46,673 nt of DNA from Alphaproteobacteria bacterium (GTDB taxonomy: Bacteria > Pseudomonadota > Alphaproteobacteria > Reyranellales > Reyranellaceae), in contig VGCZ01000040.1 in assembly GCA_016869975.1 (NCBI GenBank), positions 1 to 46,673 of the forward strand, read 5' to 3'. The translations under genes were made by a program, and so were the position numbers. The notes beneath the pieces were generated by a model. It was not told the origin of the DNA. It did not search any database and saw nothing but the letters and a program-made list of their open reading frames with translations. Of the stretch, positions 1 through 46,673 are shown one piece after another. Every line of letters begins with the position of its first letter. Within the stretch, counting starts at the first letter, position 1.

Positions 1-862
1 CAAGGATCATGATGGCGCCCTGCGCGGTCGGAAAATCGCTCGACACGATCGCACCCACGGCCAAGCGGCCGACGCCCGGCCAGGCGAACATGGTCTCGGT
101 GACGACGGCGCCGCCCAGCAGGAAGGCGGCCTGCAGGCCGATCAGGGTGACGACGGGGATCAGCGCGTTGCGCAGCGCGTGGTGCACGATCACCACGGTT
201 TCGCGCAGGCCCTTGGCGCGCGCCGTGCGCACGAAATCGGCGCCCAGCACCTCGAGCACGGCGGTGCGGGTGAGGCGCGAGATCGGCCCGATCAGCACCG
301 CGCCCAAGGTGACGGCCGGCAGGATCAGGCTGGGCAGGCCGCCCGCCCAGACCGGCCCGGTGCGCCCGGTGAAGGGCAGCAGCGCCCATTTGAAGCCGAC
401 ATACTGGATCAGGATCAGGCCGATGAAGAACACCGGCATCGACACCCCGGCGACCGAGAAGGCCATGATGATTCGATCGACGACGCTGCCACGTTTCACC
501 GCCGCCAAGGTGCCCAGCGACATGCCGATCGGCACCGCCAGCAGCATCGCGCCCAGCATTAGTTCGACCGTCGGCCCGATGGTCTGCGACAGCTCCTCGA
601 TCACCTTCTTGTTGGAGATGATCGATCGGCCGAGATCGCCCTGCACGACGCGCACGATGTACTCGATAAACTGGATCGGAATCGGCCGGTCGAGGCCGAG
701 ATCCTTGCGGATGGCGTCGATGGTTTCCTTCTTTGCGTCTGGCCCGGCGATGATCATGGCGGGGTCCGCCGGCACCACCTGCATCAGGCAGAAGCACAGG
801 AAGAGGACTCCGACCAACGCCGGAATCGAGATCAGCAAGCGGTGGGCAATCTGCCGTCCCAT
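1..862 (-). CDS. ABC transporter permease, DppB/OppB type (partial)
   Basis: Inner-membrane permease subunit of a dipeptide/oligopeptide-type (or nickel/glutathione-type) ABC importer. The gene starts at ATG 862, with AGGAG seven bases upstream on the minus strand, and runs off the left edge, so about 287 residues are visible and the C-terminus is missing. The N-terminus (MGRQIAHRLL) leads into a first membrane helix, followed by the family's periplasmic segment with 'DPA' and 'LGLDRPIPIQ'. The stretch 'TRTAVLEVL...DFVRTARAKGL' is the cytoplasmic EAA-type coupling loop that contacts the ATPase. The other permease, binding protein and ATPases would lie beyond the left edge. The substrate cannot be told from a permease alone. 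Confidence 0.88.
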   Translation of the reverse strand, partial: MGRQIAHRLLISIPALVGVLFLCFCLMQVVPADPAMIIAGPDAKKETIDAIRKDLGLDRPIPIQFIEYIVRVVQGDLGRSIISNKKVIEELSQTIGPTVELMLGAMLLAVPIGMSLGTLAAVKRGSVVDRIIMAFSVAGVSMPVFFIGLILIQYVGFKWALLPFTGRTGPVWAGGLPSLILPAVTLGAVLIGPISRLTRTAVLEVLGADFVRTARAKGLRETVVIVHHALRNALIPVVTLIGLQAAFLLGGAVVTETMFAWPGVGRLAVGAIVSSDFPTAQGAIMIL

Positions 863-1151
863 GCGTCGCTCCTGGACCGTCTGGTCGGGACGCGTACGCT
901 GCCATCCGCGCTCGAGAGCGCCGTGCGTCGCCACCCCTGGCGGTCGCGAGCCCGGCCCAAGCGGCGCGACCTTGTTTGGGCCGCGAGGCCGGAAGTCATC
1001 GCTTCCCTGAACCCCTCACGACATCGCGAAGCTTGCAGCTTTGCCAATGACGGTCAAACAACGAATCGGTGCGCGCGCCGCTGAACACGATTCGCTTCTG
1101 CTGTGCGGTATGGTCGCGCGATCGGACAGCGCGTGAGGTTTTCGGGCGGGT
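863..1151. other. Intergenic region without recognised gene
   Basis: About 290 bases between the start of the ABC permease and the 3' end of tRNA-Ala, both on the minus strand. It must hold the permease promoter and the tRNA transcript end. I see no convincing -35/-10 pair, no hairpin with a T-run and no coding frame with a ribosome site. Confidence 0.5.
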
Positions 1152-1227
<76 letters not shown>

Positions 1228-1385
1228 TCGCCCTGAAAACGGCGCGGATAATGGTTACGGCACCCCCACAAGTCAAGGCGACCTTTGGCATCGAAAAATG
1301 CCGGTTCGACAGGCTTTTGGGCGGCAACTTGCCGGCCCGCGCGCGGGCGTGCGAGGGTGCGATGCGACAGCTTCCGGAGAGCGCC

Positions 1386-1766
1386 ATGAGCAAGACGAAG
1401 ATCCAGGCCGACGCCGCCCCTGCGGCCCTTGGTCCCTATTCGCAGGCGATCGCTGCCGGCGGCTTCATCTATTGCTCTGGCCAGATCCCGATCGATCCCA
1501 AGACCGGACAGTTCGTCGGCGCTTCGATCGAGGCGCAGACCCACCAGGTGCTGAAAAACCTGCAGGCGGTGCTGGCCGCCGCCGGCAGCGACCTTGGCAA
1601 GGCGGTCAAGACCACGGTATTCCTCGCCGACATGAATGACTTCGCGGCGATGAACGGCGTCTACCAGACCTATTTCGCCGACCCCGCCCCGGCGCGCAGC
1701 ACCGTGCAGGTGGCGCGTCTGCCGCGCGACGCGCGGGTCGAGATCGAGGTCGTCTGTCTCGCCTGA
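1386..1766 (+). CDS. ridA: RidA family enamine/imine deaminase
   Basis: Predicted cytosolic trimeric enzyme that hydrolyses reactive 2-aminoacrylate and other enamine/imine intermediates released by PLP enzymes, protecting the cell from damage. The 126-residue product has the family length and landmarks: 'GPYSQAIAAGG' near residue 18, 'CSGQIP', and the C-terminal 'RSTVQVARLPRDARVEIEVVC', whose arginine binds the substrate carboxylate. The open frame extends upstream to 1251, but the start at 1386 matches the family N-terminus and has GGAG six bases before it. It is followed after 14 bases by a small membrane protein gene. Confidence 0.93.
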   Translation: MSKTKIQADAAPAALGPYSQAIAAGGFIYCSGQIPIDPKTGQFVGASIEAQTHQVLKNLQAVLAAAGSDLGKAVKTTVFLADMNDFAAMNGVYQTYFADPAPARSTVQVARLPRDARVEIEVVCLA

Positions 1767-1780
1767 GGAGGGCTTTCGCG

Positions 1781-2047
1781 ATGGATGACAAGACCGCGTT
1801 CGCCTGGCTCCTGGGAGCCGGCGTGTTCGTCGTGATCCTGGGTATCATCGCCTATCTCGTCGTCATGGTGCTGGCGCTGATCATCCCGACCTGGCGCATC
1901 TGCAACCGCGCCGGCTATTCGGGCGCGATGTCTCTGCTGCACCTGATCCCGGGCGTCGGCACGCTGATCGTCTTCGCTATCCTCGCTTTCGGCACCTGGC
2001 CGGCCGGCGAGGCGACGGCCAGGCCGCCGCAGCCGGGAGCGCGCTGA
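1781..2047 (+). CDS. Small two-helix membrane protein, paralogue of the next gene's N-terminus
   Basis: An 88-residue protein with no family name I can give. It has a long hydrophobic N-terminal helix, a cytoplasmic-looking 'W-R-I-C-N-R-A-G-Y-S-G' turn, and a second helix that begins with 'LIPGVGT'. The same pattern (WRI..[KR]AG[YF].G ... IPGVG) occurs in the N-terminal half of the following protein, so the two look like tandem paralogues, the first without the FHA domain. Its TGA shares a base with the next ATG at 2047, so the pair are almost certainly co-translated. Confidence 0.72.
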   Translation: MDDKTAFAWLLGAGVFVVILGIIAYLVVMVLALIIPTWRICNRAGYSGAMSLLHLIPGVGTLIVFAILAFGTWPAGEATARPPQPGAR

Positions 2048-2739
2048 TGGAAGCCGTCGGTCTCGGCGCGCTGCTCGCCGGCAAGCTCTTCACGGTGATC
2101 CTGCCGATCATCTTCCTCGGGCTGACGACCTGGATGTCGTGGCGGATCATGGTGAAGGCAGGCTTCCCCGGTTATCTCGGGCTGTTCAACATCACCGGCA
2201 TCATCCCCGGCGTGGGCTGGATCATCTGGACCATCCTGCTCTGGGTCTTCGCCTTCATCCAATGGCCGCGCGATGGCGCGAGCGCGCCGCGCGTCGCCTA
2301 CCAGTCGCCGGCCGGCCCGTTGCCGCCCCAAGGGTTGCCGCCCCAGGGGTTGCCGCCCTTGCCGCCGGGCCCGGCCACGCCGCAGGCCCTGCCGCCTCCG
2401 CCGGCGCAACTGCCACCGCCCACCGCCATCGGCTGGGTGCTGTCCGGCGCCCTGCCCAACGGCACGCCGCTGCGCTTCGCCTTCGACGAGAGCCGGCAGG
2501 TCCTGACCATCGGCGCGCCGGCCGCGCCGGCCGACCTGACCATCATCGATGGCTCGATCGGCGCGCCGCACGCGCGTCTGCACATCCTGCCCGGCCGCCT
2601 CGGTCTGGAGGATCTCGGCACGTCGGGCGGCACCTGGATCGACGGTGCGCCCCTGCTGCCGGTCAACGGCATCCGCGAGATCACCAACTCCCGCGAGCTG
2701 CGCTTCGGCGCCGTCACGCTGACCCTGGCGCGCGCTTGA
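2047..2739 (+). CDS. Membrane-anchored FHA-domain protein
   Basis: A 230-residue protein in three parts. Residues 1-78 form two or three membrane helices around a 'WRIMVKAGFPG...IIPGVGW' motif. Residues about 80-130 are a proline-rich linker with a short tandem repeat (PQGLPPQGLPP). Residues about 140-230 resemble a forkhead-associated domain: 'LTIG', 'SIGAPHARL' in place of the usual S-R-x-H, and 'LEDLGTSGGTWIDG', the classic D-LGS-NGT-NG strand. FHA domains bind phosphothreonine peptides, but the arginine usually found after 'IG' is missing here (IGAPA), so binding may be altered. No kinase or phosphatase gene lies nearby. Confidence 0.72.
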   Translation: MEAVGLGALLAGKLFTVILPIIFLGLTTWMSWRIMVKAGFPGYLGLFNITGIIPGVGWIIWTILLWVFAFIQWPRDGASAPRVAYQSPAGPLPPQGLPPQGLPPLPPGPATPQALPPPPAQLPPPTAIGWVLSGALPNGTPLRFAFDESRQVLTIGAPAAPADLTIIDGSIGAPHARLHILPGRLGLEDLGTSGGTWIDGAPLLPVNGIREITNSRELRFGAVTLTLARA

Positions 2740-2812
2740 GGCCGCGCGAGCGCGTCGCCTTGCCGCCGCGCCGGGCCTCCGCTATGCGTGCGCCCCCGAC
2801 AAGGAGGATGCT

Positions 2813-3118
2813 GTGATCAGGGCGTTGGCCGAGGTCCTCGATATCCTGCTCTCGCTGTTCATGTGGCTGCTGATCATTCAGGCCATCATGAGCTGGCTGC
2901 TGGCGTTCAACGTGCTCAATCCGCGCAATCAGGTCGTCGGCATGATCTGGCAGTTCATGCTGCGCGCGACCGAGCCGCTGCTGCGGCCGATCCGCCGCAT
3001 CCTGCCGAATTTCGGCGGCATCGATCTGGCGCCTTTGGTACTGATCCTGATCATCTACTTCATTCGCCGCGCGGTCCTCCTGCCGCTCGCTTACGGACAA
3101 CCGCTGTCCTGGCTGTGA
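2813..3118 (+). CDS. YggT family membrane protein
   Basis: A 101-residue integral membrane protein of the YggT family, with two hydrophobic blocks (about residues 5-33 and 68-88) around '[28 protein letters not shown]', the family hallmark. The start is GTG 2813: AAGGAGG ends five bases before it, while the ATG at 2808 reads straight into a stop. The family sits near DUF167 genes and has been linked to membrane integrity and cell envelope or division processes, but its biochemical role is not settled. Here it is followed by a DUF167 remnant and folD, a common alphaproteobacterial order. Confidence 0.88.
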
Positions 3119-3270
3119 GCTTCTGGTCCGTGATCGCCCTGCTCGCCACGACGCTGGGCGTCGACAAATCCACCATCATCGTCACCCAGGGCGCCGCCGC
3201 GCGCCGCAAGACGATCCATGTCGCGGGCGACAACGCGGCGCTTGCCGCGACGCTCCAATCCTGGAGGTGA
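3115..3270 (+). pseudogene. DUF167 (YggU) family, N-terminally truncated remnant
   Basis: A frame of 51 codons can start at GTG 3115, overlapping the yggT stop codon, and ends just ahead of folD. Its sequence ('[18 protein letters not shown]', then '[13 protein letters not shown]') matches only the second half of DUF167/YggU proteins, which are about 95-105 residues long. The first half, with the strand motif that ends in 'PPVDGKAN', is absent from all three forward frames upstream because yggT coding sequence occupies that space. The gene thus seems to have lost about 50 codons by an in-place deletion. It could still be translated as a short peptide, but is unlikely to fold as the full domain. 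Confidence 0.6.
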
Positions 3271-3278
3271 AACCCGCC

Positions 3279-4181
3279 ATGACGGCCAGCTTGATCGACG
3301 GCAAGGCCTATGCCGAGGGCCTGCGCCAGCGCATCGCCGGCGCGGTCGCCGAGCTGACGGCGGCGACGGGCGTGACGCCGGGCCTCGCCGTGGTGCTGGT
3401 AGGCGAGGATCCGGCCAGCCAGGTCTATGTCCGCAGCAAGGGCCGCCAGAGCGTCGAGGTCGGCATGGCGAGCTTCGAGCATCGCCTGCCCGAGACCACG
3501 CCGCAGGCCGAGCTCCTGAAGCTGATCGCCACGCTCAACGCCGATGCCCAGGTACACGGCATCCTCGTGCAACTGCCATTGCCCAAGCACATCGCCAGCT
3601 CGGAAGTGATCCGCGCGATTGATCCCGACAAGGACGTCGATGGCCTACACCCGATGAACGCCGGCCGCCTGTCGCAGGTCGCGGCCGGCGAGTCGCTCGA
3701 CTTCCCGGTGTCGTGCACGCCGCTGGGCTGCCTGATGCTGCTGAAAGATTCGCTGGGTTCTCTGAGTGGCGCCGACGCGCTGGTGATCGGCCGCTCGGTG
3801 CTGGTCGGCAAGCCGGTAGCGCAGTTGCTGCTGCGCGAGGACTGCACCGTCACCATGGCGCACTCGCGCAGCCGCGACCTGGCCGCGATTTGCCGGCGCG
3901 CCGATATCGTCGTCGCCGCCGTGGGCCGTGCCGAGATGGTGAAGGGCGATTGGATCAAATCAGGGGCGACGGTGATCGACGTCGGCATTAACCGCGTGGC
4001 TCAGCCCGACGGCAAGTCGAAGTTGATCGGCGATGTCGATTTCGGCGCGGCCCGCGAGATCGCGCGCGCCATCACTCCCGTGCCCGGCGGCGTTGGCCCG
4101 ATGACCGTGGCCTGCCTGCTGCACAACACCCTGCAAGCCGCCCGCCAGCGCACCGGCCTGCCGCCCGCCAAGCTGTACTGA
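3279..4181 (+). CDS. folD: Bifunctional methylenetetrahydrofolate dehydrogenase/cyclohydrolase
   Basis: FolD interconverts 5,10-methylene-, 5,10-methenyl- and 10-formyl-tetrahydrofolate using NADP, feeding purine and formyl-methionine synthesis. The 300-residue product has the family length. 'YVRSKGRQ' carries the catalytic tyrosine and lysine (about residues 50 and 54). 'DVDGLHP' and the NADP-binding '[16 protein letters not shown]' follow, and it ends with the signature '[16 protein letters not shown]'. ATG 3279 is preferred, with GGAGG 11 bases upstream; an in-frame GTG at 3267 overlaps that ribosome site. The gene converges on the TPR gene with 12 bases between stops. Confidence 0.97.
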
Positions 4182-4193
4182 CAGATCGAGCCT

Positions 4194-5141
4194 TCAGTCC
4201 CGCCCGGTGAACAGGTCGCGGGCGATGGCGCTGATCAGGGCCTCGACGGAGGGCGTGAAGGCGTCGTCGCGCAGCGACAGCGCGAAGGGCAGGCTGCGCG
4301 CCGGCACCGCGGCGGCGAGGTCGTTGGTGAGCGGTCCGCGCTCGATCAGCGCCATCGCCGGCGACAGCGTCAGCAGCTCGGCATGAACCGAACCCGGCGC
4401 CTGCAGCGCAACCATGACGCCGAGATCGGCCAGCGCCCTGGCGTGGCGCGCGACGATCCTGAGATCGTCGATAGCCGCGCCTGACGCGCCGTCGGCCTGC
4501 TCAGCGTAGAGCAGGACGTACTGGCCCGCGGCCGGCTGCTCGCCCTGCCAGCGCGGGAGCGAGGGAGCGTAGGGCTTGGCGCTGGCGATCTCCAACCGCG
4601 CCTCGTACTCGGCCAAGCCGTTGAGCCAGTCGCCGCGGCGCAGGCGGATGGCAGCGCGACGCGCACGCAAGGCCGCGTCGTTGGGCTTCAGGGTCAGCGC
4701 GGTGTCGAGGTCGCCCAACGCCGTGATGTCGTCGCCCTCCGCCGCCGCCAGATCGGCGCGCAACGACAGCGCGGCAGGCAGGCGCGGGTCGATGCGCAGC
4801 GCCTCCTCGACCTCGTCGCGGGCTTCGATGCGTTGGCCGACGGCACGCAGAATGTGGGCGTGGTTGAAGCGGATGGTGGCGTCGGTCGGCACCAGGCCGG
4901 CGGCGTGCGCGATATGCGGCAGCGCCTCCGCCGCGCGGCCCATGCGCATCAGGCAACCCGCGAGGTTGACGCGGGCGCCGACGTCGTTGGCGCGCCGGGC
5001 GACGATGCGCTCGAACAGCGGCGCGGCCGCCGCGACGTCACCGCCACGCAGGCAAACCAGCGCCAGCCGCGCGACGATGGCGAAATTGTCGGGCTCGCGG
5101 GCCAGCGCCGCCTCCATGTCGGCGCGCGACGGCTCGGTCAT
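4194..5141 (-). CDS. Tetratricopeptide repeat protein with glycosyltransferase-like C-terminus
   Basis: A 315-residue cytosolic protein. Residues 1-190 are at least five TPR helix pairs, recognisable by spaced alanines and by 'A..PNDAAL', 'ALRIDPRLPAAL' and 'ALTLKPNDAAL'. The C-terminal part begins with 'LPRWQGEQPAAGQYVLLYAEQ', a segment usual at the junction between TPR arrays and a family 9-like glycosyltransferase fold. Only about 110 residues follow, and the 'GLGD' normally found after 'AEQ' is replaced by 'ADGASG', so catalytic ability is doubtful. The start at 5141 overlaps the stop of the upstream aminomutase-like gene by four bases (ATGA), indicating translational coupling. Confidence 0.75.
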   Translation of the reverse strand: MTEPSRADMEAALAREPDNFAIVARLALVCLRGGDVAAAAPLFERIVARRANDVGARVNLAGCLMRMGRAAEALPHIAHAAGLVPTDATIRFNHAHILRAVGQRIEARDEVEEALRIDPRLPAALSLRADLAAAEGDDITALGDLDTALTLKPNDAALRARRAAIRLRRGDWLNGLAEYEARLEIASAKPYAPSLPRWQGEQPAAGQYVLLYAEQADGASGAAIDDLRIVARHARALADLGVMVALQAPGSVHAELLTLSPAMALIERGPLTNDLAAAVPARSLPFALSLRDDAFTPSVEALISAIARDLFTGRD

Positions 5142-6202
5142 GCGCAATCCTTGGCCGGCGGCGGATAGAGATGCGTGCCGCCGTTGGGATCGGTGACCTG
5201 CTCCTTCGGCAGGTCGACGTAGCACGGCCCGACCGGCACCTTGCCGTGACCGCCGGGAATGTCGAGCACGTAGGTCGGCTGACATAGGCCGGAGACGCGC
5301 CCGCGCAGCGCGCGCATCAGCGCCTGGCCCTCGGCGATCGACAGCCGGAAATGGCCAGTGCCACGCGCCAGGTCGGGATGGTGCAGGTAGTAAGGCTTGA
5401 CCCGGGCCTGCACGAGGGCGCGGAACAACGCCTCGAGCGTCGCCGCGTCGTCATTGACGCCGCGCAGCAGCACGGTCTGCGACAGCAGCGGGATGCCGCT
5501 ATCCGACATCAGGCGCAGCGCCGATCGCGCCTCGGCCGTCAACTCCTGCGCGTGGTTGCAGTGGAGCGCGACGTAGACGGCGGCGCGCACGCTGCGCAAG
5601 GCGGCGACGAGCTCAGCCGTGACGCGCGACGGATCGGCGACCGGCACGCGGCTGTGCAGGCGGATGACGCCGACATGCGGGATGGCGTCGAGCGCGGCGA
5701 CGATCTCGACCAGCCGCCGCGGCGCCAGCATCAGCGGATCGCCGCCGGTGAGGATCACCTCCCACACCGCCTCGTGGGTGCGGATGTAGTCGAGCGCCCG
5801 GGCCAGCTCGGCGCCATCGAGCGCCTCCCCGCCTGGCCCGACCTGCTCGCGCCGGAAGCAAAAGCGGCAATAGACCGGACAGGCGTGCAAGGCCTTCAGC
5901 AGAACGCGGTCCGAGTAGCGATGCACGATGCCCTTGACCGGCGAGAAGGCGTGATCGCCGATCGGATCGCCGAGTTCCTCGGGCGCGGTCGTCGCCTCCT
6001 CGGCGGTCGGGATGTACTGCCGCGCCACCGGATCGCTGGCCGGGTCGGTGCTGCGCATGCTCGCCAGCACGGCGGGCGTCACCGCGACGGCGTAGCGCTC
6101 GCTCACCGCGCGCAGCGTCGGGCCTTCAGCCGTTGTGCGCGGCACGGCACCGACGGCGACAAGGTCGTCGAGTGAGCGGGCGGTCTTGGCCGGGGCGGAC
6201 AT
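5138..6202 (-). CDS. Lysine-2,3-aminomutase-like radical SAM protein (KamA/EpmB family)
   Basis: Radical SAM enzyme of 354 residues that also uses PLP. The cluster motif is C-x3-C-x2-C at residues 108-115 (CPVYCRFC). 'LTGGDPL' is the family's SAM-binding segment. 'YVLDIPGGHGKVPVGP' near the C-terminus carries the lysine that anchors PLP. The length fits EpmB and short KamA-like proteins rather than the longer clostridial lysine aminomutase. EpmB makes (R)-beta-lysine for modifying elongation factor P, but neither efp nor epmA is in the window, so the substrate is uncertain. It is co-transcribed with the TPR gene and divergent from msrB. Confidence 0.87.
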   Translation of the reverse strand: MSAPAKTARSLDDLVAVGAVPRTTAEGPTLRAVSERYAVAVTPAVLASMRSTDPASDPVARQYIPTAEEATTAPEELGDPIGDHAFSPVKGIVHRYSDRVLLKALHACPVYCRFCFRREQVGPGGEALDGAELARALDYIRTHEAVWEVILTGGDPLMLAPRRLVEIVAALDAIPHVGVIRLHSRVPVADPSRVTAELVAALRSVRAAVYVALHCNHAQELTAEARSALRLMSDSGIPLLSQTVLLRGVNDDAATLEALFRALVQARVKPYYLHHPDLARGTGHFRLSIAEGQALMRALRGRVSGLCQPTYVLDIPGGHGKVPVGPCYVDLPKEQVTDPNGGTHLYPPPAKDCA

Positions 6203-6309
6203 GCGGCCGCGGATAAACGCCGAATCGTGAACGCGGTCAACCCGGTCCGCCCCTTCCCAAGGGACGGTCGGCGCGCCATCTTCGGGTCGGCAGAACGAGG
6301 AGACCCGAG

Positions 6310-6732
6310 ATGGCGACCAAGACCGCGCCGGCCGGCACCTATCCAGTGGAGAAGACCGAAGCGGAGTGGCGCCAGCTTCTCACCGGCGATCAGTTCGCGG
6401 TGCTGCGCAAGCACGCCACCGAGCGCGCCGGCACCAGCCCGCTCGACAAGATATACGACGCCGGCACCTACTACTGCGCCGGCTGTGGCAATCCGCTGTT
6501 CGATTCGGAAACCAAGTTCAACAGCGGTACCGGCTGGCCAAGCTTCTACGACGCCAAAGAAGGCGCCATCGGCACGACCACCGACCGCAGTTTCTTCATG
6601 ACGCGCACCGAGGTCCATTGCGCCAAATGCGGCGGCCATCTCGGGCACGTCTTCCCCGACGGCCCACGACCGACCGGTCAGCGCTACTGCATGAACGGCG
6701 TATCGCTGAAATTCGAGAAGAGGGGCGGCTAG
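6310..6732 (+). CDS. msrB: Peptide-methionine (R)-S-oxide reductase MsrB
   Basis: Thioredoxin-dependent repair enzyme that reduces the R epimer of methionine sulfoxide in proteins. The 140-residue protein has the two zinc-binding CxxC pairs (residues 56/59 in 'YYCAGCGNPLF' and 104/107 in 'HCAKCGGHLGHVF') and the catalytic cysteine in 'RYCMNG' (residue 127). 'FNSGTGWPSF' has threonine where some members carry the resolving cysteine, so recycling must use another thiol or thioredoxin directly. AGGAG precedes the ATG. No msrA is adjacent. Confidence 0.96.
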   Translation: MATKTAPAGTYPVEKTEAEWRQLLTGDQFAVLRKHATERAGTSPLDKIYDAGTYYCAGCGNPLFDSETKFNSGTGWPSFYDAKEGAIGTTTDRSFFMTRTEVHCAKCGGHLGHVFPDGPRPTGQRYCMNGVSLKFEKRGG

Positions 6733-6744
6733 GCCGCCTGCGCC

Positions 6745-6873
6745 TCAGGCGTTGGGCGGCGACGACGGCGGTGGCGGCGGCTGCGAGCATTCGCCAGCCG
6801 AAGCCGGCGCCGTCATCGCCAGCGCGCCAATCACCGCAAGCGCGCTCACCAAGCTCAGAAGCAGTCGACGCAT
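6745..6873 (-). CDS. Small secreted proline-rich peptide (42 residues)
   Basis: A short open frame opposite the msrB-hydrolase gap, supported by a strong AGGAGG six bases before ATG 6873. Residues 1-26 form a typical Sec signal peptide: 'MRRLLL', a hydrophobic core, then an 'APASA' cleavage site. The mature peptide would be only about 16 residues: 'GECSQ' followed by a proline-serine tail. The single cysteine is not in a lipobox. No family is known to me. It ends 12 bases from the msrB stop on the opposite strand. Confidence 0.55.
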   Translation of the reverse strand: MRRLLLSLVSALAVIGALAMTAPASAGECSQPPPPPSSPPNA

Positions 6874-6904
6874 CTGTGCCTCCTCAAATAGGATCGGCTT
6901 TATC

Positions 6905-7900
6905 CTACAGCCCTTTCAGGAACTCCACCAGCAGCCCGTTCACCGCCTCGGCGCGCTCCTGCTGGATCCAGTGGCCGGCGCCGTCGAGGATGTGCTTGCC
7001 GCGCAGCCTCGGCAGGGTCTTGGGGTACGCGTCCATCTGCGCCTTGGCGGCGGGGAAGCGCAACACGCCGTCGCGGCTGCCGGCGATGAACAGCGCCGGC
7101 ACGGTGATCGGCTGGCCGCGCCACGGCCCCGACAGCGACCAGGTGCGCGTCATGTTGCGGTACCAGTTCAGCCCGCCGCGGAAGCCCGCGCGGGTGAACT
7201 CCACCGTGTAGTAGTCGAGTTCGGCCTCGCTCATCCACGGCGGCAGGGTCTCGGGGTCGACGGTATTGTCGAGCAGGCCGCCGCCGGGATTGAGCAAGCC
7301 GAAGCCCTTGGTCGGATCGCGCTGCTCGCCGCCGGCGGCGAAGTAGATGCGCCGCAGGCTCTTGCGCACGTCCTTTTCCAGCTCGGCCTCGGCGACGCCG
7401 GGCGCCTGAAAGTACTGGATGTAGAAGGTCGAGATACCGAGCTTCTTCAGCGAGTCGAGGAAGTCGACATAGCCCGGCGGGCTGTAGGGTACACTCATGC
7501 CTGATACGGCGCGGAAAACGTCGGGCCGCAGCAGCGCGCAATGCCAGGCCACCGGCGCGCCCCAGTCGTGGCCGATTACCACCGCCTGCGTCTCGCCCAG
7601 CGCCTTCACCAGCTCGACCATGTCGCCGACCATGTGGAAGATGGTGTAGCGCTCGAGTTCGGCCGGCGCGTCGGTGCCGCCATAGCCGCGCATGTCGGGG
7701 GCCACGGCACGGAAGCCAGCGGCGGCGACGGCCTGGATCTGCTGGCGCCACGAATACCAGCTCTCCGGCCAGCCATGGCAGAACAGCACTAGCGGGCCCG
7801 AGCCGGCCTCGGCGTAACGCATGGAAATTCCGTTGGCCTCGACGCGCTTGAGCGCGATGCCCGGGACCGGCGAGACGAGAAGGGGGTCGGCGGCGGACAT
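6905..7900 (-). CDS. Epoxide hydrolase-like alpha/beta hydrolase
   Basis: Predicted soluble hydrolase of 331 residues in the epoxide hydrolase branch of the alpha/beta fold. The oxyanion-hole motif is HGWP (42-45). The nucleophile is aspartate 112 in 'GHDWGAP', the residue expected for epoxide hydrolases rather than the serine of esterases. The catalytic histidine is near residue 310 in 'GAGHW'. The cap region is rich in tyrosine, as expected for the ring-opening pair ('FYIQYF', 'LDYYTVEF'). ATG 7900 is preferred over a longer upstream frame because GGAG lies eight bases before it. It follows the YeeE gene by 58 bases on the same strand and may share its transcript. Confidence 0.87.
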   Translation of the reverse strand: MSAADPLLVSPVPGIALKRVEANGISMRYAEAGSGPLVLFCHGWPESWYSWRQQIQAVAAAGFRAVAPDMRGYGGTDAPAELERYTIFHMVGDMVELVKALGETQAVVIGHDWGAPVAWHCALLRPDVFRAVSGMSVPYSPPGYVDFLDSLKKLGISTFYIQYFQAPGVAEAELEKDVRKSLRRIYFAAGGEQRDPTKGFGLLNPGGGLLDNTVDPETLPPWMSEAELDYYTVEFTRAGFRGGLNWYRNMTRTWSLSGPWRGQPITVPALFIAGSRDGVLRFPAAKAQMDAYPKTLPRLRGKHILDGAGHWIQQERAEAVNGLLVEFLKGL

Positions 7901-7958
7901 TGGCGCGGCTCCGTCGAAGGGCAAGGCCGCGCAGTATCGGCGACGACGGCGCCCGGCG

Positions 7959-9041
7959 CTACTCCGCCGGCACCGCGACCGGCAACACCGCGCGCTGGCG
8001 CCGGCGCAGCGCCCAAGCGCCACCGGCGACCAGCGCGCCGAAGGCGAGGAACGAGCCCAACGACAGGGTCGACACGCCGGTCAGGCCCTGGCCGATGGTG
8101 CAGCCCGTGGCCAGCACGCCGCCGACGCCCATCATCAGGCCGCCCAGAATGTAGCGGCCGGTCGCCGCCGCGCCGTCGAAGCCCTCAAGCCGCGCCTCGC
8201 CACGCAGGAACGCCACGGCGGCGGCGCCAACGGGGATGCCCAGCACCCAGGCGATCCCGAAATCCAGCGACGCGCCGGTATAGGTCAACGCATAGACCAG
8301 CGCGCTGGCCCAAGGACCGGTCACAGTCACGCTTTCCAGCGCCATCGGCTCGAACTCGTCGGCGCCGACCACGCCGGTGGTGACGAACGCCGCAGGCACC
8401 AGCAGGCCGATCAGCGCGCCGCCCACGAGATGACGCGGCGCGACCCGCCGGCGCGCGATGAAGGCCAAGGCCGGCAGCACCAACGCCGCGACCAGCAGGC
8501 CACGCGCGACGCCTGTCGACAGGCCCAGCCATCCCGAGACCAGGGACACCAGCCCCTGATCGGCCAGACCCAGCGACTTGAGGTCGATCGCGGTGGCGCC
8601 GCCCAGCGCCGTGCGCATCGGCGCCAGCACGCCGCGCAGCGTCGCGTAGGCCGCCAACCCCATCACGAGCAAGGTCACCAGCGAACGCAGATTGCCGCCC
8701 GCCGCCAGTACCAGCAGCCGCGCGCCGCAGCCGCCGGCCAGCACCATGCCGACGCCGAACAGCAGTCCGCCGAGAACGGTGCCGCCGACCTGCAGGGGGT
8801 TGGGCAGATAGAAGGTCTTGCCGAGGTCGATCAGGCCGGCGGCGGCCAGCGCCTGCGTGCCGGCCAGCGCCAGCACCGCCGCCATCAGGTAGCCGCGCAG
8901 CCGGGGAGCGTCGGGGGTGGACAGCGCATCCTCGACCGCGCCGCGCACGCAGAACGCCGACCAGCGCCCGACGGCGCCAAAAGTCAGCCCGATCGCGAAA
9001 CCCGCGATCAGGGCCCAGGTGCGGGCGTCGAATTCCACCAT
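7959..9041 (-). CDS. YeeE/YedE family sulfur (thiosulfate-type) transporter
   Basis: Integral membrane protein of 360 residues with about nine or ten hydrophobic helices, in the YeeE/YedE family, which includes the thiosulfate channel-like importer TsuA. Conserved cysteines that relay thiosulfate in that family are visible in 'LAGGCGARLL' and 'LATGCTIGQGLTG', and a further one in 'WSAFCVRG'. Two similar halves, each with a glycine-cysteine motif, suggest the usual internal duplication. It is divergent from an OsmC-family gene across a 134-170 bp AT-rich promoter region, which suggests sulfur or thiol-stress control. Confidence 0.87.
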   Translation of the reverse strand: MVEFDARTWALIAGFAIGLTFGAVGRWSAFCVRGAVEDALSTPDAPRLRGYLMAAVLALAGTQALAAAGLIDLGKTFYLPNPLQVGGTVLGGLLFGVGMVLAGGCGARLLVLAAGGNLRSLVTLLVMGLAAYATLRGVLAPMRTALGGATAIDLKSLGLADQGLVSLVSGWLGLSTGVARGLLVAALVLPALAFIARRRVAPRHLVGGALIGLLVPAAFVTTGVVGADEFEPMALESVTVTGPWASALVYALTYTGASLDFGIAWVLGIPVGAAAVAFLRGEARLEGFDGAAATGRYILGGLMMGVGGVLATGCTIGQGLTGVSTLSLGSFLAFGALVAGGAWALRRRQRAVLPVAVPAE

Positions 9042-9104
9042 GGCCGGTCTCCCTGCCTCCCGACGGGAAATAGGGTGATTTCACACAGGCCTCAAACAGC
9101 GAAT

Positions 9105-9133
9105 CCTTAAAGAACAGTTAGTTTTAGTATAAT
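9105..9133 (+). promoter_or_regulatory. Candidate sigma-70-type promoter for the OsmC gene
   Basis: A perfect TATAAT at 9128-9133 lies in an AT-rich island of an otherwise GC-rich window, between the divergent yeeE and osmC-like genes. A weak -35 (CCTTAA or CTTAAA) lies 16-17 bases upstream. The reverse strand of the same island contains TATACT (9126-9131), which could serve the YeeE gene. I found no clear operator. Confidence 0.45.
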
Positions 9134-9211
9134 TTATCCTCGCAGCCTTTCGCGGGGGAACCGGAGCGATTAGGAATGGGACCGATCACCGCCGGAAGCG
9201 AGGGCCGACCG

Positions 9212-9715
9212 ATGAACGCCGATGAATTGCGCGCGACCCAGGCGCCGCTGAAGGACCGGTACCGGCAGGAGCCGGGGGCGGCTGTCATCACGCTCAAGGC
9301 CGCTGGCGATCTCGATTCCGACGGCGTGGCCTGCAAGGTCGATACCGGCCGCGCGATCGTCGAGGCCGGCCTGCACCCCGCGACCGGCGGCACCGGCTTG
9401 CAGGCCTGCTCCGGCGATATGTTGCTGGAAGCGTTGGTGGCCTGCGCCGGAGTCACGCTGAAGGCGGTGTCGACGGCGTTGGCGATCCCGATCCGCAAGG
9501 GCACGGTGCGTGCCGAGGGCGACCTCGATTTTCGCGGCACCCTGGGCGTGGCCAAGGACGCGCCGGTCGGCTTCCGCGACATCAGGCTCAGCTTCGAGCT
9601 CGACACCGATGCCACACCCGAGCAGCTCGCGACGCTCTACAAGCTCACCGAGCGCTACTGCGTGATCTACCAGACCTTGAAGAACCCGCCGCCGCTGGCG
9701 CTCACCGCGGCATAG
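9212..9715 (+). CDS. OsmC family protein
   Basis: A 167-residue protein of the OsmC/Ohr fold, a dimeric thiol peroxidase family acting on organic hydroperoxides. Two cysteines at about 66 ('LQACSGDML') and 78 ('LVACAGVTL') sit where the family's redox pair is expected. The N-terminus (ELRATQAPLKDRYR) matches a longer OsmC subgroup of unproven substrate. ATG 9212 has GAGGG upstream; an in-frame ATG at 9176 would add 12 residues and cannot be excluded. The 3' end overlaps the convergent hydrolase gene by 14 bases. Confidence 0.83.
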   Translation: MNADELRATQAPLKDRYRQEPGAAVITLKAAGDLDSDGVACKVDTGRAIVEAGLHPATGGTGLQACSGDMLLEALVACAGVTLKAVSTALAIPIRKGTVRAEGDLDFRGTLGVAKDAPVGFRDIRLSFELDTDATPEQLATLYKLTERYCVIYQTLKNPPPLALTAA

Positions 9716-10484
9716 CACCCATCCAGGCGACGGTGCGCGCCACCACCTGGTCCTCTATGCCGAGGAAGCCGTGGTAGTGGTTGGGCCCGCAGGGATCGGC
9801 GTTGCCCTGCCGCGGTCCGCCACCGCTGAAGCCGATGATCTCGACCGAGCGCGCGGCGGTGAGCCGCGCCTTGAAGCGGTCGGCGTCGCCCGGCGCCGTC
9901 GCGGCGCAGCCGTCGCTGTCGTGACGCAGCAACAGAACCGGCACGCGAATGCTCCCGAGATTGCCGACGCTCGCGGCACCTTGAACGCGGCCATGATCGA
10001 GAAGGGTGCCGGAGGAGATCACCAGGCCGTCGGGTAACACCGCCGACTGCTTGGCGAACAGCGCCACGGCCGACACCGCCCCACGACTCGTGCCGATGAC
10101 GAAGACCGGACCGCCCACGCCGCGCGCCGCGCTGACCACGGCGGCGAGGTCGGTCGCGTGCGGCGCGCCGAAGCGATAGCGGTCGGTGCCCTTCAGGTCC
10201 TGGGCGATGTCGGGCGCAAAGATGGCGTAGCCGGCACGGACATAGGCCTTTCGCGTGCGGATGAGATGGTTCTGCGCCATGCCGCCAATGCGGCCGTCCT
10301 CGCCGAGATCCAGCACGCCGCTGCCGCCGGCCAGCAGGATGACGCCGCCCACCGGCCGCGCCGGCCGATCGGTCAGCACGCGGAAGGTTCCGCCCGGCCT
10401 GGGCGTCAGGGTCAGCACGGTCTCGGCCGCCTGGGCCGAGGCGGCGGTCGCGAGGAGGAGGCAGGCGATCAGGAGGCGGCGCAT
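9702..10484 (-). CDS. Secreted alpha/beta hydrolase (dienelactone hydrolase-like)
   Basis: A 260-residue protein with a clear signal peptide (MRRLLIACLLLATAASAQA), so probably periplasmic. The alpha/beta hydrolase nucleophile elbow is 'GTSRG' (serine 133). 'GVILLAGGSGVLDL' is the oxyanion strand, and a histidine-rich segment ('NHYHGF') near residue 240 can supply the catalytic histidine. Two cysteines ('DGCAAT', 'DPCGPNHY') could form a disulfide, consistent with export. The substrate is unknown. It lies 36 bases after the DUF6356 gene on the same strand. Confidence 0.8.
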   Translation of the reverse strand: MRRLLIACLLLATAASAQAAETVLTLTPRPGGTFRVLTDRPARPVGGVILLAGGSGVLDLGEDGRIGGMAQNHLIRTRKAYVRAGYAIFAPDIAQDLKGTDRYRFGAPHATDLAAVVSAARGVGGPVFVIGTSRGAVSAVALFAKQSAVLPDGLVISSGTLLDHGRVQGAASVGNLGSIRVPVLLLRHDSDGCAATAPGDADRFKARLTAARSVEIIGFSGGGPRQGNADPCGPNHYHGFLGIEDQVVARTVAWMGAMPR

Positions 10485-10520
10485 CGGCGGATGGAAGACC
10501 CGCCGGGGCGCGAAGGCAAG

Positions 10521-10739
10521 CTATCGCCGGACGCGATGCGTGACCATGCGCTCGTGCAGCTCGCGGATGGCGCGGCTGCCAGTCGAGGTGAAGGTCCACG
10601 GCAGCAGGCCGTGCAGCAGGCAGGCCAGCCCGGCGCCGATCAGGCGGAAGCCGAAGCCGGAGGCGGTGGCGAGATGCTCGCCATAGGTCTCGCCGACCGA
10701 GGCGGGGTGGGTGCTGAACAGCGCGGCAAGTCGTGACAT
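10521..10739 (-). CDS. DUF6356 family protein
   Basis: A 72-residue protein beginning 'MSRLAALFSTHPASVGETYGEH', followed by one hydrophobic helix ('LIGAGLACLLHGLLPWTF') and a basic tail ending 'HERMVTHRVRR'. This pattern matches a small family of alphaproteobacterial proteins of unknown function (DUF6356). The longer frame back to 10805 is rejected because the family starts at this methionine. It is divergent from the Lrp-type regulator. Confidence 0.75.
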   Translation of the reverse strand: MSRLAALFSTHPASVGETYGEHLATASGFGFRLIGAGLACLLHGLLPWTFTSTGSRAIRELHERMVTHRVRR

Positions 10740-10839
10740 GGCGATCAGGATAACGACGCGCGCTGGAATCGGTTTGCGCAGTTTGCGTTGAATGGCGCCG
10801 TGCATGGAAAATTTTTCTTTCGAATGCTAGTATGGAGAA

Positions 10840-11319
10840 ATGCTTTCTCTAGACGCCTTCGATATCAAAATCCTCAACCTGCTGCAGCGCGACGCCACCA
10901 TGCCGCTGGCGGAGATCTCCGCCCAGGTCGGCCTGTCGAGCACGCCGTGCTGGCGGCGCATCCAGAAGCTGGAGGAGGCGGGCGTGATCCGCCGCCGCGT
11001 GGCGCTGCTCGACCGTGACGCGCTGAACACCGGCGTCACCGTTTTCGTCGCCATCCGCACCCAGCAGCACAACGCGCGCTGGCTGAAGGATTTCGCCCGC
11101 GCTGTGACTGGATTCACCGAGGTCGTCGACTGCTATCGTATGGCCGGCGACATCGACTACCTGCTGCGCCTGGTCCTGCCCGACATCGCCGCCTACGACT
11201 CGTTCTACAAGCGGCTGATCGCCAAGATGGAGCTCAGCGACGTGACCTCCATGTTCGCCATGGAACAGATCAAGTCGACCACCGAGCTACCGCTGTCCTT
11301 CGTGAAGACGTCGGCCTGA
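10840..11319 (+). CDS. Lrp/AsnC family transcriptional regulator
   Basis: A 159-residue DNA-binding regulator. An N-terminal winged helix-turn-helix ('DAFDIKILNLLQRDATMPLAEI', then 'GLSSTPCWRRIQKLEEAGVI') is followed by a RAM/ACT-like ligand domain ('VTVFVAIRT...DFARAVTGFTEVVDCYRMAGDIDYLLRLVLPDI'). Members sense amino acids or related effectors. ATG 10840 has GGAG four bases upstream. An AT-rich near-palindrome (GAAAATTTTTC, 10807-10817) just upstream could be an autoregulatory site. No obvious amino-acid target gene is adjacent. Confidence 0.93.
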   Translation: MLSLDAFDIKILNLLQRDATMPLAEISAQVGLSSTPCWRRIQKLEEAGVIRRRVALLDRDALNTGVTVFVAIRTQQHNARWLKDFARAVTGFTEVVDCYRMAGDIDYLLRLVLPDIAAYDSFYKRLIAKMELSDVTSMFAMEQIKSTTELPLSFVKTSA

Positions 11320-11326
11320 TGTCCGG

Positions 11327-11674
11327 CTACTCGCCACCTTTGGGGCCATAGAAGACCACCCAGACGCAGAAGTCCGGCGAGCACTCCTCGAAGCGGTGCA
11401 CCGCGCCGGCCGGCGCAAACAGCACGTCGCCCGGCGCGCACTCATGACGGCCATCGTTGCAAACGAAGCGGCCGGTGCCCTGATGCACGATGTAGAGCTC
11501 GTCCTGATCGTGCGGTGTCTGCGGGTCGGGCTGTGGCGGCTTGTAGAAGCGCAGTTCCATCGAGCCATGGCCGAACAGGAAGGCCGAGAGCCGTGGCCCA
11601 CCCGGCGCCGGATACTTCGCCCGCGCCTCCGCCACCGTCGCCCGCGCGCCATCGCGCATTTTCACATCGCCCAT
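11327..11674 (-). CDS. Cupin domain protein
   Basis: A 115-residue single-domain cupin. Motif 1 includes 'HDQDELYIVHQGTGRF' and motif 2 'GDVLFAPAGAVHRFEE', supplying His, Glu and His ligands for a metal such as Fe or Mn. 'SMELRFYKPPQPDPQTPH' fits the first beta strand. The reaction is unknown: small cupins include dioxygenases, isomerases and simple metal binders. GGAGG is five bases before ATG 11674. It lies 74 bases downstream of the flavoprotein monooxygenase gene on the same strand, so the two may be co-transcribed. Confidence 0.83.
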   Translation of the reverse strand: MGDVKMRDGARATVAEARAKYPAPGGPRLSAFLFGHGSMELRFYKPPQPDPQTPHDQDELYIVHQGTGRFVCNDGRHECAPGDVLFAPAGAVHRFEECSPDFCVWVVFYGPKGGE

Positions 11675-11748
11675 CGTCGCCTCCGCCCCGTGACGAGCAG
11701 CCTATCCGACACGGCGATTGTCTCGGCCAGGAATATTGTCCTTCGGCC

Positions 11749-13029
11749 CTATAGCGGCAGGCCTCGGGTGAGACGCGGCTGATCGCCGACCGCGCCCATC
11801 GCGTGGCGCATGAAGAAGCGGCGCAGCGGCGCCACGCGGTTGGCGGCGGCGAGGCCGAGATCGCGCGCCAGGCGCACCGGCGGCAGGTCGTTGGAGAACA
11901 GGCGGTTGAGCGCGTCGGTGGCGGCGACCAAAGCGAGGTTGTCGACGCGGCGCCAGCGCTCGTAGGCCTCCAAGGTCGCAGTACCACCGATGTCGAGGCC
12001 CAGGCGTCGCGCGTCGACCACGACCTCGGCCAGGGCCACGACGTCGCGCAGGCCGAGATTCCAGCCCTGTCCGGCGATCGGGTGGATGGCGTGCGCGGCG
12101 TCGCCGACCAGGGCCAGGCGCTGGGCGATGTAGCGCTCGGCGTGCATCAGCGAGAGCGGGTAGTGGTAGCGCGGGCCCACCGGTCGCACGGCGCCGAGAT
12201 GCGAGCCGAAGCGCTGGGCGAACTCGCGCGCGAAGGCCGCGTCGTCGAGCTTCAGCAGCGCCGGCACCAGATCGGCGCGCTCGCTCCAGACGATCGAGGA
12301 GCGATGCGCGCCGGTTCGCGGGTCATCGGTCATCGGCAGGATGGCGAAGGGTCCGCCGGGCAGGAATTTCTCGTGCGCCACGCCCCTATGTGGCTGTTCG
12401 TGCTCGGCGACGCAGACGATGGCGGTCTGCTCGTAGCGCCATTGCAAGGCGCCGATGCCGGCCTGCTCACGCAGCGCGCCGAACTTGCCCTCGGCCGACA
12501 CCAGCAGCGGCGCGCGCAGCACGCGGCCATCGGCCAGGACCACCGTGGCGGCCGCGTTGTCGCGCGTGATGCGCGCGGTCTCGGCCGGCGCGAGGAAGGT
12601 CGCGGTCGGCATCGCGGCCAGCCGGGTGAACAGCGCGCGGCGGATGAAGCGATTCTCGACGATGTGGCCCATCGGCTGCGCCGGTGCGCAGGCCTCCGCC
12701 AGCTCGCGGTGATCGAAATGCAGGTGCAGCAGCGAGGTGCGCGCTTCCGTGGCGCCCGGCTCGAGGCGGCCATCGGAGATGCGGATGTCGTCGATGGCAG
12801 CGGCGTCGGGCGCCAGCATCGGCCAGACGCCGAGCGCCTCGAGCGCGCGCTGTGCGGCAGAGGCGATGGCGGTGGTGCGCCCGTCATAGGGGCCGGCGGT
12901 CATCGTGTCGACGGCCAGCCGGTCGATGATCGCCACACGCACGCCGGCCGAAGCCAGCGCGATGCCCAGGGTCGCGCCGATCATGCCGGCGCCGACGACT
13001 ATCACGTCACAGCGGATCTCGCGGTCCAT
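11749..13029 (-). CDS. UbiH/UbiF/COQ6 family FAD-dependent monooxygenase
   Basis: A 426-residue flavin hydroxylase of the class that hydroxylates the ring of ubiquinone precursors. It has the N-terminal FAD-binding 'VVGAGMIGATLGIALASAG', a family-typical 'DGRTTAIASAAQRALEALGVW', and the C-terminal 'LVGDAAHAIHPIAGQGWNLGLRD', the GD motif that binds the FAD ribityl chain. Alphaproteobacteria often carry one broad-specificity UbiL-type hydroxylase or several narrow ones, so I do not assign the ring position. ATG 13029 is preferred to GTG 13044, although neither has a strong ribosome site. Confidence 0.87.
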   Translation of the reverse strand: MDREIRCDVIVVGAGMIGATLGIALASAGVRVAIIDRLAVDTMTAGPYDGRTTAIASAAQRALEALGVWPMLAPDAAAIDDIRISDGRLEPGATEARTSLLHLHFDHRELAEACAPAQPMGHIVENRFIRRALFTRLAAMPTATFLAPAETARITRDNAAATVVLADGRVLRAPLLVSAEGKFGALREQAGIGALQWRYEQTAIVCVAEHEQPHRGVAHEKFLPGGPFAILPMTDDPRTGAHRSSIVWSERADLVPALLKLDDAAFAREFAQRFGSHLGAVRPVGPRYHYPLSLMHAERYIAQRLALVGDAAHAIHPIAGQGWNLGLRDVVALAEVVVDARRLGLDIGGTATLEAYERWRRVDNLALVAATDALNRLFSNDLPPVRLARDLGLAAANRVAPLRRFFMRHAMGAVGDQPRLTRGLPL

Positions 13030-13067
13030 GGCCGGACTTCGCACCCATGGCGCGGGCGGCGCAAACG

Positions 13068-13093
13068 AAAAGAGCGGGCCGAGGCCCGCTCTT
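13068..13093 (-). terminator. Rho-independent terminator of the porin gene
   Basis: An 11-bp inverted repeat, AAGAGCGGGCC / GGCCCGCTCTT, at 13070-13080 and 13083-13093. Read on the minus strand it ends in TTTT (13068-13071), 22 bases after the stop codon of the TorF-type porin gene. It separates that transcript from the UbiH-type gene. Confidence 0.85.
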
Positions 13094-13114
13094 CAGTGTC
13101 GCAGGGCGCGTCGC

Positions 13115-13900
13115 TCAGAATGCCTTGGCGATCGAGAAGTACGGCCGCACCTTGCAGAAATTGGTGTTGGCGCAGTCGACGGTGCGCAGCGACGTGCCGA
13201 TCACCTGGGCGGTGAAGTCCAAGGTGAAGGCGGTCACGGTGATGCCGGCGGTGAAGTCGAGATAGTCAGGCGAGCCGAAATTGGCGTTGCGCTGGATCGA
13301 CTGGTGGCCGATCGAGCCGGTCAGCTTGGCCGAGATATCCTTGTGCCAGTTGCTGACGAAGGGCAGCGGCACGGTGACGAAGGCGGTCTTGTACCAGGCG
13401 CTGCCGGAGTTGGCGAAGTAGTTGGGTGAGAAGTGCACCTTGGCGCCGACCTGCATGAAGTCGAAGTCGTAGGACGCGCCCAGCGCGACCTCGTGGTAGT
13501 TGTAGCGCAGCGCGCCGCTCACCCCGGGATAGAAGTAGCCGATATAGCCGAGGTCGACGACCAGCTTGTCGTTGAGAAACTTGGCCTTGGCGCCGGCGAC
13601 GATGTCGATCTCGACCGACTCGTTGACGTCGGTCGGGAAGTTCAGGTTGCTGCCCCAGAAGCCGGCGTAGAGCGAGATCGGCTTGAAGACCGGCACCTCA
13701 TAGGTCAGGCCGCCCTGGATCGCCGGATTGCGCTGGGTCTGCGAGATGCCGCGGAACGAATACTCGTTGGCCAAGGTGACGATGCCGGTGATGTCGCCGC
13801 CGAACGGTCCGGTCGGCGTCTTGGCCGGGGCCTGGGCGAAGGCCGGCGCCGCTACCGACAGGGTGGCGGCGATCATGCCGGCCGAAATGCGCTTCATCAT
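13115..13900 (-). CDS. TorF-type outer-membrane porin (Gcw_chp family)
   Basis: A 261-residue exported protein. Residues 1-22 form a signal peptide ending 'APAFA'. The rest is a run of short amphipathic strands with alternating aromatic residues. 'DITGIVTLANEYSFRGISQTQRNPAIQGGLTY' is the hallmark start of the TIGR02001 family of putative porins, and it ends with the C-terminal phenylalanine (SIAKAF) recognised by the BAM machinery. The transported solute is unknown. The start is the first of two adjacent ATGs, with GGAG seven bases before it. It is divergent from the first glnK gene. Confidence 0.87.
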   Translation of the reverse strand: MMKRISAGMIAATLSVAAPAFAQAPAKTPTGPFGGDITGIVTLANEYSFRGISQTQRNPAIQGGLTYEVPVFKPISLYAGFWGSNLNFPTDVNESVEIDIVAGAKAKFLNDKLVVDLGYIGYFYPGVSGALRYNYHEVALGASYDFDFMQVGAKVHFSPNYFANSGSAWYKTAFVTVPLPFVSNWHKDISAKLTGSIGHQSIQRNANFGSPDYLDFTAGITVTAFTLDFTAQVIGTSLRTVDCANTNFCKVRPYFSIAKAF

Positions 13901-14669
<769 letters not shown>

Positions 14670-14682
14670 GGAGGGGAAGTCA

Positions 14683-16068
14683 ATGAAGTCGCATCGCATG
14701 AAGGGTTTGGCGCTGGCGGCCACGGGCGCCGCGCTGACCGCCGCGTGGACCGTCTCGGCCTTGGCGCAGACGCCGGCCGCGCCACCCGCCGCTCCGGCCG
14801 CACCAGCGGCTCCCGCCGCGCCGGCGCTGAATACCGGCGATACCGCCTGGATGCTGACGGCGGTGGCGTTGGTGCTGATGATGACCATTCCCGGCCTGGC
14901 GCTGTTCTACGGCGGCATGGTGCGCAAGAAGAACGTGCTGGCCACGGCGATGCAGAGCTTCGCCGTCTGCTGCCTGGTCACCGTGCTCTGGATGGTCGTC
15001 GGCTACAGCCTCGCCTTCACCGGCGACGGCTCCTACATCGGCAGCCTGTCGCGCTTCTTCCTCAAGGGCATGGAGATCGACAAGGCGCACTCCCTGGCGG
15101 CGACGATTCCCGAGCCGCTGTTCATGATCTTCCAGATGACCTTCGCTATCATCACACCGGCGCTGATCGCCGGCGCCTTCGCCGAGCGCATGAAGTTCAG
15201 CGCCATGCTGTGGTTCATGGGCCTGTGGTCGATCGTGGTCTACGCGCCGGTCGCGCACTGGGTGTGGGGTGGCGGCTTCCTTGGCGGCGCGGGCGTGCTC
15301 GACTACGCCGGTGGCACCGTGGTGCATATCAACGCCGGTGTCGCGGGCCTCGTCTGTGCCTACGTGCTGGGCAAGCGCAAGGGCTACGGCAACGACAACA
15401 TGGCTCCGCACAACCTCGTGCTGTCGCTGATCGGCGCCTCGCTGCTGTGGGTCGGCTGGTTCGGCTTCAACGCCGGCTCGGCGGTGGGCGCCAGCCCGAA
15501 CGCCGCCATGGCGATGGCCGTGACGCAGATCGCGGCGGCCGGCGCAGGCCTGAGCTGGATGTTCGCGGAGTGGGCGCTGCGCGGCAAGCCCAGCGTGCTC
15601 GGCGTGATCTCGGGCGCCGTCGCCGGCCTGGTGGCGATCACCCCGGCCTCGGGCTTCGTCAACGCCTCCGGCGCGCTGATCATCGGCCTGGTCGCCGGCG
15701 TGATCTGCTTCTGGGGCGCCACGACGCTCAAGAAGATGATGGGCTACGACGACTCCCTCGATGCGTTCGGTGTGCACGGCGTGGGCGGCATCGTCGGCGC
15801 GATCCTCACCGGCGTCTTCGCCGTCGGCGCGATCGGTGGCCCGATCGATGCCTCGGACCTCTCCAAGGGTCTGAAGGCCGGCCTGATCGACGGCAACGCC
15901 AAGCAGGTGCTGATCCAGCTCGAGGGCATCGTCGCCACCGTCATCTGGTGCGCCGTCATCACCTTCGTGCTCCTCAAGATCATCGACGTGACCATCGGTC
16001 TGCGCGTCAACCAGGAGCAGGAGGTCGAAGGCCTCGACATCAATCTGCACGGCGAGACCGTGCACTAG
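14683..16068 (+). CDS. amtB: Ammonium transporter AmtB (first copy)
   Basis: A 461-residue channel-type ammonium importer of the inner membrane. Residues 1-28 form a signal peptide ending 'SALA'. An Ala-Pro-rich repeat (PAAP units, about residues 30-48) precedes 'NTGDTAWML', the usual mature N-terminus. The eleven-helix core contains the twin histidines of the pore: residue 215 in 'VVHINAG' and residue 365 in 'GVHGVGG'. The C-terminal tail ('GLRVNQEQEVEGLDINLHGE') is the GlnK-docking segment. GGAGGGG precedes the start, and a strong terminator follows the stop. Confidence 0.95.
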   Translation: MKSHRMKGLALAATGAALTAAWTVSALAQTPAAPPAAPAAPAAPAAPALNTGDTAWMLTAVALVLMMTIPGLALFYGGMVRKKNVLATAMQSFAVCCLVTVLWMVVGYSLAFTGDGSYIGSLSRFFLKGMEIDKAHSLAATIPEPLFMIFQMTFAIITPALIAGAFAERMKFSAMLWFMGLWSIVVYAPVAHWVWGGGFLGGAGVLDYAGGTVVHINAGVAGLVCAYVLGKRKGYGNDNMAPHNLVLSLIGASLLWVGWFGFNAGSAVGASPNAAMAMAVTQIAAAGAGLSWMFAEWALRGKPSVLGVISGAVAGLVAITPASGFVNASGALIIGLVAGVICFWGATTLKKMMGYDDSLDAFGVHGVGGIVGAILTGVFAVGAIGGPIDASDLSKGLKAGLIDGNAKQVLIQLEGIVATVIWCAVITFVLLKIIDVTIGLRVNQEQEVEGLDINLHGETVH

Positions 16069-16617
<549 letters not shown>

Positions 16618-16641
16618 ACAACAAGAACAACGGGGGAAACC

Positions 16642-17946
16642 ATGAGCCCATTCGCACGTGGCCTGACGGCCGCTGCTCTGTGCGGACTGTTCGCGGGCCC
16701 GGCCTTGGCCCAGCAGGCGCCGGCCAAGATCGACAGCGGCGACACCGCCTGGATAATCGTGGCCACGGCCCTGGTGCTGCTGATGAGTCTGCCCGGCCTG
16801 GCGCTGTTCTATGCCGGCATGGTGCGCAAGAAGAACGTGCTGGCGACCACGGCGCAGACGCTGGCCACCGCTGGCCTCGTGACCGTGCTGTGGGTGATCG
16901 TGGGCTACTCGCTGACCTTCTCCGGCAGTGGCGCCTGGATCGGCGATCTCGGCCGCTTCCTGATGAGCGGGCTGACGGTCGAGGCGATCCACCCCAACGC
17001 CAAGACCATCCCCGAATCGGTCTTCGCCTTCTACCAGATGACCTTCGCCATCATCACCCCGGCGCTGGTGCTGGGCGCCGTGGCCGACCGCATGAAGTTC
17101 AGCGCCATGCTGTGGTTCATGGGGCTGTGGCTGCTCGTCGTCTACGTGCCGATAGCGCACTGGGTGTGGGGTGGCGGCTTCCTGCAGACCGACGGCGTGC
17201 TCGACTTCGCCGGCGGTATCGTCGTGCACATCAACGCCGGCATCGCCGGCCTGGTGGCGGCGATCATGCTCGGGCCGCGCCGCAACTACGGCCACGAGAA
17301 CATGGCGCCCTACAACCTGGTGCTCGCCGTGATCGGCGTGTCGCTGCTGTGGGTCGGCTGGATGGGCTTCAACGGCGGCTCGGCGCTGGCAGCCGATGGC
17401 CGCGCCGGCATGGCGATGCTGGTCACCCATGTCGCGGCCGCCACGGCGGCGCTGGCCTGGATGTTCGCGGAGTGGCTGACCATGGGCAAGCCCAGCGTGC
17501 TCGGCATCATCTCCGGCGCGGTGGCCGGGCTGGGCAGCATCACGCCGGCCGCCGGCTATGTCGGCATCGGCCCGGCGCTGCTCATCGGCCTCGTCGCCGG
17601 GGTGGCGTGCTTCTACGCCTCGACGGCGCTGAAGAAGCGGCTGGGCTACGACGACTCGCTCGACGTCTTCGGCGTGCACGGCGTCGGCGGCATCATCGGC
17701 ACCATCGGCGCCGGCGTCTTCGCGGCGAGCTTCATCGCCGGACCCGAGATCAAGGGCCTGTGGTTCGACGGCAACGGCAAGCAGGTGCTGACCCAGCTCA
17801 AGGGCATCGTCGTGTGCCTGCTGTGGTCGGGCGCGCTGACCTGGGTGATCCTGATGATCATCAAGGCGACAATCGGCCTGCGCGTGACCAATGAGCAGGA
17901 GATCGAGGGCCTCGACCTGCACCTGCACGGCGAGCGCGTGGAGTAG
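16642..17946 (+). CDS. amtB: Ammonium transporter AmtB (second copy)
   Basis: A 434-residue ammonium channel, closely similar to the first copy but without its Ala-Pro repeat. The signal peptide ends 'GPALA'. Pore histidines are at about 196 ('VVHINAG') and 346 ('GVHGVGG'). The GlnK-binding tail reads 'GLRVTNEQEIEGLDLHLHGE'. The two copies keep long identical stretches (for example 'FSAMLWFMGLW' and 'HWVWGGGFL'), indicating tandem duplication of a whole glnK-amtB unit. GGGGGA precedes the start. Confidence 0.94.
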   Translation: MSPFARGLTAAALCGLFAGPALAQQAPAKIDSGDTAWIIVATALVLLMSLPGLALFYAGMVRKKNVLATTAQTLATAGLVTVLWVIVGYSLTFSGSGAWIGDLGRFLMSGLTVEAIHPNAKTIPESVFAFYQMTFAIITPALVLGAVADRMKFSAMLWFMGLWLLVVYVPIAHWVWGGGFLQTDGVLDFAGGIVVHINAGIAGLVAAIMLGPRRNYGHENMAPYNLVLAVIGVSLLWVGWMGFNGGSALAADGRAGMAMLVTHVAAATAALAWMFAEWLTMGKPSVLGIISGAVAGLGSITPAAGYVGIGPALLIGLVAGVACFYASTALKKRLGYDDSLDVFGVHGVGGIIGTIGAGVFAASFIAGPEIKGLWFDGNGKQVLTQLKGIVVCLLWSGALTWVILMIIKATIGLRVTNEQEIEGLDLHLHGERVE

Positions 17947-17951
17947 GACCG

Positions 17952-17979
17952 GGCGCGCGTCGCTTCGGCGATGCGCGCC
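17952..17979 (+). terminator. UUCG-loop hairpin after amtB2
   Basis: A 12-bp stem (GGCGCGCGTCGC / GCGATGCGCGCC, one G-U pair) closed by TTCG, beginning five bases after the amtB2 stop. No T-run follows, so it is either a weak or Rho-assisted terminator or an mRNA 3'-end stabiliser. Confidence 0.5.
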
Positions 17980-18057
17980 GACGCCATATCGGCCACGATC
18001 GCGCCGTTTTCCCGGGCGATGTGGTAGACAATGCTGCCCCCTCGGAGTCGCGCCCAA

Positions 18058-18483
18058 ATGATCACATCGTTATCTTCGCGCGTCGCGGTCTCGCTCGCGC
18101 TTGCCGCTATGGCGCTGGCCGCCTGCGGCGATGGTTCCTCCGGTCGCGCCTCCGGTGGCGGCTTCTATGAGGCGGTCGACCCGGTGGCCGACGGCGTATC
18201 GTCGGCCTTCCGCCGCCCGATCCGTGAGGCTGACGTACAAAGCGTGCTCGCGGCGCATGTGCGCAGCCCGCTCTATGGCGAGATGGCCCAGCAGACCCTG
18301 CGCAAGAACAACTGCGCGCCGTCGGGCACCTGCACGGTGCGCACCCTGCTGATCCGCGTCGATGGCACCGGCAAGCCGACCAGCGAGCCACCATCCTGCG
18401 GCCTGATCGTCAGCCAGATCAGCGGCCAGAGCCTGCAATCGGTGCGCTGGGAGCGCACATCGGGCCCCTGTGGACGCACCTAA
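18058..18483 (+). CDS. Hypothetical lipoprotein
   Basis: A 141-residue protein with a lipoprotein signal: a hydrophobic segment followed by the lipobox 'LAAC' (cysteine about residue 23). The mature part contains 'RRPIREADVQSVLAAHVRSPLYGEMAQQTL' and four further cysteines ('NNCAPSGTC', 'PSCGL', 'GPCGRT'), which could make two disulfides in the periplasm. I do not recognise the family. It stands alone between amtB2 and the phn operon; its stop is six bases before a Pho-box-like site. Confidence 0.7.
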   Translation: MITSLSSRVAVSLALAAMALAACGDGSSGRASGGGFYEAVDPVADGVSSAFRRPIREADVQSVLAAHVRSPLYGEMAQQTLRKNNCAPSGTCTVRTLLIRVDGTGKPTSEPPSCGLIVSQISGQSLQSVRWERTSGPCGRT

Positions 18484-18488
18484 GAGTC

Positions 18489-18510
18489 CTGTCAACAGGC
18501 CTTCATAAAT
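18489..18510 (+). promoter_or_regulatory. Pho-box-like direct repeat upstream of phnC
   Basis: CTGTCAA-CAGG-CCTTCAT followed by AAAT. Against the PhoB consensus (two CTGTCAT units 11 bases apart with AT-rich spacers), the first unit matches 6 of 7 and the second 5 of 7. It lies 60-80 bases upstream of the phnC start, where PhoB activation of a phosphonate importer is expected. Confidence 0.55.
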
Positions 18511-18569
18511 CGTTTACATCCGACCGCTAGAGAACCTCCACGCCCGCGATATCGGCGAGGAGGTCCGGC

Positions 18570-19370
18570 ATGCTTGTGCTCGAAGGTGTTTCGCGTCGCT
18601 TCGGCACCAAGCTCGCGGTCGATGCTATCAGTCTGGAGTTTGGCGGCGGTGGCTTCGTCGGCGTGATCGGCCGCTCCGGCGCCGGCAAGTCGACCTTGCT
18701 GCGCATGATCAACCGGCTGGTCGAGCCCAGCGCCGGGCGCATCCTCCACGAGGGAGTCGACGTCACCGCGCTCAAGGGCGCCGAGCTGCGCGCCTGGCGG
18801 GCGCGCTGCGCCATGATCTTCCAGCAGTTCAATCTGGTCGGCCGCCTCGACGTGCTGACCAACGTGCTGATGGGCCGGCTCAACAAGGTCTCGACAGCGC
18901 GCGCCGTGCTGAAGCTCTGGTCCGACGACGACAAGGCGCTGGCGCTCGCCGCGCTCGAGCAATTCGGCATCGCCAACATCGCCGCGCAGCGCGCCGAGTC
19001 GCTGTCGGGCGGCCAACAGCAGCGCGTCGCCATCGCGCGCGCTCTGGTCCAGGAGCCCGACCTGATCCTCGCCGACGAGCCAGTGGCCTCGCTCGATCCG
19101 CGCAACACGCGCGTGGTCATGGACGCGCTGCGACGCGTCAACAAGCACTTCGGCATCTCGGTCGTTTGCAACCTGCATTCGCTCGACCTCGCGCGCGAGT
19201 ACTGCGACCGCCTTGTCGGCATCGCGCATGGCCGGCTGGTCTTCGACGACGTGCCGGCGGCGCTCACCGATTCGATCGCGCGCGAGCTCTATGGCCTGGA
19301 GGCCGACGATGTGATCGAGGCGCCCGCCGCGGCGCCCCTGCCCGCGGGCGTCGCCGTCGCCGCCGCGTGA
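18570..19370 (+). CDS. phnC: Phosphonate-type ABC transporter ATPase
   Basis: A 266-residue ATPase that energises import by the PhnDE system. It has Walker A 'GRSGAGKST' (34-42), Q-loop 'FQQFNLV', signature 'LSGGQQQR' (about 145), Walker B 'LILADEP' (about 166-172) and H-loop 'CNLHSLD', typical of PhnC. The C-terminus is an unusual Ala/Pro-rich tail ('[16 protein letters not shown]'). GAGGAGG precedes the ATG. First gene of a four-gene operon. Confidence 0.93.
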
Positions 19371-19413
19371 GCACGCCTCTCTCTGTGTCGCCTGCCAAGA
19401 ACGGAGAACTGAC

Positions 19414-20349
19414 ATGATCACCCGCCGTCAAGCGTTCGGCATCGCCGCTGGCGCTTTCGCGCTTGCCGCCACGCCAGCTCTCGCGCAAAGCTGGAAGGGC
19501 AGCCATCCCGAGTTGGTCTTCGCCGTCGTGCCGGCGGAGAACGCCTCGGGCGTCACCGAGCGGTTCCAACCCTTTATCGAGTATCTGTCGACGGAACTGG
19601 GCGTGAAGATCACGCTGCGCATCGCCAACGACTACGCCGCGGTGATCGAGGGCCAACGCGCCGGCAATATCCACGTCGCCGCCTATGGTCCGGCGTCCTA
19701 CGCGCGCGCGGTGATGACCGGCGTGAAGGTCGAGCCGTTCGCCACCACGCGCAACGCCGACGGTTCGCTGGGCTACTATTCAGTGACCTACGTGCTGGCC
19801 AAGAGCCCGTACCAGAAGATGGCCGACCTCAAGGGCAAGACGCTCGCCCTCGTCGATCCCAACTCGGCCTCGGGCAACCAGGCACCGCGCTTCTTCCTCA
19901 ACCGTGACGGCTTCGACGTCGACAGCTTCTTCGGCAGGAGCATCTACGCCGGCAGCCACGAGAACGCCGTTCTGGCGCTGGTGCAGGGCACAGTCGATGC
20001 CGCAGCGAACTGGTGGAACGCCGAAGACGATTCGAACCTTACGCGCATGCTCAGAAAGGGCATGCTGAAGAACGCCGATGGCAGCCCGATGAAGTACGAG
20101 GACTTTCGAATCGTCTACAAATCGGATCTGTTGCCCAACAGCCCCTACGCCTTCCTGGCCTCGCTGCCCGCCGACCTGAAGGCTGCCATCGTCAAGGCCT
20201 TCAACGAGGCGCCAACCAAGGCCAAGGCCGCGTTCGACAGGCTGTCGGATGGCAAGGACCGCGAGTTCGTGGCCGTGTCGCCGAAGGAGTACGATCCGAT
20301 CATTCAGATGATCAGGTTCGTCGACGAGATGCGGAAGAAGCGGTCGTAG
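19414..20349 (+). CDS. phnD: Phosphonate/phosphate-ester-binding periplasmic protein
   Basis: A 311-residue solute-binding protein of the PhnD (phosphate/phosphite/phosphonate) family. Its signal peptide contains a twin-arginine (TRRQAFG) before the hydrophobic core and ends 'PALA', so export by Tat is possible. The mature part has the family signatures 'LVFAVVPAENASGVTERFQPFIEYLS', 'AAYGPASYARA' and 'ALVDPNSASGNQAPRF', the ligand-gripping serine loop. 'VQGTVDAAANWWNAEDD' marks the second lobe. Whether it prefers phosphonate, phosphite or phosphate esters cannot be read from the sequence. Confidence 0.92.
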   Translation: MITRRQAFGIAAGAFALAATPALAQSWKGSHPELVFAVVPAENASGVTERFQPFIEYLSTELGVKITLRIANDYAAVIEGQRAGNIHVAAYGPASYARAVMTGVKVEPFATTRNADGSLGYYSVTYVLAKSPYQKMADLKGKTLALVDPNSASGNQAPRFFLNRDGFDVDSFFGRSIYAGSHENAVLALVQGTVDAAANWWNAEDDSNLTRMLRKGMLKNADGSPMKYEDFRIVYKSDLLPNSPYAFLASLPADLKAAIVKAFNEAPTKAKAAFDRLSDGKDREFVAVSPKEYDPIIQMIRFVDEMRKKRS

Positions 20350-20367
20350 TGCGCGTCCCGGACTATC

Positions 20368-21246
20368 GTGACAACCGCGGTCCAGCGCCTGCCCGAATCG
20401 CAAGAGCGGGCAATGATGCGCGCCTACGCGCAGGCGGTGTCGGCGCGGCGCGCGCGCGTGATGCTGGGTGCCGCGATCCTGCTCGTTCTGATCGCGATGT
20501 CGGCACGCACCAGCGAGGTCGACCTCGCCGTGTTCTTCGCGCGCATCGGCAGCGTCGGTGACTATTTCGACCGCCTGCTGCGGCTCGACAATGGCCAGCG
20601 TGTCTGGACCGACCTCGGTGAGTGGTTCTGGGGTCTAGGCCGTTGGTCGCGGTTGCTTTTCGACACGCTGCTGATCGCCTACCTCGGCACTTTCCTTGGC
20701 GCCATCGGTGGTTTCTGCCTGTGTTTCGTCGCCGCCGAGAACCTGACGAAGTCGCGCGGATTGCGTTTCGCCGCGCGGCGCTTCCTCGAGGCGTGCCGGA
20801 CGGTGCCGGAGATCGTCTTCGCCCTGATTTTCGTCGTCGCCTTCGGGTTGGGCGCCTTGCCCGGCGTGCTTGCGATCATGATCCACACCGTGGGCGCGAT
20901 GGGGAAGCTGTTCGCCGAGGTGGTTGAGAATATCGACATGAACCCGGTCGAAGGCGCCACCGCGGCGGGCGCCAGCTGGACCCAGACCGTGCGCTTCGCG
21001 GCGTTGCCGCAGGTGCTGCCGAACTTCGCCTCCTACGCGCTGTTGCGTTTCGAGATCAACGTGCGCGGCGCCGCCGTGATGGGCTTCGTCGGGGCCGGTG
21101 GAATCGGCCAGGACCTGGTCGAATCGATCCGCAAGTTCCACTACGCCGACGTGAGCGCGATCCTGTTGATCATCATCGCCACGGTCATGGTCATCGATCT
21201 GCTCACCGAGCGGCTGCGTCATCGACTGATCGGAGCGGCGCGATGA
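20368..21246 (+). CDS. phnE: Phosphonate ABC transporter permease 1
   Basis: A 292-residue inner-membrane permease. After a cytoplasmic N-terminus and one helix it has the BPD-type core with the coupling-loop region 'VEGATAAGASWTQTVRFAALPQVLP' and the family's 'GFVGAGGIGQDLVESIRKFHYADV'. The start is taken as GTG 20368; ATG 20413 or 20416 would remove 15-16 residues. It overlaps phnE2 by four bases (ATGA). Confidence 0.9.
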   Translation: MTTAVQRLPESQERAMMRAYAQAVSARRARVMLGAAILLVLIAMSARTSEVDLAVFFARIGSVGDYFDRLLRLDNGQRVWTDLGEWFWGLGRWSRLLFDTLLIAYLGTFLGAIGGFCLCFVAAENLTKSRGLRFAARRFLEACRTVPEIVFALIFVVAFGLGALPGVLAIMIHTVGAMGKLFAEVVENIDMNPVEGATAAGASWTQTVRFAALPQVLPNFASYALLRFEINVRGAAVMGFVGAGGIGQDLVESIRKFHYADVSAILLIIIATVMVIDLLTERLRHRLIGAAR

Positions 21247-22109
21247 CGGGCCCGCTGCGCCACAGCGCGCTCGCCGATCGCGGCGGGCTCGAACGCCGCC
21301 ACCCCCGGATATTCCGACCACCGCCGGGCCCGCGCGTGGCGACCGTCGCGCTGATCGTGGGTGCCGTCGGCCTGGCGATCTGCGCCATGTGGTGGCTGGA
21401 GTTCTCCTTCGACCGCATCGGCTCGGGCCTTGTCCAGCTCGGCTACTTCCTGCAGCTCATGGTGCCGCCCAGCCACGGCGGCAAGCTGTCGCACTATCTC
21501 GGCGCGCTGGCCGAAACGCTGGCGATCGCTTTCCTCGGCACCCTTCTGGCGGCGGTGCTGGCGCTGCCGGCCGGCGTGCTGGCCGCGAAGAACGTGGTAG
21601 CCAACCGCATCCTGCACTTCTTCATCCGCCGCAGCCTCGACACGGTGCGCGGTGTCGACACGTTGATCTGGGCGCTGATCTTCGTCAGCGCCGTGGGTCT
21701 GGGCCCCTTCGCCGGCATGCTGGCGATCGCCGCGGCCGATTTCGGCGCCTTCGGCAAGCTCTTCTCCGAGGCGATCGAGAACAGCGACCGCAAGCCGATC
21801 GAAGGGGTGGTCGCCAGCGGCGGCGGCGAATTGCACGCGGTACGCTTCGGCGTGCTGCCGCAGGTCTTTCCGGTGATGCTGAGCCAGGTGCTCTACTACA
21901 TCGAATCCAATACGCGCTCGGCGACCATCATCGGCATCGTCGGCGCCGGCGGCATCGGCCTTCACCTCGCCGAGGAGATTCGCACCCTGGAATGGGACCG
22001 CGTCGCCTTCCTGGTGCTGATGATCCTGGTGACCGTGGCGGTGATCGACTTCATCTCCGCGCGCCTGCGCTTCGCCATCATCGGCCGACGAGTTGCCGCT
22101 CCGGCCTGA
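21243..22109 (+). CDS. phnE: Phosphonate ABC transporter permease 2
   Basis: A 288-residue second permease of the same type, giving a heterodimeric channel. It shows the same landmarks as phnE1: 'IEGVVASGGGELHAVRFGVLPQVFP' and 'GIVGAGGIGLHLAEEIRTLEWDRV'. Translationally coupled to phnE1. No C-P lyase (phnG-M) or other phosphonatase gene follows; the next gene belongs to lysine synthesis, so degradation must be encoded elsewhere. Confidence 0.91.
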   Translation: MTGPLRHSALADRGGLERRHPRIFRPPPGPRVATVALIVGAVGLAICAMWWLEFSFDRIGSGLVQLGYFLQLMVPPSHGGKLSHYLGALAETLAIAFLGTLLAAVLALPAGVLAAKNVVANRILHFFIRRSLDTVRGVDTLIWALIFVSAVGLGPFAGMLAIAAADFGAFGKLFSEAIENSDRKPIEGVVASGGGELHAVRFGVLPQVFPVMLSQVLYYIESNTRSATIIGIVGAGGIGLHLAEEIRTLEWDRVAFLVLMILVTVAVIDFISARLRFAIIGRRVAAPA

Positions 22110-22191
22110 GGCCCCCGCGCCAATTGGCGCGGCTTTCTGCAAACCCCTGGAATATATATTAAAAAAGCCTCGTAAGTCGTTCTTGTAATTG

Positions 22192-22211
22192 ACACTATCG
22201 TCCATTAGTGT
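22192..22211 (+). promoter_or_regulatory. Inverted repeat upstream of dapC
   Basis: ACACTA-N8-TAGTGT overlaps a TTGACA hexamer (22189-22194) in the AT-rich gap between phnE2 and the aminotransferase gene. No good -10 lies 16-18 bases downstream of that hexamer, so its promoter role is unproven. The repeat may be an operator or a small hairpin. Confidence 0.3.
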
Positions 22212-22316
22212 GTCGCCATATGCCGTTCCCCTGCGGCACAAGGTTTGGGCAGCTCGTTGTTTCTAGTCGCGGCCGGCGCCAAGCTGGCCGGGAATCGACT
22301 GAAAGCGATAGGAAAC

Positions 22317-23516
22317 ATGATCAATCCGCGTCTTGCCCAGGATCTCAACGAGTACCCGTTCGCGCGGCTCAACGAGCTGATCTCGGATCTGCCGGCGCCC
22401 AAGAACCCCATCATCATGTCGGTCGGCGAGCCGCAGGGCCCGGTGCCGCAATTCGCCCGCGACATCGTTGCGCGCGATCTGTCGCTGTCGAACAAGTACC
22501 CACCCAACCAGGGCACGCCCGAATTGTGCCAGGCGATCGCCGGCTGGCTGACGCGGCGCTACGGCCTGCCCGAGGGCCTCGTTCAGTGGAACCGGCACGT
22601 GCTGCCGCTCGCCGGCTCGAAGGAGGGCGTCTACAACATCGCCACCGTCGCGCTGCCACCCGAGAAGAACGGGCGCAAGCCGGCCGTGCTGATCCCCAAT
22701 CCGTTCTACCAGGCCTATCTCGGCGGCGCGGTGTTGGCCGGCGGCGAGACGGTGTTCCTCAACACCAACGCCGAGAACGGCTTCCTGCCGGACTTCGACG
22801 CCGTGCCGCTGGAGACCTGGAAGCGCACGGCGCTGGTCTATCTCTGCTCGCCGGGCAATCCGCAGGGCGCCTCCGCCTCGATCCCCTACATCCAGAAGCT
22901 GATCGAGCGGTGCCGTCGCCACGACGCGATCCTGGCGCTCGATGAGTGCTACGCCGAGATCTACAACGACAAGGCGCCGTCGGGCGGCCTGCAGGCGGCT
23001 GTGGCGATGGACGAGACCGGTGGCAAGGACCCCTTCGCCAACCTCGTCGTGTTTCACTCATTGTCAAAGCGGTCCAACGCGGCCGGCCTGCGCTCCGGCT
23101 TCGCCGCCGGTGATCCCAAGATCATCGCCATGCTGCTGCGCTGGAAGACCTATGGCGGGCCGCAGGTGCCGCTCGCCATCCAGAACGCCGCTGCTGCCTT
23201 GTGGGGCGAGGAGAGCCACGTCGCGGCGATTCGCGGCGAGTACCAGGCGCGCTTTCAGGCTGCGAAGTCGATCCTGCACAACAAGGGCGGCTTCTTCATG
23301 CCCGATGGCGGCTTCTTCCTGTGGCTCGACGTCGGCGACGGCGAGAAGGCCGCGCGCACGTTGTGGGCCGAGGGCGGCATCAAGGTGCTGCCGGGCGGCT
23401 ATGTCTCGCGCGAAGTCGACGGCATCAATCCGGGCCAGCGCTATATCCGCGTCGCGCTGGTGCAGGATCTCGACACCACAAGGCGCGCGCTGACCCGGAT
23501 GTCGGAGCTGCTGTAG
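22317..23516 (+). CDS. dapC: Aminotransferase, succinyldiaminopimelate transaminase (DapC) type
   Basis: A fold-type I PLP enzyme of 399 residues that most likely converts N-succinyl-2-amino-6-ketopimelate and glutamate to N-succinyl-LL-diaminopimelate in the lysine/peptidoglycan pathway. PLP-binding lysine 251 lies in 'FHSLSKRSNAAGLRSGF', the DapC-type signature. 'SPGNPQGA' and 'LDECYAEIY' complete the active site. The frame extends upstream to 22245, but ATG 22317 has AGGAAA ahead and matches family starts. The order dapC-ftsK-lolA is common in alphaproteobacteria. Confidence 0.88.
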   Translation: MINPRLAQDLNEYPFARLNELISDLPAPKNPIIMSVGEPQGPVPQFARDIVARDLSLSNKYPPNQGTPELCQAIAGWLTRRYGLPEGLVQWNRHVLPLAGSKEGVYNIATVALPPEKNGRKPAVLIPNPFYQAYLGGAVLAGGETVFLNTNAENGFLPDFDAVPLETWKRTALVYLCSPGNPQGASASIPYIQKLIERCRRHDAILALDECYAEIYNDKAPSGGLQAAVAMDETGGKDPFANLVVFHSLSKRSNAAGLRSGFAAGDPKIIAMLLRWKTYGGPQVPLAIQNAAAALWGEESHVAAIRGEYQARFQAAKSILHNKGGFFMPDGGFFLWLDVGDGEKAARTLWAEGGIKVLPGGYVSREVDGINPGQRYIRVALVQDLDTTRRALTRMSELL

Positions 23517-23519
23517 GCC

Positions 23520-26348
23520 ATGGCGCTGGCGTCGATCAGGGACACAGTAAGGCCGGCGCGCTTCCTGCCGCCGGGTGCGACGCTGTTCCTCCGTCAGCGC
23601 GCCATGGAGATACTGGGCGTCGCCACGACTGTGCTCGGCATGGCCGGCCTGATCGCGCTGATCACCTATCACGCCACCGATCCGTCGCTGAACCGCGCCA
23701 CCGGCTTCGCGCCCAACAACCTGCTGGGCTTCGCCGGCGCCGCCTTCGCCGACCTGATGATGCAGGGCGTCGGCCTGGGCGCTTTCCTGCTGCCGGTCGC
23801 GGCCATCGCGTGGGGCGTGATGTTGGCGCGCCACCATGTCCTGCATCTCTTCGGCCTGCGCCTGGCGCTGCTGCTGGTCGCGGTGCTGCTTGCCGCGACC
23901 GCCGCCGGCCGCCTCTCCGACATCGGCCAGTGGACGCCGCATGCCGGTCCCGGTGGCGTCACCGGCGCGGCGCTGGTGAAATACGTCACCGAGATCGTGT
24001 TGACCTACAGCGACGGTGGCCCGCTGCACGCCGTCGCGCCGCTCGCCGCGCTGCTTGCTATCGGGCTGATGATCCCGGTCATGGGCATGCGGCGCGGCCA
24101 TCTGCCCTTCGTCTTCCGCGTGCTGTTCCTGCCGCTGCAGGTCTTGCGCTGGCTGTGGCGCGCCGCCGTGGCGCTGTGGCGCGGCCGGCCCGATCGATTG
24201 GACGAACACGCACCGCTGCCCGAGCCGCCGGTGGGCTACGCCACGATCCCGGGCGAGATCGACGCCTCGCAATACGATCCCGCGCGCTTCCAGCCGATCC
24301 CCGAGGAGGAGCGGCCGCTGCCGTCGCGCGACACGCTGCTGGTCGACGCGCCGCTGTCGCCGATTTCGGAGCTGAAGCATCCCGCCGGCGAGGTCGGCAC
24401 GATCCCCGAGATCGACGACGCGCCACCGCGCGCCGAGCGGAGCTGGCTGCCGGCCTGGCTGCGTCGGCGCCGCCAGCCCGCGCCGGCCGAGTACGAGGAG
24501 ATCGGCGGTCCCGAGGAGCGCATCGAGCCGGTGCTGATGCGCCCGGCCGCGGTCGAGCAGGTCGCGCCGCGGCTCGAGGAGCCGCCGCCGTCCGAGGTCG
24601 CCGAGCCGCCGCCAGTCGCGCCCGTCGTACCGCTGGGCGCCAAGGTGCTGCATCTCGTGCGCAAGCCGGCACCGGCGCCGGTCGCCGAGCCCCACGACGA
24701 TGAGACACCGCCGGCGGTGGCGCCGGTCTACCAGCCGAAGGTCGTGCTCAAGCCGATCAAGCCGCTGCCGGGCAAGCGCGCCCAGGCCGAGCGCCAGCAC
24801 GAGCTGGCGTTGGGCGGCGAGAACTTCACCTTGCCGCCGCTGGACATCCTGACGCCGCCGCCGAAATCGCTGGTCACCGCGACCATCGACGAGGAAGCCC
24901 TGGCGCAGAACGCGCGGCTGCTCGAATCGGTGCTCGAGGACTTCGGCGTCAAGGGCGAGGTGGTGAAGGTGCGCCCCGGCCCGGTGGTGACGCTCTACGA
25001 GCTCGAGCCGGCGCCGGGCATCAAGTCGAGCCGCATCATCGGCCTGGCCGACGATATCGCCCGCTCGATGAGCGCGGTGTCGGTACGCGTCGCCACCGTG
25101 CCCGGGCGCAACGTCATCGGCATCGAGCTGCCCAATGTGAAGCGCGAGATGGTCTTCCTGCGCGAGCTGCTCTCGACCAAGGACTACGAGGATCAGCGCC
25201 TGAACCTGCCGCTGGTGCTGGGCAAGGACATCGGCGGCGGCCCGGTGGTCGCCGACCTGGCGCGCATGCCGCATCTGCTGATCGGCGGCACGACCGGCTC
25301 GGGCAAGTCGGTCGGCATCAACACGATGATCCTGTCGCTGCTCTATCGACTGGCGCCGGACACCTGCAAGTTCATCATGATCGATCCGAAGATGCTCGAG
25401 CTGAGCGTCTATCAGGACATCCCGCATCTGCTGACGCCCGTCGTCACCGATCCGCGCAAGGCCGTGGTGGCGCTGAAATGGACGGTGCGCGAGATGGAGC
25501 GGCGCTATCAGCTGATGTCGCAGCTGGGCGTGCGCAACATCGCGGGCTTCAACGAGCGCGTGCGCGAGGCACGCGACGTCGGCGAGGTGCTGACCCGGCG
25601 CATCCAGACCGGCGTCGATCCGGATACACGCGAAAAGATCTGGGAGGACGAGCCGATCGATCTGGTCTCGCTGCCCTACATCGTCGTCATCATCGACGAG
25701 ATGGCAGACCTGATGCTGGTGGCCGGCAAGGACATCGAGATCGCCGTGCAGCGCCTGGCGCAGATGGCGCGCGCCGCCGGCATCCATGTCGTGATGGCGA
25801 CGCAGCGCCCTTCGGTCGACGTCATCACCGGCACGATCAAGGCCAACTTCCCCACCCGCATCGCCTTCCAGGTGACGTCGAAGATCGACAGCCGTACCAT
25901 TCTGGGCGAGCAGGGCGGCGAGCAGCTGCTCGGCCAGGGCGACATGCTTTACATGGCCGGCGGCGGGCGCATCGTGCGCGTGCACGGTCCCTTCGTCAGC
26001 GACGCCGAGGTCGAGAAGGTGGTCAAGCATCTGCGCAAGCAGGGCAAACCCGCGTACATCGACTCGATCACCGAGGACGCCGACGGCGGTGTCGGCGGCG
26101 GTGACGGCACTGCCGGTGGCGTCGGTGGCGAATCGGAAGAGGGGTCGGATGAGCTCTACGATCGCGCCATCGACATCGTCGCGCGCGAGCGCAAGTGCTC
26201 GACCAGCTTCATCCAGCGCCACTTGCAGATCGGCTACAACCGCGCCGCGCGTATCGTCGAGCGTATGGAGCGCGAGGGCGTGGTGACGCCGGCCAACAGC
26301 GTCGGCAAGCGCGAGGTGCTCGCGCGCGACATCGATCGCGACGATTGA
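23520..26348 (+). CDS. ftsK: DNA translocase FtsK
   Basis: A 942-residue septal DNA pump that clears chromosome dimers and activates XerCD at dif. Residues about 30-190 hold four membrane helices. A Pro/Glu-rich linker follows (about 220-420). The motor has Walker A '[11 protein letters not shown]' (about 590-600) and Walker B '[11 protein letters not shown]' (about 720). The C-terminal gamma winged-helix (about 875-935, '[24 protein letters not shown]') reads the KOPS sequences. A glycine-rich hinge precedes gamma. The start codon lies three bases after the dapC stop, with a poorly spaced GGAG; M28 is an alternative start. Confidence 0.96.
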
Positions 26349-26485
26349 CCGGGAGCGTCGGCGGTCCCCGAGGCGTGTGACGCCATGTGTCCATGCCTCA
26401 CGAGACCGTGGGCGGTGTCCCGGCGTCTTGATTCCGCCCGGTTTGGCGCCGATATCGCCGCCGACGGCAGACGAAGGATTTGGCG

Positions 26486-27262
26486 ATGGTCAAATGGTTC
26501 CCCACCCCCCGCGCCGCGCTGCGCCTGATGCTCGCCGCGTCCACCGCCGTGGCCGCGTGGCTGCTGGCGCCGACGCTCGATGAGGAGCGCGAGCGGCTGA
26601 TCTTTTCGGTCGAGTCGGCGCGCGCGCAGAACACCGGCGCGCCGCCGCCCGACGCCCGCAAGTCGCGCCGTGACGCCGCGCCCGACGCCGCGGCGCCGAC
26701 CGCTGGCGCCCTGTCGCCGCAGCAGCAGGCGCTGGTGGCGCGTGTCGAGCAGTATCTGAATTCGATCACCACGATGAAGGCGCGCTTCCTGCAGACCACG
26801 GCCGCCGGCAGCGTCTCGTCGGGCACGTACTACGTGCGCCGGCCCGGCCGTCTGCGCTTCGAATACGACCCGCCGGTGCCGATCCTGATCGTCTCCGACG
26901 GCACCCAGGTCACCATGGTCGATTTCAAGCGGCAGGATTTCAGCCAGTGGCCGATCGGCTGGACGGCGGCGAGCTTCCTGGTCGCTGACAATCTCCGCCT
27001 GTCGGGCGACATTACCGTTACCGAGGCGCGCGTGATCAACGGCGACATCCACGTCTCGATGTTCCAGACCAAGCGCCCCAACGAGGGCCGCGCGACCATG
27101 ATCGTGCAGGACAGTCCGATGCTGCTGAAGGGCTGGAGCATCACCGACGCCAAGGGCAACCAGGTCAGCGTCTCGCTCACCCGCGTCGAGAGCGGCCTCG
27201 ACCTCAGCAAGGTCTCCTTCCGTTTCAACGAGGACGAGGTTCGCTCGCCGGGGCGCAACTGA
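26486..27262 (+). CDS. lolA: Outer-membrane lipoprotein carrier protein LolA
   Basis: A periplasmic chaperone that moves lipoproteins from LolCDE to the outer membrane. The 258-residue product is longer than E. coli LolA (about 200) because of an extended N-terminus. An Arg-rich start and hydrophobic helix (about 9-30) are followed by a low-complexity Ala/Pro/Asp stretch to residue 75. The LolA domain then begins at 'LVARVEQYLNSITTMKARFLQTT', with 'GTYYVRRPGRLRFEYDPP' forming the hydrophobic half-barrel. ATG 26486 has AAGGA seven bases upstream. Confidence 0.92.
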   Translation: MVKWFPTPRAALRLMLAASTAVAAWLLAPTLDEERERLIFSVESARAQNTGAPPPDARKSRRDAAPDAAAPTAGALSPQQQALVARVEQYLNSITTMKARFLQTTAAGSVSSGTYYVRRPGRLRFEYDPPVPILIVSDGTQVTMVDFKRQDFSQWPIGWTAASFLVADNLRLSGDITVTEARVINGDIHVSMFQTKRPNEGRATMIVQDSPMLLKGWSITDAKGNQVSVSLTRVESGLDLSKVSFRFNEDEVRSPGRN

Positions 27263-27305
27263 GCCGCCCCCGCTTGCCGGCGGCGGCGTGCCGGTCTCTG
27301 ATGGG

Positions 27306-27752
27306 ATGATGAAAAGCGACAAGGGTGCGCCGGCGGACGGGCCGTACGCGGTCGAGCATCAGATCGGGTATCTGCTGCGCCGCGCCCATCAGCGCGCCAC
27401 GGCGCTGTTCCAGGCCCATATCGGCGATCCCGGCACGACGCCCACGCAGTTCACCAGCATGGTCAAGCTGGGCGAGCGGGGCGAGCTGTCGCAGAACCAT
27501 CTCGGCCGCCTGGTCGGCATGGACAAGGCGACGACGCAAGGCGTGGTGCGCCGGCTGCGCGACCGCGACCTGATCGCCGCGCGGCCCGATCCCGACGACG
27601 CCCGCCGCAATCTGCTGCGTCTGACGTCGGAAGGCGAGGCGATGCTGGCGCGACTGGTCGCCAACGGCCCGCGCGTCAGCGCCGAAACCCTCAAGCCGCT
27701 CGACGCCGCCGAGCAGCGCACACTGCTGAGCCTGCTGTCGCGGCTGATCTGA
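27306..27752 (+). CDS. MarR family transcriptional regulator
   Basis: A 148-residue regulator. 'QIGYLLRRAHQRATALFQAHIG' forms the dimer helix. The winged HTH is 'LSQNHLGRLVGMDKATTQGVVRRLRDRDLI', and the wing is 'RPDPDDARRNLLRLTSEG'. Two adjacent ATGs (27306, 27309) can serve as start, without a strong ribosome site. It lies upstream of, and parallel to, the molybdenum hydroxylase operon, whose promoter carries a perfect palindrome suited to a MarR dimer. MarR-type repressors NicR and BpsR control nicotinate catabolism in other Proteobacteria in response to 6-hydroxynicotinate, so this protein is the natural candidate repressor. Confidence 0.88.
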   Translation: MMKSDKGAPADGPYAVEHQIGYLLRRAHQRATALFQAHIGDPGTTPTQFTSMVKLGERGELSQNHLGRLVGMDKATTQGVVRRLRDRDLIAARPDPDDARRNLLRLTSEGEAMLARLVANGPRVSAETLKPLDAAEQRTLLSLLSRLI

Positions 27753-27882
27753 AGCTCTCGACTCGGGCGACGTCGTCAGCGCCGGCGGTCGCGAGACAGG
27801 CGCAGGCCCTGGCGGCGGGCACGCCCGCCGACATCGACAACGCGAGCGCCAGCAACGCGCCTCGGCTCGACCATGCGGTCAT
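27691..27882 (-). CDS. Possible small exported protein, antisense to the marR 3' end
   Basis: A 63-codon frame with a reasonable ribosome site (GAGGTGATC directly before ATG 27882) and a signal-peptide-like N-terminus: 'MTAWSSRGALLALALSMSAG' then 'VPAARA|CACL'. It reads away from the hydroxylase operon and overlaps the last 62 bases of the marR gene on the other strand. The arginine/alanine-rich C-terminus is typical of chance frames in high-GC DNA, so this is tentative. Confidence 0.25.
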   Translation of the reverse strand: MTAWSSRGALLALALSMSAGVPAARACACLATAGADDVARVESFRSAATAGSAVCAARRRRAA

Positions 27883-27958
27883 GATCACCTCAGTCGCCCG
27901 GCAACGATCACGCGGTGTCCACGCGATCACGACGCGCCGGCAGGCGAAGACGACCCGT

Positions 27959-27986
27959 TTGACTCGGGTCGGTGGCGGAATAGAAT
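27959..27986 (+). promoter_or_regulatory. Sigma-70-type promoter of the Mo-hydroxylase operon
   Basis: -35 TTGACT (27959-27964), a 16-base spacer and -10 TAGAAT (27981-27986), each 5 of 6 against consensus. The predicted start point, about 27993, falls inside the palindrome at 27989-28008, and the first gene's preferred ATG is at 28027. Confidence 0.65.
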
Positions 27987-27988
27987 GA

Positions 27989-28008
27989 ATCGTTCGCTTA
28001 CGAACGAT
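27989..28008 (+). promoter_or_regulatory. Perfect palindromic operator (probable MarR site)
   Basis: ATCGTTCG-CTTA-CGAACGAT: two perfect 8-base arms around four bases, immediately downstream of the -10 hexamer. A repressor bound here would block transcription initiation. Size and symmetry suit a MarR-type dimer, whose gene lies just upstream. Confidence 0.7.
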
Positions 28009-28026
28009 CTCGCCTGGACTGATGGG

Positions 28027-28878
28027 ATGGCGGCTTATCTGCGACCGACGAGCATCGATGCGGCGTTGCGGGCGCTGGCGAGCCGGCCGCTCATCGTGCT
28101 GGCCGGCGGCACCGACTTCTATCCCGCGCGCGTCGGCTGTCCGCTCGACGAGGATGTCCTCGATATCACCGCCATCGCCGGTCTGCGCGGCGTCGCCGAC
28201 GCTGGCGATCATTGGCGCATCGGCGCCACGACCACCTGGGCCGATGTCGCGGAGAGCGACACCCCGCCGCTGTTCGACGGGCTCAAGCGCGCGGCGCGAG
28301 AGGTCGGTGGCGCGCAGATCCAGAACGCCGGCACCGTCGCCGGCAATCTGTGCAACGCCTCGCCCGCCGCAGACGGCGTGCCGCCGCTGCTGAGCCTCGA
28401 TGCGGCGGTCGAGCTCGCCAGCCAGGACAGGACGACCGTGGTGCCGCTCGCCGACTTCATCCTCGGCAACCGCCGCACGCGCCGTGCGCCCGGCGAACTC
28501 GTCACCGCCATCCGCGTGCCCAAGCCGCGCGCGCCGCGCGCCGCCGGCCACTTCGTCAAGCTCGGCGCACGGCGCTATCTGGTGATCTCCATCGTCATGG
28601 TCGCCGCCGCGATCGAGTGTGATCAGGCCGGTCGCGTGACGCGCGCCGGCGTCGCGGTCGGCGCCTGCTCGGAAGTCGCGCGCCGGCTGCCCGAGCTGGA
28701 AGCCGCGCTCCTCGGTCATCCGGCCGACACCACGCTGGGCGAGCGCGTGATGCCTCGACACCTCGCTGCGCTGGCGCCGATCGACGACGTGCGCGCCTCG
28801 GCCGAATACCGCGGCGACGCCGCGCTCACGGTGGTGCGACGTGCGCTCGCCGAGCTCGGCGCCACGGTGTCGTCGTGA
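28027..28878 (+). CDS. Molybdenum hydroxylase FAD-binding subunit (XDH/CoxM family)
   Basis: The medium, FAD-carrying subunit of a xanthine dehydrogenase-family hydroxylase, 283 residues, which passes electrons from the Fe-S clusters to an acceptor. 'LAGGTDFYP' (FAD pyrophosphate loop) and 'NAGTVAGNLCNASPAADGVP' are the family's two FAD motifs; a CO-dehydrogenase-type C-terminal domain follows. The frame can begin at 27985, but ATG 28027 (MAAYLRPTSIDAAL) matches family N-termini and leaves the operator and start point untranslated. GTGA overlap with the next gene shows translational coupling. Confidence 0.88.
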   Translation: MAAYLRPTSIDAALRALASRPLIVLAGGTDFYPARVGCPLDEDVLDITAIAGLRGVADAGDHWRIGATTTWADVAESDTPPLFDGLKRAAREVGGAQIQNAGTVAGNLCNASPAADGVPPLLSLDAAVELASQDRTTVVPLADFILGNRRTRRAPGELVTAIRVPKPRAPRAAGHFVKLGARRYLVISIVMVAAAIECDQAGRVTRAGVAVGACSEVARRLPELEAALLGHPADTTLGERVMPRHLAALAPIDDVRASAEYRGDAALTVVRRALAELGATVSS

Positions 28879-31622
28879 CGCCCGACGAACTCGCCATCGC
28901 GCCGGTGACGGTCGACGACGCGGTGCGCTGCGTGATCAATGGCCGCGCGGTGGCGTTGACATCGCCGCCGCTCACCCGGCTGGCGCACGCGCTGCGCGAC
29001 GAGCTCGGTCTGACCGGCACCAAGATCGGCTGCGATGCCGGCGATTGTGGCGCCTGCACCGTGCTGCTCGACGACCGACAGGTCTGCGCCTGCCTGACGC
29101 CGGTAGCTCAGGTCGCGGGCCGCGCCGTCATCACGGTCGAGGGCCTCGACGCCACCGCCGACGCGCTCAAGCGCGCCTTCCTGGCGCATGGCGCGGCGCA
29201 GTGCGGCATCTGCACGCCGGGCATGCTGATGTCGGCGACCGACCTGCTGCGGCGCGTGAGTCGACCCTCGCGCGCCGAGGTCGAAGACGCGTTGGGCGGC
29301 ACGCTTTGTCGCTGTACCGGCTATCAGAAGATCGTCGAGGCCGTGCTCGACGTGACGGCGTCGTCCGCGGCCTCGCCCGATGTCGGCCACGCGGTTGGCG
29401 CGCGCGTGCCGCGTGTCGACGGCGCCGCGCGCGTCGATGGCACGGAGATCTACGGCGCCGATGGCGTTCCCAGCGACGCGCTATGGCTGCGCGTCGTGCG
29501 CTCGCCGCACCGCAGCGCCAGCTTTGTCCTTGGCGATCTGACCGCCCTGCGGCGCAAGCTGGTGGCGGTGCTCACCGCCGCCGACGTGCCGTTCAACGGC
29601 TTCGGCATCTATCCCGACATCAAGGACCAGCCGGTCCTCGCCGATGGCGTCGTGCGCTATCGCGGCGAGGCGGTGCTGGCGCTTGTCGGCACACGCGATG
29701 CGGTGCTCGCGGTGCGTGATCAGGACCTGCCGATCGTCTGGACGACGCGCGAGCCGGTGATCGGCATCGATGCCGCGCGCGCGGCAGACGCGGCGCTGGT
29801 GCAGGCCGACAAGCCCGGCAACCTGCTGATCGAGGGCGGCGTACGGCGCGGCGATGTCGACGCCGCGTTCGCCGCGGCGGCGGCCGTAGCCGAGGGCGTC
29901 TTCGAGACGAAATTCGTCGAGCACGCCTACATCGAGCCGGAGGCGGGCTGGGCGCGTCGCGTCGGCGACCGCATCGAGGTGCATGTCACGACGCAGACCC
30001 CCTACATGGACCGCGACGAGGTCGCCAACGTGATGCGTCTGCCCCCCTCGTCGATACGCGTCGTGCCCACGGCCTGCGGCGGCGGCTTCGGCGGCAAGCT
30101 CGATCAGTCGGTGCAGCCGTTGATCGCTTTGGCGGCGTGGACGCTCGGCCGGCCGGTGGCCTGCGTCTACACGCGGCCGGAGAGCATGGCGGCCACCACC
30201 AAGCGCCATCCGGCGCGTGTCGAGGCGCGCTTCGCCTGCGACGCCGAGGGGTGCCTCACCGCCTGCGAATCGCGTGCCGATTTCGACACCGGCGCCTACG
30301 CCTCGTGGGGCCCGACCGTTGCCAATCGCGTGCCCGTGCATGCCACTGGCCCCTATCGCGTGGTCAACGCGCGCACCTGGGGAGCGGCGTGGTTCACCAA
30401 CGGGCCGCCGGCCGGCGCCTTCCGAGGCTTCGGCGTGCCGCAATCGGCGATCGCACACGAGGCGATGATCGATGCGCTGGCCGACAAGCTGGGGATCGAC
30501 CGGCTGGAGTTCCGCCACCGCAACGCGCTGCGGGTGGGCGACGCCACGGCGACCGGTCAGCGGCTGGAGCACTCGGCCGGGCTGGCGCAGTGCCTCGAAG
30601 CCCTGCGGCCACGCTGGACAGAGTGGAAGGCGCAAACCGCTGCCTTCAACCGCGCGGCAGGCGCGAGACGCCGAGGCGTCGGCATCGGCTGCATGTGGTA
30701 CGGCATCGGCAACACCTCGATGTCGAATCCCTCGACCATGCGCATCGGCATCGGGCGTGAGGGCGCCGTCACGCTCTACAGCGGCGCGCTCGACATCGGC
30801 CAGGGCAGCAACACCATCATGGCGCAGATCGCCGCCGACGCGCTGGGACTGCCGTTTGCGCGCATCCGCCTCGTCACCGGCGATACCGACCGCACGGCCG
30901 ACGCCGGCAAGACCTCGGCCTCGCGCCAGACCTTCGTATCAGGCAAGGCGGCGGAGTTGGCCGGCCGCGACCTGCGCGCGCGCATCCTGCGCATGGCCAA
31001 TGCCGGCACCGGGGCCGAATTGTCGATCAGTGGCGCGACGCTGTTCGTCCACGAAGGCGAGAGCACGCGCGCGATCGATCTGCGCGGCTTGAAGCCCGAC
31101 GCCAATGGCGACGTGATGCTGGGTGAAGGCAGCTTCGATCCGCCGACCTCGCCGCTCGACACCCATGGTCAGGGCGTGCCCTATGCCAGCTACGCCTTCG
31201 CCGCGCAGATCGCGCTGGTCGAGGTCGATATCGAGCTGGGCACGACCAAGGTGCTGCACATGGCCGCCGCGCACGATGTCGGCCGCGCCATCAACCCGCT
31301 GCAGGTCGAAGGCCAGATCGAGGGTGGCATCGCGCAAGGCCTCGGCCTGGCGCTGATGGAGGAATACATCCCCGGCCGCACCGAGAACCTGCACGACTAT
31401 CTGATCCCCACCGTCGGCGACATGCCGCGGATCGAGGTGATGCTGATCGAGGCTCTCGATCCGCTCGGCCCTTCGGGCGCGAAAGGTGTCGGTGAGCCCG
31501 GGCTCGTTCCGACAGCGCCGGCGATCCTCGGCGCGATCCACGACGCCACGGGCGTACGCATGCGCCAGGTACCCGTGCTGCCACACCGCCTGCGCGCCGC
31601 GCTGAAGGGAGGCGCGACGTGA
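28875..31622 (+). CDS. Molybdenum hydroxylase, fused 2Fe-2S and molybdopterin subunits
   Basis: A 915-residue fusion of what are usually two proteins. Residues 1-155 carry two [2Fe-2S] clusters: plant-type cysteines 53, 58, 61, 71 and helical-domain cysteines 110, 113, 145, 147 (CGIC...CRC). The molybdopterin-binding subunit starts at about 170 ('GARVPRVDGAARVDGTEIY'). 'GGGFGGKLDQ' and 'DIGQGSNTIMAQIAADAL' are cofactor loops, and 'GVGEPGLVP' near residue 874 has the catalytic glutamate. The family hydroxylates carbons next to ring nitrogens or aldehydes using water. With a 6-hydroxynicotinate reductase-like gene next, nicotinate or another pyridine is the likeliest substrate. Confidence 0.88.
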   Translation: MTPDELAIAPVTVDDAVRCVINGRAVALTSPPLTRLAHALRDELGLTGTKIGCDAGDCGACTVLLDDRQVCACLTPVAQVAGRAVITVEGLDATADALKRAFLAHGAAQCGICTPGMLMSATDLLRRVSRPSRAEVEDALGGTLCRCTGYQKIVEAVLDVTASSAASPDVGHAVGARVPRVDGAARVDGTEIYGADGVPSDALWLRVVRSPHRSASFVLGDLTALRRKLVAVLTAADVPFNGFGIYPDIKDQPVLADGVVRYRGEAVLALVGTRDAVLAVRDQDLPIVWTTREPVIGIDAARAADAALVQADKPGNLLIEGGVRRGDVDAAFAAAAAVAEGVFETKFVEHAYIEPEAGWARRVGDRIEVHVTTQTPYMDRDEVANVMRLPPSSIRVVPTACGGGFGGKLDQSVQPLIALAAWTLGRPVACVYTRPESMAATTKRHPARVEARFACDAEGCLTACESRADFDTGAYASWGPTVANRVPVHATGPYRVVNARTWGAAWFTNGPPAGAFRGFGVPQSAIAHEAMIDALADKLGIDRLEFRHRNALRVGDATATGQRLEHSAGLAQCLEALRPRWTEWKAQTAAFNRAAGARRRGVGIGCMWYGIGNTSMSNPSTMRIGIGREGAVTLYSGALDIGQGSNTIMAQIAADALGLPFARIRLVTGDTDRTADAGKTSASRQTFVSGKAAELAGRDLRARILRMANAGTGAELSISGATLFVHEGESTRAIDLRGLKPDANGDVMLGEGSFDPPTSPLDTHGQGVPYASYAFAAQIALVEVDIELGTTKVLHMAAAHDVGRAINPLQVEGQIEGGIAQGLGLALMEEYIPGRTENLHDYLIPTVGDMPRIEVMLIEALDPLGPSGAKGVGEPGLVPTAPAILGAIHDATGVRMRQVPVLPHRLRAALKGGAT

Positions 31623-31637
31623 GCGCCGCACCAACGA

Positions 31638-31661
31638 CCTTCCCCCGTTGGCGGGCGAAGG
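31638..31661 (+). repeat. Degenerate REP-like palindrome
   Basis: CCTTCCCCCG-TTGG-CGGGCGAAGG is one mismatch per arm from the stem CCTTCCCCCG-CTGG-CGGGGGAAGG at 35547-35570. It lies between the Mo-hydroxylase stop and the next ATG (31675), so it is transcribed inside the operon and may form a hairpin ahead of the reductase gene. Confidence 0.6.
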
Positions 31662-31674
31662 TATCGGAGCCGCC

Positions 31675-33132
31675 ATGACTGAGACTGCCTCCGACGACGT
31701 CGTGCGCTGCGATGCCTGTCCGGTGCTCTGTCGCATCCGGCCGGGCAAGATCGGCGCCTGCGATCGTTACGCCAACGAGAAAGGCCATCTCGTGCGCGTC
31801 GATCCGCTGGTCGTGATCGAGCGCTCGCAGGCGCCGCTGGTGCCGTTCGCGCAAGGCGCGGAAGGCTGGAGCGGCGAGCTGCCGCGCGCCGAGGGCACGT
31901 TCGTCACCGGCATCGGCGCGACGACGACCTATCCCGACTACAAGCCGGCGCCGTTTATCGTCGCCAGCAAGCACGACGGTGTCGACATGGTCACCGTCGT
32001 CACCGAGGGCATCTTCAGCTACTGCGGCGTGAAGGTGAAGATCGATACCGACCGTTTCCTCGGGCCGGAGCAGGCGGCGGTGCGCGTGCAAGGCGAGCAG
32101 GTCGGCCACGTCACCACGGCGGAGTACGGCTCGCAGATGCTGTCGCTGGGCGGCGTGCGCCATCTCACCGGCGGCAGCAAGAAGGAGGGCGTCGTCACCT
32201 GCGACGCCATGCTGGCGCTGTGCAATCGCCAGCCGGTCGAGCTTGCCATCGATGGCGGCGCCAGCGTCGTCGTGCAGTCGGGCCAGCCGCCGGTGGTCAA
32301 CGGCCAGCGCGAGGCGCGCATGCGCGTCGGCTGCGGTTCGGCCACCATCGGCATGTTCGCGCCGCAATGGCACGGCCATGTCGATGAGGTGATCGTCGTC
32401 GACGACCACATCACCGGCGTGCTGTCGGAGCACCAGGGTGGCAAGTTCCTGGACATGCCGTCGGCCGGCATCCGTGTGCGCGGCCGCCGCTCGACGCCGG
32501 GCCGCTACTTCCAGGTCGCGGAGCCCGGGCTGGGCTGGGGCGGCACCGACATCGCCGATCCGCTGGAGATCGTGGAGAAGATCGATGCCAAGACCGCGTG
32601 GCCCGGCCTGCGCCTGCTGATGGTCTCGACCACCGGCGAGCACGCGGCGTGGTTCGTGCTCGACGAGGCGTTGGCGCCGCGGCCGGCCGAGATGCCCGCG
32701 CCGGTGCGCAAGGTGGTCGAGCGCATCGCCGAGAATTGCGAGCCGGCTTTGTGCACCGTGCTGTTCATGGCCGGCGCCGGCGGCTCGTTGCGCGCCGGCG
32801 TCACCGAGAATCCGGTGCGGCTGACGCTCAGTGTGAAGGACGCGCTGACCCGCGTGACCTGCGGCGGTGCGCCGGTTTTCGTCTGGCCGGGTGGCGGTAT
32901 CACCTACATGGTCGATGTCGCGCGCATGCCCGACAACGCCTTCGGCTACGTGCCGACGCCGGCGCTGGTGGCGCCGCTGGAGTTCACCATGCGGCGCGAT
33001 CACTACGAGGCGCTGGGCGGCTACACCGGCCGTGTCGTGTCACTCGAGCAGGCTCTCGCCGCCAATCGCCTCGACCGCCGTCCCTCACGCGCCGACAACC
33101 CGTGGCCGGTGTCGACGCCGCAACGGACGTGA
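31675..33132 (+). CDS. 6-hydroxynicotinate reductase-like Fe-S flavoprotein
   Basis: A 485-residue protein of the family annotated as 6-hydroxynicotinate reductase; the Eubacterium barkeri enzyme has similar length and reduces 6-hydroxynicotinate to 1,4,5,6-tetrahydro-6-oxonicotinate. An N-terminal cysteine cluster (12, 15, 19, 29: C-x2-C-x3-C-x9-C) should hold a [4Fe-4S] centre. Glycine-rich segments follow ('GIGATTTYPDYKPAPF', 'MLSLGGVRHLTGGSKKEG', 'FMAGAGGSLRAGVTENP'). I rely on family memory, not a structural motif, for the substrate. ATG 31675 is chosen. It is followed by UPF0280 with a GTGA overlap. Confidence 0.6.
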   Translation: MTETASDDVVRCDACPVLCRIRPGKIGACDRYANEKGHLVRVDPLVVIERSQAPLVPFAQGAEGWSGELPRAEGTFVTGIGATTTYPDYKPAPFIVASKHDGVDMVTVVTEGIFSYCGVKVKIDTDRFLGPEQAAVRVQGEQVGHVTTAEYGSQMLSLGGVRHLTGGSKKEGVVTCDAMLALCNRQPVELAIDGGASVVVQSGQPPVVNGQREARMRVGCGSATIGMFAPQWHGHVDEVIVVDDHITGVLSEHQGGKFLDMPSAGIRVRGRRSTPGRYFQVAEPGLGWGGTDIADPLEIVEKIDAKTAWPGLRLLMVSTTGEHAAWFVLDEALAPRPAEMPAPVRKVVERIAENCEPALCTVLFMAGAGGSLRAGVTENPVRLTLSVKDALTRVTCGGAPVFVWPGGGITYMVDVARMPDNAFGYVPTPALVAPLEFTMRRDHYEALGGYTGRVVSLEQALAANRLDRRPSRADNPWPVSTPQRT

Positions 33133-33989
33133 GTGGTCCCGTCTCCGCGCGCCTGCCGGATGGGCGGCTGCACCTGCAGCACGGCCCCATCGACCTGATC
33201 ATCGAAGCCTTCGGCGAACGAGCCGAGATCGAGCGGGCCTATCGCCAGGCCATCGCGCGCTTCGACGGCATTCTGGCCACGCTGGCGGCCGAGCTGCCGA
33301 TCCTGCGCAGCCCGGTCGGCACCACACCATCGGCACTCAATGGTCCGGTCGCGCGCCGGATGGCCGACGCCGTCTGGCCGTATCGCGACGTCTTCATCAC
33401 GCCGATGGCGGCGGTGGCGGGGTCGGTGGCGGACGAGGTGCTTGCCGCGCTGGTGCGTGAGCGCGATCTGACGAAGGCCTACGTCAACAACGGTGGTGAC
33501 ATCGCGATCCATCTGTCATCGGGAGAATCGCTGCGCGCGGCGATCGTCGCCAATGTCGACGCGCCCACGCTCGATGGCGGGGTCGAGCTGCGCGCTGACT
33601 CGCCGGTGCGTGGGCTGGCGACCAGTGGCTGGCGCGGGCGCTCGTTCTCGTTGGGCATCGCCGACTCCGTCACCATCCTGGCGCGCTCCGCGGCGAGGGC
33701 CGATGCCGCGGCGACCATTGTCGCCAACGCCGTCGACGCCGATCACCCGAACATCGAGCGGCGCCCGGCGAACACCATCCGAGACGACACCGATCTCGGC
33801 GCATTGCTGGTGACGACCAAGGTGGGGCCATTGTCGCCCGAGAAGGTCGCGATGGCGCTTGATCGTGGGCTGGCGAAAGCCGTTGAGCTACAAACGCGCG
33901 ACCTGATCGAAGGCGCGGCTCTGGCGTTGCAGGGTCAGTGGCGCCTGACGGGCGCGGCTCAGTCGATCTCGGGTCGCACGCCGGCCTGA
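33129..33989 (+). CDS. UPF0280 family protein (ApbE-like fold)
   Basis: A 286-residue protein starting at GTG 33129 inside the reductase stop (GTGA). UPF0280 proteins are distant relatives of ApbE, the FAD:protein FMN transferase. Here 'AYVNNGGDIAIHL', 'GLATSGWRGRSFSLGIADSVTILA' and 'ARADAAATIVANAV' correspond to the GGD, TSG and metal/flavin-site alanine-aspartate regions of ApbE. Tight coupling to the reductase gene suggests a role in its maturation, perhaps covalent flavin attachment; this is inference. The last 31 bases overlap the convergent murJ gene. Confidence 0.75.
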   Translation: MSGPVSARLPDGRLHLQHGPIDLIIEAFGERAEIERAYRQAIARFDGILATLAAELPILRSPVGTTPSALNGPVARRMADAVWPYRDVFITPMAAVAGSVADEVLAALVRERDLTKAYVNNGGDIAIHLSSGESLRAAIVANVDAPTLDGGVELRADSPVRGLATSGWRGRSFSLGIADSVTILARSAARADAAATIVANAVDADHPNIERRPANTIRDDTDLGALLVTTKVGPLSPEKVAMALDRGLAKAVELQTRDLIEGAALALQGQWRLTGAAQSISGRTPA

Positions 33990-35533
33990 CGGCGCAGCAG
34001 CGCGCGGATCTCGGAAACGCGAAGGATGCCCAGCGCGGCGCCGACCCCGCCGTAGATGGCCGCGCCACCGACGCATAGCGCCGCGAGCGCCAGCCAGCGC
34101 GCGACCCCCGGCGTCGCGAAGACGCCGCCAGCGTAGCGCACCGCCAGCCACAGGCCCAGTCCCATCGCCAGCGCCGCGATCAGCATGCGCCACGAGCGCG
34201 CCTTCAGCCGTGCGTCGGCGATCAGATGCCGCCGCTGGACCAGCACCCAGCCGAGCAGCAGCGCGTTCAGCCAGCCGGAGATCGACGAGGCCAAGGCGAC
34301 GCCGACATGCTCCAGGTCCGTGCGCCACAGGAAGACCACGTTGAGCACGATGTTGAGCGCGATACAGACGAGCGCGATATAGAGCGGCGTGCGCGTGTCC
34401 TCGCGGGCGTAGAAGCCGGTGGCCAGAGCCTTGACAAGAATGAAGGCGGGCAGGCCTGCGGCGAAGGCGACCAGCGCGGCGGCCGCCCGGGCGCTCTCGA
34501 CCGGCCCGAACTTCCCGCCCTCGAACAGGGTGGCGATGATCGGCAGCGCGGCGATGCCGAGCGCCGCCGCCGCCGGCAGCGAGAACAGCAGGCCGAACTC
34601 GATGGCGCGGTTCTGGTTGGCCATCGCCGCGTCGGTCGAGCCCTCGCGCAACTGTCGCGACAGCAAGGGTAACAACGAGGTGCCGATGGCAATGCCGACC
34701 ACGCCCAGCGGCAGCTGGTTGATGCGATCGGCGTAGTAGAGCACCGAGATCGCGCCATCGGGCAGGAACGAGCTCCACACCACGTCGAGCATGGCGTTGA
34801 TCTGGAAGGCGCTGGCGCCGATCGCCGCCGGGACGACCAGAGTCAACATGCGGCGGATGCGCGGGCTCAGCGTGGGCCAACGCGGCATCATCGACAGGCC
34901 GGCGCGGCGGCAGGCGTCGAGCAGCCACAGCCACTGCACGATGCCGGCGACGCAGACGCCGATCGCCAGCGCGTAACCCGGGTTGGGCAGGAATGGCGAG
35001 AGCGCGAACAGCGCGAGCAGCAGGACGATGTTCAGCAGCATCTGCGTCGCCGCGGCGTGGCCGAACCGCTCCAGCCCGTTGAGCGCGCCGCCGTAGAGCG
35101 AGACCAGGGAGATGAACACCAGATAGGGAAAAGCGATGCGGCCGAAATCGATCGCCCATGCCACGGTCTGCGGCGAGTCGCGCAGGCCCGGCGCGATCAG
35201 CGCGACGACGACAGGCATGGCGAGGATGGCGAGCGCGGTAAACGGCAGCAGCACCGCCAGCAGCGCCGCCTGCGCCTCGCGCGCGAAGGCGGCGGCTTCC
35301 GCGACGCCGCCCCGGGTGCGCTCGGCCGAGAACAGCGGCACGAAGGCCGAGGCGAAGGCGCCCTCGGCGAACAGCCGGCGGAAGAAGTTCGGCAGCTTGA
35401 ACGCGATGAAGAACGCGTCGGCGATCGGCCCCGCGCCCAGCACGCGCGCCATCGCCATGTCGCGCGCGAAGCCAAGCAGACGGCTCAGCATGGTGAAGCC
35501 GCCGACCACGGCGATGGCGCGACCCAAGGTCAT
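33959..35533 (-). CDS. murJ: Lipid II flippase MurJ
   Basis: A 524-residue MOP-superfamily membrane protein with 14 hydrophobic helices that moves lipid II to the periplasmic face for peptidoglycan synthesis. The family start is evident ('GGFTMLSRLLGFARDMAMARVLGAGPIADAFFIAFKLPNFFRRLFAEGAF'), with arginines in the central cavity, and later 'ALATGFYAREDTRTPL' (helix 10 region). A REP-like inverted repeat lies 13 bases upstream of the start, within the likely 5' leader. Confidence 0.95.
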   Translation of the reverse strand: MTLGRAIAVVGGFTMLSRLLGFARDMAMARVLGAGPIADAFFIAFKLPNFFRRLFAEGAFASAFVPLFSAERTRGGVAEAAAFAREAQAALLAVLLPFTALAILAMPVVVALIAPGLRDSPQTVAWAIDFGRIAFPYLVFISLVSLYGGALNGLERFGHAAATQMLLNIVLLLALFALSPFLPNPGYALAIGVCVAGIVQWLWLLDACRRAGLSMMPRWPTLSPRIRRMLTLVVPAAIGASAFQINAMLDVVWSSFLPDGAISVLYYADRINQLPLGVVGIAIGTSLLPLLSRQLREGSTDAAMANQNRAIEFGLLFSLPAAAALGIAALPIIATLFEGGKFGPVESARAAAALVAFAAGLPAFILVKALATGFYAREDTRTPLYIALVCIALNIVLNVVFLWRTDLEHVGVALASSISGWLNALLLGWVLVQRRHLIADARLKARSWRMLIAALAMGLGLWLAVRYAGGVFATPGVARWLALAALCVGGAAIYGGVGAALGILRVSEIRALLRRQAGVRPEID

Positions 35534-35546
35534 GTGGGCTTACTTC

Positions 35547-35703
35547 CCTTCCCCCGCTGGCGGGGGAAGGTGGCGCGAAGCGCCGGATGGGGGTGACTGT
35601 CGAAGACGAAGGAGGTGTCTTTGAAAGACCACGTCTGGCCGCGCGAGCCACCCCCATCCGGCAGCGCTTCGCGCTGCCACCTTCCCCCGCCAGCGGGGGA
35701 AGG
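35547..35703. repeat. REP-like element: paired inverted copies
   Basis: Left arm 35547-35595: the hairpin CCTTCCCCCG-CTGG-CGGGGGAAGG, a second hairpin GGCGC-GAA-GCGCC, then CGGATGGGGGTG. Right arm 35649-35703 is its inverse: CCACCCCCATCCGG, a stem GGCAGCGC-TTC-GCGCTGCC, then CCTTCCCCCGC-CA-GCGGGGGAAGG. The 53-base middle contains GTCTTTGAAAGAC. The whole could fold into one long cruciform. Such 'cttccccc...gggggaag' elements are dispersed in many alphaproteobacterial genomes. It fills most of the 269-bp gap between pfkA and murJ. Confidence 0.88.
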
Positions 35704-35802
35704 TAATCTCTCGGCCACAGCCATAATTCCGTCACGCGCGGACGGTACTGTGCTCATCGGTGGCGCCCGGCGATGTAATGGTCGGGAGTCAACGCCACCA
35801 TC

Positions 35803-36894
35803 CTAGCCCTCCGTCTCATCGCCCAGGCAGATGCCCAGCCCGCGTGCCGTGCGCACCAGCGGGCCGTTCGGGTCGACGACGTGCGGCACGCCCACGACCT
35901 CCTCCAGCGGCACGTCGATAACCTCGCGGTTCGACCAGGCCACCATGCGTCCCGTGCGGCCCTCGGCGATGAGGTCGACGGCATGCACGCCCAGCAACGA
36001 GCCCAGCAGGCGGTCCTCGGCCAGCGGCGTGCCGCCGCGCTGTACATGGCCCAGCACCGTCACGCGCGTCTCGGCGCCGGTGGTGGCGCCCAGCTTCGCC
36101 GCCAGCCAATGGCCGATCCCGCCCGCCTGCTTAAGCGCATCCGCGTCGGTGCCCGTGGGATGCGCCGCTTCGGCCACCACCACGAGGGCGAAGTCGCGAC
36201 CGACGACGCGCAGCTCGGTCACGTGACGCGACACCGCCTCGAGGGTCCAGGCGATCTCGGGGATCAGCACGACATCGGCGCCGCCGGCGATGCCCGCGGC
36301 GATGGCGATGTGACCGGCGTCGCGCCCCATCACCTCCAGGATCATCACGCGGTCATGGCTCGCCGCCGTGGGCTGCAGCCGATCGAGCGCCTCGGTCGCC
36401 GTCGCCACGGCGGTGGCGAAGCCCACGGCGCGCTCGGTGCGCGCCACGTCGTTGTCGATGGTCTTGGGGATGCCGACGAAGGGAATGTCGCCCTGCTGGG
36501 CGAGCCGGGCGAGGATCGCCAGGCTGCCGTCGCCGCCCACCCCGATCAACGCATCGAGGTCGAGCGCGTGGAAGCCCTCGACGATTTCGCGCGAACGGTC
36601 CTTCACCGAGCCGTCGGGCATCGGGAAGGCGAAAGGATCGCCCTTGTTCGTGGTGCCGAGGATCGTGCCGCCCAGGCGCAGCAGCGACGCATCGTCGGCG
36701 CCGGGCTTGAGCTCCTCCGCCTCCACCGGCCGCGCCAGAAGGCCATGCGTGCCCTTGCGGATGCCGATCACGTCCCAGCCATGGCCGTCGACCGCGCGGC
36801 GCACTACGGCGCGGATCACCGCGTTCAACCCGGCGCAGTCGCCGCCGCTGGTCAGCAGGCCGATGCGCCGCGTGCGCTTCTTCTTCGGCTTCAT
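35803..36894 (-). CDS. pfkA: 6-phosphofructokinase (mixed-substrate group III type)
   Basis: A 363-residue enzyme that phosphorylates fructose 6-phosphate, committing carbon to glycolysis. 'GLLTSGGDCAGLNAVIRAVV' (11-30) and 'GGDGS' (120-124) bind the phosphoryl donor; 'PKTIDND' (143-149) includes catalytic aspartate 147. Glycine in GGDG predicts ATP use, while the lysine in PKTIDND resembles PPi enzymes; this G/K combination marks group III PFKs, generally ATP-dependent. The start at 36894 has AGAGGAA ahead. It follows the halohydrin dehalogenase-type gene by 43 bases on the same strand. Confidence 0.93.
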   Translation of the reverse strand: MKPKKKRTRRIGLLTSGGDCAGLNAVIRAVVRRAVDGHGWDVIGIRKGTHGLLARPVEAEELKPGADDASLLRLGGTILGTTNKGDPFAFPMPDGSVKDRSREIVEGFHALDLDALIGVGGDGSLAILARLAQQGDIPFVGIPKTIDNDVARTERAVGFATAVATATEALDRLQPTAASHDRVMILEVMGRDAGHIAIAAGIAGGADVVLIPEIAWTLEAVSRHVTELRVVGRDFALVVVAEAAHPTGTDADALKQAGGIGHWLAAKLGATTGAETRVTVLGHVQRGGTPLAEDRLLGSLLGVHAVDLIAEGRTGRMVAWSNREVIDVPLEEVVGVPHVVDPNGPLVRTARGLGICLGDETEG

Positions 36895-36937
36895 GCGCCG
36901 TTCCTCTTCCGGAGACGCCGGCGGTGCCACGATGACA

Positions 36938-37672
36938 TCACGCCCAGCCTCCGGCATGCGCCAATGTATGGCCGGTGACGAAGCCGGCGCCGTCGGAGCA
37001 CAGGAAGCAGACCGCCGAGGCCAGCTCCTCCGGCTTGCCCAGGCGGCCCATCGGGATCTGCGCCGTCATCTTCCTCATGGCCTCGGCGTTGGCCAGCAGC
37101 GCGGGCGGGAAGTAGTCGGGGTTCTCGACGTAGTTCGAGCCCACGGCGTTGACCGTGATGTTGTCGCGCCCGAGCTCCTTGGCAAGCGACTGCACGAGGC
37201 CCAACGTGCCGGCGCGCGCGGAGACGTACATCGAGTAATTGGCGATGCCGCGCAATGGCGCCGCCGACGAGACAAAGACAATGCGTCCCGCCTTCTGCCG
37301 GCGCATCACGGGCACCACCTTCTGCGCCAGCTCGAAGGGCTTGACCACCATGGTTTCGAGCGCGGCGCGGAAATCCTCCATGCGGGCTTCCGTCAGTGGC
37401 GCGCGCAACGCGGGATAGGCGTCGTTGCTGACCAGCGCGTCGATGCGCGAGGCCAGCTTCAGCGCCCCCTCAACGATCTTCGAAGGCTCTTGCGCCGCGA
37501 TCGCCCGCGCACCCGGGAACTCGGCGTCGAAGGCCTTGCGCTTGGCGGCGGCCGCGAAGCTCTCGTCATGCGCGATCACCTTCGCGCCCTCGGCGAGCGC
37601 CAATCGCGTCACGCCGTGGCCGGCGAAGCGGCGCACATGCGTGACCAGCAGCACTCGATCCTTCAGCAACAT
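36938..37672 (-). CDS. Putative halohydrin dehalogenase (SDR-derived)
   Basis: A 244-residue protein with the short-chain dehydrogenase fold but not its cofactor motif. In place of TGxxxGxG there is T11-H-V-R-R-F16-A-G18, the T-x4-F-x-G fingerprint of halohydrin dehalogenases, where halide rather than NAD(P)H is bound. The catalytic triad is S136, Y149, R153 (S-x12-Y-x3-R), with arginine replacing the dehydrogenase lysine. Further matches to HheC-type enzymes include 'HDESF', 'QEP', 'LVSND', 'YVSARAG' and 'GSNY'. Such enzymes convert vicinal haloalcohols to epoxides and halide, and open epoxides with azide, cyanide or nitrite. GGAGGTGAT precedes the start. Confidence 0.85.
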   Translation of the reverse strand: MLLKDRVLLVTHVRRFAGHGVTRLALAEGAKVIAHDESFAAAAKRKAFDAEFPGARAIAAQEPSKIVEGALKLASRIDALVSNDAYPALRAPLTEARMEDFRAALETMVVKPFELAQKVVPVMRRQKAGRIVFVSSAAPLRGIANYSMYVSARAGTLGLVQSLAKELGRDNITVNAVGSNYVENPDYFPPALLANAEAMRKMTAQIPMGRLGKPEELASAVCFLCSDGAGFVTGHTLAHAGGWA

Positions 37673-37772
37673 CCATCACCTCCGCCGACACCATGGCAGG
37701 CTGAGGTATCGCTCCTGGCCATTCAAGGGCTGATTCGCTCCGGGATTTCAACGGGCTAGAGCTGAATTACGG

Positions 37773-38567
37773 CTACCCCAGGCGCATCAAGCGCTCGCCG
37801 TTGCGGCGCAGCCAGGCGCGGCAGGCGGCGACATCGCCATCCGTGAGCTTGGTGGTCAGCGCCCAGAATTGCGGGCCGTGATTGGCGTGGACGAGATGCG
37901 CCACCTCATGGGCGACGACATAGTCGACCACCATTGTTGGCGCGAAGATCAGCCGCGTCGAGAAGCTCAGACCGCCGGCGCGCGCGCAACTGCCCCACTG
38001 CGTGGCGGTGTCGCGTACGGTGATACGCGTGACCTTGCGGTCGATGCGCGCCGCCTTGGCGTGCGCCAGTGTCGAGACACGCGCGCGCAATTCGCCGGCC
38101 AGCCAGTCGTGCAACCGGCGCGACAGGTGCTCGGCGCGTCCCGCGACATGCAGCGCGCCATCCTCGATCCACACGGTGCCGCGCCGGTCCGGCCGATGAC
38201 GCACGACATGCGGCGTGTCGAATAGCGGGATGACCGCGCCATCGGCGAAAGGCACCGGCGGCGATTGCCGCAGCGTGCGGCCGTGGATCCACGCCGCCTG
38301 CGCGCGCGCGAAGCCCAACGCCGTCTCGCGCGCCATACGCGGCGGTGCCACCAGCCGCACCCGGCCGCTGCGCTGATCGACACGCAAGGACACGCGGCGC
38401 GCCTTGGCGCTGCGCTCGAACATCACGACCAGCGGCACGCCGGCATGATCGACGGTGATCGCCTCTGGCGGCGGCAAGAGCGGTTTCGGCTTGGCCGCGA
38501 CGGGCGTGCGCCGCTTCGGCCGGGCCGTGCCCGGCAGCAGATCGCGCAACGAGTCGAAGAGAGACAT
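37773..38567 (-). CDS. YgjP/DUF45-type metallopeptidase
   Basis: A 264-residue protein of the YgjP-like (M48-related, formerly DUF45) family. A beta-rich N-terminal half (about 35-150) precedes 'ITVRDTATQWGSCARAGGLSFSTRL' and the zinc motif 'HEVAHLVHANHGPQFW' (H220, E221, H224), with the third ligand further on. Predicted zinc protease, cytosolic, with unknown targets. ATG 38567 matches the family; the upstream extension is rejected. It is divergent from the class V aminotransferase and 100 bases upstream of the dehalogenase-like gene. Confidence 0.88.
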   Translation of the reverse strand: MSLFDSLRDLLPGTARPKRRTPVAAKPKPLLPPPEAITVDHAGVPLVVMFERSAKARRVSLRVDQRSGRVRLVAPPRMARETALGFARAQAAWIHGRTLRQSPPVPFADGAVIPLFDTPHVVRHRPDRRGTVWIEDGALHVAGRAEHLSRRLHDWLAGELRARVSTLAHAKAARIDRKVTRITVRDTATQWGSCARAGGLSFSTRLIFAPTMVVDYVVAHEVAHLVHANHGPQFWALTTKLTDGDVAACRAWLRRNGERLMRLG

Positions 38568-38695
38568 CGGACGGCTCGCTCGAGAGGGGAAAGCGAACGA
38601 TGGTTGGTCTTGTTGGCGGCAAACTGCCACATCTGGATTGCGCGAGACAATGTCGCCGTGGCGCCCCGCCGACCCTAGGCGCTAGTGTCGCGGTC

Positions 38696-39880
38696 ATGAC
38701 CCTCGACATCGATCGCCTGCGCGCCGAGACGCCGGGCTGCGCCCATGTGCTGCATCTCAACAACGCCGGCTCGGCGCTGCCGACCAGGCGCACGCTCGAC
38801 GCCACGCTCGATCACCTCAGGCTTGAGGCCGAGATCGGCGGTTACGAGGCGGCCGATCACGAGCGCACGCGGCTCGACGCGTTCTATCCGTCGATCGCCA
38901 CGTTGATCGGCGCGCGCGAGGACGAGATCGCTTTCGTCGAGAACGCCACGCGCGCCTGGGATCTGGCTTTCTACACCCTGGCGGAGCGCTACAGGCCGGG
39001 CGAGCGCATCCTGACCTGCGTCAGCGAGTATTCGAGCAACTACATCGCCTATCTGCAAGTGGCGAGGAAGACGGGCGTCGAAGTCGTGGCCGTGCCCGAC
39101 GACAACACCGGCCAGATCGATGTCGCCGCGCTGGCCAACATGATCGACAAGCGCGTGCGGCTGATCGCCATCAACCATGTGCCGACCCAGGGCGGCCTGG
39201 TGCAGCCGGCGGCGGCCGTCGGCAGGATCGCGCGCGAGGCCGGCGTGCCTTTTCTGCTCGATGCCTGCCAGTCGGTCGGCCAGATGCCGATCGATGTCGA
39301 GGCGCTGGGCTGCGACTTTCTGTCGGCCACCGGGCGCAAGTACATGCGCGGACCGCGCGGCACCGGCTTCCTCTACGCCCGGCGCGTAGCCTACGAGAAG
39401 GTCGAGCCGATCTTCCTCGACAACCACGCCGCGCGCTGGACGACATCGGGGGAATACCAGGTCGTGCCCGACGCCAAGCGCTTCGAGAACTGGGAGCGCT
39501 ATTTCGCCGGCGTGCTCGGGCTCGCGGCGGCGGCCGACCAGTGCGTGGCGCTGGGCATGGAGGCGGTCTGGGCACGCATCAAGACGCTGGCCGATGGTCT
39601 GCGGGCGCGGCTGTCGACCTTGAAGGGCGTGCACCTCGCCGATCTCGGCGCGCTCAAGGGCGGCATCGTCACCTTCTCGGTCGATGGCGTGGATCACACA
39701 GACATCAAGGCGAAGCTGCGGGCGCAGAAGATCAATTGCTCGGTCTCGACCCGCTTCTCCTCGCGGCTGGACCTCGAAGGGCGCGGCCTGAAGGACGTCG
39801 TGCGCGCTTCGGTGCACATCTACAACACCGAGGCCGAGCTTGACCGCTTCGTCGCCGCCCTGGACGCGGCGCGGCGTTGA
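38696..39880 (+). CDS. Class V aminotransferase (cysteine desulfurase/epimerase-like)
   Basis: A PLP-dependent fold-type I enzyme of 394 residues. 'HLNNAGSALPT' starts the domain. 'DACQSVGQMPIDVEALGCDFLSATGRKYM' contains the PLP aspartate and lysine 215. 'GPRGTGFLYARR' and 'RASVHIYNTEAELDRFVAAL' are class V signatures. The flexible cysteine loop of true IscS/SufS desulfurases is not seen, so it is more like isopenicillin-N-epimerase-type or selenocysteine-lyase-like paralogues. Specific substrate unknown. hisA follows after 43 bases. Confidence 0.85.
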   Translation: MTLDIDRLRAETPGCAHVLHLNNAGSALPTRRTLDATLDHLRLEAEIGGYEAADHERTRLDAFYPSIATLIGAREDEIAFVENATRAWDLAFYTLAERYRPGERILTCVSEYSSNYIAYLQVARKTGVEVVAVPDDNTGQIDVAALANMIDKRVRLIAINHVPTQGGLVQPAAAVGRIAREAGVPFLLDACQSVGQMPIDVEALGCDFLSATGRKYMRGPRGTGFLYARRVAYEKVEPIFLDNHAARWTTSGEYQVVPDAKRFENWERYFAGVLGLAAAADQCVALGMEAVWARIKTLADGLRARLSTLKGVHLADLGALKGGIVTFSVDGVDHTDIKAKLRAQKINCSVSTRFSSRLDLEGRGLKDVVRASVHIYNTEAELDRFVAALDAARR

Positions 39881-39923
39881 CGCCTTTGCATCGGCAGGCC
39901 CGGTCCGCTAAACCCCGGGCGCG

Positions 39924-40652
39924 ATGATCCTGTTCCCCGCCATCGATTTGAAGGACGGCCAGTGCGTGCGCCTGCTGCGCGGCGACATGGCGGCCGCCAC
40001 CGTGTTCAACAGCGACCCCGCCGACCAGGCCGGGCGCTTCGTCGAGGCCGGCTGCGAGTGGCTGCACCTGGTCGACCTCAACGGCGCGGTCGAGGGACGG
40101 CCGGTCAACAAGGCCGCCGTGGTGTCGATCCTCGAGGCGGTGGGCGAAGTGCCGGTGCAGCTGGGCGGCGGCATCCGCGATCTGAAGACCATCGCGCTGT
40201 GGCTCGAGGCCGGCGTGCGTCGCGTGATCCTGGGCACGGTGGCGGTCAACGATCCGGCGATCGTCCGCGACGCCTGCAAGCAATGGCCGGGCCGCGTCGC
40301 CGTCGGCATCGACGCGCGCGACGGGCTGGTGGCGGTCGATGGCTGGACCAAGCAGTCGGCGGTCAAGGCGCTCGATCTGGCGCTGAAATTCGAGGACGCC
40401 GGCGTCGCGGCCCTGATCTACACCGACATCAACCGCGACGGCGCGATGGGCGGCGTCAACGTCGACCAGACGGTGAATCTCGCCTTCCACCTCACCACAC
40501 CGGTGATCGCCTCGGGCGGTGTGTCGTCGCTCGACGATCTGCGCGAGCTCAAGCAGCACGAGAGCTCGGGCATCGTCGGCGTCGTCGCCGGACGCTCGCT
40601 CTACGACGGCCGCATTGCGCTCAGCGACGCGCTGAAGCTGCTGAAGAGCTAG
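39924..40652 (+). CDS. hisA: ProFAR isomerase HisA
   Basis: The fourth step of histidine synthesis, isomerising ProFAR to PRFAR. A 242-residue TIM barrel with '[14 protein letters not shown]' (catalytic Asp8), 'VQLGGGIRD' and '[15 protein letters not shown]' (second catalytic Asp), and '[12 protein letters not shown]' in the second phosphate site. The hisF start follows five bases after the stop. The glutaminase hisH and hisB, often upstream in alphaproteobacteria, are not in the window. Confidence 0.96.
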
Positions 40653-40657
40653 GCGCC

Positions 40658-41431
40658 ATGCTGAAGGTGCGCATCATTCCCTGCCTCGACGTGGACCGCG
40701 GCCGCGTGGTCAAGGGCGTGAACTTCGTCAATCTGGTCGACGCCGGCGATCCGGTCGAGCAGGCCAGCGTCTACGACGCCGCCGGCGCCGACGAGCTGAC
40801 CTTCCTCGACATCACCGCCAGTCACGAGAACCGCGACACGATCTTCGACGTGGTCGGCCGCACGGCGGAGCGTTGCTTCATGCCGCTCACCGTGGGCGGC
40901 GGCGTGCGCAGCAACGAGAATATACGCCGCCTGCTGCTGGCCGGCGCTGACAAGGTGTCGATCAACTCAGCGGCCGTGAGCCGGCCGGAATTCGTCAGCG
41001 AGGCGGCCGAGAAGTTCGGCGATCAATGCATCGTCGTGTCGATCGACGCCAAGCAGGTCGCGCCCGGCCGATGGGAGGTCTTCACCCATGGCGGCCGCCA
41101 GGGCACCGGCCTCGACGCCGTCGAATGGGCCAAGCGCATGGCGCAAAGCGGCGCGGGCGAGATCCTGCTGACCGCGATGGATCGCGACGGCACCAAGGCC
41201 GGCTTCGACCTGGGTCTCACCCGCGCCGTCAGCGACGCGGTGTCGGTCCCGGTGGTGGCCTCGGGCGGCGTCGGTACGCTCGATCACCTGGTCGAGGGCG
41301 TCACCAAGGGCGGCGCCAGCGCGGTCCTGGCGGCCTCGATCTTCCACTTCGGGATGTTCTCGATCGCCCAGGCCAAGGCACATTTGGCCAAAGCCGGCGT
41401 TCCCATTCGACAAACTGCAAAATCCCTGTAA
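40658..41431 (+). CDS. hisF: Imidazole glycerol phosphate synthase cyclase HisF
   Basis: A 257-residue TIM barrel that uses ammonia from HisH to turn PRFAR into imidazole glycerol phosphate and AICAR. '[16 protein letters not shown]' has catalytic Asp11, 'VVSIDAKQV' the second Asp (about 130), and 'TVGGGVRS' and '[13 protein letters not shown]' bind phosphates. HisA-like internal symmetry is evident. Its stop codon lies inside the palindrome at 41426-41439. Confidence 0.96.
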
Positions 41432-41439
41432 TATTACAG
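41426..41439. promoter_or_regulatory. Perfect palindrome at the hisF stop
   Basis: CTGTAATATTACAG, a perfect 14-base palindrome spanning the hisF TAA, in the only AT-rich stretch of the his cluster and 66 bases upstream of hisE. It has the form of a small dimeric operator; no regulator is suggested by sequence alone. Confidence 0.4.
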
Positions 41440-41504
41440 CCTTGAACGACGAAATAAACAACTGACGCAAGTGTCGGTGTCTATCCCCCTAGTGGACCCC
41501 GAAA

Positions 41505-41909
41505 ATGGCCAAGACCAAGGGCAGCAAGAAGAAAGCTGCCAAGTCCAAGAAGGCGCGCGCTCGAGAACTGGCTGAGGGTGGCGAGCCCCCTGTGCACATG
41601 CTCGATCGGCTCTACGCGACCATCGAAAGCCGTCGCGGCGCCGATCCGTCGACCTCCTACACCGCCAAGCTGATGGCCCGCGGGCGCGACAAGCTCGCCC
41701 AGAAGCTGGGCGAGGAAGCCACCGAGGCGGTCATCGAGGCGATCAAGGGCGACAAGGAGAAGCTGATCGCCGAGAGCGCCGATCTGCTCTACCACCTGCT
41801 GGCGCTGTGGGCGACGTTGCGTATCGAACCGGCCGACGTATGGGACGAGCTGGCGCGGCGCGAGGGCGTTTCCGGTCTCGCCGAAAAGGCGGCGCGCGAC
41901 GGCGCCTGA
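41505..41909 (+). CDS. hisE: Phosphoribosyl-ATP pyrophosphatase HisE, with basic N-terminal extension
   Basis: The second step of histidine synthesis, hydrolysing PR-ATP to PR-AMP. The conserved domain (about residues 32-132) shows 'LDRLYATIESRRGADPSTSYTAKL' and the metal-binding 'KLGEEATEAVIEAIKGD...ESADLLYHLLALW', with the MazG-like glutamate/aspartate set. Residues 1-28 form a lysine/arginine-rich extension (KTKGSKKKAAKSKKARAR) not usual for HisE. M32 (41598) is an alternative start without it. The ribosome site before 41505 is weak. Confidence 0.9.
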   Translation: MAKTKGSKKKAAKSKKARARELAEGGEPPVHMLDRLYATIESRRGADPSTSYTAKLMARGRDKLAQKLGEEATEAVIEAIKGDKEKLIAESADLLYHLLALWATLRIEPADVWDELARREGVSGLAEKAARDGA

Positions 41910-41947
41910 TCTGGCGTCTCGGGCCGGTTGGGCGTAAGCCAGCGGCG

Positions 41948-42703
41948 ATGAAGCACCTGCCCGTCGCCATTCTCTTCGACCTCGACGACACGATCATCCG
42001 CGCCTACGCCAAGCCGGTCGAGGCCTGGGGGCGCCTGCTGTCGCGTCATCGCGACGCGCTGGAGGGTTCCGTGCCGGGCGCCGACCTCGACGCCGTCAGG
42101 GACGCGATCCTGGCTTCAGCCAACGCCTTCTGGCGCGACCCGGCCGAGGCGGCGCGCTGGCGCCTCGACATCGGTGGCGCGCGGCGGCTGGTCGTGCGCG
42201 ACGGCTTCGCGCGGCTGGGCCATCGCGACGACGATCTGGCGGCGCGTATCGCCGATGCCTTCACCGAGATGCGCCATGCCGAGTACACGCTCTATCCCGA
42301 CGCGCGCGACACGCTCTCGACGCTACGCCGCGCCGGGGTGAGGCTGGCGCTGGTGACCAACGGCCGCGGCGAGACCCAGCGCGCCAAGATCGAGCGCTTC
42401 GATCTCGCGGGGTTTTTCGACCACATCCAGATCGAAGGCGAGTTCGGCCGCGGCAAGCCCGAGCCTGACGTCTACCACCATGCGTTGGGCAAGCTCGGCT
42501 GCCCGGCGCGCGAGGCCTGGATGGTCGGCGACAATCTCGAATGGGAAGTCGTCACGCCCCAGCGCCTGGGCCTGCGCGGTATCTGGTACGATCCCGACGG
42601 CGATGGCCTGCCCGCCGGCAGCGGCGCGCGGCCCGATCGCATCATCGCCCGCCTGGCCGACCTGCTTATCGACGAGGCGGCGGCGAGAGCGAGCGCAACG
42701 TAG
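41948..42703 (+). CDS. HAD family hydrolase
   Basis: A 251-residue haloacid dehalogenase-superfamily enzyme, probably a phosphatase. Motif I 'FDLDDTII' (nucleophile Asp11, acid Asp13), motif II 'LVTNGRGETQ', motif III lysine and motif IV 'GRGKPEPDVYHHAL' and 'MVGDNLEWEV' are all present; the helical cap lies between motifs I and II. The frame extends upstream into hisE, but ATG 41948 is the family-like start. Substrate unknown. Located 38 bases after hisE. Confidence 0.87.
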   Translation: MKHLPVAILFDLDDTIIRAYAKPVEAWGRLLSRHRDALEGSVPGADLDAVRDAILASANAFWRDPAEAARWRLDIGGARRLVVRDGFARLGHRDDDLAARIADAFTEMRHAEYTLYPDARDTLSTLRRAGVRLALVTNGRGETQRAKIERFDLAGFFDHIQIEGEFGRGKPEPDVYHHALGKLGCPAREAWMVGDNLEWEVVTPQRLGLRGIWYDPDGDGLPAGSGARPDRIIARLADLLIDEAAARASAT

Positions 42704-42749
42704 TCTGGATCTTTCTTGGGAGCGCCGGCGCGGCCAAAGAGACTCCGGC

Positions 42750-43844
42750 CTACCGCCTGACCAGCTCGACGCGCCGGTTGCGCTGGCGACCCTCGTCGGT
42801 GTCGTTGCCGGCGATCGGCGCCAGGTCGGCGACGCCGGCGAAGGCCAACCGTGCGCGGTCGATGCCGTGCTTGGCGATCAGCTGGTCGACGATCGCCTTG
42901 GCGCGATTCTCCGATAGCTGGCGATTGAAGCCGAAATCGCCCTGGCTGTCGGTGTGGCCGACCAGCAGGATTTTCAGCTTGGGGTCCTGGCGCAACGCTG
43001 CGGCGATCGGCTCGATCGAGGGCAGCGCGCTGGGCTTTATCACCGCGCTACCGGTGTCGAACGGCACGTACAGCGCGATGCGGCCCAACGACGTGAGCTG
43101 CTGGGCGATGTCCGCGGCGGGGACCACGGCGCCGGGCGCGGGCGCCGCCGCGGTGGCCGCTGGCGGGCAGGATGATGCCGCGGCGGCCGGCGCGGGCTCC
43201 GGCGCCGGCTTGGCTTGAGCCTTCTCGAGGTCGGCGCGGCACTGCGCGGCGTCGGCCTGGGCGGCGGCGATCTGCCGGTCGGCCTCGTTACGCGCCTGCA
43301 TGAAGCGCTCGGCTGCTTCGGTGCGGACCGCCGCCAAGCGCTTCTCGAACTCAGCGTCGGCGGCGCCGACCTGGCCGGTGCGGATGCGATCGGCCTCCAA
43401 CCGTGCCGACGCGAGGCGCAGCGCCAGCTCGTCGCGCGCGGCGATCGTGCTGGCCAGCTCCTTGCGCAGCGCCTCGGCTTCGGCCTGCGCGTTCGCCGCC
43501 GCCGCCGCCGCGCCGGCGGCCCGCGCCGCTGCGATCGCGCCCTCGGTGTCGACAGCGCGCGCCATCACGGCTTTCGCGTGCGCTTCGAGATCGGCCAGCT
43601 TGCGCGCTGCCTGCTCGCGTTCCGTCCCCGCCAGGCGCTCGGCCTCGGCCTTCGCCGCCGTCATCCGCTCCAGATCGGCCTTGGCCTGGAGCAACAACTT
43701 GTCCAGCGCGGCGCGCTCGCTCGCCGCCTGCGCGTTTTGAATGCGAATCTGGTCGCCGCGCGGCCAGCCCCAGGGCCTGACGAACGCCAGACCGGCGCCG
43801 ATCAGCGCCAACAGCACGAATGCGAGTGCCAGACCACGGCCCAT
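42750..43844 (-). CDS. OmpA-domain protein with membrane anchor and long coiled coil
   Basis: A 364-residue envelope protein. One N-terminal membrane helix (LALAFVLLALIGAGLAF) is followed by an Ala/Glu/Lys-rich coiled coil (about 30-215), a Pro/Ala linker, and a C-terminal OmpA/MotB-like peptidoglycan-binding domain: 'ALYVPFDTGSAVIKPSA', 'LLVGHTDSQGDFGFNRQLSENRA' and 'RNRRVEL'. An inner-membrane anchor with a periplasmic rod reaching peptidoglycan is the likely topology. The ribosome site GGGAGG abuts ATG 43853 but is nine bases from ATG 43844, which decides the start. Confidence 0.85.
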   Translation of the reverse strand: MGRGLALAFVLLALIGAGLAFVRPWGWPRGDQIRIQNAQAASERAALDKLLLQAKADLERMTAAKAEAERLAGTEREQAARKLADLEAHAKAVMARAVDTEGAIAAARAAGAAAAAANAQAEAEALRKELASTIAARDELALRLASARLEADRIRTGQVGAADAEFEKRLAAVRTEAAERFMQARNEADRQIAAAQADAAQCRADLEKAQAKPAPEPAPAAAASSCPPAATAAAPAPGAVVPAADIAQQLTSLGRIALYVPFDTGSAVIKPSALPSIEPIAAALRQDPKLKILLVGHTDSQGDFGFNRQLSENRAKAIVDQLIAKHGIDRARLAFAGVADLAPIAGNDTDEGRQRNRRVELVRR

Positions 43845-43861
43845 CTCGCCCATCCTCCCGT

Positions 43862-44218
43862 CTAGTCGGCCGCGCGGTCGGCCGGCAGCTTGTCCGTTGG
43901 ACGCAGCATCAGGCGCCGCACGCGGCCGCCGCCTTTGACATGCGTCTGCAGGATTTCTTCGATGTCTTCCTTGCTGGCGATGCTGTACCAGACGCCTTCA
44001 GGATAGATCACCACTGTCGGACCGAGCTCGCAGCGATCAAGGCAGCCCGAGGCGTTGATGCGCACGTCCTTTAGCCCCAGTTCGCGGGCGCGATTCTTCA
44101 TGTAGTCGCGCAGCTCCTCCGAACCGCGCGCGGCGCACGATCCACGCGGATGCGCGTCGGGGCGTCGATTGGTGCAGCAGAAGACGTGGGCGCGGTAGTA
44201 GGGTGCGGGATCGCTCAT
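43862..44218 (-). CDS. Thioredoxin-like [2Fe-2S] ferredoxin-domain protein
   Basis: A 118-residue protein of the thioredoxin-fold [2Fe-2S] type. Candidate ligands are C14/C15 ('HVFCCTNRR'), C28 ('GSCAARGSEE'), C59 and C63 ('INASGCLDRCELGP'). 'VVIYPEGVWYSIASKEDIEEIL' completes the fold. Such small proteins carry electrons or sense redox state; the partner is unknown. It starts five bases after the DUF6489 stop and ends 17 bases before the OmpA-protein start, so all three are one transcription unit. Confidence 0.86.
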   Translation of the reverse strand: MSDPAPYYRAHVFCCTNRRPDAHPRGSCAARGSEELRDYMKNRARELGLKDVRINASGCLDRCELGPTVVIYPEGVWYSIASKEDIEEILQTHVKGGGRVRRLMLRPTDKLPADRAAD

Positions 44219-44223
44219 CTCGG

Positions 44224-44481
44224 TCACTTCTTCTGCCCGCCGGCGAGCGAGGCCAGTTGCGACCAGAACATCTGCTGCAGCTGCTGGACCTGCTCGACAC
44301 CCTGCATGGTTGCCGGCAGCCAGGTCTTGAACACCGCCTCCGGCTCCATCGATGCCAACGCCGCCTTCATGCGGCCCTCGATCTCGTCGAGGATACGCCC
44401 CTGCATGGGCTGCAGGTCGGGCAGGCCGAAGAAGGCGCGGGCTTCCTGCGGCGTACAGTCGATCTCGACGTTGACCTTCAT
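44224..44481 (-). CDS. DUF6489 family protein
   Basis: An 85-residue protein starting 'MKVNVEIDCTPQEARAFFGLPD', with 'MFWSQLASLAGG' near the C-terminus. This matches DUF6489, a small alphaproteobacterial family without known function. The central part is amphipathic helix rich in Gln/Met. ATG 44481 is preferred to 44490 because family members begin with MKV. First gene of the DUF6489-ferredoxin-OmpA unit, divergent from the ammonia-lyase gene. Confidence 0.82.
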   Translation of the reverse strand: MKVNVEIDCTPQEARAFFGLPDLQPMQGRILDEIEGRMKAALASMEPEAVFKTWLPATMQGVEQVQQLQQMFWSQLASLAGGQKK

Positions 44482-44564
44482 CGGCGGCACCCCTGTGGTT
44501 GGCCGAACAATAGGGGAGATAATCCAGCCACGCCAGACACTTGGCGATCATGGTACAGAGCGCG

Positions 44565-45749
44565 ATGACCGCATCCTGGCTGCAGATCAATCCCCGTCGC
44601 CATGCCGCCGCCCCCTATGGCCCGCCGCAGCGCGATGTCGTCGCCGTCGCCGGCCTCGAGGAGGTGCGCGCGGCGCTGGCGTGCTGTCCGGCGCACAAGC
44701 CGACGCCGCTGTACCGCCTGCCCGCCCTGGCGCGCCGCCTCGGGCTGGGCGCCGTCCAGGTGAAGGACGAGAGCCAGCGCTTCGGCTTCGGCGCCTTCAA
44801 GGCGCTGGGCGGCGTCTTCGCCGTCGCCCGCGTCCTGCGCCACACCACGGACGCCAGCGGCTACGAGGCGCTGGCCGGTCGAACGCATCCAGATTTCACC
44901 TTCGCCACGGCGAGCTCGGGCAATCATGGCCGCGCCGTCGCGGCCGGCGCCAAGATCTTCGGCGCGCGAAGCGTGATCTTCCTGCCGTCCTTCACCAGCG
45001 CGGAGAAGGAGGCAGCGATCCGCGCGCGCGGCGCCGAGATCGTGCGCGTCGATGGCGACTACGAAGCGGCCGTGGCGCGATGCCGGGAGATGGCGCAGGC
45101 GCGCGGCTGGACGATCATCTCCGACACCTCGTGGCCGGGTTACGAAACCATCCCGAAATCCGTCATGCAGGGCTACACAGTGCTGGCCGACGAGGCGTTG
45201 GGCCAGGCAGGCGAGACGCCGACGCATGTGCTCGTGCAGGCCGGCGTCGGCGGTCTGGCGGCGGCGGTGCTGGGCTTCCTCTGGGAGCGTCTGGGCGAGC
45301 GTCGGCCGCTCTCTATCGTCGTCGAGCCGCAAAGCGCCGATTGCTGGTTCCAGAGCAACCGGTTGGGTCAGCCAGCGCTGGCCAGCGGCGACGCCACGAC
45401 ATCGATGGGCGGCCTCGCCTGCCGCGAGATCTCGCCGCTGACCTGGCCGATCCTCGGGCTCGGTGCCGACTGGTTCATGACTATCGAGGAGGACGACGTG
45501 CCGCCGGCCATGCGCGCCCTGGCGCGTCCCGAGGGTGACGATCCGACTGTCGTCGCCGGCCCCTCCGGTTGCTCCGGCATGGCGGCGCTGCTGCGGCTCT
45601 GCGCCAACGGTGATGCACGCAGGGCGCTCGGTCTCGACGCGACGAGCCGCGTTCTGCTGATCAACAGCGAAGGCGCGTTCGGCGAGCCGGCGTTGTTCGA
45701 ACGCGCGACGGGGCTGAGTGTCGCGGCGGCGACGGCGCGCATGCGGTGA
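44565..45749 (+). CDS. dpaL: Diaminopropionate ammonia-lyase
   Basis: A fold-type II PLP enzyme of 394 residues that splits 2,3-diaminopropionate into pyruvate and two ammonia. 'VKDESQRFGFGAFKALGG' holds PLP lysine 79. 'ATASSGNHGRAVA' is the substrate/PLP loop. 'VQAGVGGLAAAV' binds the PLP phosphate. 'DTSWPGYETIPKSVMQGY' is characteristic of DpaL rather than threonine dehydratase. In-frame ATG 44550 could add five residues; neither start has a clear ribosome site. Confidence 0.88.
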   Translation: MTASWLQINPRRHAAAPYGPPQRDVVAVAGLEEVRAALACCPAHKPTPLYRLPALARRLGLGAVQVKDESQRFGFGAFKALGGVFAVARVLRHTTDASGYEALAGRTHPDFTFATASSGNHGRAVAAGAKIFGARSVIFLPSFTSAEKEAAIRARGAEIVRVDGDYEAAVARCREMAQARGWTIISDTSWPGYETIPKSVMQGYTVLADEALGQAGETPTHVLVQAGVGGLAAAVLGFLWERLGERRPLSIVVEPQSADCWFQSNRLGQPALASGDATTSMGGLACREISPLTWPILGLGADWFMTIEEDDVPPAMRALARPEGDDPTVVAGPSGCSGMAALLRLCANGDARRALGLDATSRVLLINSEGAFGEPALFERATGLSVAAATARMR

Positions 45750-45874
45750 CGCAGGGCCGCAACCGCCGCAGCGCTCTTCGATCTCTCTTGCCGCACTTCG
45801 CCATACGGGAAACTTCGTCTAGAGTTCGCGCGGCCGACACGGCATATCGACGCTGGGTCGCCAGGGGGAGACAA

Positions 45875-46507
45875 ATGGGGATCAGTAGGGGGCTGGCGCT
45901 CTGGCCGGCGTTGGTGTCGCTTGGCGCGGTCGTATGGCTGAGTTCCTGCGCCACGGTGACATCGGGCACGACGCAGACGATCGGCATTGTGTCGGAGCCA
46001 GGCGGCGCGACCTGCGAGATGCGGCGTGATGGCGCGCTGCTTGCCTCGGTGCACCTCACGCCAGAGGTTATCCGCATCCCACGCAGCAAGAATACTATCG
46101 AGCTTACCTGTAAGCGCGATGGCTACGAGCCGACGACGGAGATGGTCGAATCGAAGTTCAGCGGCGCCACGATCGGCAACGTGCTGGCCGGTGGGCTGAT
46201 CGGCATCGCTGTAGACGCCGCGTCGGGCGCCAATAACTTTTATCCGGACCAGGTTACCGTGCTGATGCAGCCCTCGGTGTTTGCCGACGAGGTGGCGCGC
46301 GAGGCGTTCTTCGGCCGGCTGCGCGAGCGCGTGCAGAAGCGGGCGCAGGACGACTTGACGATGCTGCGCTACCAGTGCGCATCCAAACCGCGGGAGTTCT
46401 GCGACGCCGACACCGCGCGCCTGACAGCTAAGCGCGACAAGGATCTAGCGGACATCGAGGCGCGCCGGCTCGCGGCCCGCGTGGCGCCGACCGCCAACCG
46501 ACGGTAA
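45875..46507 (+). CDS. Hypothetical lipoprotein with PEGA-like domain
   Basis: A 210-residue lipoprotein with lipobox 'LSSC' (cysteine 25). Residues about 33-80 ('SEPGGATCEMRRDG...IRIPRSKNTIELTCKRDGYEP') resemble a PEGA domain, a small surface beta fold. A short hydrophobic glycine-rich segment follows ('GATIGNVLAGGLIGIAVDAASGA'), then a charged helix rich in Arg/Asp. Function unknown. AGGGGGAG precedes ATG 45875; the longer frame from 45746 lacks a signal peptide. Confidence 0.75.
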   Translation: MGISRGLALWPALVSLGAVVWLSSCATVTSGTTQTIGIVSEPGGATCEMRRDGALLASVHLTPEVIRIPRSKNTIELTCKRDGYEPTTEMVESKFSGATIGNVLAGGLIGIAVDAASGANNFYPDQVTVLMQPSVFADEVAREAFFGRLRERVQKRAQDDLTMLRYQCASKPREFCDADTARLTAKRDKDLADIEARRLAARVAPTANRR

Positions 46508-46673
46508 CACCAACTCCACTATGACGACCGACGACACGCGCTTTCGCGCGATCCGCTGCCGCGCCGGGCGACGTTCGGGTTCGTGACTTTTGGTGTCGAA
46601 GAGTAACAGCGAGCGACCTCGGTTGCGGCGCGTCCGCCCGATTGTCGATGGTGCCGCCAAGGAGCGTCGCGCC
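46508..46673. other. Non-coding right edge
   Basis: The last 166 bases, after the lipoprotein gene, carry no convincing coding frame, hairpin terminator or promoter. They may be upstream sequence of a gene beyond the edge. Confidence 0.4.

Follow-up and report, generated by a model that had tools for sequence, protein, structure and literature searches.

The window, by which we mean the whole 46,673-nucleotide stretch of DNA that was analysed, carries on its minus strand an open reading frame at 36938..37672 that runs from ATG to TGA and encodes a protein of 244 amino acids. The reading frame, its motifs, a search of PDB sequences and a phylogenetic tree mark it as a halohydrin dehalogenase (HHDH) gene. 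Directly downstream on the same strand is pfkA (35803..36894), for ATP-dependent 6-phosphofructokinase, which scores above the cut-off of NF010674. The spacing between the two is 43 bp if pfkA starts at 36894, and there is a 20-bp overlap if the start of the longest open reading frame, 36957, is taken. Upstream of the HHDH gene and 100 bp away, also on the minus strand, is a gene for a YgjP-like metallopeptidase (37773..38567, with a provisional start; the longest reading frame extends to 38630). The minus strand presents murJ, pfkA, HHDH and YgjP-like metallopeptidase genes, followed on the plus strand by those for a class V aminotransferase, hisA and a phosphoribosyl-ATP pyrophosphohydrolase.

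Three further regions of the window were inspected. Parts of a phosphonate ABC transporter occupy 19414-21246, where PhnD and PhnE exceed their NCBIfam cut-offs. A large molybdopterin-dependent oxidoreductase with a fused Fe-S domain, xanthine-dehydrogenase-like, lies at 28875-31622; it reaches the cut-off of none of the 20 NCBIfam models among the matches listed. The HAD hydrolase at 41807-42703 matched six NCBIfam models, each with a score short of the cut-off, and is no evidence for dehalogenation.

The published HHDH fingerprint, as given in the available text of a 2016 review (PMC4989007) and of PMC11976700, combines T-x4-F/Y-x-G with S-x12-Y-x3-R. The window protein has both elements, at the residues named by the initial annotation, which had given no strand for the gene: motif 1 is T11-x4-F16-x-G18 and motif 2, with the Ser-Tyr-Arg triad, is S136-x12-Y149-x3-R153. 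The classical SDR cofactor motif T-G-x3-G/A-x-G is absent, with T-x4-F-x-G there instead, and the SDR signature Y-x3-K is replaced by Y149-x3-R153. Four strings that had been cited as HheC-like, HDESF, LVSND, SARAG and G-NY, do occur in both proteins, the last as G-S-N-Y here and GPNY in HheC. The earlier view that such matches go beyond chance is upheld by an alignment with 22 SDR sequences, 21 from the window's own genome and one from a MAG. All 22 have lysine at the position equivalent to Arg153, and none has an aromatic residue at that of Phe16, where there are 20 glycines, one alanine and one asparagine.

General models present the protein as an SDR, and the competing identity is an NAD(P)-dependent SDR oxidoreductase, FabG-like for example, carrying incidental substitutions. 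The best Pfam model is adh_short_C2 at 135 bits, so the prediction that automatic annotation would mistake the enzyme for an SDR was correct. At E 0.01 or better 211 NCBIfam models match, and with each of the best 25 of these the protein scores far short of the cut-off, which argues against the SDR assignment, as do the missing glycine-rich cofactor motif, the change of lysine to arginine and the replacement of the P-G loop by S-N-Y. The search of PDB sequences gives first 6a41, described as a 'dehalogenase' (E 7.3e-114, residues 1-244), with 72% identity (175 of 244 residues). Matches two to ten (E 3e-46 to 1.6e-38) are wild-type or engineered chains of either HheA or HheC, and the first ordinary SDR is a FabG at E 1.2e-30. 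The candidate status proposed for the gene is thereby supported at the sequence level.

A maximum-likelihood tree was calculated for 53 sequences: the window protein, seven PDB references, 23 related loci and the 22 SDRs. The 31 HHDH sequences separate from the 22 SDRs in a single split with support 100/99, and the HHDH clade includes the window protein together with HheA, HheB, HheC, HheD2 and 6a41 (types A-D; HheE, HheF and HheG sequences were left out). Phylogeny had been set beforehand as the refuting test, and it places the protein not inside the NAD(P)-dependent SDRs but outside all 22 of them, with full support. It groups with three of the related loci (L009, L010 and L052), and 6a41 belongs to the Reyranella-type clade next to this group. 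Among the types represented, A to D, the clade of the window protein is separate from both the HheA and HheC branch and the HheB and HheD2 branch.

An AlphaFold2 model of the monomer has pLDDT 87.6 and pTM 0.88. Structural comparison gives 6a41 as the best match (Z 36.0), with HheC, HheA and FabG equal near Z 31 (FabG 4nbu, Z 31.1). FabG structures thus superpose well on the model, a point in favour of an SDR, and since they tie with HheC and HheA the fold cannot separate HHDH from SDR, whereas sequence can. On motifs and tree we reject the SDR oxidoreductase identity as very improbable. Because the motifs, the best PDB match and the tree agree, the window protein is assigned by sequence to the HHDH family with a probability of about 0.93. 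With a predicted structure of the SDR fold, it would be expected to work without cofactor and to interconvert haloalcohols and epoxides. It is an additional, ordinary member of a known family with a close relative of solved structure. The impression of a singular new find is not borne out, given that 6a41, 72% identical, was released in 2019 and matches occur in 65 of 75 genomes of the bacterial family, Reyranellaceae. Within the library searched, no paper joins Reyranella to halohydrin dehalogenase, and none joins PDB entry 6a41 or HheE to it; the available text of PMC11536340 cites a 2019 Catal. Lett. article about an alphaproteobacterial HHDH.

The gene had also been called degraded, and we reject this. 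The reading frame is intact and the NG86 dN/dS ratio is 0.04-0.19 in six pairs; those that include the window gene, at 0.07-0.19, are with L009 (0.073), L010 (0.166) and L052 (0.186). The YN00 method, applied to two pairs, gives 0.022 for the window gene and L009 and 0.033 for L029 and L059. In every pair for which a ratio was calculated, the HHDH gene shows purifying selection.

Scanning genome contigs with patterns derived from the query gave 77 related loci, 67 of which carry both motifs exactly; the patterns were taken from the query, so this set is biased to look-alikes. The ten that are not exact are variants with serine for threonine (L063-L065) or tryptophan for phenylalanine (L068) in motif 1, another serine variant with an unread base (L075), a gene whose start was mis-called (L083), two genes truncated where their contigs end (L073, L074) and a pair of ordinary SDRs (L084, L085). 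According to record titles, relatives above 65% identity are mostly from Reyranella, Reyranellaceae, Enhydrobacter, Vineibacter and unplaced Alphaproteobacteria or Rhodospirillales. The 65 matching Reyranellaceae genomes were obtained at E 1e-40, with a few matches cut by contig ends. Among genomes of good quality the count is 48 of 51, and all five genera are represented. Each genome has one match, except for one with two (G061).

A sample of the class Alphaproteobacteria comprised 289 genomes, 36 of which have a match at E 1e-30. Four were dropped: two matches are ordinary SDRs (G181, G275), one covers the C-terminal part only (G166) and one has no motif 2 (G109). Motif 2 is present in all 32 retained carriers and motif 1 in 31, allowing serine for threonine and tryptophan for the phenylalanine or tyrosine; in the remaining carrier (G278, locus L136) isoleucine replaces the threonine. 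The description of the family as rare is only partly true, with 32 motif-checked carriers among 289 alphaproteobacterial genomes.

Some of the motif variants merit description. Serine in place of the motif-1 threonine (S-x4-F-x-G) is found in every Vineibacter-type locus examined and in one other genome (L063-L065, L088, L127); the available text of PMC11976700 notes two natural variants in which this threonine differs. Tryptophan at the aromatic position (T-x4-W-x-G) occurs in HHDH homologs of 50-53% identity (L068, L089, L090 and L091, with L113 and L114 as second entries for the genes L089 and L090). A search with the published F/Y motif would miss these homologs. 'F12W' does not appear in the available text of PMC11976700. 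Two genomes of one genus have paired, adjacent HHDH-like genes (L134-L137; G170 contig C6 and G278 contig C1), and in the second copies (L135, L137) the triad arginine is changed to glutamine and the motif-1 aromatic is lost, so that by sequence they look like an inactive or altered HHDH partner. Two more HHDH-like sequences of 33-34% identity (L142 from G109, L143 from G221 contig C99) have motif 1 with tyrosine and an N-Y/F-type loop, and there is no tyrosine at the catalytic tyrosine position in the alignment.

Does the neighbourhood inform on function? The adjacency to pfkA could mean that the HHDH is coupled to glycolysis through an operon. Comparing gene tables by eye, we see same-strand adjacency in the window's genus, in all four genomes, and in a second genus (g5), in all three genomes that have both genes. 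In L009, a relative with 96% identity, the HHDH stop overlaps the pfkA ATG by 4 bp (ATGA), from which a shared transcript is likely; the gap varies in L063, L064, L065 and L088. Adjacency is confined to these two of the five genera. By the same comparison it occurs in none of 51 genomes with both genes in two further genera (g3 and g4), where HHDH and pfkA are on different contigs or, in four single-contig cases, over 500 kb apart. No pfkA is seen in the flanks of L011-L062 (up to 5 kb), and a phosphofructokinase gene is present in none of 20 deeper alphaproteobacterial neighbourhoods. Outside the two genera we therefore reject adjacency to pfkA as a general indicator of function, and we regard the coupling to glycolysis as improbable.

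The two genes also differ in their affinities. The pfkA of the window's genus shares 81-84% identity with that of g5 and 65-70% with those of g3 and g4; the full-length HHDHs share 66-67% with g5 and 69-75% with g3 and g4. These opposed identities may reflect replacement or movement of pfkA in Reyranella.

In place of pfkA, Reyranella-type loci have as neighbours genes for what we take to be a CoaBC-type flavoprotein and a UbiB-like protein (ABC1 kinase). In the 57 other loci of L009-L066, several with short flanks, relatives of the flavoprotein and the ABC1 kinase are found in 40 and 44 respectively, and a binding-protein-dependent ABC transporter permease is nearby in 28. When genes around the 20 deeper loci were clustered, the sharing proved lineage-specific; groups present in at least three of these loci have five annotated members, namely SIR2, glyoxalase, alpha-amylase, purE-type carboxylase and COQ9. 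The annotated neighbours of HHDH genes are housekeeping genes that differ between lineages; among the remaining neighbours of the deeper loci a dehalogenation gene is possible.

The initial annotation found no dehalogenation genes around the HHDH gene and left its role open. On the first point, the contig has no EHN or limonene-type epoxide hydrolase, and two EHN epoxide hydrolase genes lie on other contigs of the genome; a limonene-type epoxide hydrolase (PF07858) is absent from the genome. EHN is present in 73 of the 75 Reyranellaceae genomes and in 60 of the 289 in the class sample, where it co-occurs with HHDH. It is found in 25 of the 36 HHDH-matching genomes compared with 35 of 253 others (Fisher p 9e-12), and in 23 of the 32 motif-checked carriers compared with 37 of 257 others (p 3e-11), leaving nine carriers without it.

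HHDH is absent from all class-sample genomes below 2 Mb. Genome sizes were compiled with the help of a search for ribosomal S7, which gave 249 of 289; sizes of 271 of the 289 entered the tests, and the 18 left aside have neither an HHDH nor an EHN match. In a size-stratified permutation of the retained set over the 271 genomes, the observed value of 23 compares with a mean of 9.8 and a maximum of 19, and none of 5000 permutations reaches 23. Every size class above 2 Mb shows the same direction (p 0.014, 0.0003, 0.040 and, above 5 Mb, 0.12), the last, at 6 of 9 versus 7 of 21, not being significant by itself. With Reyranellaceae removed, EHN is in 19 of 28 HHDH carriers and 31 of 145 other genomes of at least 2 Mb. 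Taking one genome per family, for 98 families at or above 2 Mb, gives a median p of 7.5e-5 (range 7e-7 to 0.0063, 500 draws), with the caveat that these tests control kinship to family level and relatedness above the family is uncontrolled.

Cytochrome P450 is also associated with HHDH (29 of 36 genomes versus 96 of 253), which makes confounding by lifestyle a real concern. The association of HHDH with EHN is a correlation, and P450, EHN and HHDH may all be markers of an epoxide-rich lifestyle. Within P450-bearing genomes EHN is still found in 22 of 27 HHDH carriers against 35 of 98 others. For P450-free genomes, using the list of 36, EHN is in 1 of 7 HHDH carriers and 2 of 157 others, numbers too small for significance (p 0.12). 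The genes themselves are unlinked. Where HHDH and EHN share a contig, in five Reyranellaceae genomes, they are at least 409 kb apart as judged by eye, and the nearest pair noticed in the class sample (G126) is approximately 22 kb apart.

HHDHs are sought-after biocatalysts. What is new here are hints on the natural role, from retention across the family, the housekeeping setting and the co-occurrence with EHN. Retention by most relatives hints at an everyday role, and the physiological role is most likely a constitutive chromosomal function. Co-occurrence supplies a concrete hypothesis for that role, and on this basis we propose, tentatively and with the odds somewhat against us, that the HHDH handles biogenic haloalcohols or epoxides together with an unlinked EHN, which converts epoxide to diol. 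The wider statement is doubtful: that in Reyranellaceae and several other alphaproteobacterial lineages HHDH is a long-kept core enzyme acting with an unlinked EHN on biogenic haloalcohols or epoxides, not in xenobiotic degradation, and that the pfkA-linked copy in the window is one arrangement of it.

A different possibility is that an enzyme with the HHDH fold naturally adds or releases another small anion, nitrite or cyanide for instance, at an epoxide or beta-substituted alcohol, with dehalogenation a side activity. HHDHs do accept azide, cyanide and nitrite, and the available text of PMC4989007 allows for other physiological functions, conceivable because an epoxide hydrolase shares the operon of only two known HHDH genes. 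Xenobiotic catabolism is likewise not what one would read from a gene kept by 65 of the 75 Reyranellaceae genomes, or from its annotated housekeeping neighbours. Against this, no positive evidence points to an alternative substrate and the set of catalytic residues is intact, and we consider a natural preference for another anion unlikely. Since the HHDH is widely kept in a housekeeping setting, its natural role becomes testable, and a family that keeps the gene in 65 of 75 genomes is a place to do so by deletion.

Returning to the HHDH assignment, the alignment equates Thr7, Phe12, Gly14, Ser132, Tyr145, Arg149, Asn176 and Tyr177 of HheC with Thr11, Phe16, Gly18, Ser136, Tyr149, Arg153, Asn180 and Tyr181 of the window protein. 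By homology to HheC and HheA, Ser136 would hold the substrate oxygen and Arg153 would lower the pKa of Tyr149, which would accept the hydroxyl proton from a vicinal haloalcohol. The substrate oxygen would then displace halide to form the epoxide in a reversible reaction, the halide departing to a pocket that has Phe16 and the Ser179-Asn180-Tyr181 loop as its lining, with this loop in the place of the NAD(P) site. We infer the reaction, halide binding and the tetrameric state for the window protein. Residues of the halide pocket correspond to those of HheC by alignment, with the caveat that the AlphaFold2 model is ligand-free and unsure in those loops, its least sure regions, where mean pLDDT is 72 (131-140), 64 (141-150) and 68 (181-190).

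The substrate pocket, using residues that in part we presume to form it in HheC, shows six substitutions from HheC to the window protein: Pro84 to Ala88, Phe86 to Arg90, Thr134 to Ala138, Trp139 to Ile143, Pro175 to Ser179 and Trp192 to Leu192. Five of the six are common to the window protein and 6a41, which has lysine at the Phe86 position. With a pocket that differs from that of HheC, the substrate range may therefore not be that of HheC, while the chemistry should match.

Among HHDHs of known structure, HheB (4zd6) and HheD2 (7b73) share the motifs and membership of the HHDH clade with the window protein; they differ in forming a separate subclade at 31-32% identity (for HheB over residues 37-244), and loci of that subclade (L076, L077, L080, L081) are without about 22 residues near residues 45-66 of the window protein. 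HheA and HheA2 (4z9f, 1zmo) have the motifs, the catalytic triad and the same length of 244 residues, at 36% identity, with a G-P-N-F loop in HheA where the window protein has G-S-N-Y, and tryptophan in place of Leu192. HheC (1pwx), which we take to originate from Agrobacterium radiobacter AD1, is also 36% identical and has the motifs, the triad and the HDESF, LVSND and SARAG strings; it differs in its GPNY loop and in extending to 254 residues, whereas the window protein terminates at Trp243-Ala244. The closest is 6a41 (titled 'Dehalogenation enzyme', released 2019-06-19), which has both motifs and the same S-N-Y nucleophile loop, differs at 28% of residues and sits inside the Reyranella-type clade.
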